64,000 bases of DNA, taken from assembly GCF_029664245.1 (NCBI RefSeq), contig NZ_JANAIE010000007.1, positions 94,409 through 158,408 of the forward strand. The letters run 5' to 3'. Source of the DNA: Profundicola chukchiensis. GTDB taxonomy: Bacteria > Bacteroidota > Bacteroidia > Flavobacteriales > Weeksellaceae. A program made the translations under genes and the position numbers. Positions within the stretch are counted from its first letter, which is position 1. The number at the start of each line of letters is the position of its first letter. Under the pieces are notes generated by a model, which made no database searches, had not been told where the DNA came from, and saw only the letters and a program-made list of their open reading frames with translations. Of this stretch, positions 1 through 64,000 are shown piece after piece.

Positions 1-606
1 ATATCTGGCGTAATTAATCAATGAGAAAAATACATCTCCCATTTCTTTTTCCATTAAATCGGAGTCCTTTTCAGCTTCAAATTCAGAAATTTCTTCTTTT
101 ACTTTAGCTAAAACATCCTCTACATTATCAAATTCAAATCCAACGCCTTTGGCTTTCTCTTGCATTCTAAACGCTTTAACCATAGCTGGTAAACCTTTGG
201 GAACACCTTCTAGAACAGATTTCTTTCCTTCTTTCAGTTTTAGTTTTTCCCAATTACGTTTTACTTCATCTTCATCGGCCACTTCCACATCTGAATAGAT
301 ATGAGGATGACGATGAATCAATTTTTCGCAAACGGAATTTAAAACGTCAGCAATATCAAAAGCTTTCTTCTCAGAACCGATTTTACTATAGAAGACAAGA
401 TGTAAGAAAACGTCGCCTAATTCCTTTTTAACCTCTTCTAAATCTTCATCAAGAATAGCATCGCCCAATTCATAGACTTCTTCTATGGTAAGATGACGAA
501 GACTTTCCATGGTTTGTTTTCTATCCCACGGACATTGCTCACGCAATTCGTCCATAATCGTCAACAATCTATCAAATGCCTGTAATTGGGCTTCGCGTGA
601 ATTCAT
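1..606 (-). CDS. mazG: Nucleoside triphosphate pyrophosphohydrolase MazG (C-terminus cut by window edge)
   Basis: Reading the minus strand from the ATG at 604-606 gives an open frame that runs off the left edge, so the 3' end is missing (202 codons visible). The protein begins MNSREAQLQAFDRLL and carries the MazG signature: CPWDRKQT near residue 30, EEVYELGDAI, EVKKELGDVFLH, and a second MazG half with EEISEFEAE and EKEMGDVFFSL. MazG proteins hydrolyse (d)NTPs to monophosphates and pyrophosphate and act as house-cleaning enzymes. The next gene, DUF5606, lies directly upstream in the same direction with no gap, which suggests one operon with def. Confidence 0.93.
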   Translation of the reverse strand, partial: MNSREAQLQAFDRLLTIMDELREQCPWDRKQTMESLRHLTIEEVYELGDAILDEDLEEVKKELGDVFLHLVFYSKIGSEKKAFDIADVLNSVCEKLIHRHPHIYSDVEVADEDEVKRNWEKLKLKEGKKSVLEGVPKGLPAMVKAFRMQEKAKGVGFEFDNVEDVLAKVKEEISEFEAEKDSDLMEKEMGDVFFSLINYARY

Positions 607-1026
607 TTATTCCTCTTCTTCAGATGCAACTGTTTCTTCCTCAGTACTTTCTAACATATTATTTCTATGTAAGATGTTGTACCATTGGAAAAGTTTTTTC
701 AAATCTGATTTGTAAACTCTATCCTCGTCATAATCTGGAAGAACTTCAGACATATAAGCTCTCAACTCAGCTTCAGAAGACTTGTGATTAATTGCTTGAC
801 CACCGTTTTCTTTATCATAGATTTTTTGGAAAACTTCTACTAAAGGAACTTCCTCGTTTAAAGTATAAATAGCAATGTTATTCAATAAACTCACGTTCGC
901 AGAAGCTGGAACCGCAGTTTTCTTATTGTTATCTAGGTTTTCTGCAATAAAACCATTAGCTGCTTGGGTAACTAGGGTAAATAAGCCCGGTTTACCGGAA
1001 ATCGAAATTACTTTATCTATATTCAT
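607..1026 (-). CDS. DUF5606 domain protein
   Basis: 139 residues starting MNIDKVISISGKPGLF, followed by a conserved globular part and a very acidic tail (ESTEEETVASEEEE). The start and the GKPGLF motif match the DUF5606 family of Bacteroidota, which has no established function and usually sits between def and mazG, as here. Its stop directly abuts the mazG start, so the two are almost certainly co-transcribed and perhaps translationally coupled. No signal peptide or membrane segment is visible, so it is probably cytoplasmic. Confidence 0.85.
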   Translation of the reverse strand: MNIDKVISISGKPGLFTLVTQAANGFIAENLDNNKKTAVPASANVSLLNNIAIYTLNEEVPLVEVFQKIYDKENGGQAINHKSSEAELRAYMSEVLPDYDEDRVYKSDLKKLFQWYNILHRNNMLESTEEETVASEEEE

Positions 1027-1041
1027 ATTATTCTTTAATTC

Positions 1042-1614
1042 TTATTTTGGAAATCTCATTTTATAATCAACACTTACATCGCCGGTTGAAATATTTTTAA
1101 GTTTCTTTTTAATTAATCTCTTTTTAAAAACGCTTAAATAATCGGTAAATAGTATACCATCTATATGATCGTATTCATGCTGAATAACACGAGCTGGCAA
1201 TCCTGTAAAAGTAGTGGTATGCTTTTCAAAGTTTTCATCATAGTACTCCAAAGTCACGTTTTCTAATCTAGAAACATCTTCTCTAACACCAGGAATACTC
1301 AGGCATCCTTCGTTGAATTTCCAAGACTCACCTGTTTCTTCAACAACTTTGGCATTAATAAATACTTTTTTGAAATCTTTAAGCTCAGCAATTAATTCCT
1401 CGTCTTCTTCATCTTCCGCAAAAGGTGAAACATCAACAATAAAAAGTCGGATAGGTAAACCAATTTGAGGAGCTGCCAAACCAACACCGTGAGATGCATA
1501 CATGGTTTCGAACATATTTTCTAATAGAGTATCCAATTCAGGATAATCCTTATCTATGTCCTTGCACATGGCTCGTAAAACCGGGTCGCCATAAGCGCGA
1601 ACTGGTAATATCAT
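1042..1614 (-). CDS. def: Peptide deformylase
   Basis: 190 residues with all three peptide deformylase motifs: GVGLAAPQIG (residues 43-52), EGCLS (102-106, metal-ligand Cys104) and QHEYDH (145-150, metal ligands His146 and His150, catalytic Glu147). It removes the formyl group from the initiator methionine of new proteins. It is slightly longer than the E. coli enzyme because of an acidic insertion around residues 66-76. It is upstream of DUF5606 and mazG in the same direction with a 15-bp gap, so it probably heads that small operon. Confidence 0.97.
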   Translation of the reverse strand: MILPVRAYGDPVLRAMCKDIDKDYPELDTLLENMFETMYASHGVGLAAPQIGLPIRLFIVDVSPFAEDEEDEELIAELKDFKKVFINAKVVEETGESWKFNEGCLSIPGVREDVSRLENVTLEYYDENFEKHTTTFTGLPARVIQHEYDHIDGILFTDYLSVFKKRLIKKKLKNISTGDVSVDYKMRFPK

Positions 1615-1748
1615 AGGCTAAAAAATTTAGGGCTCAAAGTTAAACAATTTTTGATGAATAGAAATATTCTAACGGAATTAGAAGCAAATTGTTTTATGAT
1701 AGACTAGATTCTTAATTTAAAGCTCAAAATAAAATAATTAAAGCCAAT

Positions 1749-2162
1749 TTAGGAAGACCGATCCATGAATTGTTGAAGAATTAAGGTGGCACTTACACGG
1801 TCAATTAAACCTTTTTCGCGACGTTTTTTCTTTTTTGTACCTGCTGCGAAAATAGCTTCAGATGCTCGAATAGAGGTGTAGCTTTCGTCTTCTCTATGAA
1901 TCTCAATATTAGGATATTTCTTAGTGAATTTTTTAATAAACTTTTGAATATCTTCTTCAATTTCGCCAGGCACCCCATGGGCTCTCATAGGCAAACCAAC
2001 CACCACATCCTTAACGTCATTTTCTGCTAAGTACTTCTCTAAATATTTGTTTAATTCCTTGGTTGCAACTGTTTCTAAAGCTGACGCAATTATCTGCATA
2101 GGATCAGTTTCTGCTAATCCTGTTCGTACTTTACCGTAATCTATTGCAAGAATCTTTGACAT
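1749..2162 (-). CDS. ruvX: Putative pre-16S rRNA nuclease / Holliday junction resolvase-like protein YqgF
   Basis: 137 residues, the normal length for YqgF/RuvX. The RNase H-like core is recognisable: LAIDYGKVRTGLA at the N-terminus (first catalytic Asp), VVVGLPMRAHG in the middle, EDESYTS and a C-terminal RVSATLILQQFM helix (DRVSA holds the last Asp). The family matures the 5' end of 16S rRNA and was earlier proposed to be a Holliday junction resolvase. It lies upstream of def on the same strand with a 134-bp gap, so it may have its own transcript. Confidence 0.93.
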   Translation of the reverse strand: MSKILAIDYGKVRTGLAETDPMQIIASALETVATKELNKYLEKYLAENDVKDVVVGLPMRAHGVPGEIEEDIQKFIKKFTKKYPNIEIHREDESYTSIRASEAIFAAGTKKKKRREKGLIDRVSATLILQQFMDRSS

Positions 2163-2179
2163 ATTATTTTAAGTAAATA

Positions 2180-2245
2180 AGGGTTATGATTTACTTAAAA
2201 ATACATAACCCTAGGTTTATTCTGGGAGACTGAAAATGTCTCTCC
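2180..2245. promoter_or_regulatory. Two stem-loops between clpS and ruvX
   Basis: Two inverted repeats sit back to back: AGGGTTATG (2180-2188) with CATAACCCT (2204-2212), and GGGAGAC (2224-2230) with GTCTC (2238-2242). Neither has a strong T-run on either strand. They may weaken read-through from clpS into ruvX or shape the ruvX leader. Their function is inference. Confidence 0.4.
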
Positions 2246-2255
2246 TGATTTAATT

Positions 2256-2561
2256 TTATACAATCTCTGCGCTTAAGCCTCTATCCAATAATGCTTCGCA
2301 TTTTGGTTTTAAATCCTTAAGATCACCAGATTTAACATCGCATTTACCGTTATAGTGTACTATCATTGCACATTGTTCGGCTTGCATAGGGACATGATCA
2401 CAAATATCGATTAGGCATTTAATTACCCAATCAAATGTATTCACATCATCATTATGCAAAATAATCTGATGCTTAATTGTTTCTTCTTCTAAAACAAGTA
2501 CCTCTTCTTTTTCCTTGATTTTAGTCTGAAAATGAATTGATTCTTCCTTTAAATATTTCAT
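2256..2561 (-). CDS. clpS: ATP-dependent Clp protease adaptor ClpS
   Basis: 101 residues. The ClpS core is clear: a disordered charged N-terminal part (residues 1-25), then IILHNDDVNTFDWVIKCL, which carries the N-degron pocket motif HNDD, then CDHVPMQAEQCAMIVHYNGKC. The family hands N-end-rule substrates to ClpA/ClpC. No clpA is in view. It lies 33 bp downstream of prmA on the same strand. Confidence 0.94.
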   Translation of the reverse strand: MKYLKEESIHFQTKIKEKEEVLVLEEETIKHQIILHNDDVNTFDWVIKCLIDICDHVPMQAEQCAMIVHYNGKCDVKSGDLKDLKPKCEALLDRGLSAEIV

Positions 2562-2594
2562 AATTATAATCTTACTGACTACTTTAAAATCAAT

Positions 2595-3422
2595 TTAATA
2601 ATTAAATTTTAAAGCTATCCACTCATTTCTTATTCTTTTAGCCTCAAAAGTTAAGCCATATTTCTCGGTTTCTTTTCTGATATCATCTTCATCAAAATTA
2701 TATAAACCACTCAAAAACAGCGTTCCACCTTTCTTTAATTGATTTACATAAAATGGCATATCCTCAATTAAAACATTCTTGTTGATATTGGCTAAAATAA
2801 TATCATACTCTGTAGAAGATGGAATAGACTCAGCACCACCTTTCATCACTTGAATATCAACCTTATTACGCTCTGCATTTTCAATAGCGTTTTCGTACGA
2901 CCATTCATCGATATCAATGGCATCAACGGATTTGGCTCCTCTCATTTTAGCTAAAATCCCCAAAATCCCAGTTCCAGTTCCCATATCGAGAACCACTTTA
3001 TCATCAAATTCTGTATCTAGAATAAATTCTATTAATAAATGAGTTGTTTCGTGATGCCCTGTACCAAAAGACATTTTGGGTTGAATCACAATGTCATATT
3101 TAACGTTCGGTTTCTCTTCATGAAACTCGGCTCTAATATAGCATCGATCATCTACAGAAATCGGTTGAAAGTTTTTCTCCCATTCCTCATTCCAATTCAC
3201 CTGCTGAATGTTTTGCTTCTCGTAGGTGATTTGTGCACCTTCCATTTCTCCAATTTGTTCTTGGACAAATTCCTCGTCGTCGAAATCTCTTTTTATGTAG
3301 CCTTTTAGACCTGTGTCATTTTCTTCAAATGAATCAAATTCAATCTGGGAAAGTTTGGCTAATAATATCTCCGACCATGGAGTAGGAGGTGAAATAGTAA
3401 AATTATATTCTATGAAATCCAT
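2595..3422 (-). CDS. prmA: Ribosomal protein L11 methyltransferase
   Basis: 275 residues. The C-terminal half is a class I SAM-dependent methyltransferase: MSFGTGHHETT before motif I, VLDMGTGTGILGILA (motif I), VDAIDIDEWSYENA (acidic loop) and DIILANINKNVL (motif IV). GTGHHETT followed by NPPY-like LANINKNV is typical of PrmA, which trimethylates ribosomal protein L11. The N-terminal part (residues 1-100) is the substrate-recognition domain. Only 3 bp separate it from tpiA upstream, so tpiA-prmA-clpS form a probable operon. Confidence 0.95.
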   Translation of the reverse strand: MDFIEYNFTISPPTPWSEILLAKLSQIEFDSFEENDTGLKGYIKRDFDDEEFVQEQIGEMEGAQITYEKQNIQQVNWNEEWEKNFQPISVDDRCYIRAEFHEEKPNVKYDIVIQPKMSFGTGHHETTHLLIEFILDTEFDDKVVLDMGTGTGILGILAKMRGAKSVDAIDIDEWSYENAIENAERNKVDIQVMKGGAESIPSSTEYDIILANINKNVLIEDMPFYVNQLKKGGTLFLSGLYNFDEDDIRKETEKYGLTFEAKRIRNEWIALKFNY

Positions 3423-3425
3423 TGA

Positions 3426-4190
3426 TTAATTTCTTTCTGCTGCGTGTATAATTGAAGTAAAGTCATCTAATTTAAGAGAAGCTCCACCGATTAATCCACC
3501 ATCAATATCAGGTTGTGAGAATAAATCATCTGCATTACCAGAGTTTACACTACCACCATATAAAATTCTAACCTCGTTGGCTACGTCGGCTCCAAATAAT
3601 GGCTCTAAAACTTCGTTTCTAATAAAGGCGTGCATCTCTTGAGCTTGACTTGGAGAAGCAGTTTGACCAGTTCCAATGGCCCATACTGGTTCATAAGCAA
3701 TAATCTGGCGAACCATATCTTCAGGAGAAATATTTTTTAAAGCAACATCTAGTTGTTCTTTAACCACATTGTTTTGGTTTCCACTTTCTCTTTCTTCTCC
3801 GGTTTCTCCACAACAAACAATTGTTTTAATTCCTTTTTTGATAGCCATGGCAACTTTTTCACCAATTTGCTCATTAGTTTCGTGGAAATATTTACGTCTT
3901 TCTGAGTGACCAACAATGGTGTAGTGAACTCCAATGGAATTTAAAATACTTCCTGAGATTTCTCCGGTATATGCACCGTTTTCGAATTCAGAAATATTTT
4001 GAGCACCTACCGATGCATGTCCAATAAAAATATCATTAGCTCTATCTAAAAATGGGAAAGGAGGACAAACAATTACTTTAGACTCTGGTTTGTGTCTATT
4101 TACAAAGTTATTGATTCCAAGTAGAAGCGATTTAGCCTCATCCCAAGATAAGTTCATTTTCCAGTTACCTGCTACAATTTTTCTTCTCAT
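3426..4190 (-). CDS. tpiA: Triosephosphate isomerase
   Basis: 254 residues, full length. Visible active-site features are GNWKMN with Lys11, VGHSERR with catalytic His95, AYEPVWAIGTG with the catalytic Glu, and the phosphate-gripping ILYGGSV and GLIGGASL loops. It interconverts dihydroxyacetone phosphate and glyceraldehyde 3-phosphate in glycolysis and gluconeogenesis, in the cytoplasm. Confidence 0.98.
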   Translation of the reverse strand: MRRKIVAGNWKMNLSWDEAKSLLLGINNFVNRHKPESKVIVCPPFPFLDRANDIFIGHASVGAQNISEFENGAYTGEISGSILNSIGVHYTIVGHSERRKYFHETNEQIGEKVAMAIKKGIKTIVCCGETGEERESGNQNNVVKEQLDVALKNISPEDMVRQIIAYEPVWAIGTGQTASPSQAQEMHAFIRNEVLEPLFGADVANEVRILYGGSVNSGNADDLFSQPDIDGGLIGGASLKLDDFTSIIHAAERN

Positions 4191-4278
4191 AATATTAGAA
4201 TTTGAAATAAAGTTAAGAAAATAAAGCCAATATCAACCAATGTTATTTAAGCTAATAGGGCAGAATTTAATATTTTAA

Positions 4279-4545
4279 TTAGAGATTTAAACCGCTCTCA
4301 TCATCTATCTTATTGATAGGCTCATTTTTAAAACTAGCTTCTGTTTTAGACTCAAACTTTGGTTCAATGATTTTCTTACGTTTTTTCTGTGCATAACCTA
4401 AGAAACCACCAATTAATAAACCTATTCCAGCGCCTAACATAGCTGCAATATAGAATTCTTTATAAGTATAATCCGGCTCTTGAATGATGTATAAAAACAA
4501 ACCAATCGCTGTAAGGAGTAAACCAATGATAGATGAATAAGTCAT
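4279..4545 (-). CDS. Small two-helix membrane protein
   Basis: 88 residues. Two hydrophobic helices (about residues 4-22 and 32-51) are joined by a short loop, then comes a basic stretch KKRKK and a polar tail. The second helix is glycine-rich (AAMLGAGIGLLIGGFLG). I do not recognise a family. Orientation and position between rlmB and tpiA suggest it belongs to the same transcript as tpiA. Confidence 0.7.
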   Translation of the reverse strand: MTYSSIIGLLLTAIGLFLYIIQEPDYTYKEFYIAAMLGAGIGLLIGGFLGYAQKKRKKIIEPKFESKTEASFKNEPINKIDDESGLNL

Positions 4546-4590
4546 AATTTTTATGTTTTAATTAAAAGATGAATTTAAGTTTCATGCTAA

Positions 4591-5319
4591 TTAGAGTCTT
4601 TGTCTAATTACCTCATATAGAAATGCACCACAAGCCACAGATACGTTCAGCGATCCGATTTCACCATACATAGGTAACTTAGCTAAATTATCAGAAATCC
4701 TGATTAACTCATTTGAAACTCCGTCATCTTCACTACCCATTACAATGGCTGTCGGTAAACTAAAGTCCATGTCGTAAATGGTGTCGCTTGTTTTCTCAGA
4801 TGCACAAGTGATAGAAATTCCCGAAAGTTGTAAAAATTTAATCGTTTCCTTCAATGATTTTACTTTACACACAGGAATTTGATAAAGTGCTCCCGCCGAA
4901 GTTTTTATAGCGTCTTCGTTAACAGAAGCAGAACCTTTCTCTGGAATAATGATAACATCTACACCCGTACACTCTGCGGTTCTAGCGATAGCTCCAAAAT
5001 TACGAACATCGCTTACGCGGTCTAAAATTAAAATTAAAGGATTTTTACCTGCTTCGTAAATGCTTGGTAATACATTTTCAATTTTATAAAAATCAATTGG
5101 CGAAATAAAAGCAAATACACCTTGGTGATTTTTACCTGTTAATCGATTAAGTTTTTGTATTGGAACCTGTTGCATCGGAATTCCGTATTCCGTGGCTTTA
5201 TCTAATAATTCATGGTATAGGTCGCCTTGCAATCCTTTCTGAATCATTAATTTATCTATGGTTTTTCCAGCTTCTATAGCTTCTAAAACAGGTCTAAGAC
5301 CGAAAATTCTATCCTTCAT
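4591..5319 (-). CDS. rlmB: 23S rRNA (guanosine-2'-O-)-methyltransferase RlmB
   Basis: 242 residues with the SpoU/TrmH (SPOUT) layout. An N-terminal L30e-like substrate-binding domain (FGLRPVLEAIEAGKTIDKL) is followed by the knotted methyltransferase domain with DRVSDVRNFGAIARTAE (motif 1), VMGSEDDGVS (motif 2) and IGSLNVSVACG (motif 3). RlmB methylates G2251 of E. coli 23S rRNA. Paralogues of this family modify other sites, so the exact target is inferred. Confidence 0.9.
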   Translation of the reverse strand: MKDRIFGLRPVLEAIEAGKTIDKLMIQKGLQGDLYHELLDKATEYGIPMQQVPIQKLNRLTGKNHQGVFAFISPIDFYKIENVLPSIYEAGKNPLILILDRVSDVRNFGAIARTAECTGVDVIIIPEKGSASVNEDAIKTSAGALYQIPVCKVKSLKETIKFLQLSGISITCASEKTSDTIYDMDFSLPTAIVMGSEDDGVSNELIRISDNLAKLPMYGEIGSLNVSVACGAFLYEVIRQRL

Positions 5320-5328
5320 GCGGTAAAA

Positions 5329-6165
5329 TTACAATATTTGTACGGATTGATAGGAATCAAAAATTTTAATACACTCTTTAGCCTCCTTAACATCGTGAAC
5401 ACGCAAAATTTTAGCGCCATGTTGCAAAGCCAACATATTGACAGCGGTAGTTCCATTGAGCGCATCTTTTGGGTTTACGCCTAAGGTCTTGCAAATCATT
5501 GATTTTCTAGAGACTCCTGCCAAGATAGGGTAGTCATTAAAGCCTAATAATTCTTGATTTCTTAGTAATTCAAAGTTATGTTCTAAAGATTTTCCAAATC
5601 CATATCCAGGATCTAAAATGATATCATTTATATGCAGCTCTTTTAATGTTTTAATTTTCTCAGCAAAAAATAAATTAATCTCTGTTATGATGTTATCATA
5701 GTGCGGCTCGGCTTGCATATCTTTTGGCATTCCTTGCATGTGCATCAGGATATAGGGAACCTTTAGTTCAGCGACTGTTTTAAACAACTCATCATCAATT
5801 CTTCCAGCTGAAATATCATTGATGATAGCAGCTCCCATTTCCACACCATGTTGAGCAACTTTGCTGTAAAATGTATCCAATGAAACAATGAGCTCTGGAA
5901 AATTTTTAAGAATTAAATCTAAAAAAGGTTCAACCCTCTGTAATTCTTCGTCAGCGGAAATAACTTCTGATCCTGGTTTCGTGGTTTGTCCGCCAATATC
6001 CAAGATATCCAAACCATCCTCAAGCATTTGCTCAACCGTTTTCAGAATATTGTCTTGGTTTTGGTGTTTACCACCATCAAAGAAAGAGTCGGGGGTAAGA
6101 TTAAGAATACCCATCACTTTTGGAGAGCTTAAATCGAGTAATTTACCTTTACAGTTGATAGTCAT
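5329..6165 (-). CDS. folP: Dihydropteroate synthase
   Basis: 278 residues. Signatures are GILNLTPDSFFDGG near residue 20, DIGGQTTKPGS (the pterin/pABA loop, usually DIGGxSTRPG), NDISAG, ILDPGYGFGK and GVSRKSM. It condenses 6-hydroxymethyl-dihydropterin pyrophosphate with p-aminobenzoate in folate synthesis and is the sulfonamide target. It lies 9 bp upstream of rlmB and is transcribed divergently from the DUF1599 gene. Confidence 0.97.
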   Translation of the reverse strand: MTINCKGKLLDLSSPKVMGILNLTPDSFFDGGKHQNQDNILKTVEQMLEDGLDILDIGGQTTKPGSEVISADEELQRVEPFLDLILKNFPELIVSLDTFYSKVAQHGVEMGAAIINDISAGRIDDELFKTVAELKVPYILMHMQGMPKDMQAEPHYDNIITEINLFFAEKIKTLKELHINDIILDPGYGFGKSLEHNFELLRNQELLGFNDYPILAGVSRKSMICKTLGVNPKDALNGTTAVNMLALQHGAKILRVHDVKEAKECIKIFDSYQSVQIL

Positions 6166-6244
6166 GCGTGGAATCTTGTTTGTTTTATTATTTTTGTAGA
6201 TTAATCACTAAAATCGTTACCAAAAACGAGTGCATTGCGAAAAT

Positions 6245-6796
6245 ATGGAAAAAACATTACACCAATATGACGAAGTAATAAAAGAATGTCGAGAGTTGTT
6301 TGCAAATAAATTGCAAGATTATGGAACAGCTTGGAGGATTCTTAGATTATCGTCTGTAACGGATCAAATTTATATTAAGGCCAACCGAATTAGAAGTATT
6401 CAGGAGAATGAAGTTAAGAAAGTTGACGAAGGTGAAAAAAGTGAATTCATTGGTATTCTTAATTACTCTATTATTGCATTGATTCAATTAGAGTTAGGTG
6501 TTGTTGATTCTCCAGATTTAGAAAATGAGAAAGCCTTAGAATTATATGATGTTCAGGCTAAGGAGGCTAGGGATTTAATGGAAAGAAAGAATCACGATTA
6601 TGGTGAGGCTTGGCGTGATATGCGAGTTTCGTCTATTACAGATTTAATTTTACAAAAGATTTTAAGAATAAAGCAAATTGAGGACAACCAAGGAAAGACT
6701 TTGGTTTCAGAAGGTTTAAAGGCAAATTATTTAGATATGTTGAATTATGCTGTCTTTTCTTTAATTCATATTGCAGAACAAGATTCAAATCAATAA
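6245..6796 (+). CDS. DUF1599 protein with two tandem copies of its domain
   Basis: The ATG at 6245 is preferred (MEKTLHQYDEVIKECR, 183 residues). A GTG at 6230 would add five residues but looks less natural. The protein is an internal duplication: CRELFANKLQDYGTAWRILR (first copy) matches ARDLMERKNHDYGEAWRDMR (second copy), each followed by SSxTD and a helix with RIRSIQ or RIKQIE. This is the DUF1599 family of Bacteroidota, whose function is unknown. It stands divergent to folP and 2 bp ahead of a DoxX-like gene, in one operon with it. Confidence 0.85.
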   Translation: MEKTLHQYDEVIKECRELFANKLQDYGTAWRILRLSSVTDQIYIKANRIRSIQENEVKKVDEGEKSEFIGILNYSIIALIQLELGVVDSPDLENEKALELYDVQAKEARDLMERKNHDYGEAWRDMRVSSITDLILQKILRIKQIEDNQGKTLVSEGLKANYLDMLNYAVFSLIHIAEQDSNQ

Positions 6797-6798
6797 TT

Positions 6799-7920
6799 AT
6801 GAAGTATTTAATTTTACTTTTACGTTGGGTAGTAGGTGTGCTATTCATTTTTTCTGGCTTAGTTAAAACCATTGATCCTATTGGGTTCTCTATTAAATTA
6901 GAAGAGTATTTTTCTGCTTCTGTTTTTAATATGCCTTTTTTAGAAGCATATGCTTTACCCATTGCAACATTCTTCGTGATATTTGAAATTGTTTTAGGAG
7001 TTCTTTTAATCTTGGGAATTTATAGAAAATTCACTTTATGGAGCTTACTAGGTTTGATCATATTCTTCACCTTTTTAACTTTCTATTCGGCGTACTTTAA
7101 TAAAGTAACTGACTGTGGATGTTTTGGAGATGCAATTTCGTTAGAGCCTTGGGAATCATTTACTAAGGATGTGATACTTCTAGTTTTAATTTTAATACTT
7201 TGGGCAGGTAGAAAACACATAAAACCAATGTTGGCTAAGCCTCTTGGAAAATATGTTACGGCAGCTGCTTTGATTGCCTCTATATTTATTGCCTACCAAG
7301 GAATCTTCCATTTACCTATTAAAGATTTTAGAGCCTATGCGGTTGGAAATAATATTACCGAAGGAATGAAATCAGCGGAAGAATTAGGCTTAGAAACCAC
7401 TCAAATTCAAATGATTTATCATCTTAGAAACAAATTGAATAAACAAAAGGTAAGATTAACCGAGGAGGAATATTTAGGAAATAAAAATTATTGGTCGGGT
7501 GGTACACCTTGGGAAATAGAAAAGACAGAAGATAGAATTGTAAAAAAAGGTTATGAACCACCTATCTCTGATTTTATGATTGATTGCGGTGATGAGGGAG
7601 ATAAAACCGAACATTATCTTGAAGTGGATAAATTAATGTTTGTAGTAACTTCAATTCCGGCAAAAGCATCTGAAAAAGGAACAGATAGAATCAATGCATT
7701 GGTTGATAATTTAAAAGGTAGCGATATAGATGTTTTAAGTTTATCACCTTATGCTATTGAAACTAATGGTGTTCCAAACTGTTTTATGGACCCAGTGACA
7801 TTGAAAACCATGATTCGTGCAAATCCTGGAATTTTATTACTTAAAAAGGGAACTGTGGTTGGAAAATATAACTGGAATGATATTCCAAATGCTGCAGAAG
7901 TTCAAAAAATATTGAATTGA
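6799..7920 (+). CDS. BT_3928-type DoxX/MauE-like membrane protein
   Basis: 373 residues. The first 160 residues form a four-helix DoxX/MauE-type membrane domain, beginning with LRWVVGVLFIFSGLVK, and with the cysteine motif TDCGCFGD just before the fourth helix. A fifth hydrophobic helix near residue 155 leads into a soluble C-terminal domain. CGCFGD is typical of the MauE/DoxX group linked to redox chemistry in the envelope. The exact role is unknown. It sits between DUF1599 and an ABC permease, overlapping the latter by 4 bp. Confidence 0.82.
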   Translation: MKYLILLLRWVVGVLFIFSGLVKTIDPIGFSIKLEEYFSASVFNMPFLEAYALPIATFFVIFEIVLGVLLILGIYRKFTLWSLLGLIIFFTFLTFYSAYFNKVTDCGCFGDAISLEPWESFTKDVILLVLILILWAGRKHIKPMLAKPLGKYVTAAALIASIFIAYQGIFHLPIKDFRAYAVGNNITEGMKSAEELGLETTQIQMIYHLRNKLNKQKVRLTEEEYLGNKNYWSGGTPWEIEKTEDRIVKKGYEPPISDFMIDCGDEGDKTEHYLEVDKLMFVVTSIPAKASEKGTDRINALVDNLKGSDIDVLSLSPYAIETNGVPNCFMDPVTLKTMIRANPGILLLKKGTVVGKYNWNDIPNAAEVQKILN

Positions 7921-8993
7921 TAAATTATATTCTAGGTAGAATCGGTTATGGCTTTCTCACTCTTCTTGGGGTGATTACGGTAATTTTCATTTTGTTTAAT
8001 GTCATGCAAGGAGATCCTGCAAGAATGATGTTAGACCAAAATGAAGATCCAGCACAACTAGCTGCTATTCGTAAGTATTTAGGTTTAGATCAACCTATCA
8101 TGACGCAGTATTTCTACTATTTAAATGATTTATCACCTATATCATTACATTCTCAGAATTCGGAGGATTACACTTATTTTAGTGAGAATAAGCACACCGG
8201 AAATAAGCTTTTTTCGGTAGGTGGATATGATTTAGCCTTAAAAGCACCTTATTTAAGAGAGTCATTTCAACAACAAGGGAAACCCGTATTACAAATCATA
8301 AAAGAAACCTTGCCTAATACCATGTTATTAGCGTTTTTTGCTATTATCATAGCCTTTGTATTAGGGATTGTACTGGGAATTGTTTCAGCTTTAAATAAAG
8401 GAGGTTGGATTGATAAATTCCTATTGGTGATAACTTCTATTGGAATGAGTTTGCCATCATTTTTCTCTGCGATTTTAATGGCTTGGTTTTTTGCCTATGT
8501 CTTAGCAGATTGGACGCATCTGAATATGACCGGAAGTTTATACGAAGTAGATGACTATGGAATCGGAAAGCATTTAACGCTTAAAAATTTAATTTTACCT
8601 TCATTAACTCTAGGTATTCGTCCATTGGCTGTTATCACACAATTGACAAGAAATTCCTTGTTAGAGATAATGAGCAAAGATTACATTAGAACTGCTTTTG
8701 CTAAAGGATTGAGTAAACGCCAGGTGATTCAGAGACATGCTCTTAAAAACGCTTTAAACCCAGTAATTACAGCAGCATCAGGTTGGTTTGCTGGTATGTT
8801 AGCAGGAGCTGTATTTGTAGAGTTCATATTCGGCTGGAATGGTTTAGGGAAAGAAATCGTAAATGCTTTAAACACCTTAGATCAGCCGGTAATTATGGGC
8901 GCTGTATTGGTGATTGCCATTTCATTTATTATTATCAATATTTTGGTGGATATAATATATGGCTTTTTAGACCCGAGAGTAAGAAAATATTAG
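7917..8993 (+). CDS. Peptide-type ABC transporter permease (DppB/OppB family)
   Basis: 358 residues, start TTG inside a TTGA overlap with the stop of the preceding gene. The hallmark features are an N-terminal helix (RIGYGFLTLLGVITVIFILF), the GDPA motif, and the BPD_transp_1 domain with the EAA-loop equivalent RTAFAKGLSKRQVIQRHALKN. It would form half of a peptide/nickel importer channel. No partner permease, ATPase or binding protein is encoded nearby, which is common for this gene in Bacteroidota but leaves the substrate open. A terminator follows. Confidence 0.9.
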   Translation: MINYILGRIGYGFLTLLGVITVIFILFNVMQGDPARMMLDQNEDPAQLAAIRKYLGLDQPIMTQYFYYLNDLSPISLHSQNSEDYTYFSENKHTGNKLFSVGGYDLALKAPYLRESFQQQGKPVLQIIKETLPNTMLLAFFAIIIAFVLGIVLGIVSALNKGGWIDKFLLVITSIGMSLPSFFSAILMAWFFAYVLADWTHLNMTGSLYEVDDYGIGKHLTLKNLILPSLTLGIRPLAVITQLTRNSLLEIMSKDYIRTAFAKGLSKRQVIQRHALKNALNPVITAASGWFAGMLAGAVFVEFIFGWNGLGKEIVNALNTLDQPVIMGAVLVIAISFIIINILVDIIYGFLDPRVRKY

Positions 8994-9009
8994 AGAATAT
9001 TAGAAATAG

Positions 9010-9038
9010 AAAAAGCCGCAAAATTTGCGGCTTTTTTT
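9010..9038 (+). terminator. Intrinsic terminator after the ABC permease
   Basis: A perfect stem AAAGCCGCAAA/TTTGCGGCTTT is followed by a T-run. It ends the DUF1599-DoxX-permease operon. The A-run on its left side means it could also end transcripts coming from the ppa side. Confidence 0.9.
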
Positions 9039-9066
9039 ATATCGGTTGATATTCTAAAATATCATT

Positions 9067-9546
9067 TTATCCTTTGTAACGAGCAAAACAATCTTTTACA
9101 ATTTTGATTGCTTCTTCTTTAGTTCCCCAACCTTGTGTATCAACTTTCTTATCTTCTAAGTCTTTGTACACTCTAAAGAAGTGTTCGATTTCACTTAAAA
9201 GGTGTGGGTTAAGGTCTTCTAAAGAATTCATTTTATTCCAAACTGGATCACCTAAAGGTACACAAATTACTTTTTCGTCTGGACCTTTTTCATCCTCCAT
9301 GTGGAACACTCCAATTGGTTTAACCTCGATAATACAACCTGGGAAAGTTGGTTCAGTTACTAAAACTAAAACGTCTAACGGGTCATCATCTAGGGCTAAG
9401 GTGTCTGGAATAAATCCATAATCCGCTGGATAGTGCATAGACGAGAAGATGGTTCTATCCAAACGGATTTTACCAGTTTCTTTGTCCATTTCGTATTTAT
9501 TTCTACTACCCTTAGGGATTTCTACAATTACATCAAATTTCTCCAT
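9067..9546 (-). CDS. ppa: Inorganic pyrophosphatase (soluble, family I)
   Basis: 159 residues. Family I signatures are present: EIPKGSRNKYEMDKETG at the N-terminus, YPADYGFIPDT, and DDDPLDVLVL, which carries the metal-binding aspartates. It hydrolyses pyrophosphate to phosphate and drives biosynthetic reactions forward. It lies 11 bp downstream of the pyruvate dehydrogenase beta gene on the same strand, so they are likely co-transcribed. Confidence 0.96.
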   Translation of the reverse strand: MEKFDVIVEIPKGSRNKYEMDKETGKIRLDRTIFSSMHYPADYGFIPDTLALDDDPLDVLVLVTEPTFPGCIIEVKPIGVFHMEDEKGPDEKVICVPLGDPVWNKMNSLEDLNPHLLSEIEHFFRVYKDLEDKKVDTQGWGTKEEAIKIVKDCFARYKG

Positions 9547-9557
9547 GTGAGATTTTA

Positions 9558-10535
9558 TTATTTATACATTACTTTTTTTACTGCTTCTACTACTTGGTTA
9601 GGAGTAGGGTACCAATTTTTTAATAAAGCTGGTGAATATGGCGCTGGTACATCTGGTGTAGAAATACGCTCAATTGGCGCATCTAAATAATCAAATGCTT
9701 TTTGCTGAACCATATAAGTGATTTCAGATGAAACTGAACCAAATGGCCAAGCTTCTTCTAAAATTACCAAACGATTTGTTTTTCTTACAGACTTCAAGAT
9801 TGTCTCATAATCTAATGGACGAACTGTTCTAATGTCGATAATTTCAACATTAACTCCGTCTTTAGCTAACTCATCAGCTGCTTTATAAGCCTCTTTTATT
9901 ACTTTTCCAAAAGAAACGATGGTACAATCTGTTCCTTCTCTCTTAACATCTGCAACTCCAATAGGAATCAAGTATTCGCTATCTGGAATCTCCATTTTGT
10001 CACCATACATTTGCTCAGATTCCATAAAGATGACAGGATCGTTGTCACGAATCGCTGACTTCAATAAACCTTTTGCATCATATGGGTTAGAAGGTACAAC
10101 TACTTTTAGTCCCGGACAGTTGGCATACCAGCTCTCAAATGCTTGTGAGTGAGTAGCACCTAATTGTCCAGCAGAAGCTGTTGGTCCTCTAAATACGATT
10201 GGAATATTCCATTGACCACCCGACATCTGTCTCATTTTTGCCGCGTTGTTGATTACTTGGTCAATTGCAACTAATGAAAAGTTGAAAGTCATATATTCAA
10301 CAATCGGACGGTTTCCGTTCATGGCAGAACCAATAGCAATTCCAGAAAAACCTAATTCCGAAATAGGCGTGTCAATGACACGCTTAGGTCCAAATTCATC
10401 TAACATTCCTTTAGACGCTTTATAGGCACCATTATATTCAGCAACTTCTTCTCCCATTAAATATATAGATTCATCGCGTCGCATCTCTTCGCTCATAGCT
10501 TCTGCGATCACTTCTCTAAATGTCTTTTCGGTCAT
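9558..10535 (-). CDS. pdhB: Pyruvate dehydrogenase E1 component, beta subunit
   Basis: 325 residues, full length. Features of the E1-beta fold are the N-terminal FREVIAEAMSEEMRRDE, MGEEVAEYNGAYKASKG, PISELGFSGIAIGSAMNG and the C-terminal DIRTVRPLDYETIL and EEAWPFGSVSSEI. With the alpha subunit (not in this window) it decarboxylates pyruvate using thiamine pyrophosphate. A branched-chain 2-oxoacid dehydrogenase is the nearest alternative, but the sequence fits the bacteroidotal PdhB type. Confidence 0.92.
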   Translation of the reverse strand: MTEKTFREVIAEAMSEEMRRDESIYLMGEEVAEYNGAYKASKGMLDEFGPKRVIDTPISELGFSGIAIGSAMNGNRPIVEYMTFNFSLVAIDQVINNAAKMRQMSGGQWNIPIVFRGPTASAGQLGATHSQAFESWYANCPGLKVVVPSNPYDAKGLLKSAIRDNDPVIFMESEQMYGDKMEIPDSEYLIPIGVADVKREGTDCTIVSFGKVIKEAYKAADELAKDGVNVEIIDIRTVRPLDYETILKSVRKTNRLVILEEAWPFGSVSSEITYMVQQKAFDYLDAPIERISTPDVPAPYSPALLKNWYPTPNQVVEAVKKVMYK

Positions 10536-10634
10536 ATTAAATTTTTAAGATGTACAAAATTATTAAAATTTAATGTAAGTAAAGGCAAACTGAATGAAAT
10601 TCACACCTTATACATTAATTTTGTGTGTTGGGAA

Positions 10635-11663
10635 TTAGATTTTTAAATCCTTAAATAATTCAATTAAAGCGGGATCACTCGGTCTTGGAGCATCTGGATC
10701 AATTACCAATCCGTCTGGGCCGATTAAGATAAATCTTGGAATAGATCTAATCTCAAATTCTGTTACAAAGCTAGACTTCCAAGCATTTTCAGCAAAAATC
10801 TGAACACCTTGTAAGTTTTCTTCTTTTACGAATTTTTGCCATTTTTCCTTGTCTTTTGCTTCATCAATCGACATACTTACTACGACAAGATTTTTGTCCT
10901 TATACTGCTCTTCGATTTTCTTTAAAGAAGGAATTTCTCTTTTACAAGGTCCACACCAAGTAGCCCAAACATCAACATAAACATATTTTCCTGCAAAGTC
11001 TTCTAACTTAATAGTTTCTCCGTCTATGCTTTCCATCGCAAAGCTAGGTGACTTAATACCAGTGAACTTTTCTGCAATAGCGATTTTATTAGCTCTATAT
11101 TCTCTAAACCCTTCAATGCCCTTTTCAACACCTTCGTCTGACTCTTTCCAAAATGATGGATCTAAATCTTTATATTCAGATTTTAATTTATCATAATTGG
11201 TTTTAAAATCAGCCATTTTTTGCTCAAAAGCTTCTTCTTCCAAAGCAGCAACCTCTGCACTGAATGTATTTAAATTCAAGTGTAATAACTTAGTTTCGGC
11301 TTGAGTTTTCTTAAGAATTCCTCCCTGACCTGTGAATTTTAAAGCTTTATCAAAATCCTTATAATCGGTAGTTAAATGCAATGATTCATTATTCTTTAAG
11401 TACATAGCACCATACTCATCACCAATCTTAAAACGATATTTACCTTCTTCTACTTTTAATGTATCACTAAAAGTTCCGTCATCTTTTAATACGATAGCTT
11501 TTCTATATCCATTAGGAATGAATACAATTACACTATCCATATCTGCAGTAATGTTAGCCACTTCACCTGAGAAAGTCGCATAATTTTTTGGTTCTTTTTC
11601 ACATGACGTTAAAATAAACATCGTCGCTAATAAAGCACCTAATGAATTCTTTAAAATTTTCAT
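10635..11663 (-). CDS. TlpA-type thioredoxin lipoprotein
   Basis: 342 residues. The N-terminus is a lipoprotein signal peptide with the lipobox LTSC at about residue 21. Residues 30-110 resemble the DUF4369 beta domain seen ahead of thioredoxin domains in Bacteroidota, then a helical linker follows. The C-terminal third is a TlpA/AhpC-like fold with the redox-active WCGPC motif (VWATWCGPCKREIPSL) and cis-proline loop SIPRFILIGPDG. It likely acts as a periplasmic disulfide reductase. Its substrate is not indicated by neighbours. Confidence 0.88.
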   Translation of the reverse strand: MKILKNSLGALLATMFILTSCEKEPKNYATFSGEVANITADMDSVIVFIPNGYRKAIVLKDDGTFSDTLKVEEGKYRFKIGDEYGAMYLKNNESLHLTTDYKDFDKALKFTGQGGILKKTQAETKLLHLNLNTFSAEVAALEEEAFEQKMADFKTNYDKLKSEYKDLDPSFWKESDEGVEKGIEGFREYRANKIAIAEKFTGIKSPSFAMESIDGETIKLEDFAGKYVYVDVWATWCGPCKREIPSLKKIEEQYKDKNLVVVSMSIDEAKDKEKWQKFVKEENLQGVQIFAENAWKSSFVTEFEIRSIPRFILIGPDGLVIDPDAPRPSDPALIELFKDLKI

Positions 11664-11685
11664 TTATTTATATAATTTGAATTAA

Positions 11686-12543
11686 TTAATTTTTTGGACG
11701 CATTAAACCTTCCTGCGACACACTTGCAATTAGTTGACCAGACTCCGAGAAAATATTTCCTCGTGCAAAACCTCTTGCACCCGAAGCGCTTGGTGATTCA
11801 ATACTAAACAACATCCACTCGTTGATATCACATTCTCTGAAAAACCACATAGAGTGGTCTAAAGTCGCCATTTGGGTATTACCAAAATGAGCAATATCAG
11901 CATGTGGATGCAACGCAGTGGTCAATATATTATAATCAGAAATATAGGAAAGAATACTTCTGTTAAAAATAGGATCATTTTCCATTTCTCCTTTTATCTT
12001 AAACCAAATACTTTGAAATGGATCTAATTTCTTTCTCTCAACCGGATTAGTAACAACCGTTGGTTTAAATGTAATCGGACGTTCGATGGAAAAGAATTTC
12101 TCAATAGATTTTGGTAAAAAGCCTTTTAACTGTTCATACATCTGATCCCAACTATACAAACCTTCATGATGCGGAACTTTTGGCATTTCTAATTGATGAT
12201 CATAACCATCTTCCATACCTTGAAAGCTCGCTCCCATAAAGAAAATTACTTTATCTTTTTGTTTGGCCTTAACACGTCTAACAGAAAAACTACCACCATC
12301 GCGAATTGTCTCAACCTCATAATAAACAGGTTCGTTTAAATCACCAGGTAAAATAAAATAACAATGATAAGAATTGCAATATCTTCCCTCTGGCACAGAT
12401 TGACTCATTGCATAAATGGCTTGAGCAATAACTTGCCCACCAAAAATAGATGGACTGCCAATGGGTTCATTTCTACCCTTGAAAATATGATCTTCTAGTT
12501 GTTCTAGACGAATTAAATCTACTAATTGTGAAATGTGAGTCAT
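11686..12543 (-). CDS. tesB: Acyl-CoA thioesterase II
   Basis: The frame is open from 12570, but the ATG at 12541-12543 (MTHISQLVDLIRLEQLEDHI) gives the typical TesB start, so 285 residues are chosen. The double hot-dog fold is recognisable: NEPIGSPSIFGGQVIAQA, the SYHCYFILPGD strand, a second half with HADIAHFGNTQMATLDHSMW and the C-terminal ARGFARGNIFSESGQLIASV. It hydrolyses medium and long acyl-CoA esters. It ends 22 bp before the thioredoxin lipoprotein gene. Confidence 0.93.
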   Translation of the reverse strand: MTHISQLVDLIRLEQLEDHIFKGRNEPIGSPSIFGGQVIAQAIYAMSQSVPEGRYCNSYHCYFILPGDLNEPVYYEVETIRDGGSFSVRRVKAKQKDKVIFFMGASFQGMEDGYDHQLEMPKVPHHEGLYSWDQMYEQLKGFLPKSIEKFFSIERPITFKPTVVTNPVERKKLDPFQSIWFKIKGEMENDPIFNRSILSYISDYNILTTALHPHADIAHFGNTQMATLDHSMWFFRECDINEWMLFSIESPSASGARGFARGNIFSESGQLIASVSQEGLMRPKN

Positions 12544-12745
12544 TGAAATTTTTAAGCAATATTGGTTCAAAGATAATTCAAACCGATTATTATGTCAGTA
12601 TATAAAAGATTTATTTATTAACCTTATAATTTATAGAAAATTGTAATTGATTTTTAAATTCAAAAAGCTATGCTGTTAAATTTTAATTAAACGAACTACT
12701 TTGGATTGCTTATTGACTATATACTTAATACAAAATTAAATTATT

Positions 12746-13228
12746 ATGAAAAATCTATTTTTAACAGCAGTGATTTCATTTTCTTTTTTGAATGTTGCTT
12801 GTGAAAGAAAAGCAGAAAATATTCAAGAGAATGACACTACTTCAGAGCAAGTGCTAGAGGGTGAACAAACTCCAGAGCAATACCAAGGTAGCACAGGGGT
12901 TGACGACGAAAATAACAACATGGTAGCGAATGAAAATATTGAACTTAAAAAACAAGAATTTAGAGGTTCATTTTCTTCACCAAAAACACAGAGTTTTACT
13001 TTTAATGTTTTAAACGAAGCCAAAGAATATAGTTTTAGACTAGAGTCTTCTAATTCAGGGGTAAAATATTTAGTTAAACAAAAAGACGGAAAAGTTGTGC
13101 AAGAAGCCACTTCAGATACAACCAGAATGTCTTTAAATCCAGGTGAATATGAAGTTGTTGGTTTATTAGACACAGAAGGATCTAACCAAGAAGCTTCCAA
13201 AACAGACTTCGTTATTTATATTGAATGA
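12746..13228 (+). CDS. Small secreted lipoprotein of unknown function
   Basis: 160 residues. A signal peptide with lipobox NVAC (Cys at about 19) is followed by an acidic, low-complexity linker (residues 25-65) and a compact C-terminal beta-rich domain ending VIYIE. I do not recognise the family. It is a single gene bounded by its own terminator. Confidence 0.8.
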   Translation: MKNLFLTAVISFSFLNVACERKAENIQENDTTSEQVLEGEQTPEQYQGSTGVDDENNNMVANENIELKKQEFRGSFSSPKTQSFTFNVLNEAKEYSFRLESSNSGVKYLVKQKDGKVVQEATSDTTRMSLNPGEYEVVGLLDTEGSNQEASKTDFVIYIE

Positions 13229-13254
13229 TTAAGAAAACCATAAAAACTCATGAG

Positions 13255-13287
13255 AGCCAATTCTTACCAAAGGATTGGCTTTTTTTG
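13255..13287 (+). terminator. Intrinsic terminator overlapping the 3' end of ung
   Basis: Stem AGCCAAT (13255-13261) pairs with ATTGGCT (13274-13280), followed by seven Ts. It ends the lipoprotein transcript, and its right arm and T-run lie inside the last codons of ung on the other strand. Confidence 0.85.
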
Positions 13288-13923
13288 ATTTTGCTCTAAA
13301 TACGCATTCGCTTTAGAAAAATGTCCACAACCGAAAAATCCTCTATAAGCCGAAAGTGGTGATGGGTGTGGAGCTGTTAAGATTAAATGTTTATTCTCAT
13401 CAATCAAAGCACTTTTACTTTGTGCAAACTTTCCCCAAAGCATAAAAACCACATTTTCACAATTTTCAGATACAATAGAAATCACTTTATCTGTAAATTC
13501 CAGCCAACCTTTATTTTGATGGGAGAGTGGTTTTGCCTCTTCAACACTCAGCGCTGCATTTAATAAAAAGACTCCTTGTTCCACCCAATGCTCTAAATTT
13601 CCATGGTTGGGTTGGTTTATATTTAAGTCAGAATTCAATTCTTTATAGATATTTTGTAAACTCTTTGGGATTTTAATTCCTTCGGGTACCGAAAAGCTAT
13701 AGCCATGTGCTTGACCTTCTCCATGATATGGATCTTGCCCTAAAATGACAACACGAATATCTTGAGGTTCTAAATTGAATGCATTAAACAATTGATGATG
13801 AGGAGGATAGATTGTTTTAGTTTGATATTCCTCCCCCAAAAAGCCTTTTAATTGTTTGAAATAATCAGATTCTATTTCTGATTTAAGAAGGTTTAACCAA
13901 TTTTCTGAAAGTTGTTTTTCCAA
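13264..13923 (-). CDS. ung: Uracil-DNA glycosylase (family 1)
   Basis: 219 residues, normal length. The catalytic water-activating loop GQDPYHGEGQAHG holds Asp64, the uracil-binding FLLNAALSVE strand follows, and the minor-groove loop is HPSPLSAYRGF. It removes uracil from DNA to start base excision repair. The gene stands alone on the minus strand between a lipoprotein gene and mutS2. Confidence 0.97.
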   Translation of the reverse strand: MEKQLSENWLNLLKSEIESDYFKQLKGFLGEEYQTKTIYPPHHQLFNAFNLEPQDIRVVILGQDPYHGEGQAHGYSFSVPEGIKIPKSLQNIYKELNSDLNINQPNHGNLEHWVEQGVFLLNAALSVEEAKPLSHQNKGWLEFTDKVISIVSENCENVVFMLWGKFAQSKSALIDENKHLILTAPHPSPLSAYRGFFGCGHFSKANAYLEQNQKKPILW

Positions 13924-14008
13924 GTTCTAAGTTCTATGAATTCAAAACTATAAAAATATATTCCATAATAAATAATTAAAGCTCGATTTTCATTGTATTT
14001 TTGTCACA

Positions 14009-16159
14009 ATGAACATTCCTGATAAAACATTAGAAGATTTAGAATTTCATAAGGTTTTAGCCGAAATAGAGAAGTACGCAAAGACCCAACGAGTTAAACG
14101 TGTGATTCAACAAATTCGTCCGCTTGAATCTAAAAAAGCTATTGAATTTAGATTAAATGCAACCAATGAATTCCTTTCTGGATTACAAGGAAACAATAGA
14201 TTTCCATTTGGTGACTACGAAGATATTCGCGAGGATTTAGAAAAATTAGAGGTTGAAAATTATCGAATGCCATCTTCATCATTTTTGGCTATTAGAACTC
14301 ATATGCTTCAAATTATGGAGCTTAAAAAGTTCTTGTCAAATTTTGAAGAGTATTTTCCTGTCTTTCATAATAGAATTCAAAGAATTGACCTTCAAAAAGA
14401 AATCTTAAAACAGATTGAGAAGGTTTTTGATAAACACGGTGAAATAAAAGATGATGCGAGTTCTGAGTTAAAAGAAGTTAGAAAAAACATTAAGGCTACC
14501 TCTAGTAAACTAAGTGCCACTTTTAATGGTGCTATGCGAGCGCATCGCGAGTTTTTAGATGATATTGGAGAGTCTGTAGTAGACGGAAGACGTGTGTTGG
14601 CGGTGTCTGCTATGTATCGCAAAAAAGTAGCGGGTAGATTTGTAGGGTCAAGTAAGACGGGATCTATTTCCTACATTGAGCCAGAATCTGTTCTAAAAAT
14701 TCAAAGAGAGCTAGATGAGCTTAAAGAAGATGAGAAGAAAATTATAGATGTTATTTTATTGGATTTAACCAATTTGATGAAGGAATTTCAACCTGAATTA
14801 ATTTCTTATCAGAATTTTCTTTTTCAATTAGACTTAATTGCTTCTCAAGCCAAATATGCCTACGAAATTAATGCTGTTTTGCCGACTATTAATTATGAGA
14901 AATCTACTCACTTAATAGATGCTTATCATCCAATTTTATGGTTAAAACATAATAAAGAAGGTAAAAAGATTATTCCACAGACGATTAGCTTAAATGATGA
15001 GCAAAGAATATTGGTGATCTCTGGACCTAATGCGGGTGGTAAAAGTATCACCTTGAAAACTATTGGTTTATTGCAAGTTATGATTCAAAGTGGAATCCTG
15101 GTGAGTGTACATCCTAAAAGTAAAATGGGATTCTATGATGCTATTTTTACAGATATTGGTGACCATCAATCCATAGAGAATCAATTAAGTACCTATTCTT
15201 ATCGGTTAAAGCAGATGCGTTATTTCTTGCGAAAATCCAATGAGAATACCTTGCTTTTAATTGATGAATTCGGAACTGGATCAGATCCAGAATTGGGAGG
15301 AGCTTTGGCAGAAGTTTTCTTAGAAGAATTCTATGATATGGAAGCCTTTGGGATTTTCACTACGCATTACACCAATATTAAAATTCTTGTTGAGCAAATG
15401 GAAGCAGCTAAAAACGCTTCTATGTTATTCGATGAGAGGTCATTAGAGCCACTATATTTATTAGAGATTGGGCAGGCGGGTAGTTCATTCACCTTTGAAG
15501 TAGCTCAGAAAAACAAAATACCTTTTAGGTTAATCAACCGTGCTAAAAAGAAAATTGAACGCAATAAAATCCGCTTAGATAAAACCATTTTAAAACTTCA
15601 GCAAGAGAAGTTTGATGTTCAAAAGACGAAGCAGCAATTAAAGGAACTTCAATCCAAATCTGAAGAGAAAAATGAAGCTTTAGATCAAACGCAAGATAAA
15701 ATACAGTCAAAACTTGTTGATTTTCAACGTTTATATGAAAATGAGCAAAAGATGATGCAGCTGGGGAAAAAGGTAGATGAAATGGCCGATGAATATCTCA
15801 AAAAGCGCAGTCGTAAAAAGCTGATTGGAGAGTTCTTGAAATTAATTGAGATGGAAAATGCTTCAAAAAAGCCAAAAGAGCATTTTAAAATTAAAAAGAA
15901 GCAAGAAGCCATTAAGAAGAAACTGAAAAATGACTTAAATAAAAATAAAGGCAAGCTTCAAGAGGTTAAACAAAAGATTGAGAAAAAACAAAAAGAGGAG
16001 ACGGCAACCAAAATTGCATCACTGAAAATAGGAGATAGGGTAAGGATTAAAGATAGTACCAGTGTGGGCACTATCGACAAGATAGAGAATGAGACCATTA
16101 CCATCAACTATGGAAGTTTTAGGACAAAAATAAGTATCTTTGAAATTCAAAAAATATAA
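14009..16159 (+). CDS. MutS2-family ATPase without a Smr domain
   Basis: 716 residues. The layout is an N-terminal lever/clamp region, then the MutS ATPase: Walker A GPNAGGKSITLKT (about residue 340), a D-loop GDHQSIENQLSTYS, Walker B LLLIDEFGTGSDP and the FTTHYT switch. A long charged coiled coil follows (about 500-660), ending in a small KOW-like beta domain (KIGDRVRIKD). MutS2 proteins often end in a Smr nuclease domain, which is absent here. MutS2 acts on recombination intermediates or collided ribosomes depending on species. Confidence 0.9.
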   Translation: MNIPDKTLEDLEFHKVLAEIEKYAKTQRVKRVIQQIRPLESKKAIEFRLNATNEFLSGLQGNNRFPFGDYEDIREDLEKLEVENYRMPSSSFLAIRTHMLQIMELKKFLSNFEEYFPVFHNRIQRIDLQKEILKQIEKVFDKHGEIKDDASSELKEVRKNIKATSSKLSATFNGAMRAHREFLDDIGESVVDGRRVLAVSAMYRKKVAGRFVGSSKTGSISYIEPESVLKIQRELDELKEDEKKIIDVILLDLTNLMKEFQPELISYQNFLFQLDLIASQAKYAYEINAVLPTINYEKSTHLIDAYHPILWLKHNKEGKKIIPQTISLNDEQRILVISGPNAGGKSITLKTIGLLQVMIQSGILVSVHPKSKMGFYDAIFTDIGDHQSIENQLSTYSYRLKQMRYFLRKSNENTLLLIDEFGTGSDPELGGALAEVFLEEFYDMEAFGIFTTHYTNIKILVEQMEAAKNASMLFDERSLEPLYLLEIGQAGSSFTFEVAQKNKIPFRLINRAKKKIERNKIRLDKTILKLQQEKFDVQKTKQQLKELQSKSEEKNEALDQTQDKIQSKLVDFQRLYENEQKMMQLGKKVDEMADEYLKKRSRKKLIGEFLKLIEMENASKKPKEHFKIKKKQEAIKKKLKNDLNKNKGKLQEVKQKIEKKQKEETATKIASLKIGDRVRIKDSTSVGTIDKIENETITINYGSFRTKISIFEIQKI

Positions 16160-16165
16160 TAAAGG

Positions 16166-18142
16166 ATGAAGAAATATGTATTTCTTTTAGGCGTGGGCTT
16201 GATGAGCTTGACGTATGGACAAGAAACTAATGTGGAAGAACTAAAAAAGCTGGGAGATCAATTTCAAATTGAGCATGAAGCGAATTTAAAGTTCATTTCA
16301 GAATTAGCTGCTAAAAAAGGTTGGGACGAGGCACAACTTAAAAAACATTTCTTAGGAAAATACGGTGATTATTTAGTGTATATTGATAACACAGATATTG
16401 ATCAGATTAAAGTAGCAGATGTTGATAAACTATATGATAATACTATTTCTGGAGTTGCAGTTACAGGTGAAGGAATGACGGTTTATCAATGGGATGGTGG
16501 ACGTATTGATACAGCACATACCGAGTTTACGGATGATAGAGCAAGCAATATGGAATCTGCTGATTCGCCAATTTCTGATCACGCAACAGGTGTAGCCGGA
16601 ATTATGGTCGCAGCTGGAGTTTCTCCTGCAGCAAAAGGAATGGCGCCTAGTGCTAATGTTGTTGGTTACGATTTTTATAACAACTTAAACGAGATTGTTA
16701 CAGAGTCTGCAAATAATTTAGAATACATGATTTCTAACCACTCTTATGGTTACCAAGCAGGGTGGAAATATGGTGAATATGACCAGAGTTTAGGAGAAGG
16801 TTGGTATTGGTTTGGATATCCTTCAATGGATGAAAACGAATCAGCTTACCACGGAATCTATTCCACTTTAGATAGTTACATCGATAATATTGCTAGAAAT
16901 GCTCCACAGCATTTAATGATTAAATCGGCTGGAAATGATAGAAATACAGGTCCAGGTACAGCTGTTGAACATGCGGTTTTAGGCGATAATGATGAGTGGG
17001 AAATTTCCTCAACCTTTCGACCAGTAAACTGTGGTACTACAGGATACGACTGTTTGCCATATGGTGCAATCGCTAAGAATATTTTATTAGTTGGTTCTAC
17101 CAATCAAGTGGCTGGAAACGGAAGATACAACGGACCTTCAAGCGTTTCTCCTTCTGTATTTACAAGCTTTGGACCAACAGATGATGGTCGAATCAAGCCA
17201 GACGTAGTTACTCAAGGTTCATCTGTGGTTGTTCCAACTGCGAACAATGGATATTGGAGTCAAGGTAATGGAACTTCTTTCTCTTCACCAAGTGTGACAG
17301 GAATTGCTGTTTTATTACAACAACTTTATCATGAGTTAAATACAGAATATTTAAATGCAGCTGAGTTAAAAGCATTAATTATTAATACAACCAACGAAAC
17401 TGGTGATTACCCTGGACCAGATTATAAATATGGATTTGGTTTAGTGAATGCATTCAATGCAGCAAACTTAATCGTTGATGAAACTAACAATGATGCTATT
17501 ATCATTAATGATGTTAAAGCTATCGCTGAAAAATCTTATGCTTTAACAGCTATAGGAGATGAGCCAATCAGAGCAACTTTAGTGTGGATCGATCCAGCGA
17601 AGAATCCAGGTTCTTTATCATTTGAGTTAAACGGTAGAACGCCGATGTTGATAAATGATTTAGATATGAGAATCATTGAAGATAGTTCTTTAACTGAATA
17701 TATGCCGTGGACTCTAGATGTTGAAAATCCTTCAGCAGCAGCCGTTCCTGGTGATAATGTGTTAGACAATGTTGAGCAAATTTTAGTTCCAAGTCCATCT
17801 GCTGGTTCTTATACTTTAACAGTAAACCATAAAAATGGAATTTCAGGAATTACACAAGCTTATGCACTTGTAGTTTCTGGAGCAAAACTTTCTACTCAGT
17901 CTACAAATGATTTACAAGCTAAGAAAGTTGGAATTTACCCGAACCCAGTTCGTGATATCTTGAACCTTTCTGGTTTAGAAGGCGACGCTCAAGTTCAAAT
18001 CATTAGCGCTAATGGTCAAATCGTTAAGAGCGAGAAAGTAAGCAACAAGCAAGTTAACGTGAATTCTTTACCTGCAGGAGCTTATATAATTACTATTAAA
18101 GATGAAACGGGTGCAACTGCCCATAAATTTATCAAGAAGTAA
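16166..18142 (+). CDS. Secreted subtilase (S8) with a T9SS sorting domain
   Basis: 658 residues. A signal peptide ends after LTYGQ. The S8 catalytic triad is visible: Asp in VYQWDGGRIDT, His in DHATGVAGIM and Ser in GTSFSSPSVTG. A beta-sandwich follows. The last 75 residues are a type A T9SS sorting domain (IYPNPVRDILNLSG to LPAGAYIITIKDE), so the enzyme is exported across the outer membrane and probably attached to the surface. It starts 6 bp after mutS2. A terminator follows. Confidence 0.95.
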   Translation: MKKYVFLLGVGLMSLTYGQETNVEELKKLGDQFQIEHEANLKFISELAAKKGWDEAQLKKHFLGKYGDYLVYIDNTDIDQIKVADVDKLYDNTISGVAVTGEGMTVYQWDGGRIDTAHTEFTDDRASNMESADSPISDHATGVAGIMVAAGVSPAAKGMAPSANVVGYDFYNNLNEIVTESANNLEYMISNHSYGYQAGWKYGEYDQSLGEGWYWFGYPSMDENESAYHGIYSTLDSYIDNIARNAPQHLMIKSAGNDRNTGPGTAVEHAVLGDNDEWEISSTFRPVNCGTTGYDCLPYGAIAKNILLVGSTNQVAGNGRYNGPSSVSPSVFTSFGPTDDGRIKPDVVTQGSSVVVPTANNGYWSQGNGTSFSSPSVTGIAVLLQQLYHELNTEYLNAAELKALIINTTNETGDYPGPDYKYGFGLVNAFNAANLIVDETNNDAIIINDVKAIAEKSYALTAIGDEPIRATLVWIDPAKNPGSLSFELNGRTPMLINDLDMRIIEDSSLTEYMPWTLDVENPSAAAVPGDNVLDNVEQILVPSPSAGSYTLTVNHKNGISGITQAYALVVSGAKLSTQSTNDLQAKKVGIYPNPVRDILNLSGLEGDAQVQIISANGQIVKSEKVSNKQVNVNSLPAGAYIITIKDETGATAHKFIKK

Positions 18143-18169
18143 TTCAGGATAAATCTTTAATAAAAACTA

Positions 18170-18207
18170 AAAGCTAGTTGTCTCCTTGGAAACAGCTAGC
18201 TTTTTTT
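18170..18207 (+). terminator. Intrinsic terminator after the subtilase
   Basis: Stem AAAGCTAG (18170-18177) pairs with CTAGCTTT (18196-18203) and is followed by a T-run. Confidence 0.85.
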
Positions 18208-18230
18208 ATACTACCTACTCAGTTTTTAGC

Positions 18231-19400
18231 CTATTTAAAGCGCCGTTTTAAAAGACGTTTTAATTGAGCTTTAATTTCTTCTCCACTATCAAAAACCATT
18301 TGTTCATGAGAAGGGAAGGGGATGAATTGATTGTAGGTTAGTTTTTGCATATGATCATCTAAAGCTCTTCGATCTCCAAAAAACTTAGCGAAATGATTCT
18401 TAAATCCAAATTCACTATTTAGTTTTTGAGTATCAATAATTTGATTGTTTGCAAGATTAATTAAATCTACCTTACCTTGTACCAAAGCATCCTTTTCTTG
18501 AATAACTTCTTCTACACGTGCGCTAACCAGAATGACTTTATCCACTTTTATGGGTTTGCCTAAACTGTCTAACACCTTTCTACCATTTTCATAAAGATAT
18601 TCCCAGCCATCGACAATCTCTCTCTCAAACTCATGTTGTCTAGAGTTCATTCTTTCAGGAGAAACCATGATGTGTTCAATATCCATTCTAATCAAATAAT
18701 CATATTGATAATCATTTTGCTTTTTTTGGTGGTATTCAGTCCAAAAGTTATTTAAACCATAGGTGCTAATTTGAGTTAAATCATCTTCCAAACGTTGTGG
18801 TAAGAGTTGATTCGATCTATTCTCAATTTGAATTAAAACGAAATCTGTTCCTAGATAATGAGCTTCATCCAATAGATTTTCGACATCTCTAAATCCTGGA
18901 GATAAAGACTGTATCTTTCTCAAATCGCCATGAGCACTACGAATCTCTTGCTTATTATTAGAATCTAACTTTTTAAGACTAGCTTGATATAAATATTCTA
19001 CATAATCATTTTTAGCTTGATTAATAGCAGGTAAATAATTTTTAGTTTTAAAAAGCATTTCCTTTCCTTTATGATAAACAGGTAAGAATGGTCTTAACTG
19101 CTCTTGTCGATGATGTAAGCCTACCAAAGTATTATAAATATCACCTGTATAAGCAGGATTTTTAGCAGATTTCAAATGTTCAATCTTAGCTTCTTGAGAA
19201 GCCACCATTTTCATATAGGCATTCTGAAAAATAGGTAGAAATTTTTCTTTTTTCTTAGCCGATAATCCTTTTTGATATTCATCAATCAATAAGTCATAGG
19301 CTTTTACATAGTCTCCGGAATTCATTGATTTCTCTGCTTGTTTAAGAGAACTACAAGATGCGAGAATCAGAAATGAAAGTAAGTAGTAAAACTGTTTCAT
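18231..19400 (-). CDS. Helical-repeat lipoprotein of unknown function
   Basis: 389 residues. A lipoprotein signal peptide ends with lipobox LASC (Cys16). The first half is helical and TPR-like (AEKSMNSGDYVKAYDLLIDE). The second half, starting near FVLIQIENRSNQLLP, looks like a mixed alpha/beta domain that reaches VSARVEEVIQEKDALVQGKVDL. I do not recognise the family. It is convergent with the subtilase and is presumably anchored to the envelope. Confidence 0.78.
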   Translation of the reverse strand: MKQFYYLLSFLILASCSSLKQAEKSMNSGDYVKAYDLLIDEYQKGLSAKKKEKFLPIFQNAYMKMVASQEAKIEHLKSAKNPAYTGDIYNTLVGLHHRQEQLRPFLPVYHKGKEMLFKTKNYLPAINQAKNDYVEYLYQASLKKLDSNNKQEIRSAHGDLRKIQSLSPGFRDVENLLDEAHYLGTDFVLIQIENRSNQLLPQRLEDDLTQISTYGLNNFWTEYHQKKQNDYQYDYLIRMDIEHIMVSPERMNSRQHEFEREIVDGWEYLYENGRKVLDSLGKPIKVDKVILVSARVEEVIQEKDALVQGKVDLINLANNQIIDTQKLNSEFGFKNHFAKFFGDRRALDDHMQKLTYNQFIPFPSHEQMVFDSGEEIKAQLKRLLKRRFK

Positions 19401-19559
19401 GAGTAAGGTTTTTAGAGTTATATAGCATAAAAGCCAAAGTATGTGCCAAATGTTAATGAAAAGCTAATATAATTAAAGAATATTTATTTTAAGGAACAGA
19501 TCAGTTAATTATTAAGAACTATTTACTTATCAATAAATAGCTGAGAAACAATTAGAAAT

Positions 19560-19586
19560 AAAAAAACCATCTATTTCAGATGGTTA
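19560..19586 (-). terminator. Intrinsic terminator after the GreA-like gene
   Basis: On the minus strand AACCATCTG...AGATGGTT forms a short stem and is followed by a run of seven Ts. It lies 22 bp beyond the stop of the gene at 19608. Confidence 0.8.
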
Positions 19587-19607
19587 AGCTAATTAGTATT
19601 TAAAATT

Positions 19608-20048
19608 TTAATAAATATTTAAAATCTTTTGTTCTTTATCGCCTAAAACAAGTTTATCACCTTTCTTTTTGCCTTCGTTGTTCATAAAAACTGGAGCTTC
19701 TAGTGATACACCAAAGATTGTTTTATTATCAGTTTTAATAGGAGCGAAGGTAAACCCAATAAAATACACGGCTTCTTCAGTTTCTATCACCGCACCATTT
19801 TGTACCTCCGATGATTCTCTTAGTCTTAATGATTTGATATGTTTCAAATCATTTTGCTCCATTTGTAACTTCTGATTCATCTCCAATTTTAGCTCCTGTG
19901 CATTGGCCTGATGAGATTGATCGTCCAAATCTATCGTAGATTCTTCATCTAAATCAGTAGTAGTTTCATAGGTTTCTAAAGCCTTATGTAAATTATCTAC
20001 TAATTGTTGTTGATGCTGAACGATGGTGTTCAAAATTTCCTCTCGCAT
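19608..20048 (-). CDS. GreA/DksA-like coiled-coil protein (putative secondary-channel factor)
   Basis: 146 residues. Residues 1-75 form a long acidic helix/coiled coil (HQQQLVDNLHKALE through KLQMEQNDLKHIK). Residues 80-146 resemble the C-terminal FKBP-like domain of GreA: NGAVIETEEAVYFIGFTFAP, then an EAPVF segment and KKGDKLVLGDKEQKILNIY. The order, helix hairpin then a GD-containing beta domain, is that of GreA/GreB, although the coiled coil is shorter. The assignment is structural inference. In public data such genes often carry unhelpful names. Confidence 0.6.
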   Translation of the reverse strand: MREEILNTIVQHQQQLVDNLHKALETYETTTDLDEESTIDLDDQSHQANAQELKLEMNQKLQMEQNDLKHIKSLRLRESSEVQNGAVIETEEAVYFIGFTFAPIKTDNKTIFGVSLEAPVFMNNEGKKKGDKLVLGDKEQKILNIY

Positions 20049-20112
20049 AATATTTCTTATTTAAAATAAAGATATTAAATATTATCAAAAGCACAACCCG
20101 AAAGTAGGGATA

Positions 20113-20142
20113 TAAAAAAAGTCTCGCTATTGCGAGACTTTC
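20113..20142 (-). terminator. Intrinsic terminator after the LEA-like lipoprotein gene
   Basis: On the minus strand the stem AAGTCTCGC/GCGAGACTT with a 4-nt loop is followed by a run of seven Ts, 24 bp beyond the stop at 20166. Confidence 0.9.
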
Positions 20143-20165
20143 ATATTAAAAATTTATTGATCTAA

Positions 20166-20666
20166 TTACTTAGTAATAGCGTCTTCTAATTTCTTAGCAC
20201 CGTCTTTTACAGCGTTAGCTGTGTTTTCAGCACCTTCTTTAACTGCATTAGCTGCATCTTCAGCACCTTCTTTTGCGTCATTAGCAGCATTTTCAGCTCC
20301 GTCTTTTACAGACTCGATAGTGTTAGCAGCTCCATCAACAGTGTTGTCAATAGTTGCTTCGATATCTTCACCTAATTTTTCAATAGAAGATTTTGCATTT
20401 TCGTAAGAAGCGTTTGCAGCGTCTAATTCAGCTTGTGCAGCATCGATAGCATCTTGCTCTCCTGCTTCAATAGCAGCATCTAATTTAGCTTGTGCAGCTT
20501 CAACTTCAGCTTGTGCATCAACTAATGCAGCCTCAGCAGCTTCTGCTACTTCGTTAGACTCTTCAACAACTGTAGTTTCTTCAACAGTTATGTCTTTGTT
20601 TTCTTCTTTACAAGATGTTGTGAATAATAAACCTACAACTCCTAATGTTAAAAATACCTTTTTCAT
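20166..20666 (-). CDS. Alanine-rich helical lipoprotein with LEA-like repeats
   Basis: 166 residues. A lipoprotein signal peptide has lipobox TTSC (Cys19). The rest is almost purely helical, rich in Ala, Glu, Asp and Asn. Residues 40-90 are a coiled coil (AQAEVEAAQAKLDAA, AQAELDAANASYENA). Residues 110-160 are about five 11-residue repeats such as VKDGAENAANDAKEG, like group 3 LEA proteins. LEA-type repeats are linked to desiccation or osmotic tolerance, but no function is shown here. Confidence 0.8.
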   Translation of the reverse strand: MKKVFLTLGVVGLLFTTSCKEENKDITVEETTVVEESNEVAEAAEAALVDAQAEVEAAQAKLDAAIEAGEQDAIDAAQAELDAANASYENAKSSIEKLGEDIEATIDNTVDGAANTIESVKDGAENAANDAKEGAEDAANAVKEGAENTANAVKDGAKKLEDAITK

Positions 20667-20783
20667 AGTTTAATTAATTTTAATTTCGTGCAAATGTACA
20701 TATAATTTGCATTTGATACAATATTTATTTTTATCTCAAGTATTCATTTATTAATTTCACGCGTCAATGTTTTGCAATAAGCT

Positions 20784-20791
20784 TATCTTTG
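20784..20791 (+). promoter_or_regulatory. Candidate -7 element for the NtrC-like gene
   Basis: TATCTTTG matches the Bacteroidota -7 consensus TAnnTTTG, 20 bp before the start codon. No good -33 TTTG lies at 19 bp spacing, so the call rests on the -7 element alone. Confidence 0.35.
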
Positions 20792-20811
20792 CAACTTAAT
20801 ATTAGAATACT

Positions 20812-21996
20812 ATGCCAAATATATTAATCATCGAAGATGAACCAGCTATCCGTAATGTGTTGAGAGACATACTAACAGATGAGGATAAAACCTTTAAAGT
20901 AGAAGAGGCGGGTGATGGTGAAGAAGGGTTAGAATTAATTAAAAAGAAAGATTACGATTTAGTTATTTGTGATATTAAAATGCCTAAAAAAGATGGTTTA
21001 GAAGTATTACAATTAGCATTAAATATAAATCCAGATTTACCTTTTTTAATGATTTCTGGTCATGGTGATATAGAAACAGCAGTGGATTGTATTAAAAAAG
21101 GTGCCTACGACTACATTTCTAAGCCACCAGATTTAAATAGACTACTGAATAGTGTAAGAATTGCTTTAGATAGAAAATCTTTAATCAAACAAAATCGCAC
21201 GCTTAAAGACGAAAACAAAGCCCTTAAGCGAAAAGTAAGCGAGAAATATGAAATGATTGGTAATTCTGATGCGCTTAATGAGATCAGAGAAATGATCAAT
21301 AAAGTAGCTTCAACAGAAGCACGTGTTTTGATTACAGGACCTAACGGTACTGGTAAAGAGCTAGTGGCACATCATATTCACGAGAAAAGTGATCGCAACA
21401 AGATGCCGATGATTGAGGTGAACTGTGCAGCGATTCCATCTGAATTAATTGAAAGTGAGCTGTTTGGACACATGAAAGGTTCATTTACCGGAGCTCACAA
21501 AGACAAAGCTGGTAAATTTGAATTAGCTAATAAGGGAACTATTTTCTTAGATGAGATTGGTGATATGAGTCTATCTGCGCAAGCTAAAGTTTTAAGAGCT
21601 TTACAAGAGGGTAAAATTACTCGCGTGGGTGGAGATAAAGAAATCAATGTAGATGTTAGGGTATTAGCCGCTACCAATAAAGATTTAGCCAAAGAAATTG
21701 AAGAAGGTAACTTTAGAGAAGACCTTTACCACAGATTGGCTGTTATCTTAATCAAGGTTCCGGGATTGGATGAAAGAAAAGAAGACATCGAAAGTCTAGT
21801 AGAATATTTTGCTGAAAAGATTGCCATAGGTCATGGTGAGGCGAAGAAAGAATTCAGTAAAGATGCTATCGAAGCGCTTAAGGCTCAGTCTTGGACTGGT
21901 AACATTAGAGAACTACGTAACGTGGTAGAGAGGTTAATCATCTTAGGAGAAAATCCTGTTACAAAGAAAGATGTAGCCTCATTCGTTATAAAATAA
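20812..21996 (+). CDS. NtrC-like response regulator lacking the HTH domain
   Basis: 394 residues. Residues 1-120 are a receiver domain (ILIIEDEPAIRNVL, phospho-acceptor Asp in VICDIKMPKKDG). Residues 145-380 are a sigma-54-type AAA+ domain with Walker A GPNGTGKE, a GSFTGA loop (consensus GAFTGA), Walker B GTIFLDEIGDM and the sensor FREDLYHRL. The protein stops right after GNIRELRNVVERLI and VTKKDVASFVIK, so the usual C-terminal Fis-type helix-turn-helix is missing. It may act from solution or through a partner. No histidine kinase gene is adjacent. Confidence 0.92.
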   Translation: MPNILIIEDEPAIRNVLRDILTDEDKTFKVEEAGDGEEGLELIKKKDYDLVICDIKMPKKDGLEVLQLALNINPDLPFLMISGHGDIETAVDCIKKGAYDYISKPPDLNRLLNSVRIALDRKSLIKQNRTLKDENKALKRKVSEKYEMIGNSDALNEIREMINKVASTEARVLITGPNGTGKELVAHHIHEKSDRNKMPMIEVNCAAIPSELIESELFGHMKGSFTGAHKDKAGKFELANKGTIFLDEIGDMSLSAQAKVLRALQEGKITRVGGDKEINVDVRVLAATNKDLAKEIEEGNFREDLYHRLAVILIKVPGLDERKEDIESLVEYFAEKIAIGHGEAKKEFSKDAIEALKAQSWTGNIRELRNVVERLIILGENPVTKKDVASFVIK

Positions 21997-22008
21997 TTTC
22001 ACATTATG

Positions 22009-22048
22009 AAATTGCATTCAATGATTTATTGAATGCAATTTTATTTTT
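22009..22048 (+). terminator. Intrinsic terminator after the NtrC-like gene
   Basis: Stem AAATTGCATTCAA (22009-22021) pairs with TTGAATGCAATTT (22029-22041), followed by a T-rich tail. Confidence 0.85.
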
Positions 22049-22182
22049 TCATTAAATTTATTTCTTATTAAGATTTGATATTCAATGATATAAGCTACGA
22101 CTCATGATTTAGTCGTAGGAGATATTAAGTTTATCTATTATTGAAATCATCTTAAATTTTTAAAACTAATTAATTTCGCGCC

Positions 22183-23580
22183 ATGACGATAAAGGAACAC
22201 TTGCGTAAAAATTTCATACTTGCATGGCCCGTAATGCTAACGCAAGCTGGGCAAATTCTTGTGAATGTTGCAGATAATGTGATGGTTGGAGCTTTAGGTG
22301 GAAAGCATGATCATATACAAAATCCAGAAATTGGTAAGGTTGCCTTGGGAGCGGTTTCTTTAGGAAACGCTTTGTTTTTTATGATTATGGTTGCGGCCAT
22401 GGGATTTTCTTTCGCGATGTCTCCTTTGATTGCGCAAGCAGATGCTAAAAATAATTTAAAAAGAGGTTCAGCTATTTTGTCGCATGGATTGGTTTTAAAC
22501 ATGATTATTACCGTTCTTCTTATAACGGTTTTACTGCTGGTTTCGCCTTTAATGTATCAAATGGGGCAACCCACAGATGTTGTAGACGCTGCATTGCCGT
22601 ATTTAGAAATTGTTGGCTATTCCATGATTCCGTTAATGATATTTCAGTCGTTTAGACAGTTATCCGAAGGTTTATCTTTAACTTTAGTAGTAGCTGTAGC
22701 AACGATTATAGCCAATTTATTGAACATTTTCTTTAACTATGGGTTGATTTTCGGAAACTTCGGGATGCCAAGGTTAGAAGTAGAAGGTGCTGCTTATGGA
22801 ACTTTAATTTCACGAATTTTGATGGTGTTTACCTTGTTATCAGCAATGTGGTTCCACCCGAAATCAAGAACTTACTTAAGCATGATAAAGTTTAAGAATT
22901 TCCAAAAGGTGATTTTCAGAAAACTAATTCAATTGGGGATTCCAACCTCGTTACAAATGTTTTTTGAAGTGGGAGCCTTTGCAGGAGCAGCTTTTATAGT
23001 AGGAATGGCAGGTAAAGACGATTTGGCAGCTCACCAAATTGCTTTAAACTTGGCTTCTATATCCTTTATGTTATGTACTGGTATTGCGATTGCTGCCACC
23101 GTAAGAGTAGGGAATCAGCTAGGTTTAAGAGATTTTCATACGATGAAAAGAGCGGGATGGTCTGCCTTTATGATGGTAGCCGCCTTTATGACTCTTGCTG
23201 GTATTATTTTAATCTTATTCCGTCATCAGCTTCCTACCTTATATATAGATAACGCGGATGTGATTGTGATTGCAGCTCAATTATTGATTGTGGCGGCATT
23301 ATTTCAATTATCTGATGGAATTCAAGTTGTTTTATTAGGGGCGCTAAGAGGTATGCAAGACGTGAATATTCCAACCGTGATTACCATGTTTGCGTATTTT
23401 TTGATCGCTATGCCATTAGGTTATTATTTAACCATTGAAAGAGATATGGGCGCTATGGGAATGTGGATTGCTTTAGGGATTGGGCTGACCATTTCGGCAG
23501 TCTTGTTAGTCCTGAGATATATTTATAAAACTAACTTCCTGATTAGAGCAAAAGAAGAGAAACTTAAGCTAGATTTATAA
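22183..23580 (+). CDS. MATE-family efflux transporter
   Basis: 465 residues with twelve predicted membrane helices in two MatE halves. The first half starts WPVMLTQAGQILVNVADNVMVG and the second is typified by LGIPTSLQMFFEVGAFAGAAFIVG. The family (NorM/DinF/YdhE type) exports drugs or organic cations in exchange for Na+ or H+. The substrate is unknown. It appears to be a single-gene unit. Confidence 0.93.
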   Translation: MTIKEHLRKNFILAWPVMLTQAGQILVNVADNVMVGALGGKHDHIQNPEIGKVALGAVSLGNALFFMIMVAAMGFSFAMSPLIAQADAKNNLKRGSAILSHGLVLNMIITVLLITVLLLVSPLMYQMGQPTDVVDAALPYLEIVGYSMIPLMIFQSFRQLSEGLSLTLVVAVATIIANLLNIFFNYGLIFGNFGMPRLEVEGAAYGTLISRILMVFTLLSAMWFHPKSRTYLSMIKFKNFQKVIFRKLIQLGIPTSLQMFFEVGAFAGAAFIVGMAGKDDLAAHQIALNLASISFMLCTGIAIAATVRVGNQLGLRDFHTMKRAGWSAFMMVAAFMTLAGIILILFRHQLPTLYIDNADVIVIAAQLLIVAALFQLSDGIQVVLLGALRGMQDVNIPTVITMFAYFLIAMPLGYYLTIERDMGAMGMWIALGIGLTISAVLLVLRYIYKTNFLIRAKEEKLKLDL

Positions 23581-23750
23581 ATCTGTTTTTAAATTAATCT
23601 ATGTGTTTAATTATTTGAAATACAATTAATTAATAGGTTTCTTATTTCTTAGTTACTCATTATTAGGCTTAAGTATATTTTAACTAATATTAAGTTGTTA
23701 ATTTGAACCTAAGGTCTTAAATTTGATTTAAATCACATAAAATATTAAAC

Positions 23751-23987
23751 ATGGAATTACCAAGATTCTTATTAGCCGATAATTCTGACGTAGATGATGC
23801 ATTTGTATTGCACACAGAATTTCCACGCTTCTTGTTAAACGTAAACACCGACGAAGTTGAATGGTTTGACGACGTTGAGGATGAGGAAGATTTAGAAAAC
23901 ACAGTTAAAAACTTAATGGAAGAAGCTTTTGATTTCTTTGAAAAAGAAATTGAAGCTTATGAAGGAGATGATGAATATGGTGTTTAA
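23751..23987 (+). CDS. Small acidic protein with a duplicated PRFLL motif
   Basis: 78 residues, very acidic (long Asp/Glu stretches in VEWFDDVEDEEDLEN). LPRFLLADNSDVDD and FPRFLLNVNTDEVE form a short internal repeat at residues 3 and 24, suggesting two similar beta-turn units. No signal peptide or membrane segment is seen. I do not recognise the family. It has its own terminator, so it is a single-gene transcript. Confidence 0.72.
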   Translation: MELPRFLLADNSDVDDAFVLHTEFPRFLLNVNTDEVEWFDDVEDEEDLENTVKNLMEEAFDFFEKEIEAYEGDDEYGV

Positions 23988-24021
23988 TATTGATTGATTT
24001 CATATTAAAAATTAAATAAGT

Positions 24022-24043
24022 TCGTTCGATTTAAATCAAACGA
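24022..24043. promoter_or_regulatory. 22-bp inverted repeat downstream of the small acidic gene
   Basis: TCGTTCGATTT and AAATCAAACGA form a dyad with one mismatch and no loop. It has the form of a protein-binding site rather than a terminator. A true terminator lies just after it. Function unknown. Confidence 0.45.
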
Positions 24044-24052
24044 CATCGAATA

Positions 24053-24096
24053 AAAAGAAAAATATTTTCAGTAATGGAAATATTTTTTCTTTTTTA
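24053..24096 (+). terminator. Intrinsic terminator; rest of the gap to 24403 has no visible gene
   Basis: AAAAAGAAAAATATTT pairs with AAATATTTTTTCTTTTTT around a short loop. It ends the small acidic gene. From 24097 to 24403 I see only AT-rich leader sequence ahead of the ribonucleotide reductase. I looked for a cobalamin riboswitch there, given the cofactor of that enzyme, and did not find the conserved boxes. Confidence 0.7.
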
Positions 24097-24403
24097 AAAC
24101 AAAAATAAAAATGGACTTCTGATTTTTTTATTTTTAAAGAAGGCCGCTCTTGCTTTTTCAATTTGTTAAATATCCAAATCGGATTTCTTAAATACACTTA
24201 AAGTAAACATAGCTTTGGCATAATTTAAATCACTGTTAATCAATTAAAAACCTATTGGTAAAAATTGACTTAAATTTTGTTTCTAACAAGTCTATGTTTA
24301 TAAGTATAAGTCGTTTCTCTTGAATATCATTTTCTATTTAGGTAGTTTTGGAGACGATTAAAAAAAAATAAAAATTTAATTAACTCAAAAAAAATATTTT
24401 TCA

Positions 24404-27004
24404 ATGACACCGTCCCTGACCCTCGAAAAAAACAAGACCTATAAGTACGAACAAGTACTTAGAAAAGCATTAAAGTATTTTAATGGTGATGAAATGGCTG
24501 CTACAACTTGGATGAAAAAGTATGCCGTTAAAAACGAGGATGGTTTATACGAAGAAACTACACCCGAAGACATGCACCATAGAATGGCGCGTGAATTTGC
24601 TGAAATAGAAGATAAGTTTGGTAATGATACTTCACATGAAAACTTATCTGAATATGGTAAAACCAGAAGCAAATTAACAGAGGAGGATATTTTCGGTTTA
24701 TTTAAAGATTTCAAATATGTAATCCCACAAGGTAGTGTAATGTCTGCTTTGGGACATCCACATATGATTGCATCTTTATCTAACTGTGTTGTGGTACCAT
24801 CTACATATGATTCATATGGTGGAATTATGCACACAGATCAACAATTGGTACAGTTGTTCAAAAGAAGATGTGGCGTTGGGGTAGATATTTCAGGATTAAG
24901 ACCAGCAAACGCAAAGGTTTCTAATGCGGCGGGTAGTACTACAGGTGCAGTTTCTTTTATGCACCGTTTCTCTGATACTACAAGAGAAGTTGCACAGAAC
25001 GGTAGAAGAGGAGCTTTAATGTTAACTATTGACATTGCTCACCCAGATGTAGAAGATTTTGTAACTATTAAACAAGATTTATCTAAAGTTACGGGAGCTA
25101 ACATATCTGTACGTCTTTCAGATGAGTTTATGAAGGCGGTAGTAGAAGATAAAGAATATACACACCGTTGGCCAATCGATGCTCCAATTGACGAGGCTAA
25201 GTACGTTAAAACGATTAAAGCAAAAGATCTTTGGGAAACCATTATTTCTTGTGCACACAAAACTGCCGAGCCAGGTTTAATTTTCTGGGATAGACAACAT
25301 TGGTATTCAACCTCATCAGTTTATCCAGGATTCGAGAATGCTTCTACCAATCCATGTTCGGAGATTGCAATGCAAGGTGGAGACAGCTGTCGATTAATTG
25401 CACTTAACTTATATAGTTTTGTTGACAATCCATTCACGGATAAAGCTACATTCAATAAAAAGAAATTTTACGAGGTTGCTTATGAATCTCAAAGATTGAT
25501 GGATGACTTGGTTGAGCTAGAATTAGGTCATATCGAGCGCATCATGGATAAAATTAAAAGCGATCCAGAGCCAGACCATATTAAAGCAAGCGAATTAGCT
25601 ACTTGGGAATTATTATATAATACAGGAAAAATTGGTCGTAGAACTGGATTAGGATTTACTGCATTGGCAGACTGTGTTGCAGCTCTTGGTCATGCAATTG
25701 ATTCTACAGAAGCATTAAATGCAGTAGATGAGATTATGCGCACGAAATTCGAGGCAGAATTTGATTCTTCTATCGATATGGCGATTCAAAGAGGAGCTTT
25801 CGGAAACTTCGATCCTGAAGTAGAAAAAACTTCTGAGTTCGTACAAATGATGGAGAAAGAATTCCCAGCTATCTACAAGAGAATGATGGAAAACGGAAGA
25901 AGAAATATCTCTATTTCTACGGTTGCTCCAACAGGAACTTTGAGTATGTTAGCACAAACTTCTTCTGGAATTGAGCCTGTATTTATGCTAGGATACAAGC
26001 GTCGTAGAAAGATTAATAGTGCAGCAGATGATGCAAAAGTTACTTTCGTTGATGATATGGGAGATTCTTGGGAAGAATTCGACGTATTCCATCCAAAATT
26101 AAACGAATGGATGAAAGTAACAGGTGAAACTGATATTAATTTAAGTCCATACGCAGGTTCAACAGCTCCAGAAATCGATTGGATTAAGAGAGTTGAATTA
26201 CAAGCTTTGGTTCAAAAATATGTAACTCATAGTATTAGTTCAACTATCAACTTGCCAGAAGATATTGAGGTTGACAAAGTAGCTCAAATCTATATTGAAT
26301 CTTGGAAGAAAGGATTAAAAGGAATCACTGTTTACCGCGACGGAAGTAGAAGTGGAGTTTTAGTTTCTTCTGATGATAAGAAAGAAAAGACAGAAGCAGA
26401 AATGCAAGAAGCTGACGAAAAAGCATTATCTAACTTCTCTAAGAGCTTTGGTGTAACTAGCGCTCCTAAGCGTCCTAAGAAATTACAAGCAGACGTGATT
26501 CGTTTCCAAAATGATTACGAGAAATGGATGGCAGTTGTTGGTAAGATAGACGGAAGACCTTATGAAATCTTTACCGGTAGATTAGAGGATTCATTCAATT
26601 TACCGCCATTCGTAGAGGAAGGTTGGGTAATTAAGAATAAAATCGAAAACGGAGAGAATAGATATGATTTCCAGTTTATTGACAAAGAAGGATATCGCAC
26701 TACGATTGAAGGTTTAAGTCGTTCATTTAACAAAGAATTCTGGAACTATGCTAAATTGATTTCAGGAGTATTAAGACACGGAATGCCTATCAACTATATT
26801 GTTGACCTTGTATCAGATTTAAGTCTATACGATGATAATATCAATACTTGGAAGAACGGTGTAGCAAGAGCCTTAAAGAGATATATCCCAGACGGAACTG
26901 TTGCGGCAGACAAAAAATGTCCAAGCTGTGGTGATCCAAACGGATTGATCTACGAAGAAGGTTGCTTAAATTGCAAAAGCTGTGGACACAGCAAGTGTGG
27001 ATAA
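24404..27004 (+). CDS. nrdJ: Adenosylcobalamin-dependent (class II) ribonucleoside-diphosphate reductase
   Basis: 866 residues. The catalytic barrel shows SNCVVVPSTYDSYGG (active-site Cys in SNC), FKRRCGVGVDISGLRP, NPCSEIAMQGGDSCRL (NPCSE radical/active-site motif) and APTGTLSMLAQTSSGIEP. The C-terminus is a zinc ribbon (KCPSCGDPNGL, GCLNCKSCGHSKCG) that holds the redox-active cysteines of this class. It makes deoxyribonucleotides with B12 as radical source and needs no partner subunit, so oxygen is not required. Confidence 0.96.
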   Translation: MTPSLTLEKNKTYKYEQVLRKALKYFNGDEMAATTWMKKYAVKNEDGLYEETTPEDMHHRMAREFAEIEDKFGNDTSHENLSEYGKTRSKLTEEDIFGLFKDFKYVIPQGSVMSALGHPHMIASLSNCVVVPSTYDSYGGIMHTDQQLVQLFKRRCGVGVDISGLRPANAKVSNAAGSTTGAVSFMHRFSDTTREVAQNGRRGALMLTIDIAHPDVEDFVTIKQDLSKVTGANISVRLSDEFMKAVVEDKEYTHRWPIDAPIDEAKYVKTIKAKDLWETIISCAHKTAEPGLIFWDRQHWYSTSSVYPGFENASTNPCSEIAMQGGDSCRLIALNLYSFVDNPFTDKATFNKKKFYEVAYESQRLMDDLVELELGHIERIMDKIKSDPEPDHIKASELATWELLYNTGKIGRRTGLGFTALADCVAALGHAIDSTEALNAVDEIMRTKFEAEFDSSIDMAIQRGAFGNFDPEVEKTSEFVQMMEKEFPAIYKRMMENGRRNISISTVAPTGTLSMLAQTSSGIEPVFMLGYKRRRKINSAADDAKVTFVDDMGDSWEEFDVFHPKLNEWMKVTGETDINLSPYAGSTAPEIDWIKRVELQALVQKYVTHSISSTINLPEDIEVDKVAQIYIESWKKGLKGITVYRDGSRSGVLVSSDDKKEKTEAEMQEADEKALSNFSKSFGVTSAPKRPKKLQADVIRFQNDYEKWMAVVGKIDGRPYEIFTGRLEDSFNLPPFVEEGWVIKNKIENGENRYDFQFIDKEGYRTTIEGLSRSFNKEFWNYAKLISGVLRHGMPINYIVDLVSDLSLYDDNINTWKNGVARALKRYIPDGTVAADKKCPSCGDPNGLIYEEGCLNCKSCGHSKCG

Positions 27005-27038
27005 TTTAGAACACATTAGGATTTAACTATAAATAAGA

Positions 27039-27070
27039 AGTCGCATTCATGGATCATGAATGCGACTTTC
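27039..27070 (+). terminator. Stem-loop after nrdJ
   Basis: AAGTCGCATTCAT pairs with ATGAATGCGACTT, a strong stem of 13 bp. The following T-run is weak (TTTCTATA), so it may block RNA decay rather than act as a full terminator. Confidence 0.6.
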
Positions 27071-27116
27071 TATATAAACAAAAAAAAATAATTATTATGA
27101 CCAATAATAATGTTTA

Positions 27117-27455
27117 TTAGGGATTGCTGAGTCCAACGAACTCAACTAATACGGGTTCTTCTTCTAATATATATGTTTCGTCTAAATCATCTTCAAAGTA
27201 AACCTCATAAACCGTTTCTTGTGCATAAATTTGATCTTCTGCACTAACATTAGGAGATTGACTCATAAACCAAAATCCAACAATCAACAACACCGCTGCG
27301 GCTGTAGAAACAGCAACTTTAAACCAATTCTTCTGATAGATCGGAATAACTTTAGTAGAATTAGCCTCAATGGTTTCAGCTAAAATCTTATTCTCTAAAT
27401 CCTCAAAATAATTTTCAGGAGTTTTAAATTTATTATGTGGTAAACTTGGTCTCAT
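27117..27455 (-). CDS. Single-pass membrane protein downstream of an ECF sigma factor
   Basis: 112 residues. A cytoplasmic N-terminal part (FKTPENYFEDLENKIL) is followed by one membrane helix (about residues 48-66, VAVSTAAAVLLIVGFWFM) and an acidic outer tail. It starts 31 bp after the sigma factor gene on the same strand. The FKTPENYFEDLE start is common in Bacteroidota proteins found beside ECF sigma genes. An anti-sigma role is plausible from position and topology only, and no zinc-binding anti-sigma motif is present. Confidence 0.7.
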   Translation of the reverse strand: MRPSLPHNKFKTPENYFEDLENKILAETIEANSTKVIPIYQKNWFKVAVSTAAAVLLIVGFWFMSQSPNVSAEDQIYAQETVYEVYFEDDLDETYILEEEPVLVEFVGLSNP

Positions 27456-27485
27456 ACTAATTAGATGCTTTAAATACTAAAAGGT

Positions 27486-28025
27486 TTAATCGGGTAACAG
27501 AAATTCTTCTACTTTTTTAACTGCATGATGATAAGAAGCCTTCAATGATCCTACTGAAGTATTTGTGATTTCTGCAATATCTTGATACTTCATTTCCTCA
27601 AAATACTTCATTTGGAAAACCAATCTTTGCTTCTCTGGCAACTGCGCTACTGCTTTTTCTAATTTAAGCATAATTTCATCGCCATCATAATGTACATCAG
27701 CTTCTAGGTTTTGGCTCATTTCATAAGCCACATCCTCATATGGAATATTATTCTTTCTAGCTTTTTGTTGTAGGAAATTCAACGCCTCGTTCGTGGCAAT
27801 TCTATAAATCCAGGTAAATAACTTAGACTCACCTTTGAAGTTAGCGATGTTCTTATAGACTTTAATAAAAACATTTTGAGTTACATCATCGGCGTCGTCG
27901 TGGTTATAAAGCATTTGACGGATATGGAAATAAACAGGTTGCTGATATTGTTTCAGTAACAACTTAAAACCCGCGTTTGCATCAGTCTTGATTAATTCTA
28001 ATATTTCTTGATCCGAAATTTCCAT
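27486..28025 (-). CDS. RNA polymerase sigma factor, ECF (sigma-70) family
   Basis: 179 residues with the two ECF domains. Region 2 shows LLKQYQQPVYFHIRQML and DADDVTQNVFIKVYKNI, and FTWIYRIATNEALNFL. Region 4 shows LPEKQRLVFQMKYFEEMKYQDIAEI and SVGSLKASYHHAVKKV. It should direct RNA polymerase to a specific regulon in response to an envelope signal. The gene product at 27117 is its probable partner. Confidence 0.94.
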   Translation of the reverse strand: MEISDQEILELIKTDANAGFKLLLKQYQQPVYFHIRQMLYNHDDADDVTQNVFIKVYKNIANFKGESKLFTWIYRIATNEALNFLQQKARKNNIPYEDVAYEMSQNLEADVHYDGDEIMLKLEKAVAQLPEKQRLVFQMKYFEEMKYQDIAEITNTSVGSLKASYHHAVKKVEEFLLPD

Positions 28026-28098
28026 GCAACTTATATCTCCTTTGACATTATAATTCTTATAAGGTTTAACCCAAAATTTAATTAAAAAGTATTTTTAG

Positions 28099-28137
28099 GC
28101 ATAAAAAAGGGCAGCTTTAGTTTAAGACTACCCTTAT
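28099..28137 (-). terminator. Intrinsic terminator after the MacAB-type operon
   Basis: On the minus strand AAGGGTAG pairs with CTGCCCTT (one G-U pair) and is followed by a T-run. It separates the export operon from the sigma factor gene. Confidence 0.8.
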
Positions 28138-28172
28138 AAATTCTAATTATGTAAACTTGATATTCATCAAAA

Positions 28173-29306
28173 TTATCTTCTTCGTGGTCTAGAACCTTTA
28201 TCTTCTGATTCCTTTAAATCTGTATTGAATACCTTAATTTCATCAGATTCTGAAACCCCACCTAAAACAGCTATGTTAATTCCGTCACCAGTTCCTAATC
28301 TAATATTTTTACGTTCCCATTCTTCACCCTTCTTAACCTCAACATAAGGAGTTCCGTCATCATCGTATTGAATATCACCTTCTTTTAAGGCTAATACGTT
28401 TTTCTGATTTTCGGTAACGATTTCTGCGTTTGCGCTATATCCAGCTCTTACAAAAGATTCAGATTCTAAGTTAACGCTAGCTTTAATTTCAAATTGAACG
28501 ACACCGTTTTCCTCAACACCTGCAGGTGAAATAAAGTCTAGAACCCCTGTGAAAGTTTCATTGGGAAGAGCACCAATCATAATTTCGATTTCCATGCCTT
28601 CTTTTAATTTCCCCACATCAGCCTCATCCACTTTTCCTTCAAAAATCATATCATCGATATTCGCTACGGTAGCAATAGTAGTTCCCACACTAAAGTTGTT
28701 AATCTCCTGAACGTTATCTCCAATCTCCACCGGAATACTCAAAACCATACCTTTAATGGTAGATCTAATCTGTGTGGTAGCATATTTCTCTAAACCTGGT
28801 GCAATTCCAGATTGCGCAACCTTGTAGTCGTTTTGTGCATTTCTCAAGTTTTGTTTCGCAATATTGAAAGTAGCCAAAGCCGACTCATATTCTGCTTTAG
28901 ATATTACACCTTGATCATACAAGGATTTCTGGCGGTTAAAATTCCTAGTTTCATTTTGAACGGTAATTTGAGCCGAATTAATCATTTGTTTTGCATTGTT
29001 CAAGCTCCCTACATTAGGAATCACCTTAATTTGTGCAATCAATTCTCCATTCTCTACGTTAGAACCTTCCTCAACAGCAAGTCTGCTAATTACTCCAGAG
29101 ATATTAGGTTTGATTTCGATGGTCTCACGTGGTTTAACTTCACCTGTAGCCACGACCGTCTTCTTAATATCAGCTCTAAATAACTTGGTCGTTTCGAAAG
29201 TAACATTCTCCTGCGCGCTTTTCTTGTTATTATAGAAAAAAGCCCAAGCACCTAGCAATGCTAAAGCTAGGAGGACAACAATCAGTATTATTTTTTTTGC
29301 GTTCAT
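28173..29306 (-). CDS. MacA-type periplasmic adaptor (RND/ABC membrane fusion protein)
   Basis: Start chosen at the second Met (MNAKKIILIVVLLALALLG), 377 residues. A membrane anchor or signal is followed by the biotinyl-lipoyl halves (KTVVATGEVKPRETIEIKP and EGSNVENGELIAQI), a helical hairpin (residues 95-150) and beta-barrel segments. It would link the inner-membrane MacB-like ABC proteins encoded just upstream to an outer-membrane channel not encoded here. It is the last gene of the operon and has a strongly basic C-terminal tail. Confidence 0.9.
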   Translation of the reverse strand: MNAKKIILIVVLLALALLGAWAFFYNNKKSAQENVTFETTKLFRADIKKTVVATGEVKPRETIEIKPNISGVISRLAVEEGSNVENGELIAQIKVIPNVGSLNNAKQMINSAQITVQNETRNFNRQKSLYDQGVISKAEYESALATFNIAKQNLRNAQNDYKVAQSGIAPGLEKYATTQIRSTIKGMVLSIPVEIGDNVQEINNFSVGTTIATVANIDDMIFEGKVDEADVGKLKEGMEIEIMIGALPNETFTGVLDFISPAGVEENGVVQFEIKASVNLESESFVRAGYSANAEIVTENQKNVLALKEGDIQYDDDGTPYVEVKKGEEWERKNIRLGTGDGINIAVLGGVSESDEIKVFNTDLKESEDKGSRPRRR

Positions 29307-29327
29307 ATGCAATGTTTTTCTTTTAAT

Positions 29328-30572
29328 TTATTCTTCTCTAAGGGCATCAATGGGTTTAATAGCAATCGCTCTCATCGCTGGAATGAATCCGGCTAGCAGC
29401 GCCATAATCAACACCAATAAAAATGCACCTGATAATATATATATGTCGATTGAACTGTTGACAAGTGGAATATTATTGTCTTCGCTGTTTTCCACAAAAT
29501 TGTTAACGCTCATTAAAACCAGCGTTCCTAAAATAATTCCTATTAAACCTGAAAAGAAAGTAATCACAGAACTCTCAAGCAAAATCTGACCAATAATTTG
29601 ATTGGGTTTTGCTCCTAAAGCTCTTCTAATTCCAAACTCTTTAGTACGCTCTTTAACGGTAATTAATAAAATTGAACTTACCGCAATTACACCCGCTAAA
29701 AGGGTAAGAAAACCAACCACAACGGTTAGGAATTCTAGGCCTTTCATAAAGTTGAATATTTTCCCAAACATTTCTCCTAGGTTAAAAGAACCAAAGGCTT
29801 GGGTATCATCTGGAGATACGTTGTGACGAGTCTTTAGAAAGTTTTTAATGTTTTCTTCAGCCTTTTTAATATCACTTTCGTCATCTATATTAATAGCTAC
29901 AAAGCCAACATTTTCACCTTCATTAAACAATTTCTGAAAAGTCGTGAAAGGGGAGAAGATCGACCTACTTCCTTCAAAACTTCTTTCTTGACCTTCATAG
30001 ATTCCAACCACCGTAAAGGCTACGTTGTTCATCTTAACTTGACTGCCAATAACCTGTTCGCCTTTAGTGTATAAATCTTCTACAACGCCATCTCCAATCA
30101 CCACTACTTTAGACTCATTTCTCATGTCATCTGGAGTAATAAATCGTCCATGAATAATCTTCTTCACAAACATTTTATTCTGCTCCGGGAAATCACCATA
30201 AACGCTATAACTCTTGTATTGAGTTCCGTGAACCACGGTTGTATTTCGTCTATTTCTAGGTACAATAATCTTAACTTCAGGAAATTCCTTTTTGATGGCG
30301 TCTACATCGCTAACCTTCATATTAAAAGTTCTTCCTCGTCCAAATCCTGCATAGGGAATACTGGTTTGCTGTGTCCAAACAAATAAACTATTGGTAGAAG
30401 TCCCTTTTAAATCACGATCAAATCCATTGCGCATTCCGTTTACTAAACCTAACAGAAATACAAACAACAACATTCCCCACGCCACACCGATCATAGTGAT
30501 AAGTGTACGTGCCTTATTTTTATCTAAAGCATGGTAAATCTCTGACCAAGTATCTCTTTTAAAAATCAGCAT
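29328..30572 (-). CDS. MacB-type ABC transporter permease (second copy)
   Basis: 414 residues with one N-terminal helix (TLITMIGVAWGMLLFVFLLGL), a large periplasmic MacB core domain (residues 50-275), and a three-helix FtsX domain containing ERTKEFGIRRALGAKPNQI. It lies between a related permease and the adaptor gene. The two permeases share the FtsX signature and may form a heterodimer. Confidence 0.92.
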   Translation of the reverse strand: MLIFKRDTWSEIYHALDKNKARTLITMIGVAWGMLLFVFLLGLVNGMRNGFDRDLKGTSTNSLFVWTQQTSIPYAGFGRGRTFNMKVSDVDAIKKEFPEVKIIVPRNRRNTTVVHGTQYKSYSVYGDFPEQNKMFVKKIIHGRFITPDDMRNESKVVVIGDGVVEDLYTKGEQVIGSQVKMNNVAFTVVGIYEGQERSFEGSRSIFSPFTTFQKLFNEGENVGFVAINIDDESDIKKAEENIKNFLKTRHNVSPDDTQAFGSFNLGEMFGKIFNFMKGLEFLTVVVGFLTLLAGVIAVSSILLITVKERTKEFGIRRALGAKPNQIIGQILLESSVITFFSGLIGIILGTLVLMSVNNFVENSEDNNIPLVNSSIDIYILSGAFLLVLIMALLAGFIPAMRAIAIKPIDALREE

Positions 30573-30611
30573 AAGGGAAAAGTATCGTTATCGTTAAACA
30601 TGTAATTCATA

Positions 30612-31844
30612 TTAATTTTCACCTTCGTTTAATGCTTCAATAGGCTTAATTCTCGAGGCTCTACGGGCAGGAATAAAACCAGCTAACATACCCGAGAAAA
30701 ATAAGACTAAAGTGGCCAAAACAATCCTGCTTGGCTCAACACTTGGTTCATATATTAGATAGTCTACCAAACTATCCTGAATAGATTCTGTTAATAAAAC
30801 AGCTAAAAGAATTCCAATAAACCCGAATAAGAAAGTCACCATAATGGATTCTTGTAGAATTAAGCCTACAATATTAGATGGTTTTGCTCCTAAAGCCTTT
30901 CGAATACCAATTTCCTTAGTTCTCTCCTTTACGCTGAATACCATCATATTACCAATACTAACAATACCGGCAATTAAACTTCCCACACCAATTATGAAAA
31001 CTAGAATCGTGAATATGAAAAAGAACATATTCGTAGTTTCTAAACTTTCTTTAGGGTCAAAAACATTAATTCCACTGGTATCATCCGGATGCACATCATG
31101 CTTAACCTTTAATTGAGCTCTGATTTCATCCGCCATTTTACTTACCTCATCTAGACTCAAATCATTCTTAGGAACCACCGTAATACGACTGATTTCATCG
31201 GTTCCATAGATTACGTTCATGGTTTCTAAAGGAATGTAAATAATTCTCTCTTCATCATCTCCATCTTCATCTGAGAATACGCCAATCACCCTAAACATAG
31301 TTTCGCCTAATTGAATATGCTGACCAACAGCAGTTCCAGATTTAAATAAATCTTTTTCTACCAAGCGACCAATCACTACATTTTTCTCTAATCGTTCACC
31401 ATCAACATCGTCTAAATAACGGCCTTTCATCACAACATTCTCACTAAATTGCTTCTGTTGAGAGGTAGTTCCAACCAGGGAATAACTTCCATATTCAGAG
31501 AAATTCCTTGCGGTGACTGCTTTGTTTAAATTTGGTAAAATAATATCAGCACGGTCTGAGTAATCTTTTTTCAACAACTCATAATCTTCCATTTTAAGCT
31601 GAATCATTCGATCCGACTTTTTACCTTTAAATGGTTTGGTAGTTTTCCAAGTTGAAATAAATAAAGCTTTTACGTTTGGCGGAAAGAACTCTCGCTCAAA
31701 GCCGTTTTGTAATCCTTTACTCAAACCGAACAAAGTAATGAAGACAAATAAAGCCAAAGCAATGGTAAGCCCAGACAAGAATGTTCTGAGTTTATTACTT
31801 CTAACAGAAGCCCAAATTTCGGCCCAACGGTCTATATCAAACAT
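30612..31844 (-). CDS. MacB-type ABC transporter permease (first copy)
   Basis: 410 residues, same architecture as the next gene: an N-terminal helix (LRTFLSGLTIALALFVFITLFG), a periplasmic core domain and the FtsX motif ERTKEIGIRKALGAKPSNI. Its start directly abuts the stop of the ATPase gene, so translation is probably coupled. The substrate of the exporter (peptide, lipid or drug) is unknown. Confidence 0.92.
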   Translation of the reverse strand: MFDIDRWAEIWASVRSNKLRTFLSGLTIALALFVFITLFGLSKGLQNGFEREFFPPNVKALFISTWKTTKPFKGKKSDRMIQLKMEDYELLKKDYSDRADIILPNLNKAVTARNFSEYGSYSLVGTTSQQKQFSENVVMKGRYLDDVDGERLEKNVVIGRLVEKDLFKSGTAVGQHIQLGETMFRVIGVFSDEDGDDEERIIYIPLETMNVIYGTDEISRITVVPKNDLSLDEVSKMADEIRAQLKVKHDVHPDDTSGINVFDPKESLETTNMFFFIFTILVFIIGVGSLIAGIVSIGNMMVFSVKERTKEIGIRKALGAKPSNIVGLILQESIMVTFLFGFIGILLAVLLTESIQDSLVDYLIYEPSVEPSRIVLATLVLFFSGMLAGFIPARRASRIKPIEALNEGEN

Positions 31845-32534
31845 CTATGCTCTTACTTGGTTAATTTTTGTATCCTCCATAATCACACCATCTTTCAGTC
31901 TCACGATTCTCTTGCACATATTGGCAATATCATCCTCGTGGGTTACCATCAAAATGGTTTTACCATCATCATTAATTTCTTGAATCATTTGCATGATTTC
32001 TCTCGAGGTAACGCTATCTAATGCTCCCGTAGGCTCATCCGCTAATAATAATTTCGGTTGAGAAGCCATGGCTCTTGCAATAGCGACACGTTGTTTTTGT
32101 CCACCCGATAATTCGTTGGGCATATGTTTCGCCCAAGGTAAAAGTCCAACGCGTTCTAGATATTTTAATGCAATTTCATTTCGCTTAGATCTACTAACTT
32201 TTTGATAATAGAGTGGTAGAGCAACATTTTCAACCACGTTCTTAAAATTAATTAAGTTATAAGATTGAAAAATAAAACCTAAAAATTTATTTCTATAAAC
32301 GGCAGCTTTCTTCTCTGTTAAATTATCGATGACAATCCCATCTAAAGCATAAACGCCGGTGTCGTGGGTGTCGAGCATTCCGATTATATTTAGCAAAGTA
32401 GATTTTCCCGATCCAGATGATCCCATAATGGCAACAAATTCTCCTTCTTCTACTTCTAGGTTGATTCCCTTCAAAACATGAAGAGAGTTTTTGCCCATTT
32501 TATAGGATTTATTTAAGTCCTTAATTGAAATCAT
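31845..32534 (-). CDS. ABC transporter ATP-binding protein (LolD/MacB type)
   Basis: 229 residues, one nucleotide-binding domain: Walker A GSSGSGKST, Q-loop FIFQSYNL, signature LSGGQKQRVAIARAMA, Walker B LLLADEPTGALD and the H-loop VTHE. The GALDSVTSREIMQ stretch is typical of the MacB/LolD group that powers FtsX-like permeases. It overlaps the small upstream gene by 4 bp. Confidence 0.95.
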   Translation of the reverse strand: MISIKDLNKSYKMGKNSLHVLKGINLEVEEGEFVAIMGSSGSGKSTLLNIIGMLDTHDTGVYALDGIVIDNLTEKKAAVYRNKFLGFIFQSYNLINFKNVVENVALPLYYQKVSRSKRNEIALKYLERVGLLPWAKHMPNELSGGQKQRVAIARAMASQPKLLLADEPTGALDSVTSREIMQMIQEINDDGKTILMVTHEDDIANMCKRIVRLKDGVIMEDTKINQVRA

Positions 32535-32716
32535 TTCTCGAATATAATATATGAATAGATATAGCCCGATTGAGAAGCAAATTCAAAATCAACCTTAAAC
32601 AACTTCCAACCCATGGCAGCACCCTTATTAATTTCATCTTCGGTTTCTTGGCGTAACTTTTCTGTACTCTTAGGCGAAAACATCACTTTCACCATTTTAA
32701 CCTCGTATGATTTCAT
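32531..32716 (-). CDS. Small DUF4177-like protein
   Basis: 61 residues (MKSYEVKMVKVMFSPKS ... GWKLFKVDFEFASQSGYIYSYIIFEK). The pattern of a beta strand, a helix with EINKGAAMGWKL and a final strand resembles DUF4177 proteins. The 4-bp overlap with the ATPase start and shared strand argue that it is a real first gene of the export operon. Function unknown. Confidence 0.65.
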   Translation of the reverse strand: MKSYEVKMVKVMFSPKSTEKLRQETEDEINKGAAMGWKLFKVDFEFASQSGYIYSYIIFEK

Positions 32717-32942
32717 AAATCTGCTTTAATCGTTTAACATATATGTCTATGGAAAATTAAAATCGTTACAAATTTTCAATCTAAATCATAGAATAAAGAC
32801 AAGGAGTGCTTTTGAGTAAAATTTTCAAAGAAACTTTAAGCAATTGAAACAAAGAATTTCAAGTGTATTTTATAATATCCTTAACGCAAACTCTAGCTTT
32901 AATTTTGTAATATTGAATTCAATTAAATACAAATAAATAACC

Positions 32943-33443
32943 ATGTCAGAAATAACATTAAAAGGAAATAAAATTCATACTTCAGGAAGTCTACCTAGCA
33001 AAGGAAGTGAAGCTAAAGATTTTGAATTAACTACACCTGAATTAGGAACTAAAAGTCTAGAAGATTTCAAAGGAAAGAAATTAGTTTTAAATATTTTCCC
33101 AAGTGTAGATACAGGAGTTTGTGCTCAATCGGTTAGAACTTTTAACGAAAAAGCAGCTCAAATGGATAATACATCTGTATTATGTATCTCTAGAGACTTA
33201 CCATTTGCTCAAAATCGTTTTTGTGCTGCCGAAGGAATTGAAAATGTAGAAATGTTATCTGATTTTAATACAGGAAAATTCGGTGAAGATTATGGTGTAA
33301 CTATTACTGATGGCCCAATGAAAGGGTTACACAGTAGAGCCGTAGTTGTTTTAGATGAGAATCACAAAGTGGTTCACGCAGAACAAGTTCCTGAAATTAC
33401 AGAAGAACCAGATTACGAAGCAGCTATTAATTCTTTTTCATAA
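32943..33443 (+). CDS. tpx: Thiol peroxidase (Tpx)
   Basis: 166 residues, the usual Tpx length. The peroxidatic cysteine is in FPSVDTGVCAQSVRTFN and the resolving cysteine in FCAAEGIENVEMLSDF, the spacing of atypical two-cysteine peroxiredoxins. It reduces hydroperoxides using thioredoxin. A TAATTTTG element (32900-32907) upstream matches the Bacteroidota -7 consensus. It is a single-gene unit with a strong terminator. Confidence 0.96.
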   Translation: MSEITLKGNKIHTSGSLPSKGSEAKDFELTTPELGTKSLEDFKGKKLVLNIFPSVDTGVCAQSVRTFNEKAAQMDNTSVLCISRDLPFAQNRFCAAEGIENVEMLSDFNTGKFGEDYGVTITDGPMKGLHSRAVVVLDENHKVVHAEQVPEITEEPDYEAAINSFS

Positions 33444-33470
33444 CTTATTGTTTTTTAAATTTTAATTTTT

Positions 33471-33509
33471 AACCGGAATGCTGCAAAGTGTTCCGGTTTT
33501 TATATTTTT
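33471..33509 (+). terminator. Intrinsic terminator after tpx
   Basis: AACCGGAA (33471-33478) pairs with TTCCGGTT (33491-33498), followed by a T-rich tail. Confidence 0.9.
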
Positions 33510-33592
33510 AAGGACTTAATGGTTCTAGACTTTATTCCAACATACTCGGAATAGTATTTGACCATCATCTAACCTTCAAAGCTAATTTTTTA

Positions 33593-34957
33593 ATGCATAA
33601 GTACGCCATCGTCGATTTAGAAACCAATGGACGCGCCAATCGGATTACCGAGGTGGCCATAATTGTGTATGAAAATGGCAAAATCATTCACTCTTATGAA
33701 TCTTTAGTCAATCCTGGCGGAAGTATTCCAAGTTTTATTACTTCCCTCACCGGAATTACTCAAGAAATGCTGGTGGATCAACCTAGCTTTAAAGAAGTAG
33801 CTGAGGATGTAAAGGAAGCCTTAGAAGGTTGTGTCTTTGTGGCTCATAATGTTAACTTCGATTATAATATTCTGAAAGCTGAATTTGAAAACATAGGGCA
33901 TAGTTTCAAATATCCTAAGCTTTGTACAGTTCGCTTGAGTCGAAAATTATTACCTGGGCATCGCTCTTATAGTTTAGGCAATATTTGCAGTGCTTTAGGG
34001 ATTTCTAATCACAGTCGACACCGAGCATACGGCGATGCCTTGGCCACCGTCGAACTATTTAAGGAATTAGAAAATCAAACAGATTTTGAAAAAACAATTG
34101 CTACCTTTTTAAATCAAAGGAGTAAGGAGGCAACTATACCTTCACATTTAGATAAAGATGAATTTGAAGCTTTACCTAGTCATCCAGGAGTTTATAAGTT
34201 CTATAATGAACAAAGAGATTTAATCTATGTGGGCAAGGCTAAGAACATTAAGAAAAGAGTTCTAAGTCATTTCTATACAAAGACGACCAAGAAAGTGAGC
34301 ATGATTCGCGAAATCGCACATGTGGAGTATGAATTATCAGGCACTGAGTTAATCGCTTTGTTAATGGAAGATGCTTTAATTAAACGTAATTTCCCAAAAT
34401 ATAATCGTGCCTCTAAGCAACGTATTAATGGATTGGCTTTAGTCACTTATACCGATCGAAAAGGTATCCAGCACCTAGGTTTACAAAACTTAAAAGATGC
34501 TGTAAACCCGATTAAGAACTTCTTTAATCCTGTAGAAGCTCGACATTATATTGAGCAGTTGCTCACAGACTTTAATCTATGCGCCAAATACTGTCATTTA
34601 ATTGAAAACAATGACACCTGCGAAGATTCTATATTTTATACTTGCCAAGGTATTTGTAAAGGCGAAGAAAACATAGACACCTATAATGAAAGGGTAGAAG
34701 AGGCGATTCAAAAGGTTAGGCAGGACTTGCCCGATGGAGTAATCAAACAGAAAGGTCGAAATTCAGAAGAGGATGCATTTATCAGAATTAAACATGGTAA
34801 ATATTGTGGCTATGGATTCATCGATAAAAATCTGAATGTACACCCGAGCGAGATAGATGATTTTATTATTTCTGAAAAAGATAATTTGAATGTGCAGAAA
34901 ATTTTGATGCATTCTTTGACTTCTGTTCAGTCAATTTCAGAAAAAGACTTAGCCTAA
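33593..34957 (+). CDS. Exonuclease (DnaQ-like) fused to a GIY-YIG nuclease domain
   Basis: 454 residues. Residues 1-160 form a DEDDh exonuclease like DNA polymerase III epsilon (AIVDLETNG, ITGITQEM-like LTGITQEML, VAHNVNFDYNIL, HRAYGDALATVELF). Residues 185-275 are a UvrC-type GIY-YIG domain (PGVYKFYNEQRDLIYVGKAKNIKKRV). A C-terminal cysteine-rich part (CAKYCHLIENNDTCEDSIFYT) follows. This DnaQ-UvrC fusion is known from several bacterial phyla and is thought to act in DNA repair. The specific substrate is unknown. Confidence 0.9.
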   Translation: MHKYAIVDLETNGRANRITEVAIIVYENGKIIHSYESLVNPGGSIPSFITSLTGITQEMLVDQPSFKEVAEDVKEALEGCVFVAHNVNFDYNILKAEFENIGHSFKYPKLCTVRLSRKLLPGHRSYSLGNICSALGISNHSRHRAYGDALATVELFKELENQTDFEKTIATFLNQRSKEATIPSHLDKDEFEALPSHPGVYKFYNEQRDLIYVGKAKNIKKRVLSHFYTKTTKKVSMIREIAHVEYELSGTELIALLMEDALIKRNFPKYNRASKQRINGLALVTYTDRKGIQHLGLQNLKDAVNPIKNFFNPVEARHYIEQLLTDFNLCAKYCHLIENNDTCEDSIFYTCQGICKGEENIDTYNERVEEAIQKVRQDLPDGVIKQKGRNSEEDAFIRIKHGKYCGYGFIDKNLNVHPSEIDDFIISEKDNLNVQKILMHSLTSVQSISEKDLA

Positions 34958-35146
34958 TCTGTTATATCCACTTTTTTGAGCCTAAAAATGTGCTTGATAT
35001 CCAATAAAAGTCAACTTTAATAATATTTTATACTTCTTAATAGTTGAAATCAATAAAGATTTAATAACTTTAAACTATGAACGCAACCAGTTAGATTTTC
35101 ATTTCGACAGGATTAAGAATTTAACTGGTTTATTAAATTTATATAC

Positions 35147-35776
35147 ATGGCAAAAATTTTGAGAATTCATCCGGATAACCCTCATCAAAGGGCTATCGAG
35201 CAGGTGGTAGAAGCATTAAAGAAAGGAGCTGTAATTATTTATCCAACAGACACCGTTTACGGTTTAGGATGTGATATTTTTAATGCTAAAGCAATGAAAA
35301 GATTGGCGCAGATTAAAGGAGTTGATTTAGAAAAATCTCAATTCTCTATAGTTTGTAACGATTTGACACACCTTTCAACTTTTACAAGACCTATAGATAA
35401 TACAACCTTTAGAATGTTAAAAAGAGCCTTACCTGGTCCTTATACATTCGTAATGAATGCGAATAATTCTTTACCGAGTTATTATAAATCACGCGATACG
35501 GTGGGTATTAGAGTTCCAGATCATAAAGTTCCTTACGAAATTGTAAAATTATTGGATAGTCCAATTGCTTCAACTTCATTAAAACATGACGAAGAAGACA
35601 AGGAATACTTTGTTGATCCAGAGTTAATTGCTCGTAAATATGATAAATTGGTTGATATTATCATCGATAGTGGTCCTGGTGGAATTACACCTTCATCAAT
35701 CATTGATATTTGCTCTGGAAACGGAGACATCGAAGTATTAAGAGAAGGGAAAGGAGAGGTTGATGCTCTCGCTTAA
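35147..35776 (+). CDS. tsaC: L-threonylcarbamoyladenylate synthase
   Basis: 209 residues. The YrdC/Sua5 fold is recognised by IYPTDTVYGLGCDIFN near the N-terminus, the KSQFSIVCNDLTHL strand and LPGPYTFVMNA. It forms threonylcarbamoyl-AMP from threonine, bicarbonate and ATP for t6A tRNA modification. It lacks the extra Sua5 domain, so it is of the short TsaC type. A strong terminator follows. Confidence 0.93.
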   Translation: MAKILRIHPDNPHQRAIEQVVEALKKGAVIIYPTDTVYGLGCDIFNAKAMKRLAQIKGVDLEKSQFSIVCNDLTHLSTFTRPIDNTTFRMLKRALPGPYTFVMNANNSLPSYYKSRDTVGIRVPDHKVPYEIVKLLDSPIASTSLKHDEEDKEYFVDPELIARKYDKLVDIIIDSGPGGITPSSIIDICSGNGDIEVLREGKGEVDALA

Positions 35777-35799
35777 TTTGCTTTACTAATAAAAAGCAA

Positions 35800-35838
35800 A
35801 AACGTCTCAAAGTTTAAAAGCTTTGAGACGTTTTTTTT
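35800..35838. terminator. Bidirectional intrinsic terminator between tsaC and the S9 peptidase
   Basis: AACGTCTCAAAG pairs with CTTTGAGACGTT. A T-run follows on the plus strand and an A-run precedes it, so the same hairpin can serve both convergent genes. Confidence 0.9.
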
Positions 35839-35856
35839 ATGGAGTTAATTTGAATT

Positions 35857-37983
35857 TTATTTGTTGTGCTCAACAATATAATTCGCCATTTTTTCAATTA
35901 AATGAACTCGATCCATACCTCTTACATTATGTTCATGGGTAGGATAAGAGAAGAAATCCACTTGAACTTTGTTGTCCACAGCAGCTTTCAATAAGCTCAT
36001 GCTATGCTGAGGAACTACCACAGGGTCAACGCTACCTGTGATTAACAACAATTTACCTTTCAAGTTTTGGATGTAATTAGAAACCTTGGATTTCTCGTAA
36101 CCTTCAGGATTCTCTTGTGGCGTGTCCATATAGCGCTCGCCGTACATTACTTCATAATATTTCCAGTCAATTACAGGTCCACCTGCAACTCCTACTTTAA
36201 ATACATCTGGGTGACGTAACATCAAGCTTGAAGTCATAAATCCACCAAAGCTCCATCCATTTACCGCCATTCTATCAGCATCTACATAAGGAAGTGATTT
36301 CAAGTATTCAACACCTTTTAATTGATCTTCGATTTCTAAATCACCCAATCTTCTGTGAATTCCACTTTCGAAAGCAAACCCTCTATGAGCAGAACCTCTG
36401 TTATCTAAAGTAAATACGATATAATCGTTTAAACTAGCAAAAGCAGGTAACCACATAGAAGCTCCTCCTAAATATGAGTTGGTAACCAATTGAGCGTGTG
36501 GTCCACCATAAACATAAACCAATACTGGGTATTTCTTGTTCGGATCAAAATTAGCTGGTTTCATGATGATACCGTGTAAGTTAGTTCCATCTGCAGCTTT
36601 AATATCAACAAACTCTTGCTTTCCTACATTGTAATTCGCTAAAGGATTTTTAGAGGTTTGAATCGTTTTAAACTTTCCAGTTTTTGTATCAATAATCTGT
36701 GTTTCGCCTGGAACATTAATACTGCTATATCTATCGATTAAGTAATATCCATCTGGGCTTAACTGAGATTGGTGTGTTCCTGGCTGACTTGTAAGTTGTG
36801 TAGATTTACCGTTTCTTAAATTAACTTTAAAGGTATGCGTTTCTCTAGCATCCTTACCAGTTCCTGAAATAAATACGTGCTTGTTGTTTTTATCGAAACC
36901 TAAAACTTCATGAACAACCCATTTGAAGTTGGTCAATTGCTTTTTGAATTTACCAGAAGTATCATATAAGTAAAGGTTCATAAATCCATCTTTCTCGCTA
37001 AACCAAATGAATTCGGTATTTGAGTTTGGTAAGAAAACTGCATCATGCTCAGGCTCCACCCAAATTGGATTCGTTTCTGACATAATGGTTCTTACTTTGT
37101 TTCCTGTTTTTACATCATATAAATTCAAGTCATAATGAGTTGTAGCACGATTGATTTCAGCTAACATTACATACTTCTCATCTGGCGTCCAAGTTAAATT
37201 GGTTAAATAATGATTGTCTGAAGTATCAATATTCAACAGGATGCTTTTGTTCTTTGAAACATCATAGATTCCCACAGCACCATATTCACTTCCTAAACCT
37301 GCCATTGGGTATTTAATCGGAATAGCTGTAGCTGGATAAGTAGTTTCATCAACCAAAGGATATTCCTTTACATCTCTCTCGTCTTTCTGATAAAAAGCCA
37401 ATAAATTTCCTTTTGGTGACCAAAAAGTACCTTTGGTAATACCATATTCTGAACGGTGAATGGCCTGACCTGAAACAATGTTTTTGTTTTCATTCTTAGT
37501 CACGGCTACCTCAGCTCCGTTTAATTTATGTACGTATAAATTATTGTCTAGCGTATAAGCAACTGCTTTGGCATCTTTAGAAAAATCAGCATTTTCTGCT
37601 TTTTCATTAATACTTAATACCTGTTTTTGTCCGGTGCTTTGATTATAAAACTGATAGTTGTTTCTATCCTGAAAAGTTAAACCATCTTTGTTTAAGTTTT
37701 TCATCGGTGGCAAACGTTTCAGCTGTGGATATACTTTTTGTAAGTCAGCTAAACGAATTCGTCTCTGTTCTTTTAGCGAAACAGGATCAAAGAATACAAT
37801 GGCATCTTCATCATTATACGCATACGAATTGTCGTCTTCAACCCAACGTAGGCCACTTAAATTTTCGGGATAAAGCCCTTTCCAATAGCCAAGTGTAGCA
37901 TCTTCTAGGGTGAGTGTTTTTTTCTCCTGCGCCATCCCGAATTGTAGACTGACCAGTAGAACGAGTACTGTGAAATATTTCAT
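35857..37983 (-). CDS. Secreted S9 family peptidase (dipeptidyl peptidase IV type)
   Basis: 708 residues. A signal peptide ends at FGMAQ. The N-terminal two thirds form an eight-blade beta-propeller (DPPIV_N). The C-terminal alpha/beta hydrolase carries the catalytic Ser in GWSFGGFMTSS, Asp in TGSVDPVVVPQHS and His in PTHEHNVRG. It would release dipeptides, probably Xaa-Pro, in the periplasm. It is transcribed alone and is convergent with tsaC. Confidence 0.94.
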   Translation of the reverse strand: MKYFTVLVLLVSLQFGMAQEKKTLTLEDATLGYWKGLYPENLSGLRWVEDDNSYAYNDEDAIVFFDPVSLKEQRRIRLADLQKVYPQLKRLPPMKNLNKDGLTFQDRNNYQFYNQSTGQKQVLSINEKAENADFSKDAKAVAYTLDNNLYVHKLNGAEVAVTKNENKNIVSGQAIHRSEYGITKGTFWSPKGNLLAFYQKDERDVKEYPLVDETTYPATAIPIKYPMAGLGSEYGAVGIYDVSKNKSILLNIDTSDNHYLTNLTWTPDEKYVMLAEINRATTHYDLNLYDVKTGNKVRTIMSETNPIWVEPEHDAVFLPNSNTEFIWFSEKDGFMNLYLYDTSGKFKKQLTNFKWVVHEVLGFDKNNKHVFISGTGKDARETHTFKVNLRNGKSTQLTSQPGTHQSQLSPDGYYLIDRYSSINVPGETQIIDTKTGKFKTIQTSKNPLANYNVGKQEFVDIKAADGTNLHGIIMKPANFDPNKKYPVLVYVYGGPHAQLVTNSYLGGASMWLPAFASLNDYIVFTLDNRGSAHRGFAFESGIHRRLGDLEIEDQLKGVEYLKSLPYVDADRMAVNGWSFGGFMTSSLMLRHPDVFKVGVAGGPVIDWKYYEVMYGERYMDTPQENPEGYEKSKVSNYIQNLKGKLLLITGSVDPVVVPQHSMSLLKAAVDNKVQVDFFSYPTHEHNVRGMDRVHLIEKMANYIVEHNK

Positions 37984-38052
37984 CTATTTAAATTTATTAT
38001 TAAGTCCGAATTTTAAGGCTTAAATTTACATAAGTTTTTTAATACAAGAATT

Positions 38053-38394
38053 ATGATTAAAATTTACCATAACCCTAGATGTAGTAAGAGTAGACAAGGA
38101 GTAAAATATCTTGAGGATAAAGGCCTTGAGTTTGAAGTGATACAATATCTTAAAGATGAGTTTACGGCAGATGAATTAAAAGAGGTAATTCAAAAACTAA
38201 ACATAAAACCTATCGAATTGGTGAGAACCAAAGAAGCAATCTGGAAAGAAAACTATAAAGATTTAGAGCTTTCTGATGACCAAATTATTCAAGCGATGGT
38301 TGAAAACCCAAGATTGATTGAGCGCCCAATTGTTGTCAATAAAGACAAAGCCGTGGTAGCTCGTCCTACTGAGGATATAGAAAAAGTGCTTTAA
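38053..38394 (+). CDS. arsC: ArsC/Spx-family arsenate reductase-like protein
   Basis: 113 residues. The thioredoxin-fold start IYHNPRCSKSRQGVKYL holds the catalytic Cys of glutaredoxin-dependent arsenate reductases, and RPIVVNKDKAVVARPTE is the conserved second half. There are no other arsenic genes beside it, so a general redox role of the wider ArsC/YffB family is possible. Its stop codon overlaps that of the convergent pspC gene by 4 bp. Confidence 0.85.
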   Translation: MIKIYHNPRCSKSRQGVKYLEDKGLEFEVIQYLKDEFTADELKEVIQKLNIKPIELVRTKEAIWKENYKDLELSDDQIIQAMVENPRLIERPIVVNKDKAVVARPTEDIEKVL

Positions 38395-38585
38395 GGTCTT
38401 TTGGGCATAATAATCCACATGATTATATAAACCAAAGCACCAGGAAAGGCTGCGCTTAGCACAGATATTACAACATATAGTATTCTGAATAAGGCAACAT
38501 CTATGTTGAAGTATTCTGCTAAGCCAGCACAAACCCCTGCGATAGCTTTATTTTCTGAACGATATAACTTCTTTGTTGTTTCCAT
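38391..38585 (-). CDS. PspC domain membrane protein
   Basis: 64 residues, essentially one PspC domain: KKLYRSENKAIAGVCAGLAE followed by a membrane helix with ALFRILYVVISVLSAAFPG and a second short helix ending MPKRP. PspC domains sense envelope stress in other bacteria. Here it is a stand-alone gene ending tail to tail with arsC. Confidence 0.88.
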   Translation of the reverse strand: METTKKLYRSENKAIAGVCAGLAEYFNIDVALFRILYVVISVLSAAFPGALVYIIMWIIMPKRP

Positions 38586-38693
38586 GCTTTATATGTAGCA
38601 AAAAGCATGTCAATGTTACAACTTAGCTTGCTATTAGCGGTTGCTATTCTTAAAACTAAAGCAAGTTATAAAAGTTAAATCTTTGAAACTGAA

Positions 38694-39398
38694 TTATAGT
38701 TTTAATAAATCAGTTCCTGGAGCGATTTCATAAGGTTCCTTATTCGCTTGGAAAATTCTCGTTTCTAATTTTCCTTCTATCGTTAATTGATCTCCTTTTC
38801 CTCGAATCCAATTTCCTTCTCTTATACCAATAACCGTAGTATCATTCTGAGTTAAAAACTCTAAAATCCTCGTTTCTCTGGTTTCTCCTTTGTGTTTAGA
38901 AGTTGGATCTGGATCTAAAAAATGTGGATTAATATTAAAAGGTATAATACCCATCGCATCAAAACTCGGTGGATAAACAATCGGCATATCGTTGGTCGTT
39001 CTGATATTTAATCCTGCGATATTACTTCCGGCTGAAGTTCCTAAATATGGCGTTCCTCCAAGAATTTGATTTCTCAGATCTTCTACTAAATCTAATTCAT
39101 ATAAGGTCTTTAGCAATAAAAAAGTGTTTCCACCTCCAGTGAAAATTCCTTTTGCATTGGTAATAGCCTCTTTGGGATTATCAAAGCTGTGTAGACCTAC
39201 TGCTTTAATTCCAATGCTATTAAAAAACTTATTTGCAACTTGGGTGTATTCGTCATGTGAAACGCCTGAGGGACGTGCATAGGGAACAAAAACAATTTCA
39301 TTAACTCCTTGAAATAAGTCTGCAACCTCGTCTTTCAAATAAGCTAAATAGTCGCTGCCATAAACCGTAGATGTACTCGCTAAAATAAAATTCTTCAT
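38694..39398 (-). CDS. pepE: Dipeptidase E (alpha-aspartyl dipeptidase, S51)
   Basis: 234 residues. The S51 nucleophile motif is GTSAGSNIAG, with the upstream IFTGGGNTFLLLK loop and PFNINPHF. It cleaves Asp-Xaa dipeptides in the cytoplasm. TATCTTTG on the minus strand (39403-39410) is a possible -7 element and sits very close to the start codon, which would give a nearly leaderless mRNA. It is divergent to pncB. Confidence 0.92.
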   Translation of the reverse strand: MKNFILASTSTVYGSDYLAYLKDEVADLFQGVNEIVFVPYARPSGVSHDEYTQVANKFFNSIGIKAVGLHSFDNPKEAITNAKGIFTGGGNTFLLLKTLYELDLVEDLRNQILGGTPYLGTSAGSNIAGLNIRTTNDMPIVYPPSFDAMGIIPFNINPHFLDPDPTSKHKGETRETRILEFLTQNDTTVIGIREGNWIRGKGDQLTIEGKLETRIFQANKEPYEIAPGTDLLKL

Positions 39399-39474
39399 AG
39401 GTCAAAGATAAAGATATCCTAGAATAGCTTTCAAATTTATCCAAAAACAATTAAATTGCTATAAATTAAATTCA

Positions 39475-40659
39475 ATGACCGACAATTACAGAGTATTCAA
39501 TTCTATATTAGACAACGATTTTTATAAAATAACCATGCAATCTGCGGTGGTTAAATTATTTCCTAATAGAAAAGCTAGATATAAATTCATCAACCGTGGC
39601 GAGCATAAGTTTCCTCCTGGATTCGACCAAGTATTGAGAACAGCGGTGGATAAAATGGCTGAACTGCAGCTTACTAAAGATGAGAAACAGTTTTTAACTG
39701 TTACTTGTCCGTATTTGCCTCCAACCTATATCGACTTTTTAGAAGGTTATAGATATGACCCAACCGAAGTAAAAATCACCCAAAACGGAACCGACTTAGA
39801 AGTAGAGGTGGAAGGATACTGGTATAGAACCATTTTGTGGGAAGTTCCTTTATTGGCTTTAATTTCTGAGTTCTACTATGTGGCTACAGAGCAAGAGCGT
39901 TGGACAGACGAGGAAATCGTAGAAAATACCATTCAAAAAGTTGAACATTATAAGAAACTAGGCGTTAAGTTCGCAGAATTTGGAACGCGTAGAAGACATA
40001 GTTACAATGTACATCGTTTGATTGTTAAAACATTGATGAAACACAGTGGAGATAACTTTACTGGATCATCTAATGTTCATATGGCGATGCTATACAATAC
40101 AAAACCTATTGGTACACATGCCCACGAATGGTTTATGTTCCATGCGGCAGAATATGGCTTTAAAATGTCGAATGCTATGGCATTAGAGCATTGGGTAGAG
40201 GCTTATCGCGGTGATTTGGGAGTAGCTTTATCTGATACCTATACTACAGAAGTTTTCTTTAAGCAATTCGATACCAAGTTTGCTAAATTATTCGATGGTG
40301 TGCGTCATGATAGTGGAGATCCGATTGAATTTGCCAACAAGACGATTGAGCATTATAAAAACCATGGAATAAATGCGCTTTATAAATATATCATCTTCTC
40401 AGATGGCTTAAATACCGAGAAAGTGGAGTCAATAACTAAGGCAACTCAGGGTAGAATTGGAATTTCTTTTGGAATTGGAACAAATTTAACAAATGATGTT
40501 GGCTTGCGTCCGATGAATATTGTGATGAAGTTGACCGAGGTATTAACTTCTGACAATGAATGGGTTCCTACGATTAAATTATCAGACGAACCAGGAAAGC
40601 ATACGGGAGATCCTAGGATGATTTCGTTGGCGAAGGAAATTTTGCGAATAAAGGAGTGA
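39475..40659 (+). CDS. pncB: Nicotinate phosphoribosyltransferase
   Basis: 394 residues. Typical features are NDFYKITMQSAV at the N-terminus, the FAEFGTRRRHS motif with the conserved histidine, TGSSNVHMAM, GTHAHEW, VRHDSGDP and SFGIGTNLTND. It makes nicotinate mononucleotide from nicotinate in NAD salvage. An intrinsic terminator overlaps its stop codon. Confidence 0.97.
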   Translation: MTDNYRVFNSILDNDFYKITMQSAVVKLFPNRKARYKFINRGEHKFPPGFDQVLRTAVDKMAELQLTKDEKQFLTVTCPYLPPTYIDFLEGYRYDPTEVKITQNGTDLEVEVEGYWYRTILWEVPLLALISEFYYVATEQERWTDEEIVENTIQKVEHYKKLGVKFAEFGTRRRHSYNVHRLIVKTLMKHSGDNFTGSSNVHMAMLYNTKPIGTHAHEWFMFHAAEYGFKMSNAMALEHWVEAYRGDLGVALSDTYTTEVFFKQFDTKFAKLFDGVRHDSGDPIEFANKTIEHYKNHGINALYKYIIFSDGLNTEKVESITKATQGRIGISFGIGTNLTNDVGLRPMNIVMKLTEVLTSDNEWVPTIKLSDEPGKHTGDPRMISLAKEILRIKE

Positions 40660-40685
40660 AAATTATTTGCTAAATAATTTTTTCG
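40658..40685 (+). terminator. Intrinsic terminator at the pncB stop, overlapping the tRNA promoter
   Basis: AAAATTATTT and AAATAATTTT form an AT-rich stem with a 3-nt loop and a T-run. Its loop and right arm overlap the -33 region of the tRNA promoter. Confidence 0.7.
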
Positions 40686-40696
40686 TTTTATATTTG
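40666..40696 (+). promoter_or_regulatory. Bacteroidota-type promoter of tRNA-Met
   Basis: TTTG (40666-40669), 19 bp, then TATATTTG (40689-40696) matches the TTTG-N19-TAnnTTTG consensus of Bacteroidota primary sigma factors. It sits 20 bp before the tRNA 5' end. Confidence 0.65.
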
Positions 40697-40715
40697 CAAT
40701 CCTTTTGAGGGAAAT

Positions 40716-40789
40716 GGCGAGGTAGCTCAGATGGTTAGAGCGCAGGATTCATAACCCTGAGGTCACGGGTTCAATTCCCGTCTTCGCTA
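40716..40789 (+). tRNA. tRNA-Met, anticodon CAT
   Basis: 74 nt fold into a cloverleaf. The acceptor GGCGAGG pairs with CTTCGCT (two G-U pairs), the D arm has GCTC/GAGC, and the anticodon loop TTCATAA has CAT at 40750-40752. The T arm is ACGGG/CCCGT with TTCAATT. The anticodon stem has one A-C mismatch at its loop end. CCA is not encoded. It looks like an elongator Met tRNA. A CAT anticodon could also mark a lysidine-modified tRNA-Ile, which I consider less likely. Confidence 0.93.
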
Positions 40790-40796
40790 CAAAAAC

Positions 40797-40829
40797 AAAC
40801 CTAATTGCTTTATGCAGTTAGGTTTTTTT
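40797..40829 (+). terminator. Intrinsic terminator after tRNA-Met
   Basis: AACCTAATTGC pairs with GCAGTTAGGTT (one G-U) and is followed by eight Ts. Between 40830 and 41073 I see only AT-rich sequence. Confidence 0.9.
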
Positions 40830-41073
40830 TGTTTTCGATAAATCCTACAACCACTTCATGTTAATAATGCTTTCGTTCGAATTGTAATCACTGTGATTGA
40901 CATTTATGGACTCAGCTCTTTCCTTTATAAAAACTTCTCAATATGTAATGATTTAATTATTAACTTTATATCATTAAAGCTTCTAATTTTGAATACCTTA
41001 GAAATAAAACTTTAGCTTTTATCATATAAATAGGTAGATGCATCGGCTAAGAACTTTATAAAACAACAGCATT

Positions 41074-41550
41074 ATGGGAGTAGGTACATTTTCACAAATT
41101 TATATTCAAGTGGTTTTTGCTGTGAAAGGCAGAAATAGCTTAATTAAGAGCGACTGGGAAGAAGAATTATTCAAATACATAACGGGAATCATTCAAAATA
41201 AGGGACAAAAAATGTTGGCTATAAATGGAATGCCAGATCACATCCATTTTTTAATAGGTATGAAACCTTCTTGTTGTTTGTCGGATTTAGTGAGAGAAAT
41301 CAAAAAGAGTTCAAACCTATTTATTAATGATAATGGTTTTTCTAAATATAAGTTTGAGTGGCAAGAGGGATATGGTGCATTTTCTTATTCTCATTCAGCC
41401 CTAGATAATGTAATAAAGTATATCAACAATCAGAAAGAACATCATAGAACTAAAACATTTAAAGAGGAATACAAAGATTTCTTAGTGAAGTTTAAAGTAG
41501 AGTATAAGGACGAGTATTTATTTAAATGGATCGAAGACAGGTTTGATTAA
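41074..41550 (+). CDS. REP-associated tyrosine transposase (RAYT, IS200/IS605-like Y1 transposase)
   Basis: 158 residues. The HUH motif is His56-Ile-His58 in MPDHIHFLIG, and the nucleophile is probably Tyr116 in VIKYINNQKEHH. GYGAFSYSHS and the C-terminal FLVKFKVEYKDEYLF fit the Bacteroidota branch of RAYT proteins. Such enzymes cut and join single-stranded DNA at hairpins and are usually single-copy genes flanked by REP palindromes rather than parts of mobile IS. The array of palindromes from 41.6 kb lies directly downstream, in keeping with that. Confidence 0.9.
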   Translation: MGVGTFSQIYIQVVFAVKGRNSLIKSDWEEELFKYITGIIQNKGQKMLAINGMPDHIHFLIGMKPSCCLSDLVREIKKSSNLFINDNGFSKYKFEWQEGYGAFSYSHSALDNVIKYINNQKEHHRTKTFKEEYKDFLVKFKVEYKDEYLFKWIEDRFD

Positions 41551-41609
41551 AGCAATTCAACTTAATTCTGCAAGTTTCAGAGATTCATAAATAAATGGAT
41601 GAAAGTCAA

Positions 41610-43760
41610 TTACGAATTCTAAATGATTCACAAGTCTAAAGAAAAAGAAGCTATTCTGCTATGAATCCGAAGGATTCAAACGCTTATAGAAAAAACGATT
41701 TAAAGAAATTCGACCCCGACGGGGTCGAAAGACCAATTTCGGAATATGAAAATTATAAATATATAATCCCTTCAGGATTAGAGGATGGATTTAAATACAT
41801 AAACCAAACCTATAATTATCTAAAATAGCTAATCAAGAATTTGAATGATTCGCATTTCTAAAGAAAAAGTATGTAATTTAACCATGAATCCGAAGGATTC
41901 AAATGCTTATAGAATCGTGTTATACGGAAAAGTACATACGACCCCATCGGGGTCGTAATCCGACGGTGATGAATAGGTGTTATAAACATTAAATCCCTTC
42001 GGGATTAGAGGACGAAATTAAAAACCTAAACCAATCCTATAGCTAATTATGAATTCGAAGTTCAGATATTAAAATAAAAGAAAATGTTTGGCAATAATGA
42101 ATCCGAAGGATTCAAATGTTTATAGAATGGTGTTATATGGGAAAGTACATACGACCCCGATGGGGTCGTAACCCGTCACGAATAATGTGAATTATAAACA
42201 TTTAATCCCTTCGGGATTAGGATAGGAAATAAAAAACACAACCGATATCTTTTATATTTCAATTAGCAAGTAATGAATCCGAAGGATTCAAACACTTATA
42301 GGAAAAAATAATGCTAGTCAACAATGAATCCGAAGGATTCAAATGTCTATAGCAAAGATATTATTGGGGAAAGTATGTTCGACCCCGATGGGGTCGTAAC
42401 CCGTCACGAATAATGTGAATTATAAACATTTAATCCCTTCGGGATTAGGATAGGAAATAAAAAACACAACCGATATCTTTTATATTTCAATTAGCAAGTA
42501 ATGAATCCGAAGGATTCAAACACTTATAGGAAAAAATAATGCTAGTCAACAATGAATCCGAAGGATTCAAATGTCTATAGCAAAGATATTATTGGGGAAA
42601 GTATGTTCGACCCCGATGGGGTCGTAACCCGTTACGAATTAAGTAAATTATAATTATTGAATCCCTTCGGGATTAGGGAAGTAAATAAAATACACAATTG
42701 ACTCCCTATAATTATCTAAGGTAGCTAATTATGAATTCGAAGTTCAAATATTCATATAAAAACATGTTTGGCATTAATGAATCCGAAGGATTCAAATGTC
42801 TATAGCTAAATCATTAGGTGAGAAGAATATTCGACCCCGACGGGGTCGAAAAACCAATTTCGGAATATGAAAATTATAAATATATAATCCCTTCAGGATT
42901 AGAGGATGGATTAAAATACATAAACGACGCCCTATAATTTTCTAAAATAGTTAATCAAGAATTTGAATGATTCGCATTTCTAAGGAAAAAGTATGTTATT
43001 TAACCATGAATCCGAAGGATTCAAATGCTTATAGAATCGTGTTATACGGGAAAGTACATACGACCCCGATGGGGTCGTAACCCGTCACGAATAATGTGAA
43101 TTATAAACATTTAATCCCTTCGGGATTAGGATAGGAAATAAAAAACACAACCGATATCTTTTATATTTCAATTAGCAAGTAATGAATCCGAAGGATTCAA
43201 ACACTTATAGGAAAAAATAATGCTAGTCAACAATGAATCCGAAGGATTCAAATGTCTATAGCAAAGATATTATTGGGGAAAGTATGTTCGACCCCGATGG
43301 GGTCGTAACCCGTTACGAATTAAGTAAATTATAATTATTGAATCCCTTCGGGATTAGGGAAGTAAATAAAATACACAATTGACTCCCTATAATTATCTAA
43401 GGTAGCTAATTATGAATTCGAAGTTCAAATATTCATATAAAAACATGTTTGGCATTAATGAATCCGAAGGATTCAAATGCCTATAGCTATATCATTAGGT
43501 GAAAAGTTTATTCGACCCCGATGGGGTCGTAAAACCATGATGATTTATGGAAATTATAAACATTTAATCCCCACGGGATTAGGGAAGTAAATAAAATAGA
43601 AAATCGACGCACTATATTTATCTAAAGTAGCTAATCATGAATCCGAAGGATTCAAACATTTATAAAATAATCGACGCTACGTAATACAACTACCGTTGGG
43701 TCGAACATATCTCTAATTTAATAGATTTTATAAATAATCCATCCCTAGGGGAAAGGGAAC
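41610..43760. repeat. REP-like array: ordered A-A-B-C hairpin units of about 228 bp
   Basis: Three 17-bp palindromes recur. A is TGAATCCGAAGGATTCA, starting at 41662, 41885, 42098, 42274, 42325, 42502, 42553, 42778, 43007, 43183, 43234, 43459 and 43638. B is CGACCCCGATGGGGTCG (loop gat, gac or cat), starting at 41711, 41939, 42152, 42380, 42608, 42832, 43061, 43289 and 43513. C is TAATCCCTTCGGGATTA, near 41764, 41991, 42203, 42431, 42659, 42885, 43112, 43340 and 43565. Degenerate A copies (about 41612, 41836, 42050, 42732, 42957, 43413) fill the first A slot of most units. Spacings are steady: A-A 46-51, A-B about 54, B-C about 51, C-A about 72. Decayed B and C traces follow at 43.69 and 43.74 kb. 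No gene is in the array. Confidence 0.93.
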
Positions 43761-43993
43761 CTAATAAAATCCTCAATGAATTTCGATAATATACCAAACC
43801 CAAACCTATAATTTTCTAAAAGATTCCATTAAAGAATAGCTGGCAATAAGCTTAAGAATAACTTTGTAAATAACATAGATATTAAATCATTCCTATAGGG
43901 AATTGCAATTGCTTTTAATTGAGGTATTCTATCAAAGGATTTAAAATATTGTTGTGAAAGCTTTAAAAATCTATATCAAAGACTTTTTTAAAT

Positions 43994-44113
43994 AACTCAC
44001 GGAAGAAAAAATTCTTGTTCAGTGAGTTGTTGTCTAAACTCACGGACAAAAAAAATATTCCTCTGTGAGTTTTTATTCAAACTCACGGAAGAAAAAAAAC
44101 TCGTCAGTGAGTT
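43994..44113. repeat. Three 43-bp tandem hairpins
   Basis: Each unit begins AACTCACGGA and ends GTGAGTT, so it folds into a hairpin with a 7-bp stem and an A-rich loop. Units start at 43994, 44037 and 44080, an exact 43-bp period. The last is followed by TTTTTT. From 43761 to 43993 nothing else is recognisable. Confidence 0.88.
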
Positions 44114-44141
44114 TTTTGATGAATTTCAAGCATTAATTAAC

Positions 44142-44175
44142 AAAAAATAAGCCTGATAAATACTTATCAGGCTTT
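44142..44175 (-). terminator. Intrinsic terminator after the HU-like gene
   Basis: AAGCCTGATAA pairs with TTATCAGGCTT around a short loop. On the minus strand it is followed by ATTTTTTG. It lies 29 bp past the stop at 44204. Confidence 0.88.
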
Positions 44176-44203
44176 AACTCACAACTATAAATAGCGTAAA
44201 CAA

Positions 44204-44605
44204 CTAAGTCTGGATACTAAACTCGAGGGTTTTGAGCCACTTCTTAAGCACCATGCTCGGACGATAGTTCAACTTAGTGCGGCGAATATTGCTCTGGTTC
44301 ACTTCCTCTGGCGTCACACTCCCGGAGGAGCTAACTGCTACTTGGAAAGTTCCTAAATCGCCTAGTTGTACTGCCCGGCCTTGTGCAAGCTCATCCATCA
44401 TGTTTAACACCAAACCATCCAATACTGCCAGACAATCCGCCTGGCGAACTGTGGACTGTATGGAGATCAAGTAAGCCAACCTTCTTAGGTCAGAATTACC
44501 ACTTTTTACCGCTTGTAGGTAAAACTTCGCAGGCTCTGTGCGATCCTGCGGATTTTGTCTCTCTTGAATTACAAGAGGAACTTTAAGTTTACTATGTATA
44601 TTCAT
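44204..44605 (-). CDS. HU/IHF-like DNA-binding protein (Bacteroidota type)
   Basis: 133 residues. An N-terminal part with KFYLQAVKSGNSDLRRLAYLIS is followed by an HU-like core (VLDGLVLNMMDELAQGRAVQ then LGDLGTFQVAVSSSGSVTPEE). The DNA-contacting arm is replaced by SNIRRTKLNYRPSMVLKKWL. Many Bacteroidota carry such HU-like proteins, often in accessory DNA. Base composition is visibly more GC-rich than the neighbourhood, and the gene is surrounded by long AT-rich non-coding DNA, suggesting transfer. It is one of two minus-strand genes in the accessory half. Confidence 0.82.
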   Translation of the reverse strand: MNIHSKLKVPLVIQERQNPQDRTEPAKFYLQAVKSGNSDLRRLAYLISIQSTVRQADCLAVLDGLVLNMMDELAQGRAVQLGDLGTFQVAVSSSGSVTPEEVNQSNIRRTKLNYRPSMVLKKWLKTLEFSIQT

Positions 44606-44629
44606 AGTCTTTAAATTTTACTTTTATAA

Positions 44630-44729
44630 TTTATCCCAATTAACTACGAGCTGATAATTTGTATATCGGTTACATCGAGCGGGATATAAAACCCGGAAAA
44701 CCATGGCTCTAGATAACAATTGGGATAAA
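44630..44729. promoter_or_regulatory. 12-bp inverted repeat spanning the region upstream of the HU-like gene
   Basis: TTTATCCCAATT (44630-44641) and AATTGGGATAAA (44718-44729) are exact reverse complements, 76 bp apart, placed just upstream of the HU-like start codon. This could be an operator pair bridged by a looping protein, or the footprint of an inserted element. From 44730 to 45401 I see no gene and no further structure. Confidence 0.6.
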
Positions 44730-45401
44730 AATAGAAGGTTTAGCTGAAGGCATTGTGTATAAATTATGCCTTTGTTAAATATTTTTTGGTAGAATCAATT
44801 TTTATATATAAGAATACCTCGATAGGGATAGAAATCTTTGACAAAAAGGCTGAAAAATATTGACCTTAGTATCGATAGAAAGGTTTTGAAAAACAAATGT
44901 TCATCTACTGCCTATTATATATCCTGCTCAGCCATTAAAACCATGATGAGTATTTTTAGTGGGAGATGATAACTAAATTTTCATGGATAATAATTATTTG
45001 ATTTCTAATCTCATAAATTAAATGCATAGAGATTTAATTATTTTAGTTTCTTTAATTTATAAACAAATCATTAAAAAATCTTGTGTGCCCAGTGTTTAAT
45101 TTTTAGTTTTAATGATTCGTAAAGGATTCTGTCTTTTGACAAGACTTTGTCTGTATGTTGAGAAACATTAAAAACATTAATGAAAAACTATTTTCTAACT
45201 TCTTTATGGACTTATCCTTCTGGGAGTTGCGATTGGGTCGACTTCAATAATTCAAAACAATTTAAAATTTCTGATTGTAGTCCTTTTCAGTTTGAAGTAT
45301 ATCTAAATCTACTGCCATTAAAGAATTATATGGTTTAAAATGAAAAGTAGAGGCTTTTGTCTAAAACATAAATATTTAAAATAAATTAAAATCAACTTAA
45401 A

Positions 45402-46136
45402 ATGAAAAAACACTTCTTAATTCTATTGGCACTAGCGCTATTTTCGTGTAACGAAGATGACGATTTTAATATTTCTTCTGACGTATTTGAAGGTGACTAT
45501 GAAATTCGTTCTCAAGAGGATTTAGATTCATTCGCAGAAAATGGCTATAAAGAAATCGATGGCACTTTGGTCGTCAATTATGCTTATGGGGTTGAAAATT
45601 TATCTGGTTTATCCAGTTTAGAAAAGGTTGATGCCATCATCATTAAGTACAATGCCGATTTAATCTCTTTAGAAGGTCTTGAAAACATCTCAGAAGTTGA
45701 GTTTTTAAACATTTCTAATAATGTTGATTTAATTTCTCTTAACGGGCTCAACCGCTTATCAAAAGTAGAGAATAGCTTACGCATCGAACATAATTATGAT
45801 TTGAATTCATTAGAAGCGCTAAATCAACTTTCAGAAGTAGGAACTCAGTTTTTTATTGCAAATAATGACGCCTTAACGAGTTTTAATGGACTAGAGAACT
45901 TGACGAGTGTTTACAATTTATTCGTTCTAGAAAATGTCAACCTAACGGATATAAGTGCGATTGATAATATAAATACTTCTACAGGAATGGACTTTTCTTC
46001 GAACGACTCATTGTATGATTTTTGTGCTTTATCTGATTTTATTGAACAAAATCCAGAACCACATATTTTCGCTGCTAGGTTTAATGCTTATAATCCTACG
46101 GTGGAAGATATCTTGAATGGAGATTGCACCGAATAA
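45402..46136 (+). CDS. Leucine-rich-repeat-like lipoprotein
   Basis: 244 residues. A lipoprotein signal peptide with lipobox LFSC (Cys16) is followed by an acidic spacer. Then come about six repeats of the receptor-L/LRR kind, with units such as DLISLEGLENISEVEFLNIS and DLISLNGLNRLSKVENSLRI. The C-terminus has a capping Cys pair. Such proteins sit on the outer membrane surface. The role is unknown. It starts the plus-strand run of accessory genes. Confidence 0.85.
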   Translation: MKKHFLILLALALFSCNEDDDFNISSDVFEGDYEIRSQEDLDSFAENGYKEIDGTLVVNYAYGVENLSGLSSLEKVDAIIIKYNADLISLEGLENISEVEFLNISNNVDLISLNGLNRLSKVENSLRIEHNYDLNSLEALNQLSEVGTQFFIANNDALTSFNGLENLTSVYNLFVLENVNLTDISAIDNINTSTGMDFSSNDSLYDFCALSDFIEQNPEPHIFAARFNAYNPTVEDILNGDCTE

Positions 46137-46161
46137 AACCTTACTTTCAATAAGATGAATA

Positions 46162-46459
46162 GTGAATATAGGGTATTTTGATTTTGCGGTAATTGGGATA
46201 TTGATTCTTTTTAATATTATATATTGGAAAAAGGAATTGTTAGGAAAGTTAGGATGCTTAATTATTTTACTTTTATTTGGATTTATTTTACCCTTAATAT
46301 CCATGTCCATTGAAATTGACCGGGTTGAGAGTAGTATCGGAATTGTAGATAACTTTGAAGTTCTATATACTTTTCTAAGATTTCCCATTTTGGAGCATAG
46401 GTTTTTTACAGTTTTTAATTCTTGTCATCAAGTGGGGATTAAAGGGTTCTGATGAATGA
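46162..46459 (+). pseudogene. Frameshifted small membrane protein
   Basis: From the GTG at 46162 the frame reads MNIGYFDFAVIGILILFNII, two membrane helices and VLYTFLRFPI, then changes to polar nonsense. Shifting frame by one base near 46384 (run TTTCCC) gives PFWSIGFLQFLILVIKWGLK ending GSDE and a stop at 46459. That is a third membrane helix with a natural end. One extra base in the C-run explains this. It is either a decayed gene or a sequencing error. Confidence 0.65.
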
Positions 46460-46559
46460 ATTTGACCAGTTAGGGTAGGAGTATTGAAGTAATGAAATAT
46501 AAATTCAATAGTTTATTTATTGAAAATGAGTAAAATAGCTAGGCATAATATAAGTTAAA

Positions 46560-47183
46560 ATGAGTGTTGAAGAAGCATATAACGAATGGGCTCAGCAGTA
46601 TGATTTAAATGAAAATCGCACCAGAGATTTAGATAAAATCGCGACCCAAGAAACCTTGCAGAAATTTGATTTTGAGAAAGTTTTGGAATTAGGCTGTGGT
46701 ACAGCTATGAACACAAGTTTTTTATTAGAAAAAGCTAATCAAATCATTGGGTTAGATTTTTCTCTAGAAATGCTAAAAATAGCACGAGAAAAAATAAGTC
46801 ATGAGGCTGTGACTTTCAAAAAAGCTGATTTAACCAAAAATTGGAATATCGAAAACAATTTTGCGGATTTAATTACATGTAGTTTGACCCTAGAACATAT
46901 ACAAGACCTTGATCATATTTTTAATCAAGCTTATCAAAAGCTAAAAGACAATGGATTGTTTTTCATTAGTGAATTACATCCTTTTAAACAATACACAGGA
47001 AGCAAGGCGCGCTATGAAACAGAGCATGGAAGCAAGGAATTAGAAGTTTATACGCACCACCTAAGCGAATATTTACATGAAGCTAAAAAGAATGGTTTTC
47101 AGTTATTAGAAATGGAGGAGTGGTTTGATGATCGTTCTAAAAGCGGTATTCCACGTTTAATTTCCTTTGTTTTCCAGAAGTAG
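46560..47183 (+). CDS. Class I SAM-dependent methyltransferase
   Basis: 207 residues. After YNEWAQQYDLNENRTRDLD, motif I is VLELGCGTAMNTSFLL, motif II IGLDFSLEMLKIA, and the post-motif DLITCSLTLEHIQDL and DNGLFFISELHPF follow. The start SVEEAYNEWAQQYD is typical of small-molecule methyltransferases. The substrate is not indicated. It is flanked by unrelated small genes. Confidence 0.9.
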   Translation: MSVEEAYNEWAQQYDLNENRTRDLDKIATQETLQKFDFEKVLELGCGTAMNTSFLLEKANQIIGLDFSLEMLKIAREKISHEAVTFKKADLTKNWNIENNFADLITCSLTLEHIQDLDHIFNQAYQKLKDNGLFFISELHPFKQYTGSKARYETEHGSKELEVYTHHLSEYLHEAKKNGFQLLEMEEWFDDRSKSGIPRLISFVFQK

Positions 47184-47341
47184 AATAATCATTGGCTTAA
47201 CAAATTATTAATTCCTGGCTTTATTTTTTAATGAAATCAAGTTTAATGAAGTAATTAAATGCTATTACTAGTAATTAATACCTAAATTAGTTACTTAATC
47301 GCGCAACTTGGTATTAGTTAGTTGTGTTAAAACTATTAGCT

Positions 47342-48187
47342 ATGGGAATTATCAAAATAATTTCAATTTCAATCTTTTCCGTTCTTCTTTTATCTTGCAA
47401 AGTAGAAGGAGAAATCCAGGAAAATACCGAGCCAGTCGCAAGTATAGAGCCCAATCTGGCTTTTGATGATGTAGTATCTGACTTTAATAAGTGGTGGACC
47501 TATCATAATGAATACATCTTACTGTCTTCTAACTTTACGGGACTCAACGAAGAATCGGATACGATTGAGCAAAAGCAATTTCTAGAGCAATTAACTACAG
47601 GGAATTATATTCCGCTAAAAATTGATTCAAATGACAATTCAAATACCTACAAGCTATTTGAACTTGATTCTACTACCAATAAAAATATTGTATCAACTAT
47701 AAAGAGTGAATCTCAAAAAAACTTGAAATATTATAATATGTTGGGTAGTCAATTTCCTGAATTTGAATTTACTGATTTAGAAGGCGTTACTTATAGTAAC
47801 GAAAATACCAAGGGCAAAACCATCGTATTAAAAACTTGGTTTATAAACTGTAAGGCTTGTATATTAGAATTTCCAGAACTTAATGACTTGGTCGATAAAT
47901 ACCAGGAAAAAGACAATATTGTTTTCTTAAGTATAGCTTTGGATGAAAAAGTAGCCTTAGAAAAATTCATGAAAACAAAAGAATTTAAGTATAAAGTAAT
48001 TCCCAATCAAAGTGAGTTCATAACTGAAACCTTAGGTTTATATGTTTATCCAACGCATATCATTATCGATCAAAATGGAATTATAAGAAAAGTAGTGAAT
48101 AATGCTTCATTGATGATTGATTTTTTAGAAAATGAAATAGACTTAACAGAGCAAGTGCAGCTTACTACACCACCTCCAATGCAGTAA
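47342..48187 (+). CDS. Lipoprotein with TlpA-like thioredoxin domain
   Basis: The Met at 47342 (MGIIKIISISIFSVLLLSC) gives a proper lipoprotein signal with lipobox LLSC. The frame is open from 47324. About 281 residues. The N-terminal half is unfamiliar, and the C-terminal half is a TlpA/AhpC-like fold with CKAC as the redox pair (TWFINCKACILEFPEL) and VYPTHIIIDQNG as the cis-Pro loop. It resembles the TlpA protein at 10.6 kb in kind but not in detail. Confidence 0.85.
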   Translation: MGIIKIISISIFSVLLLSCKVEGEIQENTEPVASIEPNLAFDDVVSDFNKWWTYHNEYILLSSNFTGLNEESDTIEQKQFLEQLTTGNYIPLKIDSNDNSNTYKLFELDSTTNKNIVSTIKSESQKNLKYYNMLGSQFPEFEFTDLEGVTYSNENTKGKTIVLKTWFINCKACILEFPELNDLVDKYQEKDNIVFLSIALDEKVALEKFMKTKEFKYKVIPNQSEFITETLGLYVYPTHIIIDQNGIIRKVVNNASLMIDFLENEIDLTEQVQLTTPPPMQ

Positions 48188-48207
48188 AAGACGTATGCTA
48201 AGTATAA

Positions 48208-48411
48208 ATGAAAACAGAATTCGAAATTAAAGATAAAACCCGACAGACCGAAGAAATTAAAATAGCTCCATTCAGAAAGCATATACGAAAGACTTCTCCA
48301 CATAAGCACAACAGCTATTTTGAAATCATCTATCGGACTAAAGGACAAGGGTCGCATACTATTGACACAAAAGAATACGAGATAAAGCCGCCCGTAGTAT
48401 TCACTATTTGA
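48208..48411 (+). pseudogene. Truncated AraC-family regulator (N-terminal cupin part only)
   Basis: 67 residues: FRKHIRKTSPHKHNSYFEII then TKGQGSHTIDTKEYEIKPPV. This is the start of the cupin sensor domain of AraC-type regulators. The frame stops after VVFTI, where such proteins normally continue for about 200 more residues to two HTH motifs. No HTH is found downstream, where a DoxX gene follows. It looks like a deletion remnant. Confidence 0.7.
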
Positions 48412-48462
48412 ATTTACAGTAAAGAAACCACTCTATAGACAATCATCATATCATAAATAATA

Positions 48463-48891
48463 ATGTTTCAAAAAATAATCCATTCAGACAACTCTAAAAC
48501 CACCATCATCATTCGCTTAATGGTCGGTGTGGTCTTCCTTTCAGAAGGCATTCAAAAACTATTATTTCCAGCCATTCGAGGTGCAGGTCGATTTGAAAAA
48601 ATCGGACTTCCATCACCAGAATTTCTCGGTTCATTTGTCGGTACAGTCGAAATTGTATGTGGCATATTCATTTTACTTGGCTTGCTGACACGGTTGGCAA
48701 GTATTCCAACACTCATAATTATGATGGTTGCTCTGACTACTACAAAATTAGAAGTTTTAGCTAATGAAGGATTTTGGGCAATGATGCATGGCAGCCGAAC
48801 CGATTGGGCCATGTTGCTAGGTAGTTTGTTCCTTATCATAAAAGGGGGCGGAAAATGGTCGTTAGATAATAAATTAACAAGAAAATCTTAA
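48463..48891 (+). CDS. DoxX family membrane protein
   Basis: 142 residues with four membrane helices: IIIRLMVGVVFLSEGIQKLL, EFLGSFVGTVEIVCGIFILLGL, ASIPTLIIMMVALTT and AMLLGSLFLIIKGGG. It is typical DoxX, a family linked to thiosulfate oxidation or redox control in other bacteria. It follows the AraC remnant by 51 bp. Confidence 0.9.
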   Translation: MFQKIIHSDNSKTTIIIRLMVGVVFLSEGIQKLLFPAIRGAGRFEKIGLPSPEFLGSFVGTVEIVCGIFILLGLLTRLASIPTLIIMMVALTTTKLEVLANEGFWAMMHGSRTDWAMLLGSLFLIIKGGGKWSLDNKLTRKS

Positions 48892-49035
48892 AATCGCTAG
48901 GCTATTCTTTAAGTTAGGAGGTATTACATTTGCTATATTGGTTTATGGAATAACTATTGAATTGAAACTCTTTTTAACAAAACCTAAACTACATTAAAAC
49001 GAAGTTAAGCCAAACCATCTTGCCACATTAAAAAA

Positions 49036-49785
49036 ATGAAAGACTTACCCTATATCATAGATCTAAGCTTAAAACGTCATAAAATTGAAAATAAGGAAAG
49101 CTATCCGTTTTCAATTCCAGCCATACGTGAATTGGAAACCATAAAACTAGGTAAAGAAGTCACTTTTTTTGTGGGAGAAAATGGTAGTGGAAAGTCAACT
49201 TTGCTAGAAGCAATAGCTATTTCATTAGGTTTTAATGCAGAAGGTGGTTCAAAGAATTTTAACTTCAATACACGTAATTCCCATTCAAATCTGCATGAAT
49301 ATTTACAGATTGCTAAATCATATAAAAAACCAAAAGATGGTTACTTTTTAAGAGCAGAAAGTTACTTTAACGTTGCTACAAATATTGAAGAATTAGACAA
49401 AGAACCTCGTGGAGGAGCTAGAATTATAGACTCTTATGGCTCATTATCTCTTCATGAACAGTCTCATGGCGAATCATTTTTATCGCTAATTCTTCATAGG
49501 TTTGGCGGAAAAGGGATTTATTTACTTGATGAGCCTGAAGCAGCTCTTTCTCCAACTCGTCAACTTGCATTATTAAGAAGAATGAATCATCTAATTTCAG
49601 ATTCTTCTCAATTCATCATAGCAACTCATTCGCCAATTTTATTAGCCTATCCTGAAGCCGTTATATATGAATTTAATGATAAAGAAATTTCAAGAGTTAA
49701 ATATGAGGATACGGATCATTATCAAATAACCAAAGCATTTCTGGATAATCCTAAAAAAATGCTCAACGAGTTATTTAAGGAATAG
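49036..49785 (+). CDS. Stand-alone AAA/ABC-like ATPase
   Basis: 249 residues. Walker A FVGENGSGKST, signature-like SHGESFLSLI, Walker B IYLLDEPEAALSP and the switch IATHSPILL. It resembles small stand-alone ATPases of the AAA_21/SMC-related group. Some relatives act in phage defence systems, but no partner nuclease or toxin is adjacent, so no such role can be claimed. Confidence 0.87.
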   Translation: MKDLPYIIDLSLKRHKIENKESYPFSIPAIRELETIKLGKEVTFFVGENGSGKSTLLEAIAISLGFNAEGGSKNFNFNTRNSHSNLHEYLQIAKSYKKPKDGYFLRAESYFNVATNIEELDKEPRGGARIIDSYGSLSLHEQSHGESFLSLILHRFGGKGIYLLDEPEAALSPTRQLALLRRMNHLISDSSQFIIATHSPILLAYPEAVIYEFNDKEISRVKYEDTDHYQITKAFLDNPKKMLNELFKE

Positions 49786-49894
49786 TGAAACTAAAAACTA
49801 CAGTTAACAGCTTTTTAAATTAATGACTTGTAATTTTCTGCTTACAAATCTAGATAGATATTGAGTTGCAGGTTTTGATCTAAACAGTTGACCT

Positions 49895-49965
49895 CGCTCA
49901 TGTCTATTTGAGTTTATTTACTAAATTAGTTACTTAAACCCGCAACTAAGCATACACATAAACTT
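49895..49965 (+). other. Degenerate attC-like right half
   Basis: ACCCGCAACTAAGCATACAC then ATAAAC matches the right arm of attC6 (ACCCGCAACTATTCTTATAC then ATAAACGTTG) in order and spacing. The terminal R' box has decayed to TTTAACTT. The left half is not clear. It suggests that the gene at 49976 was once a cassette. Confidence 0.5.
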
Positions 49966-49975
49966 TAACTTATAT

Positions 49976-50695
49976 ATGAAAAAGAAGGGCTGTTTGATAT
50001 TGGGTATATCTGTTACCTCATTGATTATCATTGGGGTTATTGTACTTTATAGAATGTTTTTTATTCCACATGGAATAAACATTGACAAGGACAAGTATCC
50101 TGTTACAGGAATTGATATTTCTGCACATACGGGTAAAGTTGATTTTGAAGAAATCCAAAAGCAGAATATTGATTTTGTGTATTTAAAAGCAACTGAAGGA
50201 GAGAATTTTGTCGATCCCAAGTTTGAAGAGAATTATAAAAATGTTATTAAAAATAAATTCCCGGTTGGGTTTTATCATTTTTTTAGATTCAATAAAGATG
50301 GAGTAGTGCAAGCCCATAATTTTCTACAAAATATAAAAGATAAAGAAACCCATCTTCCATTAGTTATTGACGTTGAAGAGTGGGGGAATCTATCATCCAA
50401 GTCCCAAGAAGAAGTCGTATCAGAAATTTCAAAGTTTATTAATACAGTTGAAAATTCAACACAGAGTAAAATCATGATTTATTCGAATGAGAGCAGTTAT
50501 AAAAAATATATTGAAGGGAACTTTGATAATAAAGAAGTCTGGATTTGTTCATTTAGCAAAAAACCAAATATTGAAAAAGAATGGGTCTTTTGGCAGCACT
50601 CACACAAAGGTAAATTAGATGGGGCAGATGGTTGGGTTGATATCAATACCTTTAACGGGACCTACGATGAATGGAATAAATACCTGAAGAAATAA
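49976..50695 (+). CDS. Glycoside hydrolase family 25 (lysozyme-like) protein
   Basis: 239 residues. An N-terminal membrane helix (LILGISVTSLIIIGVIVLYR) anchors a GH25 barrel: VTGIDISAHTGKVDFEEI (catalytic Asp), YLKATEGENFVDPKF, GFYHFFRF, LPLVIDVEEWG (catalytic Glu) and VFWQHSHKGKLDG near the end. The enzyme would cut peptidoglycan between MurNAc and GlcNAc. No holin or phage genes are adjacent, so it is not obviously an endolysin. Confidence 0.92.
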   Translation: MKKKGCLILGISVTSLIIIGVIVLYRMFFIPHGINIDKDKYPVTGIDISAHTGKVDFEEIQKQNIDFVYLKATEGENFVDPKFEENYKNVIKNKFPVGFYHFFRFNKDGVVQAHNFLQNIKDKETHLPLVIDVEEWGNLSSKSQEEVVSEISKFINTVENSTQSKIMIYSNESSYKKYIEGNFDNKEVWICSFSKKPNIEKEWVFWQHSHKGKLDGADGWVDINTFNGTYDEWNKYLKK

Positions 50696-50773
50696 ACAGT
50701 GTATTTTAAATGGCAATGGCTATATATCTTAGAGCATCTATGCCATCAGATCTAAAAGCTTAAATAATTAATT

Positions 50774-51223
50774 ATGAAAAATATTTTACTTCTATTAACC
50801 ATATTTCTCTTATCAATCGTTGATGGGCAAGAATCAATTGACACATTAACCTACGCAAAGACAGAGATTAAAGTTCCAGAAAACTGTATCGCTAAATCTC
50901 AATACGAAATCTTAGATTGTAATGGGTTTTCAGCTCAATGGCTTTATTTAAATCAAGAAATGATTGATCTGGGGTTTCACAAACAATTATTTTCTCAACT
51001 TGAAGGGCAGATAAATTATTCCAAAAAAGCTGAGATACGATTTAAATCACAAAGTCAAGATTTTAATGGATTTCGATACGGGTTAAAAGATGGATTCACC
51101 CGAATTTATGGGATCGGTAAAGTAGATGGTCAGTGGTTAATTCTTAATTTGGGTTTCGAAAATTCGGCGGATAAAAACAGCGATTTATCGGCTTTTGAGA
51201 GGAATTTCATTGAGCTAGAATGA
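50774..51223 (+). CDS. Small secreted protein of unknown function
   Basis: 149 residues. A signal peptide ends near VDGQ. The mature part has two cysteines (NCIAKSQYEILDC) that may form a disulfide, and a compact alpha/beta pattern. I do not recognise it. It lies between GH25 and another unknown gene on the same strand, with long AT-rich gaps around it. Confidence 0.7.
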   Translation: MKNILLLLTIFLLSIVDGQESIDTLTYAKTEIKVPENCIAKSQYEILDCNGFSAQWLYLNQEMIDLGFHKQLFSQLEGQINYSKKAEIRFKSQSQDFNGFRYGLKDGFTRIYGIGKVDGQWLILNLGFENSADKNSDLSAFERNFIELE

Positions 51224-51472
51224 TATGAAAAGCTTGACTACTTAATCAGCTCTTTATATTTTACATAAAACGGAATTTGCTAACCACCAACAGCATAATT
51301 TCTTTGTTTAAACTAAAAAACTGTTAGCTAAAATATAGAGGAAGTTTTCATCTTTTTGTATTTTTAAAGTCAAAGGAGTATTATCATTTTTACACTTCCA
51401 GAAGGCTGATTGGGAGGTCATGATAGATCTGGAATATCAATTTATTGAAATACTTTACTCAAACTACAGATT

Positions 51473-52459
51473 ATGAAAACAAAAGAAGAGTTAAGAAAAT
51501 CTAAGCATATATACGACTTATTGCGTGTTTTGAAAGATTCTGACAAGCCCGAAGATATTAAAGCCATGCAAGAAATATGGGAGGATTGTGGGTTTTGGGC
51601 AAATTCAAAAGAAGAGGAGAATAAGTTTGTAGCTCCCTTTCAAGAGCATAGACGAAGTTTCGTTTTAACCGCTCCAGCCACATGGGAAAAAGGGAAGTTT
51701 CCTCCGCCTGGTGATTATTCCTTTGCATTAGTCACCAAACAAGGTACAGGCATCAGAGAATCTTTTATTGAAACCACGGTATTTTATTTTTACAAGGAAA
51801 ACTACTTCTCCTTATCAAAACGTCATAGAGGTTATTTATTCACTTTTTTAGATGAGAAAAAGAAGCTGTGTTTGTATGATTATTCAGTTATTAAGGACAA
51901 GGAATCTCCTTATTATGAAAAGTCATTGCGGATGCAAAAAAGAGAACAAGAAGTAAAGCAAGAATGTGTGAAATTTATTCCTGAATTAGCACATTATCTA
52001 TGGCCGGACGAGCTAAATATTTCCGGTAGTTGGAAGGAGGAAGAACTTTCACATCCTAACTTCTTTAAGAAAACATTCGAAATGCTAAGCAGTGGATATT
52101 ATTCCTATGTAGGTGCTTGGACGTTCCCATTTACACCGCTTGTGTGGGAGAATAATGAGGCTCAAATCCCAAAGGAGATCACTTACACAGCCGTCGATTA
52201 TAATCATCAATATATTTATGGCATTATTAAAAAAGGAGAGTTTAGGGAAGATATTGGTATATGGTTAAAGCAAGAAGAAAACCATATTAGTTTCAATGTC
52301 AAATTCAGGGACGGGGAGACTTCATTCGCTAATTTTAAGGGAAAACTTTATCCTGATTACATCGAGTTTTCTATTCCGTTTTATAATAAATCCCCAAAAG
52401 AAAAAGCTTATTTAATAGAGCATTTTGAACAATATGGACTTCGTATTTCAAACTTATAA
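51473..52459 (+). CDS. Unknown cytoplasmic protein
   Basis: 328 residues, no signal peptide or membrane helix. It is rich in aromatic residues (FPPPGDYSFALV, FYFYKENYFSLSKRHRGY, ELAHYLWPDELN). The second half looks beta-rich. No known catalytic motif is visible to me. The 287-bp gap downstream (52460-52746) holds no gene. Confidence 0.7.
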   Translation: MKTKEELRKSKHIYDLLRVLKDSDKPEDIKAMQEIWEDCGFWANSKEEENKFVAPFQEHRRSFVLTAPATWEKGKFPPPGDYSFALVTKQGTGIRESFIETTVFYFYKENYFSLSKRHRGYLFTFLDEKKKLCLYDYSVIKDKESPYYEKSLRMQKREQEVKQECVKFIPELAHYLWPDELNISGSWKEEELSHPNFFKKTFEMLSSGYYSYVGAWTFPFTPLVWENNEAQIPKEITYTAVDYNHQYIYGIIKKGEFREDIGIWLKQEENHISFNVKFRDGETSFANFKGKLYPDYIEFSIPFYNKSPKEKAYLIEHFEQYGLRISNL

Positions 52460-52688
52460 CATCTAAAAAAGTATACTCAACTTACGATACAACTGTTTCT
52501 TTTTATCTCGCTGAGATTTATTGCTTATGAAATAACTTAATTAGTAGAATAACATATAGAAAAGAATATCAGCCATTTAAGATTTCAAAAGAAAATTAAA
52601 ATAAATATTAGAGATTAGGATTTTATTGTTAAATTTATAAAAACATAATAGAAATTAACACCTTAGAGAGTTATTTCTAGTTGTTCTA

Positions 52689-52711
52689 CGCAATTTGAAA
52701 CAAAAATTGCG
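52689..52711. repeat. Short hairpin upstream of the PLDc_N gene
   Basis: CGCAATTT (52689-52696) pairs with AAATTGCG (52704-52711). The preceding AGTTGTTCTACGCAATTTG resembles the start of cassette 2 (GTTGTGCGTAATTTG), so it may be a decayed cassette boundary. Confidence 0.4.
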
Positions 52712-52746
52712 CTGAAGAGGAAAATTAAGTATTAAAAAATAAAATT

Positions 52747-52992
52747 ATGGAATTAACATTGATTATCGGATTTGTGATTTTAACCATGGTATTATGGTTT
52801 TGGGCAATTATTGACATAACAAGCTCGAGATTTAAAAAACCGCATATGAATACAATTTGGTTTTTAGCTGTTCTGTTTTTCCCAGTTTTAGGCTCAATCA
52901 TGTATTTTCAATTGAGAAAAAATTATGTAACGAAAGAACCTAGAAAATTCCAACCGAATTTTAATAGAAGGGAGTTAAAAATAACTGAATAA
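52747..52992 (+). CDS. PLDc_N-type two-helix membrane protein
   Basis: 81 residues. Two membrane helices (LIIGFVILTMVLWFWAII and TIWFLAVLFFPVLGSIMYFQ) with the IDITSSRFKKPHMNT loop and the VLGSIMYFQLRK end typical of PLDc_N (cardiolipin synthase N-terminal) domains found as stand-alone proteins. It is followed by a degenerate attC-like region, so it may be an old cassette gene. Confidence 0.8.
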   Translation: MELTLIIGFVILTMVLWFWAIIDITSSRFKKPHMNTIWFLAVLFFPVLGSIMYFQLRKNYVTKEPRKFQPNFNRRELKITE

Positions 52993-53040
52993 AATATTCT
53001 AGCCCGGAACAGAAAGCTGAATTTACTCTTGCGGGGGTTT

Positions 53041-53185
53041 TACACAACAGAATTTATAAATGTTGCGTTATGTCTTTGCGATTTTCAAAAAAACAAATAG
53101 TAAAATTTAAAAATTTGGCTCGAGCTTAATCCGAAAGTTAATTTCTTATTTACAACTCTAATTCTTTTATTCTAAACCCTTGTGC
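53041..53185 (+). other. Degenerate attC-like site upstream of the recombinase
   Basis: The left end TACACAAC resembles an R'' box. The right end TAAACCCTTGTGCG resembles spacer plus R' (G changed to C). The middle contains AAAAATTTGGCTCG and nearby sequence also found inside attC2 (about 56708), which supports common origin. It is clearly decayed. Confidence 0.5.
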
Positions 53186-53242
53186 GTTATAAAAGCCAAT
53201 ATCTTTGGAAAAGTTTAAGTTATTTTAATAGGGATTTATAAA

Positions 53243-53424
53243 ATGAAATATTTTAGGTATAAAAGAAATTCTACATTCCTAATATATTGATATTTTCATT
53301 TATCTTAATCAGTTATAATTTTGAATTTAATCAGGATGATTTAATGCCGTATAATGCCTATGCAGAAAATGAATTGATGAAATTTAAATCAAGTAAAAAT
53401 AAGATTGACAATTTTAAAGACTGA
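53243..53424 (+). pseudogene. Possible frameshifted small membrane protein
   Basis: The ATG at 53243 gives MKYFRYKRNSTFLIY and a stop. A second frame continues with LIFSFILISYNFEFNQDDLM and ends NKIDNFKD and a TGA at 53422-53424. Joined, they would make a small anchored protein of about 60 residues. The evidence is only the hydrophobic stretch and placement, so this is tentative. Confidence 0.35.
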
Positions 53425-53471
53425 TTGAAATGCATGATGGAAGTTGTGCGAGAAAAAATAAATGAAAGCAT

Positions 53472-53825
53472 TTACTTGTTACGCACAATTAAAATTTCAT
53501 CATCGGAAAATTCCATCCAAGCCAAATCATACACATAATGAAACATTTTGTTTTTTGAATTTATGTGGAAATGTGTGTGATACTTAAATCGAAACTTCTT
53601 CTTTTCCAACGTGTTTCTATACACTTTTATCTGCGTTTTATTTTTACCTAATAACTCCCAAAGTATAGCATAATTCCGTTTCAGAAAACCATTAATTTCA
53701 ATTGCTGCAGTTTTGGTTGCAAAACGTACATTTTTATGATAATGGTTTTTACAGTCTACAGAGCAGAAGATCTTATCTACTCTTCCTCGGAGCGTTTTTT
53801 CGCAAATTTTACATTTTCGTTCCAT
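53472..53825 (-). CDS. Zinc-ribbon protein divergent from the recombinase
   Basis: 117 residues. An N-terminal zinc ribbon CKICEKTLRGRVDKIFCSVDC has four cysteines (CxxC and CxxxC). A basic helical middle follows (NYAILWELLGKNKTQIKVYR), then FRFKYHTHFHINSKNK and the end AWMEFSDDEILIVRNK. It could bind DNA. It is the only minus-strand gene in the cassette region and is divergent from the recombinase across a 138-bp gap with phased repeats. That makes it a candidate accessory factor or regulator, by inference. Confidence 0.75.
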   Translation of the reverse strand: MERKCKICEKTLRGRVDKIFCSVDCKNHYHKNVRFATKTAAIEINGFLKRNYAILWELLGKNKTQIKVYRNTLEKKKFRFKYHTHFHINSKNKMFHYVYDLAWMEFSDDEILIVRNK

Positions 53826-53868
53826 TACACATCAGGTTTTTAAACAAATATACATTATTCGTTCTTAA

Positions 53869-53905
53869 CGGTTATATACGCTTATTCCCGTTTATTATCG
53901 CTTAA
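53869..53905. promoter_or_regulatory. Four 10-bp phased CGNTTAW repeats between the divergent genes
   Basis: CGGTTAT, CGCTTAT, CGTTTAT and CGCTTAA start at 53869, 53879, 53889 and 53899, exactly one helical turn apart. This fits cooperative binding on one face of DNA, by a regulator or by the recombinase N-terminal domain. It lies about 45 bp from the zinc-ribbon start and about 60 bp from the recombinase start. Confidence 0.6.
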
Positions 53906-53963
53906 CAATCCAATTTTGTGTGTATTTCAAGTTAATTTAGAGCAAGGAATATTTCAAAATATT

Positions 53964-55097
53964 ATGGAAACACGAGACAAAAATCAACCTATTATGTATC
54001 TACCACTTCCTAATGCTGGTCGGGTAAAGTTTTATATTCCATATCCGTTAAAGGATAAACGCGAGGCTTTTAAGAAGTTGAATACTTCATACTATCATCC
54101 GCATCAAAAACTGTGGAGTATTGTAAACACTGAGTCTAATATTGCATTGGCTAAAGAATTGTTTGGAGACCAATTGCGAATTGAGCAATTAAAGCCAACT
54201 CCAAAAATGCCAAAGGTTGTTCTTACAGAAAAAATACAAATTGAATTAGACCGAAATCACCAGAAGATGGTTTTAAAAGGTTTCAGCCAGTCTACCATTC
54301 GGAACTATCAACACGGATTAAGTGAGTTTTTAAGTTATTTTGAAAGTGAAGACTATAGATCAATTAGTAAGGAACAAATTGAGGGCTTTATTTTTTATTT
54401 AATTAGCAAATACAGTATCAGTGAGCAGAAACAGAACCTACTAATAAACGCGATTAAGTGTTATTATGAACACACCTTGGAAATGCCTAGGGAATATTAC
54501 ACCATAACGCGGCCAAAGAAAAGCAAGAATCTTCCTAATGTGTTAAGTGAAGCCGAAGTACGTCTAATATTAAACCAACCTAAAAACATAAAACACAAGG
54601 CTATACTTCATATTATATACGCTGCTGGTCTTCGAGTTGGTGAAGTTATCCGTCTACGAGTAACGGACATTCGAAGCGACGATGGTTATATTTTTATAAA
54701 AGATAGCAAGGGCAAAAAAGACCGACATACAGTGCTTAGTCCCTATCTGTTAGAGCTTTTACGAGAATATTATAAAAAGTATCGACCCAGTTATTGGTTA
54801 TTTGAAGGGCAAGATGGTGGGCAATATTCTGCTAAGAGTATTCAAAATATTTACAGAAAGGCCGTTAAGGAAACCAATAGCAACCCTTGGAGCACCCCAC
54901 ATACGCTGCGACATAGCTTCGCAACGCACTTAATGCAGCAGGGTGTAAACATTCGATATATACAGAGCGCATTAGGACATGCTAGCAGCAAAACAACCGA
55001 AGTTTATACTAGAGTATTAGGTATTAGCAACAAAACCTTAAAAAGTCCATTGGATAGTTTATTTGAAAATACTATATTTGATGAATCGAAGAAATAG
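53964..55097 (+). CDS. Tyrosine recombinase, integron-integrase-like
   Basis: The ATG at 53964 (METRDKNQPIMYLPL) is chosen over a TTG at 53916, giving 377 residues. Residues 1-80 are an N-terminal extension (DKREAFKKL, YHPHQKLWSI). Residues 92-182 are the SAM-like core-binding domain. The catalytic domain shows Arg224 (AAGLRVGEV), Lys251/252 (KGKKDRH), His313 and Arg316 (PHTLRHSF), His339 (LGHASS) and the nucleophile Tyr348 (TTEVYTRVL). The end TLKSPLDSL recalls the RSPLD tail of IntI1. The stretch between LLELL and PHTLRH is only about 48 residues, so the extra IntI domain appears absent. It immediately precedes the cassettes, in the same direction. Confidence 0.92.
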   Translation: METRDKNQPIMYLPLPNAGRVKFYIPYPLKDKREAFKKLNTSYYHPHQKLWSIVNTESNIALAKELFGDQLRIEQLKPTPKMPKVVLTEKIQIELDRNHQKMVLKGFSQSTIRNYQHGLSEFLSYFESEDYRSISKEQIEGFIFYLISKYSISEQKQNLLINAIKCYYEHTLEMPREYYTITRPKKSKNLPNVLSEAEVRLILNQPKNIKHKAILHIIYAAGLRVGEVIRLRVTDIRSDDGYIFIKDSKGKKDRHTVLSPYLLELLREYYKKYRPSYWLFEGQDGGQYSAKSIQNIYRKAVKETNSNPWSTPHTLRHSFATHLMQQGVNIRYIQSALGHASSKTTEVYTRVLGISNKTLKSPLDSLFENTIFDESKK

Positions 55098-55165
55098 TGG
55101 TTTTGTCGTACAAGGTGAATATAACAGCCATAATTCCATTAAAACTTCGTTTATAACTATGTTGT
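55098..55165 (+). other. Putative attI-like region and first cassette junction
   Basis: Between the recombinase stop and cassette 1 lie 63 bp that end ATAACTATGTTGTAAAAC. GTTGTAAAAC (55161-55170) is the first cassette start box, so the crossover would be after the G at 55161. No second half of a palindrome is seen to its left, as expected for attI rather than attC. Confidence 0.5.
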
Positions 55166-55173
55166 AAAACATT

Positions 55174-55569
55174 TTGAAAAAAACACTATACTTATTGATT
55201 TTAATAAGTTTCGGATTTAAATGCGCTGATAATAATTGCGAATTAAAAGACGGAAAATATAAAGTCATTTATGACGAACAGTTTTCGGAATATCCAAAAT
55301 TTGAGTTTGAAATAAATGGACAAAACTTAACGGAAATAAACTCTGTTAAAAATCGGAATTACATTATTGAAAATCTTGGTGAAAACTCATTCCGACTTAA
55401 ATCGCTGGAAAGACAAACTGACTCGTTAACTGAATTTCAAAAGACATTAATGTCGCACGGAAAACCATATTATGAAATAACGAATTGTACAAATGACACT
55501 ATCGAATTTACAATGCGAGTGAATTTGCACGTGATTTCACATTCTGGAAAATTTGTAAGAACCGAATGA
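55174..55569 (+). CDS. Cassette 1: small lipoprotein
   Basis: 131 residues from a TTG start 13 bp inside the cassette (MKKTLYLLILISFGFKCADN). A signal peptide has its Cys at about 17, so it is probably a lipoprotein. The mature part has more cysteines (NCELKD, NCTND). I do not recognise the family. The gene fills the cassette almost completely, with 10 bp from its stop to the R'' box. Confidence 0.75.
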   Translation: MKKTLYLLILISFGFKCADNNCELKDGKYKVIYDEQFSEYPKFEFEINGQNLTEINSVKNRNYIIENLGENSFRLKSLERQTDSLTEFQKTLMSHGKPYYEITNCTNDTIEFTMRVNLHVISHSGKFVRTE

Positions 55570-55578
55570 ATAAAAAAC

Positions 55579-55714
55579 GTTTTACAACAATGTATAACCG
55601 CAATTACGGCGGATTCGACTACGTCCGAATCCACTCGGAATTGCTAACATCTGTACTAAACCGAAAATTAACGCATATTAACCCGTAACTGACGCTTATA
55701 CTTGACCGTTGTGC
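55579..55714 (+). other. attC-like site 1
   Basis: R'' GTTTTACAAC (55579-55588), spacer AAT, L'' GTATAA; then a variable stem with GCAATT/AATTGC and GGATTCG/CGAATCC; then L' TTATAC, spacer TTGACC, R' GTTGTGC (55708-55714). R'' is the exact complement of the cassette 1 start box at 55161. Confidence 0.85.
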
Positions 55715-55796
55715 GTAATTTGAACAACTCATCGCTAAATAACAACAATTCGGAAAATCAAATTTGATATTTTAATGTTTTAACCTGAATTTTGAA

Positions 55797-56579
55797 ATGT
55801 CAAAACCGATAAAAAAAAAGATGAATATCAAAAATAAAGCGTTAGCTATAAACTCTACATTGATTGTCGTTTCAACAACCATTATTGGAACTATTTTGCA
55901 CGAACTCGCTCATTTTTTAATGGCTAAATATTTTGAACTGAATCCCGAATTACATCACAATTATGTTAATTATCTTACTGAAAATGCTACTGAATTTCAA
56001 AAAGCAATAATTGCTGGAATTGGGCCAGTTTTCAGCCTAATATTTGGAATTATTATTCTTTTAATATCTGTTAAGATTTTAAAACCATCCCTTCTTAAAC
56101 TTTTTATGCTTTGGTTAGGAATGAATGGAATTCTTATGTTTTTAGGCTACATTTTAATCGCACCAATAGTAAAAAATGGAGATACAGGTCAAGTTTTCGA
56201 TTTTTTAAACATTCCAACTTTTATTTCAGTTGTTATTGCTGTCATATCATTTGTTATAATTATCAAGTTGTTTTCAAGCCTTTCAAAAGAATTCCGATTT
56301 TATAAAAATGAAGATTTATTCGTGCAGAAAGAAAATGAGAAACAACTCTTCTTTTATCCAATTTGGTTTTCAATAATATTTATAACGATATTGAGTTTAC
56401 CAGTTGTTACTTGGATTAGCTTATTGCCGACTATTTTTATGCCAATGACCTATTTCAGCACAATGAAAAAATATAGAAAACAGAATTTAGAAAATGCTGA
56501 ATTGGAAATAAATTTTATATCAAAACCACTTTTAATATTGACAATTGGCACAATAATAATATTTAGAATACTAATATAA
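55797..56579 (+). CDS. Cassette 2: multi-helix membrane protein with HExxH motif
   Basis: 260 residues, about six membrane helices. The first helix region holds HELAHF (His35, Glu36, His39), a zinc-protease signature, with IAGIGPVFSLIFG after it and NGDTGQVFDFLNIP further on, reminiscent of intramembrane M50-type peptidases. The classic M50 NPDG motif is not clear. It might be an intramembrane protease or a relative without activity. Confidence 0.75.
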   Translation: MSKPIKKKMNIKNKALAINSTLIVVSTTIIGTILHELAHFLMAKYFELNPELHHNYVNYLTENATEFQKAIIAGIGPVFSLIFGIIILLISVKILKPSLLKLFMLWLGMNGILMFLGYILIAPIVKNGDTGQVFDFLNIPTFISVVIAVISFVIIIKLFSSLSKEFRFYKNEDLFVQKENEKQLFFYPIWFSIIFITILSLPVVTWISLLPTIFMPMTYFSTMKKYRKQNLENAELEINFISKPLLILTIGTIIIFRILI

Positions 56580-56583
56580 AAAC

Positions 56584-56782
56584 TACGCACAACAACGTAT
56601 ATAGCTCATAGCTAGGCAGTTGTTTAATCGGAAGTTTAGGCATATTTGCGAAGTCCGCCAAATTTTTTAATTTGGCTTATTTAAAAGAAAAGGTAATAAG
56701 AAAATTAAAAAATTTGGCTCGTGCTCAACCGAATAGTTATCGCTAATTTACACGCTACGAGCCATATACAAAACCGTTGCCT
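56584..56782 (+). other. attC-like site 2 (long form)
   Basis: R'' TACGCACAAC (56584-56593), spacer AAC, L'' GTATATAGCTC; L' GAGCCATATAC, spacer AAAACC, R' GTTGCCT (56776-56782). The 11-nt L boxes pair with one mismatch. At 199 bp it is longer than the others and contains CCAAATT/AATTTGG stems. R'' complements the cassette 2 start box GTTGTGCGTA at 55708. Confidence 0.85.
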
Positions 56783-56799
56783 ACAATTTAAAAAACATA

Positions 56800-57225
56800 A
56801 TGTCAAGCTTAAATAGAAATAAAGAAATTAAAATTGGAATTTCAAAATTTTCAATTGGTTTTGATTTTATTATAGTCATAGTAATTCTCGGAATAGCATT
56901 CTATTCATACTTTGGAAATTACAATATAAAAGTTTCAATTTTTCTGATTATAATAGGTTCTCTAAACTTGATATACTACCTACGGAAATTTTTTGACACT
57001 GAAACTAAAATAATGATTAATTCAAGGGGAATAAACCTTGAAGGCAAATTTATTAGTTGGGATGAAGTGGAAGAAGTAAATGTGGAAAGATTAAGTTCTG
57101 ATTTAATCCACTCTGAATATTTGAATATTGTAACTAAAAATAATGATTTTTTTGATTTTGAAATTACAGACTTAAAAATTACTGCAAACAAACTATTGAA
57201 AACCATTGAATTTTATCGAAAATAA
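56800..57225 (+). CDS. Cassette 3: two-helix membrane protein with PH-like tail
   Basis: 141 residues. Two helices (FIIVIVILGIAFYSYFG and VSIFLIIIGSLNLIYYL) are followed by a PH-like soluble tail: IMINSRGINLEGKFISWDEV, then a VEEVNVERL strand and a final helix ANKLLKTIEFYRK. Comparable layouts occur in cassettes 5 and 7. Function unknown. Confidence 0.75.
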   Translation: MSSLNRNKEIKIGISKFSIGFDFIIVIVILGIAFYSYFGNYNIKVSIFLIIIGSLNLIYYLRKFFDTETKIMINSRGINLEGKFISWDEVEEVNVERLSSDLIHSEYLNIVTKNNDFFDFEITDLKITANKLLKTIEFYRK

Positions 57226-57231
57226 AAAAAC

Positions 57232-57369
57232 TGTAGGCAACAAGGCGTATATTTTATTGCTGGCTGAATTTTCGTACCGAAAATTCGTGCCAATCAATAA
57301 AGTTTTCGAACAAGTTCGAAAGTTTTCGCTAACTTAATCCGCAACAAAACATACACCAAGACGTTACCT
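57232..57369 (+). other. attC-like site 3
   Basis: R'' TGTAGGCAAC (57232-57241), spacer AAGGC, L'' GTAT; inner hairpin GAATTTTCG/CGAAAATTC; L' ATAC, R' GTTACCT (57363-57369). R'' complements the cassette 3 start box GTTGCCTACA at 56776. Length 138 bp. Confidence 0.85.
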
Positions 57370-57401
57370 GCAATTGCGGAACTCACTCAAACCTTAATTA
57401 A

Positions 57402-57575
57402 ATGAAAATAAAAAAAAGAACATTTGACTTAATTTTTATTATTGTTTCAACTGCAATATTAATAGCATTATCAGAATATGGACTTTTAGAAAAGTATATG
57501 GCTTTTGCTTTAATTCCAATTTTAATTGCATATCAATTAGGACAATATTCTGAAAGAAAATTTAAGAACGAATAG
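57402..57575 (+). CDS. Cassette 4: 57-residue membrane protein
   Basis: MKIKKRTFDLIFIIVSTAIL begins a protein with two membrane helices (FIIVSTAILIALSEYG and MAFALIPILIAYQLG) and a charged end SERKFKNE. It starts 39 bp after the cassette start box. The rest of the cassette (57576-57813) shows no gene in this direction, which is unusual in this compact array. Confidence 0.65.
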   Translation: MKIKKRTFDLIFIIVSTAILIALSEYGLLEKYMAFALIPILIAYQLGQYSERKFKNE

Positions 57576-57813
57576 CTGAATTCTGAATGAAATTCACGTC
57601 GGATTTTTTAGCTCGTATACGGAATCGCAATCTGAATTGAAAACCAAAATCGAACTGTGAGTAGAAATTAGCAAGTTGCGGAATTAACACTCAAACGGAA
57701 TTGAGCAAGTTTGTGGAATTGAAAAACTAAACTGTAAAAATAAGCGGAGTTTTTCGCTGGTTTGGTTTTTGCATTTTTTTTGAATTTTAAGAAAGTAAAA
57801 ACGAAAAACAACA

Positions 57814-57949
57814 GCAGGTAACACCGTGTAAAAAACATTGCTTATTTTAGTTCAATCGTTTGGTCGTTGCTCTTTTGCTAGCTTCTGATTTTCCTGCGGA
57901 AAATCCTCGCATACAAAATCGCAACGTTCCTTACACAAAACCGTTGTAA
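57814..57949 (+). other. attC-like site 4
   Basis: R'' GCAGGTAAC (57814-57822), spacer ACC, L'' GTGTAA; L' TTACAC, spacer AAAACC, R' GTTGTAA (57943-57949). The middle has TTCCTGCGGAAAATCC. R'' complements the cassette 4 start box GTTACCTGC at 57363. Length 136 bp. Confidence 0.85.
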
Positions 57950-57978
57950 AACATTTGAAAAAAAAAAACGAATGAAAT

Positions 57979-58461
57979 ATGAAAAACTATAAAAGTAAAA
58001 GCTCATTTAGTGTTAAACTAATTACAATTGGAACTGTGGTTGTGATGGGAATTGTTGTTTTATCAATCTTAACTCTAAACGAAAAATACGGAATAATAGG
58101 CGGAATAATTATTTCCTTAATAATTTTAAGTACTCTGATTTATTTTTACGCAAACTCACTTAAAAAAATATTAATAGAAGAAAAACATCTAACTCTTGAA
58201 AAAAATATAGGAAAAATAGAAATACCTTTTTCTGATATTATCAAAATTGAAAAACTGGACTTTTCAAATTTATCAATGACTTACGGAAGTAAAGGTGTCT
58301 TTGGATATATTGGAAATACGATGGACGACTCAATAAGTATGGTAAATGACAGAAAAAATATGGTTCGAATTATAACCAATGATAAGAAATATACGATTAG
58401 CTCTGAAAGACCACAAGATTTGATAAAGGATATAAAAAACGTTTTACAACACCGTGTATAA
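57979..58461 (+). CDS. Cassette 5: two-helix membrane protein with PH-like domain
   Basis: 160 residues. Two helices (ITIGTVVVMGIVVLSILTL and IIGGIIISLIILSTLIYFYA) precede a PH-like domain (LIEEKHLTLEKNIGKIEIPF, then FGYIGNTMDDSISM and YTISSERPQDLIKDIKNVL). The final residues LQHRV and the stop are encoded inside attC5, so the recombination site supplies the end of the protein. Confidence 0.78.
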   Translation: MKNYKSKSSFSVKLITIGTVVVMGIVVLSILTLNEKYGIIGGIIISLIILSTLIYFYANSLKKILIEEKHLTLEKNIGKIEIPFSDIIKIEKLDFSNLSMTYGSKGVFGYIGNTMDDSISMVNDRKNMVRIITNDKKYTISSERPQDLIKDIKNVLQHRV

Positions 58462-58575
58462 GTTATGGCTGGGTTTATGCCTACTTGGAAAATCCTGCGG
58501 ATTTTCCACTGGCAAGTACCTGCTTGCAATTGTCTGTGACAAACCACGCCACTGCTCATACACGAAACGTTAGGC
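58441..58575 (+). other. attC-like site 5
   Basis: R'' GTTTTACAAC (58441-58450), spacer ACC, L'' GTGTAT; an inner stem ACTTG-GAAAATCC-tgc-GGATTTTC and CAAGT; L' ATACAC, spacer GAAAC, R' GTTAGGC (58569-58575). R'' complements the cassette 5 start box GTTGTAAAAC at 57943. Length 135 bp. Confidence 0.88.
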
Positions 58576-58595
58576 AATATTTAAAACGAACATTT

Positions 58596-59126
58596 ATGAA
58601 ACCAATTACAAAATTGTATTTAAAGACCTTTTTGCTAACAGGAATACCTTACGGATTGATAATGCTAGGTTTTGATTTGGCTGATGGCGATGGATTTAGA
58701 TTATGGAAATACTTATTTATGACTTTCTTTTTTGGAATCACTATGTCATTAATATTAGTGTCATTTCATAGATACAGACTGAAGAAAAACGGGATTCAGG
58801 AAATCACTAATAATAATGTTGGAGTAAATCAATCGAGAAATCTGAAAACAGGATTGAATAAAACTGACCTTGTAAATAAATTAAAAACTGATCCGATAAT
58901 TGGAAAAATGAAAATGACGGAAATTGAAAATGGAATTTTGCTAAAATCAGGTATGACTTGGAAATCTTGGGGCGAGGAAATAAAAATAATATTGAAAAGC
59001 GAAAATGAAACAGATTTTGAATATCAGATTTCAAGCAGTCCAAAATTGAAAACAACGTTAGTCGACTATGGGAAAAATCTTGAAAACATAAACCGAATAG
59101 AAAGTGCAATAAAAAACATTGCCTAA
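58596..59126 (+). CDS. Cassette 6: two-helix membrane protein of unknown function
   Basis: The ATG at 58596 (MKPITKLYLKTFLLTG) is chosen. The frame is open back to 58485, but that part lies in attC5. 176 residues: two helices (FLLTGIPYGLIMLGFDLA and LFMTFFFGITMSLILVSF), then a soluble domain with MTEIENGILLKSGMTWKSWG and EIKIILKSE. The stop codon TAA lies inside the R'' box of attC6. Confidence 0.75.
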   Translation: MKPITKLYLKTFLLTGIPYGLIMLGFDLADGDGFRLWKYLFMTFFFGITMSLILVSFHRYRLKKNGIQEITNNNVGVNQSRNLKTGLNKTDLVNKLKTDPIIGKMKMTEIENGILLKSGMTWKSWGEEIKIILKSENETDFEYQISSSPKLKTTLVDYGKNLENINRIESAIKNIA

Positions 59127-59252
59127 CACCGTATAAAAATAATTGCGGTTTAGTGCTTAATCAAAGGTCGTTGCAAGTTTGTAACGTCTGTATTTCCTTC
59201 TGAAATTCCTCGCATACAAACCCGCAACTATTCTTATACATAAACGTTGTGC
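59118..59252 (+). other. attC-like site 6
   Basis: R'' ATTGCCTAAC (59118-59127), spacer ACC, L'' GTATAA; L' TTATAC, spacer ATAAAC, R' GTTGTGC (59246-59252). R'' complements the cassette 6 start box GTTAGGCAAT at 58569. Length 135 bp. Confidence 0.87.
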
Positions 59253-59275
59253 AACATTTATCAAAAACATCGAAA

Positions 59276-59677
59276 ATGAAAATAAAATATAATGAAATAG
59301 ATAAATCAATCGAAATTAAAGATGAATTGAGAAGTCATTATTTATTATTAAAAATTGTAATGATTTTAAATTTGATAAGTGCAGTTTTTCAATTACTTGA
59401 CATAAATGAAACTGGAATCGGATTCATAGAAATTATATTATTTATAGTCGGAATTATCTCATTAATAATTTTGTGCATTTTTATATTTAAAAAATCTACT
59501 TCCGATAAAATACCGATTGAAAAAATTGAGCGATTAACTAAAAAATCTATATTCGGAAAGAAACAATTCTCTCTGAAATTAAAAAACGGAAAGAAACGTG
59601 ACTTAACAGAATTAAAATCTGAAACGGAATTTGCTGAATTGAAAAAACTATTTTCTGAAATCGGAATTACAAACTGA
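59276..59677 (+). CDS. Cassette 7: two-helix membrane protein with PH-like tail
   Basis: The ATG at 59276 (MKIKYNEIDKSIEIKDEL) is chosen. A GTG at 59249 inside the junction is possible. 133 residues. A short N-terminal strand part is followed by two helices (LLLKIVMILNLISAVFQLL and IEIILFIVGIISLIILCIFIF) and a PH-like tail (IERLTKKSIFGKKQFSLKLK, ELKKLFSEIGI). Function unknown. Confidence 0.75.
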   Translation: MKIKYNEIDKSIEIKDELRSHYLLLKIVMILNLISAVFQLLDINETGIGFIEIILFIVGIISLIILCIFIFKKSTSDKIPIEKIERLTKKSIFGKKQFSLKLKNGKKRDLTELKSETEFAELKKLFSEIGITN

Positions 59678-59687
59678 AAGAAAAAAC

Positions 59688-59758
59688 GTTGCACAACACC
59701 GTGTATAATTAATGGCTGGTTCTCGCCTACTTACGAATCCCGATAGCTATCGGGATAG
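59688..59758 (+). other. attC-like site 7, left half only
   Basis: R'' GTTGCACAAC (59688-59697) complements the cassette 7 start box GTTGTGCAAC at 59246. Spacer ACC and L'' GTGTATAA follow, then the perfect 20-bp palindrome ATCCCGATAGCTATCGGGAT (59737-59756). No right half (L', R') is found. The site was probably cut by a deletion. From 59759 to 60071 I see no gene. Confidence 0.75.
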
Positions 59759-60071
59759 GTGTTTTTAGTTTTCTTTTGTGAATTTAATCGCTTAACTAAC
59801 TCAATATATCCAAACTGTATATTGGAAAATCTTAAATATAAAATTGATTATCTCACTTCAAAAGATCAATTTTAATAAGACGAGCGGAACTCTAGGATTA
59901 ATATATTTAGCTAATACAATTTCTTTAACAAATCTTAAAGATATGCTTGTATGCAATAAATTTAATTTTTAGATTTATATACTTATAAGCGATGTTAGTT
60001 TTGGAACAGATATTTATCCGACTATTATGAAGCTCTAAATTAAGACAGACAAATAATTACAAACTCAAATA

Positions 60072-61286
60072 ATGAAACAACTTTTACTTCTTTTAACAGC
60101 AATTTTAAGTTATAATTGCTATTCACAAATCTCTTTTGAAAAGGGATATTTCATTGATATTAATGATCAAAAAACAGAGGTTCTAATTAAGAATCTGGAT
60201 TGGAGAAAGAATCCTACTCAATTTGAGTATAAAGAAGAAGAGAACTCACAGCCTAAATTTGCCACAGCAAAAACTGTCAAAGAATTCGGAATTTATAATA
60301 CCTCAAAATACGTTGGGACGAATATTAATATGGATAGGTCTAGTAATAATATCACTAATTTAAGTCATGACAAGAATCCTATATTTCAAGAAGAAGAACT
60401 TTTTTTGAAAGTATTAGTTGAAGGTAATTCAAATTTATATGAGTATGTAGATAATAATGTAACAAGATACTTTTACAATATAGAAAATTCAGATATTGAG
60501 CAGCTCATCTATAAAAAATATAAATTTTCAGAAAATAATATAGGTGAAAACAATAGATTTAGACAACAGCTTTGGAAAGATGTCAAATGTTCGAATTCCA
60601 AAATGGATGTAATTGAAAAATTAAATTATACAAAAAAAGACTTGCTAAAATATTTTGTAGATGTTAATAAATGTGATCAACAAGAATATGTGAACTTTGA
60701 AGAGAAACAAGAAAGAGATGTATTTAATTTTACGATTAGACCTCGTGTAAATAGCTCATCTCTAGCGATTGTAAACTCTTATTTCAAAAAAAATGATTTC
60801 GAAAATAAGATAAACTTTGGTTTAGGAGTAGAAGCTGAGTTTATTTTACCTTTCAACAAAAATAAATGGGCTATTGCTATTGAGCCAACCTATCAAAGTT
60901 ATAATGCCGAAGCTAGAACTAATGTGAGCGATGTAGCAGGAGGAGAGGTAATAGCCACTGTTGATTATAGTTCTATTGAAATACCAGTAGGCTTAAGACA
61001 TTATTTATTTCTAAATGACAATTCAAAAATGTTTATAAATGCATCTTATATTTTTGATTTTAGTTCAAATTCCTATATTGAATTAGTTAGAAATGATGGC
61101 TCTTATATTAACTCGTTAGAAATTAAAACAAATAATAACTTCGCCATGGGGGTTGGTTTTAAACAAAATGATAGGTATAGTTTAGAGTTAAGATATCATG
61201 CAGGAAGAGAAGTCTTAGGAAACTACTTATATTGGAATTCAGATTTTAAAAGCATTTCTTTAATTTTCGGATATTCACTTTTCTGA
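60072..61286 (+). CDS. Outer-membrane beta-barrel-type secreted protein
   Basis: 404 residues. A signal peptide ends at NCYSQ. The start ISFEKGYFIDINDQKTEVLI and the NLDWRKNPTQFEYK motif mark a family common in Flavobacteriales. The C-terminal half (from about residue 215) has alternating strands such as FGLGVEAEFILPFNK and MGVGFKQNDRYSLELRYHAG and ends in Phe, typical of outer-membrane barrels. Relatives in public data sometimes carry misleading names. No function is known. Confidence 0.8.
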   Translation: MKQLLLLLTAILSYNCYSQISFEKGYFIDINDQKTEVLIKNLDWRKNPTQFEYKEEENSQPKFATAKTVKEFGIYNTSKYVGTNINMDRSSNNITNLSHDKNPIFQEEELFLKVLVEGNSNLYEYVDNNVTRYFYNIENSDIEQLIYKKYKFSENNIGENNRFRQQLWKDVKCSNSKMDVIEKLNYTKKDLLKYFVDVNKCDQQEYVNFEEKQERDVFNFTIRPRVNSSSLAIVNSYFKKNDFENKINFGLGVEAEFILPFNKNKWAIAIEPTYQSYNAEARTNVSDVAGGEVIATVDYSSIEIPVGLRHYLFLNDNSKMFINASYIFDFSSNSYIELVRNDGSYINSLEIKTNNNFAMGVGFKQNDRYSLELRYHAGREVLGNYLYWNSDFKSISLIFGYSLF

Positions 61287-61340
61287 TTTTAAAGCGATAA
61301 AATATCTAAGAAGTAATGTTTTTTATAAACTAAGGTCAAA

Positions 61341-61480
61341 CCTACTTGCGAATCCCGATAGCTATCAAAACACAGATTTATTTCGGTTTTTATTTGCTAA
61401 ATTTGATGTATTAGGTTGTTAATAAGTCATTTATAAATTGAATTACGCAACTTTATAAAATAACAACCGTCTTCAAATAA
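61341..61480 (+). other. Decayed attC-like sequence
   Basis: CCTACTTGCGAATCCCGATA then GCTATC repeats the central part of attC7 (CCTACTTACGAATCCCGATA), with the other palindrome arm lost. At the right end, ATTACGCAAC recalls the CCGCAAC of intact sites, followed by AACAACC. It marks an old boundary between 60072 and 61486. Confidence 0.5.
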
Positions 61481-61485
61481 ATATT

Positions 61486-62112
61486 ATGAAAAATATACTC
61501 TTTTCTCTGTTTTTAGTTTTAGCTGTTTCTGTTGTCAGCGCAACTGAAAAAGAAATTATAGCCGAAGTGGTTTTCGAAAACTTAACGGACAAAGAATTTA
61601 CTTCAGGTGAATTTAGAATCATAGATTTAAATCAGAAAATCGAAATTACTAAGGCGGAAAACTTCAAGATTACCTTGCCTCATAAAGGAAAATATCAATT
61701 CAGTTTTGTAGCTGATGATTTTACGGCTTATACATTTTATCCAGTTCGAATTAATAAAAGAAAAAACTCCATCACTATTCAGCTTGTGGAAAAATATGAT
61801 TCCAAAAGTGTTGGAAATTATTCTTTCCCAATGAATCTAGAAACAGATTTAAGTGATGATCAAATTGAAGAAAGAATATCGGACGAACAGATAAATTTTA
61901 TCATGCACGGGATTGATGCTACAATACCAGAGGAATATATAGCGTTTAAAGAAAAATATGGCATTGGACTTATAAAAGAAAATTGTCTGGTTGATCCATT
62001 GTCATTCAAAAAAGCCACTGAAAATAATCAGATGATTTTTGACTTTTTAAACAAAAAATACGGATCTAATTGGATAAATGAATTGAAAGCAAAGCCCTTC
62101 GGTCTTAAATAA
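61486..62112 (+). CDS. Secreted protein of unknown function
   Basis: 208 residues. A signal peptide ends near SVVSA. The first domain is a beta-sandwich-like stretch (ENLTDKEFTSGEFRIIDL). The second has FKEKYGIGLIKENCLVDPLS and FLNKKYGSNWINELKAKPFG, a motif set shared by a family of small flavobacterial secreted proteins. Function unknown. Confidence 0.75.
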   Translation: MKNILFSLFLVLAVSVVSATEKEIIAEVVFENLTDKEFTSGEFRIIDLNQKIEITKAENFKITLPHKGKYQFSFVADDFTAYTFYPVRINKRKNSITIQLVEKYDSKSVGNYSFPMNLETDLSDDQIEERISDEQINFIMHGIDATIPEEYIAFKEKYGIGLIKENCLVDPLSFKKATENNQMIFDFLNKKYGSNWINELKAKPFGLK

Positions 62113-62282
62113 GGACTGTTTATCAAATCTACTTTTTAAAGCTTTTTCATTCAATTCTTCTTATTCAAACTAAAGCCTTGAATTATAGGGTTTTAACAAG
62201 TAAAACTTCTTAATGACGAATCAGATGTTATGCATGTTGCCCATCGTTATCAAGATAAAGGGGATTATTCATCATACGTTTT

Positions 62283-62435
62283 GAAAAAAAAGTTCAAAAG
62301 CTTTTATAAAAAAGCTCAAAAGGTTTTTAGAAAAAGCACAAGAGCTTTTTTGAAAAAGTACAAGAGCTTTTTTCTTGAAGATGCGCATAAACTCAACACA
62401 AGATGCGCATAAATTTGTTTAAAGATGCGGATGAT
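62283..62435. repeat. 22-bp tandem repeat array, two sequence types
   Basis: Four A/T-rich units with CAAAAG or CAAGAG at 62295, 62317, 62339 and 62361 are exactly 22 bp apart and form small hairpins (AAAAAGYNCAARAGCTTTTT type). Three units starting AGATGCGCATAA or similar follow at 62379, 62401 and 62423, again 22 bp apart. No gene is supported here. The rest of the 62113-62745 gap shows nothing apart from the site below. Confidence 0.8.
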
Positions 62436-62639
62436 TTAGATTGATCATGCATATGCTTAATAAGCAACTCAAAGTGGTTTAATATATTTAATAGGCGAGA
62501 GGTGGTTTCGATAGAAATTAGCTATTGAAAATCATTAGACAAAGTATATAAGTTCGCTTGTTAGTGAAATTTTTAATGAGAGAACTACTGCTAGCAATGC
62601 ATATAAAAATATGTGAAATAGAAATAAAATCATTTCTTT

Positions 62640-62725
62640 TGTCCAGTCTCAAATTTTGATCTCAACGGAAAGTTTAGTGCTTTTAAATCGCCTACTTTTC
62701 AAATATTAGACGTTGTTGGCAGTAA
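62640..62725 (+). other. attC-like right arm before the PH gene
   Basis: AAATCGCCTACTTTTC, then ATATTAGACGTTGTTGGCAG. The ACGTTG end resembles the spacer-plus-R' ends of attC3 and attC6. No complementary R'' is found after the following gene, so the assignment is weak. Confidence 0.35.
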
Positions 62726-62745
62726 TTAGAGAAAACGCAAACTGA

Positions 62746-63168
62746 ATGAAAGTTTATAAAGCAAATAGAAAAGGATTTATCAATTATTTAGTAATTGGAT
62801 CTGTGTTATTACCCATTGCTATTTTCTTTCTTGACAAGAATACTTTTACTGAAAAGCCTTTTATACTCTTACCCTTATTGAGTCCATTAGTTTTAATATT
62901 TTGGATCTATTTCGACACCTTTTATAAAATAGAAAATAAGGAATTGATGTATCGCTCTGGGTTTATAAGAGGAAAAATAGAGATTTCGAATATCAATGAG
63001 ATTGTTAAAGGAAAAACAAAGTGGAGTGGAATTAAACCAGCATTGGCGAGAAAAGGACTTATTATAAAGTTCAATAAATATGATGAAGTTTATATTGCAC
63101 CGAAAAACAATGAGGAGCTGATTTCGGACTTAATGAAATTGAATCCTGAAATAAAAATAACGGAATAA
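62746..63168 (+). CDS. PH-domain membrane protein (bPH type)
   Basis: 140 residues. Two helices (FINYLVIGSVLLPIAIFFLD and FILLPLLSPLVLIFWIYFD) precede a bacterial PH-like domain (TFYKIENKELMYRSGFIRGK, then INEIVKGKTKWSG and DEVYIAPKNNEELISDLM). The layout is the same as in cassettes 3, 5 and 7. It starts 35 bp after an R'-like box, so it may be an old cassette gene. Confidence 0.8.
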   Translation: MKVYKANRKGFINYLVIGSVLLPIAIFFLDKNTFTEKPFILLPLLSPLVLIFWIYFDTFYKIENKELMYRSGFIRGKIEISNINEIVKGKTKWSGIKPALARKGLIIKFNKYDEVYIAPKNNEELISDLMKLNPEIKITE

Positions 63169-63307
63169 ATGCCCTGATAAATATAACTGCTGCAGCATTC
63201 TATACTAGAAAGAGAAATGGCCTATTGGCTTGAAATGGGGAAGGTCTACTAAATTTCCAGATGTATTAAATTAAGGAATTTCTTATATAATAGGAGAAAA
63301 GAATGTA

Positions 63308-64000
63308 CGACCCCATCGGGGTCGTAACCCGTCACGAATTATGTGAATTATAAGCATTTAATCCCTACGGGATTTTACATCGGATTTTATAAGAGTGAAA
63401 TTCTAGATGTTGTTATCAATCTGTGGAGTAAAGAAACCACATTGAATATGTTCTTACGTAGATTCAAGATATTTTTATAATTATGAATCTGAAGGATTCA
63501 AATGTCTATAGCTAGGTGATATGCGAAAGTTTATTCGACCCCGATGGGGTCGAAAAACCATTACGAATTATGGAATTATAAACATTTAATCCTTTCAAGA
63601 ATAGCAAAGTAAATAATATTGAAAATCGACGCTCAATTTTATCTAAAGTAGTTAATCATGATTCCGAAGGGTTCAAAAAATTATAAAAAACAATGATAAA
63701 CAATTTATGAATCTGAAGGATTCAAATGTCTATAGCAATGATAATATGTGAAAAGTATATTCGACCCCGATGGGGTCGTAAACCAGTCATAATGAGTAGT
63801 TATTATAAGCATTTAATCCCTACGGGATTTTACATCGGATTTAATAAGAGTGAAATTCTAACTGTTGTTATCAATCCGTGGAGTAAAGAAACGGCATTGA
63901 ATATGTTCTTACGTAGAATCAAGATATGGTTATAATTATGAATCCGAAGGATTCAAATGTCTATAGCAATGATAATATGTGAAAAGTATATTCGACCCCG
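63308..64000. repeat. Second REP-like array, running off the right edge
   Basis: B hairpins at 63308, 63536, 63762 and 63993 (cut by the edge); C variants TAATCCCTACGGGATTT at 63359 and 63814; A copies at 63484 (one change), 63659 (degenerate), 63708 and 63939. The same families and order occur as at 41.6 kb but with a different C loop (tac). A segment of about 455 bp is duplicated (63308 to about 63480 matches 63762 to about 63935), including a spacer of about 110 bp not seen in the first array. No transposase gene is in view here. Confidence 0.88.

What the first reader, a model, noticed from the sequence alone, without database searches (positions are those of the whole stretch)
53472..59758. 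Integron-like cassette array in a flavobacterial chromosome
A tyrosine recombinase is followed by seven one-gene, promoterless modules on one strand, each closed by a long imperfect palindrome with the attC order R''-spacer-L''-variable-L'-spacer-R'. Unpaired spacers (ACC on the left, AAAACC-like on the right) and short L boxes (GTGTAT/ATACAC) match the known topology of attC sites, which recombine as folded single strands. Canonical integrons are best known outside this group, so this may be a separate integron-like lineage. I cannot check whether it has been described.
Basis: partly seen in the sequence, partly recalled or inferred. Interest (0 to 1): 0.93.

Follow-up and report, generated by a model that had tools for sequence, protein, structure and literature searches.

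The report
Integron-like arrays with non-IntI recombinase
Beside a recombinase gene this flavobacterium carries a row of seven likely exchangeable genes, each ending in a site predicted to fold as single-stranded DNA; it resembles an integron but has a different kind of enzyme, and rows with the same kind of end sites occur in many Bacteroidota genomes and in flavobacterial phages, where they would offer an overlooked route for swapping genes.

Summary
A tyrosine recombinase (53964-55097) is followed by a 64-bp attI-like stretch and seven cassettes (55162 to about 59758); six end sites are complete, the seventh is truncated. Each cassette's first 14 bases pair with its own end. Across 75 cassettes 8.7 of 11 variable positions match the own end, 3.9 other cassettes' ends (0 of 10,000 permutations); the eleventh position never pairs (A.C in 62). 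Stems covary, and the bottom strand folds more stably in 60 of 60 circular-form sites. A covariance model finds such sites in 79 of 296 sampled genomes of the order; beside 80 related recombinases, 114 of 117 sites lie downstream, all on the recombinase strand. In 16 of 18 informative locus pairs homology stops 0-2 bases after GTT. Five Polaribacter phage Freya isolates differ by insertions or deletions; every breakpoint seen is at AAC/GTT. The enzyme lacks the IntI insert (64 residues against 105-106) and lies outside the IntI branch: it works like an integron but is not an IntI integron. A 2026 Riemerella paper reports homology-independent uptake of a gene with a 140-bp attC-like end and names no recombinase. 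Recombination itself was not tested.

The parts
53964..55097 (+). tyrosine recombinase, 377 aa, with a conserved N-terminal domain of about 75 aa
   Evidence: Pfam Phage_integrase 7.5e-40 and SAM_4; NF040815 198.9 bits (cut-off 220), TIGR02249 191 bits (cut-off 265) in two stretches
55098..55161 (+). attI-like site ending ...CTATG|TT
   Evidence: four copies in this genome, each followed by a different cassette; homology between related loci stops here
55162..55708 (+). cassette 1 (ORF 55174-55569, 131 aa)
   Evidence: start pairs with own R'' at 13 of 14
55575..55721 (+). end site 1
   Evidence: 92.9 bits, in the training set
55709..56776 (+). cassette 2 (ORF 55797-56579, 260 aa; weak Peptidase_M50 match, below its cut-off)
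   Evidence: 13 of 14
56580..56789 (+). end site 2 (long form)
   Evidence: 72.3 bits, not in the training set
56777..57363 (+). cassette 3 (ORF 56800-57225, 141 aa)
   Evidence: 13 of 14; 84% homologue in another genus
57228..57376 (+). end site 3
   Evidence: 95.3 bits, in the training set
57364..57943 (+). cassette 4 (short ORF 57402-57575, 57 aa)
   Evidence: 12 of 14
57809..57956 (+). end site 4
   Evidence: 99.2 bits, in the training set
57944..58569 (+). cassette 5 (ORF 57979-58461, bacterial PH domain)
   Evidence: 13 of 14; bPH_5 2.8e-09
58437..58582 (+). end site 5
   Evidence: 119.5 bits, in the training set
58570..59246 (+). cassette 6 (ORF 58596-59126, 176 aa)
   Evidence: 13 of 14
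59114..59259 (+). end site 6
   Evidence: 105.9 bits, in the training set
   Evidence: 13 of 14 with its R''
59684..59758 (+). end site 7, truncated: R'' and L'' present, L'-R' missing, another palindrome in its place
   Evidence: sequence; 21.6 bits only

Best explanation
A recombinase gene is followed by an attI-like site and seven cassettes, and the recombinase is predicted to insert and release the cassettes at G|TT by recombining their folded bottom strand, as an integron does, although the enzyme lies outside the IntI family. Shown: cassette boundaries, conserved and covarying folded sites, attI next to the recombinase, different arrays behind near-identical recombinase/attI copies, and insertions or deletions at AAC/GTT between isolates of a phage with a related recombinase. 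Inferred: that this enzyme catalyses the exchange, that the bottom strand is the substrate, and that bottom-strand G.T wobbles (A.C mismatches on the top strand) help set strand choice. Also inferred: a cassette whose R''/R' pair is near-perfect only in the circular form would insert more readily than an array copy would excise.
For: Own-end pairing 8.73 of 11 against 3.86, 0 of 10,000 permutations; position 11 unpaired in 75 of 75, A.C in 62. L stem covariation, A.C at stem position 7 in 85 of 114 and position 12 in 100 of 114. Bottom strand more stable in 60 of 60 circular forms (cassettes with at least 8 of 11 matches) and 111 of 121 array forms (2 ties); 46 of 120 random segments. 114 of 117 sites downstream of the recombinase, 117 of 117 on its strand. 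Homology stops 0-2 nt past GTT in 16 of 18 informative pairs, including two pairs from single genomes (L067/L068 100%, L081/L085 99.4%). Freya phages: 4,939-bp and 902-bp differences and three further comparisons, every breakpoint seen at AAC. Recombinase and sites co-occur in the order: 50 of 72 recombinase genomes have sites, against 29 of 224 others (taking the two samples of 296 as the same).
Against: No recombination assay exists. 36 of 80 recombinase loci have no model hit; 33 of them end within 2.4 kb of the gene, but L107, L120 and L121 have 10 kb. 29 of 79 site-bearing genomes show no recombinase at E<=1e-50 and 22 of 72 the reverse; the Fisher p of 2e-19 ignores relatedness. 12 of 75 cassettes match their own end at fewer than 8 of 11. 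The Freya recombinase is 31.7% identical to this one, and phage Ingeline has a relative with no model hit in 13 kb around it. No strain of this species was available, and same-genus synteny could not be compared.
Confidence: 0.85

Rival explanations
1. A canonical IntI integron that has reached Flavobacteriia; the enzyme is a divergent IntI.
For: AAC/GTT ends, attI beside the enzyme gene; IntI4 2A3V is among the nearest solved structures. PMC8138268 (passages) says the insert is not fully conserved in its integron-like subgroup.
Against: No IntI insert: 64 residues between the KG-R motif and HxLRH in 45 of 45 array-type recombinases measured (42 loci, the window, L010, L011), against 105-106 in 30 of 30 IntI; 65-67 in five remoter ones, not measurable by the motif in 23 others. 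The 30 IntI sit on one separate branch, SH-aLRT 99 (quick tree, long branches meet). R1 finds no site at E<=0.01 in 110 kb around 30 canonical IntI genes.
Confidence: 0.06
2. The cassettes are small transposons with 14-bp terminal inverted repeats moved by an unseen transposase; the recombinase is a neighbour by chance.
For: Start and end of each cassette are near-perfect inverted repeats; a cassette 3 homologue sits alone in G088.
Against: Head-to-tail arrays on one strand directly behind one recombinase family; no more than 3-4 shared nt at the Freya breakpoints; ends differ between cassettes, unlike one transposase's ends.
Confidence: 0.06
3. The palindromes are terminators or REP-like elements at gene ends with no recombination role.
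For: They fold stably and follow genes.
Against: Start-end pairing across each cassette, strand asymmetry and homology breaks at G|TT are unexplained.
Confidence: 0.03

Closest known systems
IntI integrons (class 1, Vibrio superintegron)
   Same: one-gene cassettes in one direction, attI beside a tyrosine recombinase, R''-L''-L'-R' sites with AAC/GTT, insertion at G|TT, use of the bottom strand (there shown, here only predicted). Extended self-pairing of R to 9-11 nt is already known for canonical cassettes (PMC2727003, passages).
   Different: enzyme without the IntI additional domain and outside the IntI branch; A.C (bottom G.T) positions instead of extrahelical bases in most L arms; R pairing runs about 14 bp around one unpaired position; N-terminal domain of about 75 aa
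Riemerella anatipestifer aph(3')-IVb uptake (PMC13148043, section 11 read whole)
   Same: a relative of this host (family Weeksellaceae recalled for Riemerella); a gene with 27-bp 5' and 140-bp 3' flanks integrates without homology; the 3' part folds like attC; the authors propose site-specific recombination and cite lnu(H) and blaRATA as parallels
   Different: no recombinase, attI or array is named in that section; its sequence was not compared with the model here
Archaeal XerA (5HXY, 4A8E)
   Same: best solved-structure relatives by sequence (4A8E) and fold (5HXY)
   Different: XerA acts on double-stranded dif-like sites (recalled); no cassette array
Polaribacter phages Freya (PMC8776804, passages)
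   Same: encode a relative of the recombinase beside an array of small genes with such sites
   Different: described as carrying an integrase with a potentially temperate lifestyle; genome sizes of 44.0-48.9 kb were reported; integron, cassette and attC occur 0 times in that text

Membership tests
IntI integron | tyrosine recombinase next to the array | tested here: met
IntI integron | IntI-specific additional domain near patch III (PMC9668308 passages; PMC8138268 passages, which adds that the insert is not fully conserved in its integron-like subgroup) | tested here: not met
   64 residues against 105-106; the 2A3V alignment skips chain residues 183-246
IntI integron | recombinase inside the IntI clade | tested here: not met
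   30 IntI rows on one branch, SH-aLRT 99; array recombinases elsewhere (quick method, long branches flagged)
IntI integron | palindromic site R''(AAC)-L''-L'-R'(GTT) at each cassette end | tested here: met
   site 7 of the window is truncated
IntI integron | extrahelical bases on the R''-L'' arm | tested here: not met
   symmetric arm pairing best in 93 of 114, a skipped base better in 12, ties 9
IntI integron | attI immediately beside the integrase, insertion at G|TT | tested here: met
IntI integron | recombination of the folded bottom strand | not testable with these tools
   only predicted stability
IntI integron | detected by IntegronFinder | not tested
   program not available; PMC9024848 (passages) names one complete integron in Bacteroidetes, in Salinibacter ruber
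Xer (XerA-like) recombinases | sequence above the curated family cut-off | tested here: not met
   NF040815 198.9 bits, cut-off 220
phage integrases | same recombinase found in viruses | tested here: inconclusive
   best viral-contig relatives 44% over residues 94-367 and 49% over a fragment, none matching the N-terminal domain, but those relatives have arrays too

The most novel reading that the evidence does not exclude
A second integron kingdom: Bacteroidota and their phages run a cassette-capture system with its own recombinase lineage. Strand choice is written as A.C mismatches that become G.T wobbles on the bottom strand. Every cassette carries a private end code that pairs fully only when the cassette is circular, a ratchet favouring capture over loss. 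The N-terminal domain, with weak fold resemblance to XPB, HARP and MutS structure-reading domains, replaces the IntI insert as hairpin reader. Phages carry the mirror-image version as a gene-swapping organ.
Probability: 0.35. Interest if true: 0.94.

Novelty: new variant of a known kind. Interest (0 to 1): 0.88.

Why it matters
IntegronFinder reported few integrons in Bacteroidetes (PMC9024848, passages). Sites of the present type occur in 79 of 296 sampled genomes of the order and 95 of 316 of the family. That makes a large gene-capture route open to direct test, offers a likely mechanism for the unexplained uptake in Riemerella, and would show folded-site recombination without the IntI insert that is held essential for it. 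Cassette cargo includes families named for adenylyltransferases, beta-lactamases and lincosamide nucleotidyltransferases, so surveys of gene spread that rely on IntI may miss it.

Tried and rejected

Paper searches: ten, all used. Judged by the listed titles and abstract starts, the combinations of integron or attC with Bacteroidetes, Bacteroidota or Flavobacteri terms showed no paper describing these arrays; led to the Riemerella paper. No search asked about integrons in phages, so novelty of the phage part is unchecked. Most subscription papers and all preprints were not searchable.

Full report
WHAT IS THERE. A conserved enzyme from another contig of that genome is 98% identical to that of 'Weeksellaceae bacterium KMM 9713' (a partial MAG sequence labelled Brumimicrobium is as close), so the host is a flavobacterium probably of or near that family. 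A 377-aa tyrosine recombinase (53964-55097, +) is followed by 64 bp and then seven cassettes on the same strand. Six end sites are complete; site 7 breaks off after its L'' arm.

CASSETTE BOUNDARIES FROM SEQUENCE ALONE. The bases after G|TT at a cassette's start are complementary to the bases before AAC at the same cassette's end. In this genome the 13 cassettes first examined match at 11-13 of 14. For the wider test, 86 adjacent site pairs were taken; 4 over 3.5 kb and 7 without GTT or AAC were dropped, leaving 75 cassettes (10 of this genome, 65 of other loci). In these, 8.73 of 11 variable positions match the own end and 3.86 other cassettes' ends; 0 of 10,000 permutations reach the observed mean; 12 of 75 score under 8. 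R'' against R' of the same site in the array matches only 4.18 of 11, n=120. The eleventh position is unpaired in 75 of 75: A.C in 62, A.G in 7, A.A in 5, C.C in 1.

THE SITE. In 121 sites with AAC and GTT (114 with at least 5 of 6 L pairs; 84 distinct arms) the L stem is six pairs, an A.C mismatch (85 of 114), four covarying pairs (75-92% paired against 38-50% when shuffled), a second A.C mismatch (100 of 114) and four more pairs. Canonical attC sites carry extrahelical bases on that arm (PMC2727003, passages); here symmetric pairing is best in 93 of 114, a skipped base in 12, ties 9. An A.C mismatch on the top strand is a G.T wobble on the bottom strand, and the bottom strand is predicted more stable in 60 of 60 circular-form sites (cassettes with at least 8 of 11 matches; mean 4.75 kcal/mol), in 111 of 121 array-form sites (2 ties), and in 46 of 120 random segments. 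That this sets strand choice is inference.

LINK TO THE RECOMBINASE. A covariance model (R1, 10 sites, 14 pairs) gives 25 matches at E<=1 in this genome, 21 of them at E<=1e-3, with 150 of 2383 candidates scored; many were not used in training. Three other arrays follow decayed C-terminal copies of the recombinase and the same attI-like stretch. Of 117 matches (E<=0.01) in 80 loci with a related recombinase, all are on its strand and 114 lie downstream (304 kb) against 3 upstream or inside (668 kb upstream). 44 of 80 loci have a match; 33 of the other 36 end within 2.4 kb of the gene, but L107, L120 and L121 have 10 kb. In the order, recombinase (E<=1e-50) is found in 72 of 296 sampled genomes, sites (E<=1e-6) in 79 of 296, both in 50 if, as the handles suggest, the samples are the same. 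In the family, sites at E<=1e-5 occur in 95 of 316, while close relatives of this recombinase (E<=1e-90) occur in 2 of 296; its nearest relative found is in Aequorivita viscosa (91%), which suggests horizontal transfer. The control on 30 canonical IntI loci gave no match at E<=0.01.

attI AND MOBILITY. In 35 of 38 loci with a recognisable first cassette the junction lies 37-161 nt after the recombinase end mark, always ...G|TT; L068, L105 and L119 gave 680, 3764 and 4053, and L068 has its own break at +151. Among 21 pairs of similar recombinase loci, 3 are uninformative (two contig ends, one alignment that stops early). Of the 18 others, 16 lose homology 0-2 nt after GTT and 2 at 10-14 nt, where the cassette starts are alike. 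L067/L068 and L081/L085 are each from one genome. Galbibacter orientalis carries one cassette in four copies (89-95% identity) within one array. A cassette 3 homologue (84%) lies alone beside a helicase gene in G088, without an end site found.

PHAGES. Recombinase relatives (31-49%) in viral contigs were meant as a control. With R1, 60 of 68 (near-duplicates left out) gave 147 sites at E<=0.001 in 40 loci, all on the strand opposite to the recombinase, 143 upstream of it and 4 downstream. Of 97 adjacent pairs with GTT and AAC, 47 match their own end at 8 or more of 11, weaker than in Bacteroidota. Of the 56 cassettes with at least 7 of 11, the longest ORF lies opposite to the site strand in 51, on it in 3, none in 2, and the bottom strand is more stable in 53; in Bacteroidota loci the same measure gives 3 opposite, 56 on it, 1 none. 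In L253, 7 of 10 proteins match phage families, RNA ligase and homing endonuclease among them. Named isolates of Polaribacter phage Freya carry a relative. I compared 5 of 10 isolates. Freya_1 has no array; Freya_10 has 4,939 bp more, entering at AAC (GTT on the site strand) with a 3-nt overlap. Freya_8 and Freya_10 differ by 902 bp at CAAC. Freya_1/Freya_2, Freya_6/Freya_1 and Freya_6/Freya_10 also break at AAC; for Freya_1/Freya_2 and Freya_6/Freya_1 one side only was seen. R1 finds sites in Freya_8 and Freya_10 and none in the Freya_1 stretches or around the Ingeline integrase. The isolation paper (PMC8776804, passages) reports sizes of 44.0-48.9 kb and a potentially temperate lifestyle; integron, cassette and attC do not occur in its text.

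IS IT AN INTEGRON? It works like one. By membership it fails the enzyme test: the IntI insert is absent (64 residues in 45 of 45 measured against 105-106 in 30 of 30; 65-67 in five remoter ones) and the enzyme is on another branch (quick tree, long branches flagged; two same-genus recombinases that I had labelled Xer fall inside the array group). XerA and IntI4 are the nearest solved structures (model pLDDT 73.9, pTM 0.45). A conserved N-terminal domain of about 75 aa (13 invariant residues in 18 sequences) has no firm relative.

WHAT IS KNOWN. IntegronFinder 2.0 names one complete integron in Bacteroidetes, in Salinibacter ruber (PMC9024848, passages). PMC13148043 (section 11 whole) shows homology-independent integration of aph(3')-IVb with a 140-bp attC-like end in Riemerella anatipestifer and names no recombinase there. 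The system described here would supply it, but that element was not compared with R1. Cargo in 75 cassette ORFs (two very long ORFs left out) includes Adenyl_transf 3, Beta-lactamase 3, LinB-like_C 2, APH 1, MerT 1 (25 of 65 families shown; names, not tested functions), and one UvrD-type helicase resembling GajB.

Noticed in passing
L245-L312 (IMG/VR contigs), e.g. L253:4000-9900: Phage-borne arrays with the same kind of end sites but genes on the opposite strand and tiny cassettes (median longest ORF about 85 aa).
   Followed up: partly
L313-L321 (Polaribacter phages Freya): Isolates on one host strain differ in array content with every breakpoint seen at AAC/GTT; five of ten isolates compared.
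   Followed up: partly
L134 about 5220-5680 (- strand; G088:C11:150218-150671): Homologue of window cassette 3 alone in a chromosome without an end site found, its homology stopping at the cassette ends.
   Followed up: partly
L004:1501-1638, L005:96-203, L006:1501-1611: Decayed C-terminal copies of the recombinase, each followed by an attI-like stretch and a different array.
   Followed up: yes
window 53964-54190: Conserved N-terminal domain without a firm relative; weak sequence and fold hints of HARP/XPB/MutS-type structure-reading domains.
   Followed up: partly
window 53089-53140 and 56688-56739: 52-nt repeat (77%): a piece of end site 2 lies upstream of the recombinase, perhaps a remnant of an older cassette.
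   Followed up: no
window 49848-49969 and 62590-62717: Weak model matches (27.4 and 20.0 bits) outside the array.
   Followed up: no
members of alignment A4 (which members was not shown): Cassette cargo of Bacteroidota matches families named for aminoglycoside and lincosamide nucleotidyltransferases and beta-lactamases.
   Followed up: no
other classes of the phylum (L141-L170): Canonical IntI above the family cut-off in 84 of 296 sampled genomes; of the genomes with a match only G355 is in the window's class.
   Followed up: no
L137; G717:C164; G499:C13: In a few Flavobacteriales the recombinase and a listed site nearby are on opposite strands, like the phage layout.
   Followed up: no
plasmid collection, hits H6-H20: Recombinase relatives about 52% identical over 60% of the chain on Acinetobacter plasmids (50 of 65 records); their surroundings were not looked at.
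   Followed up: no
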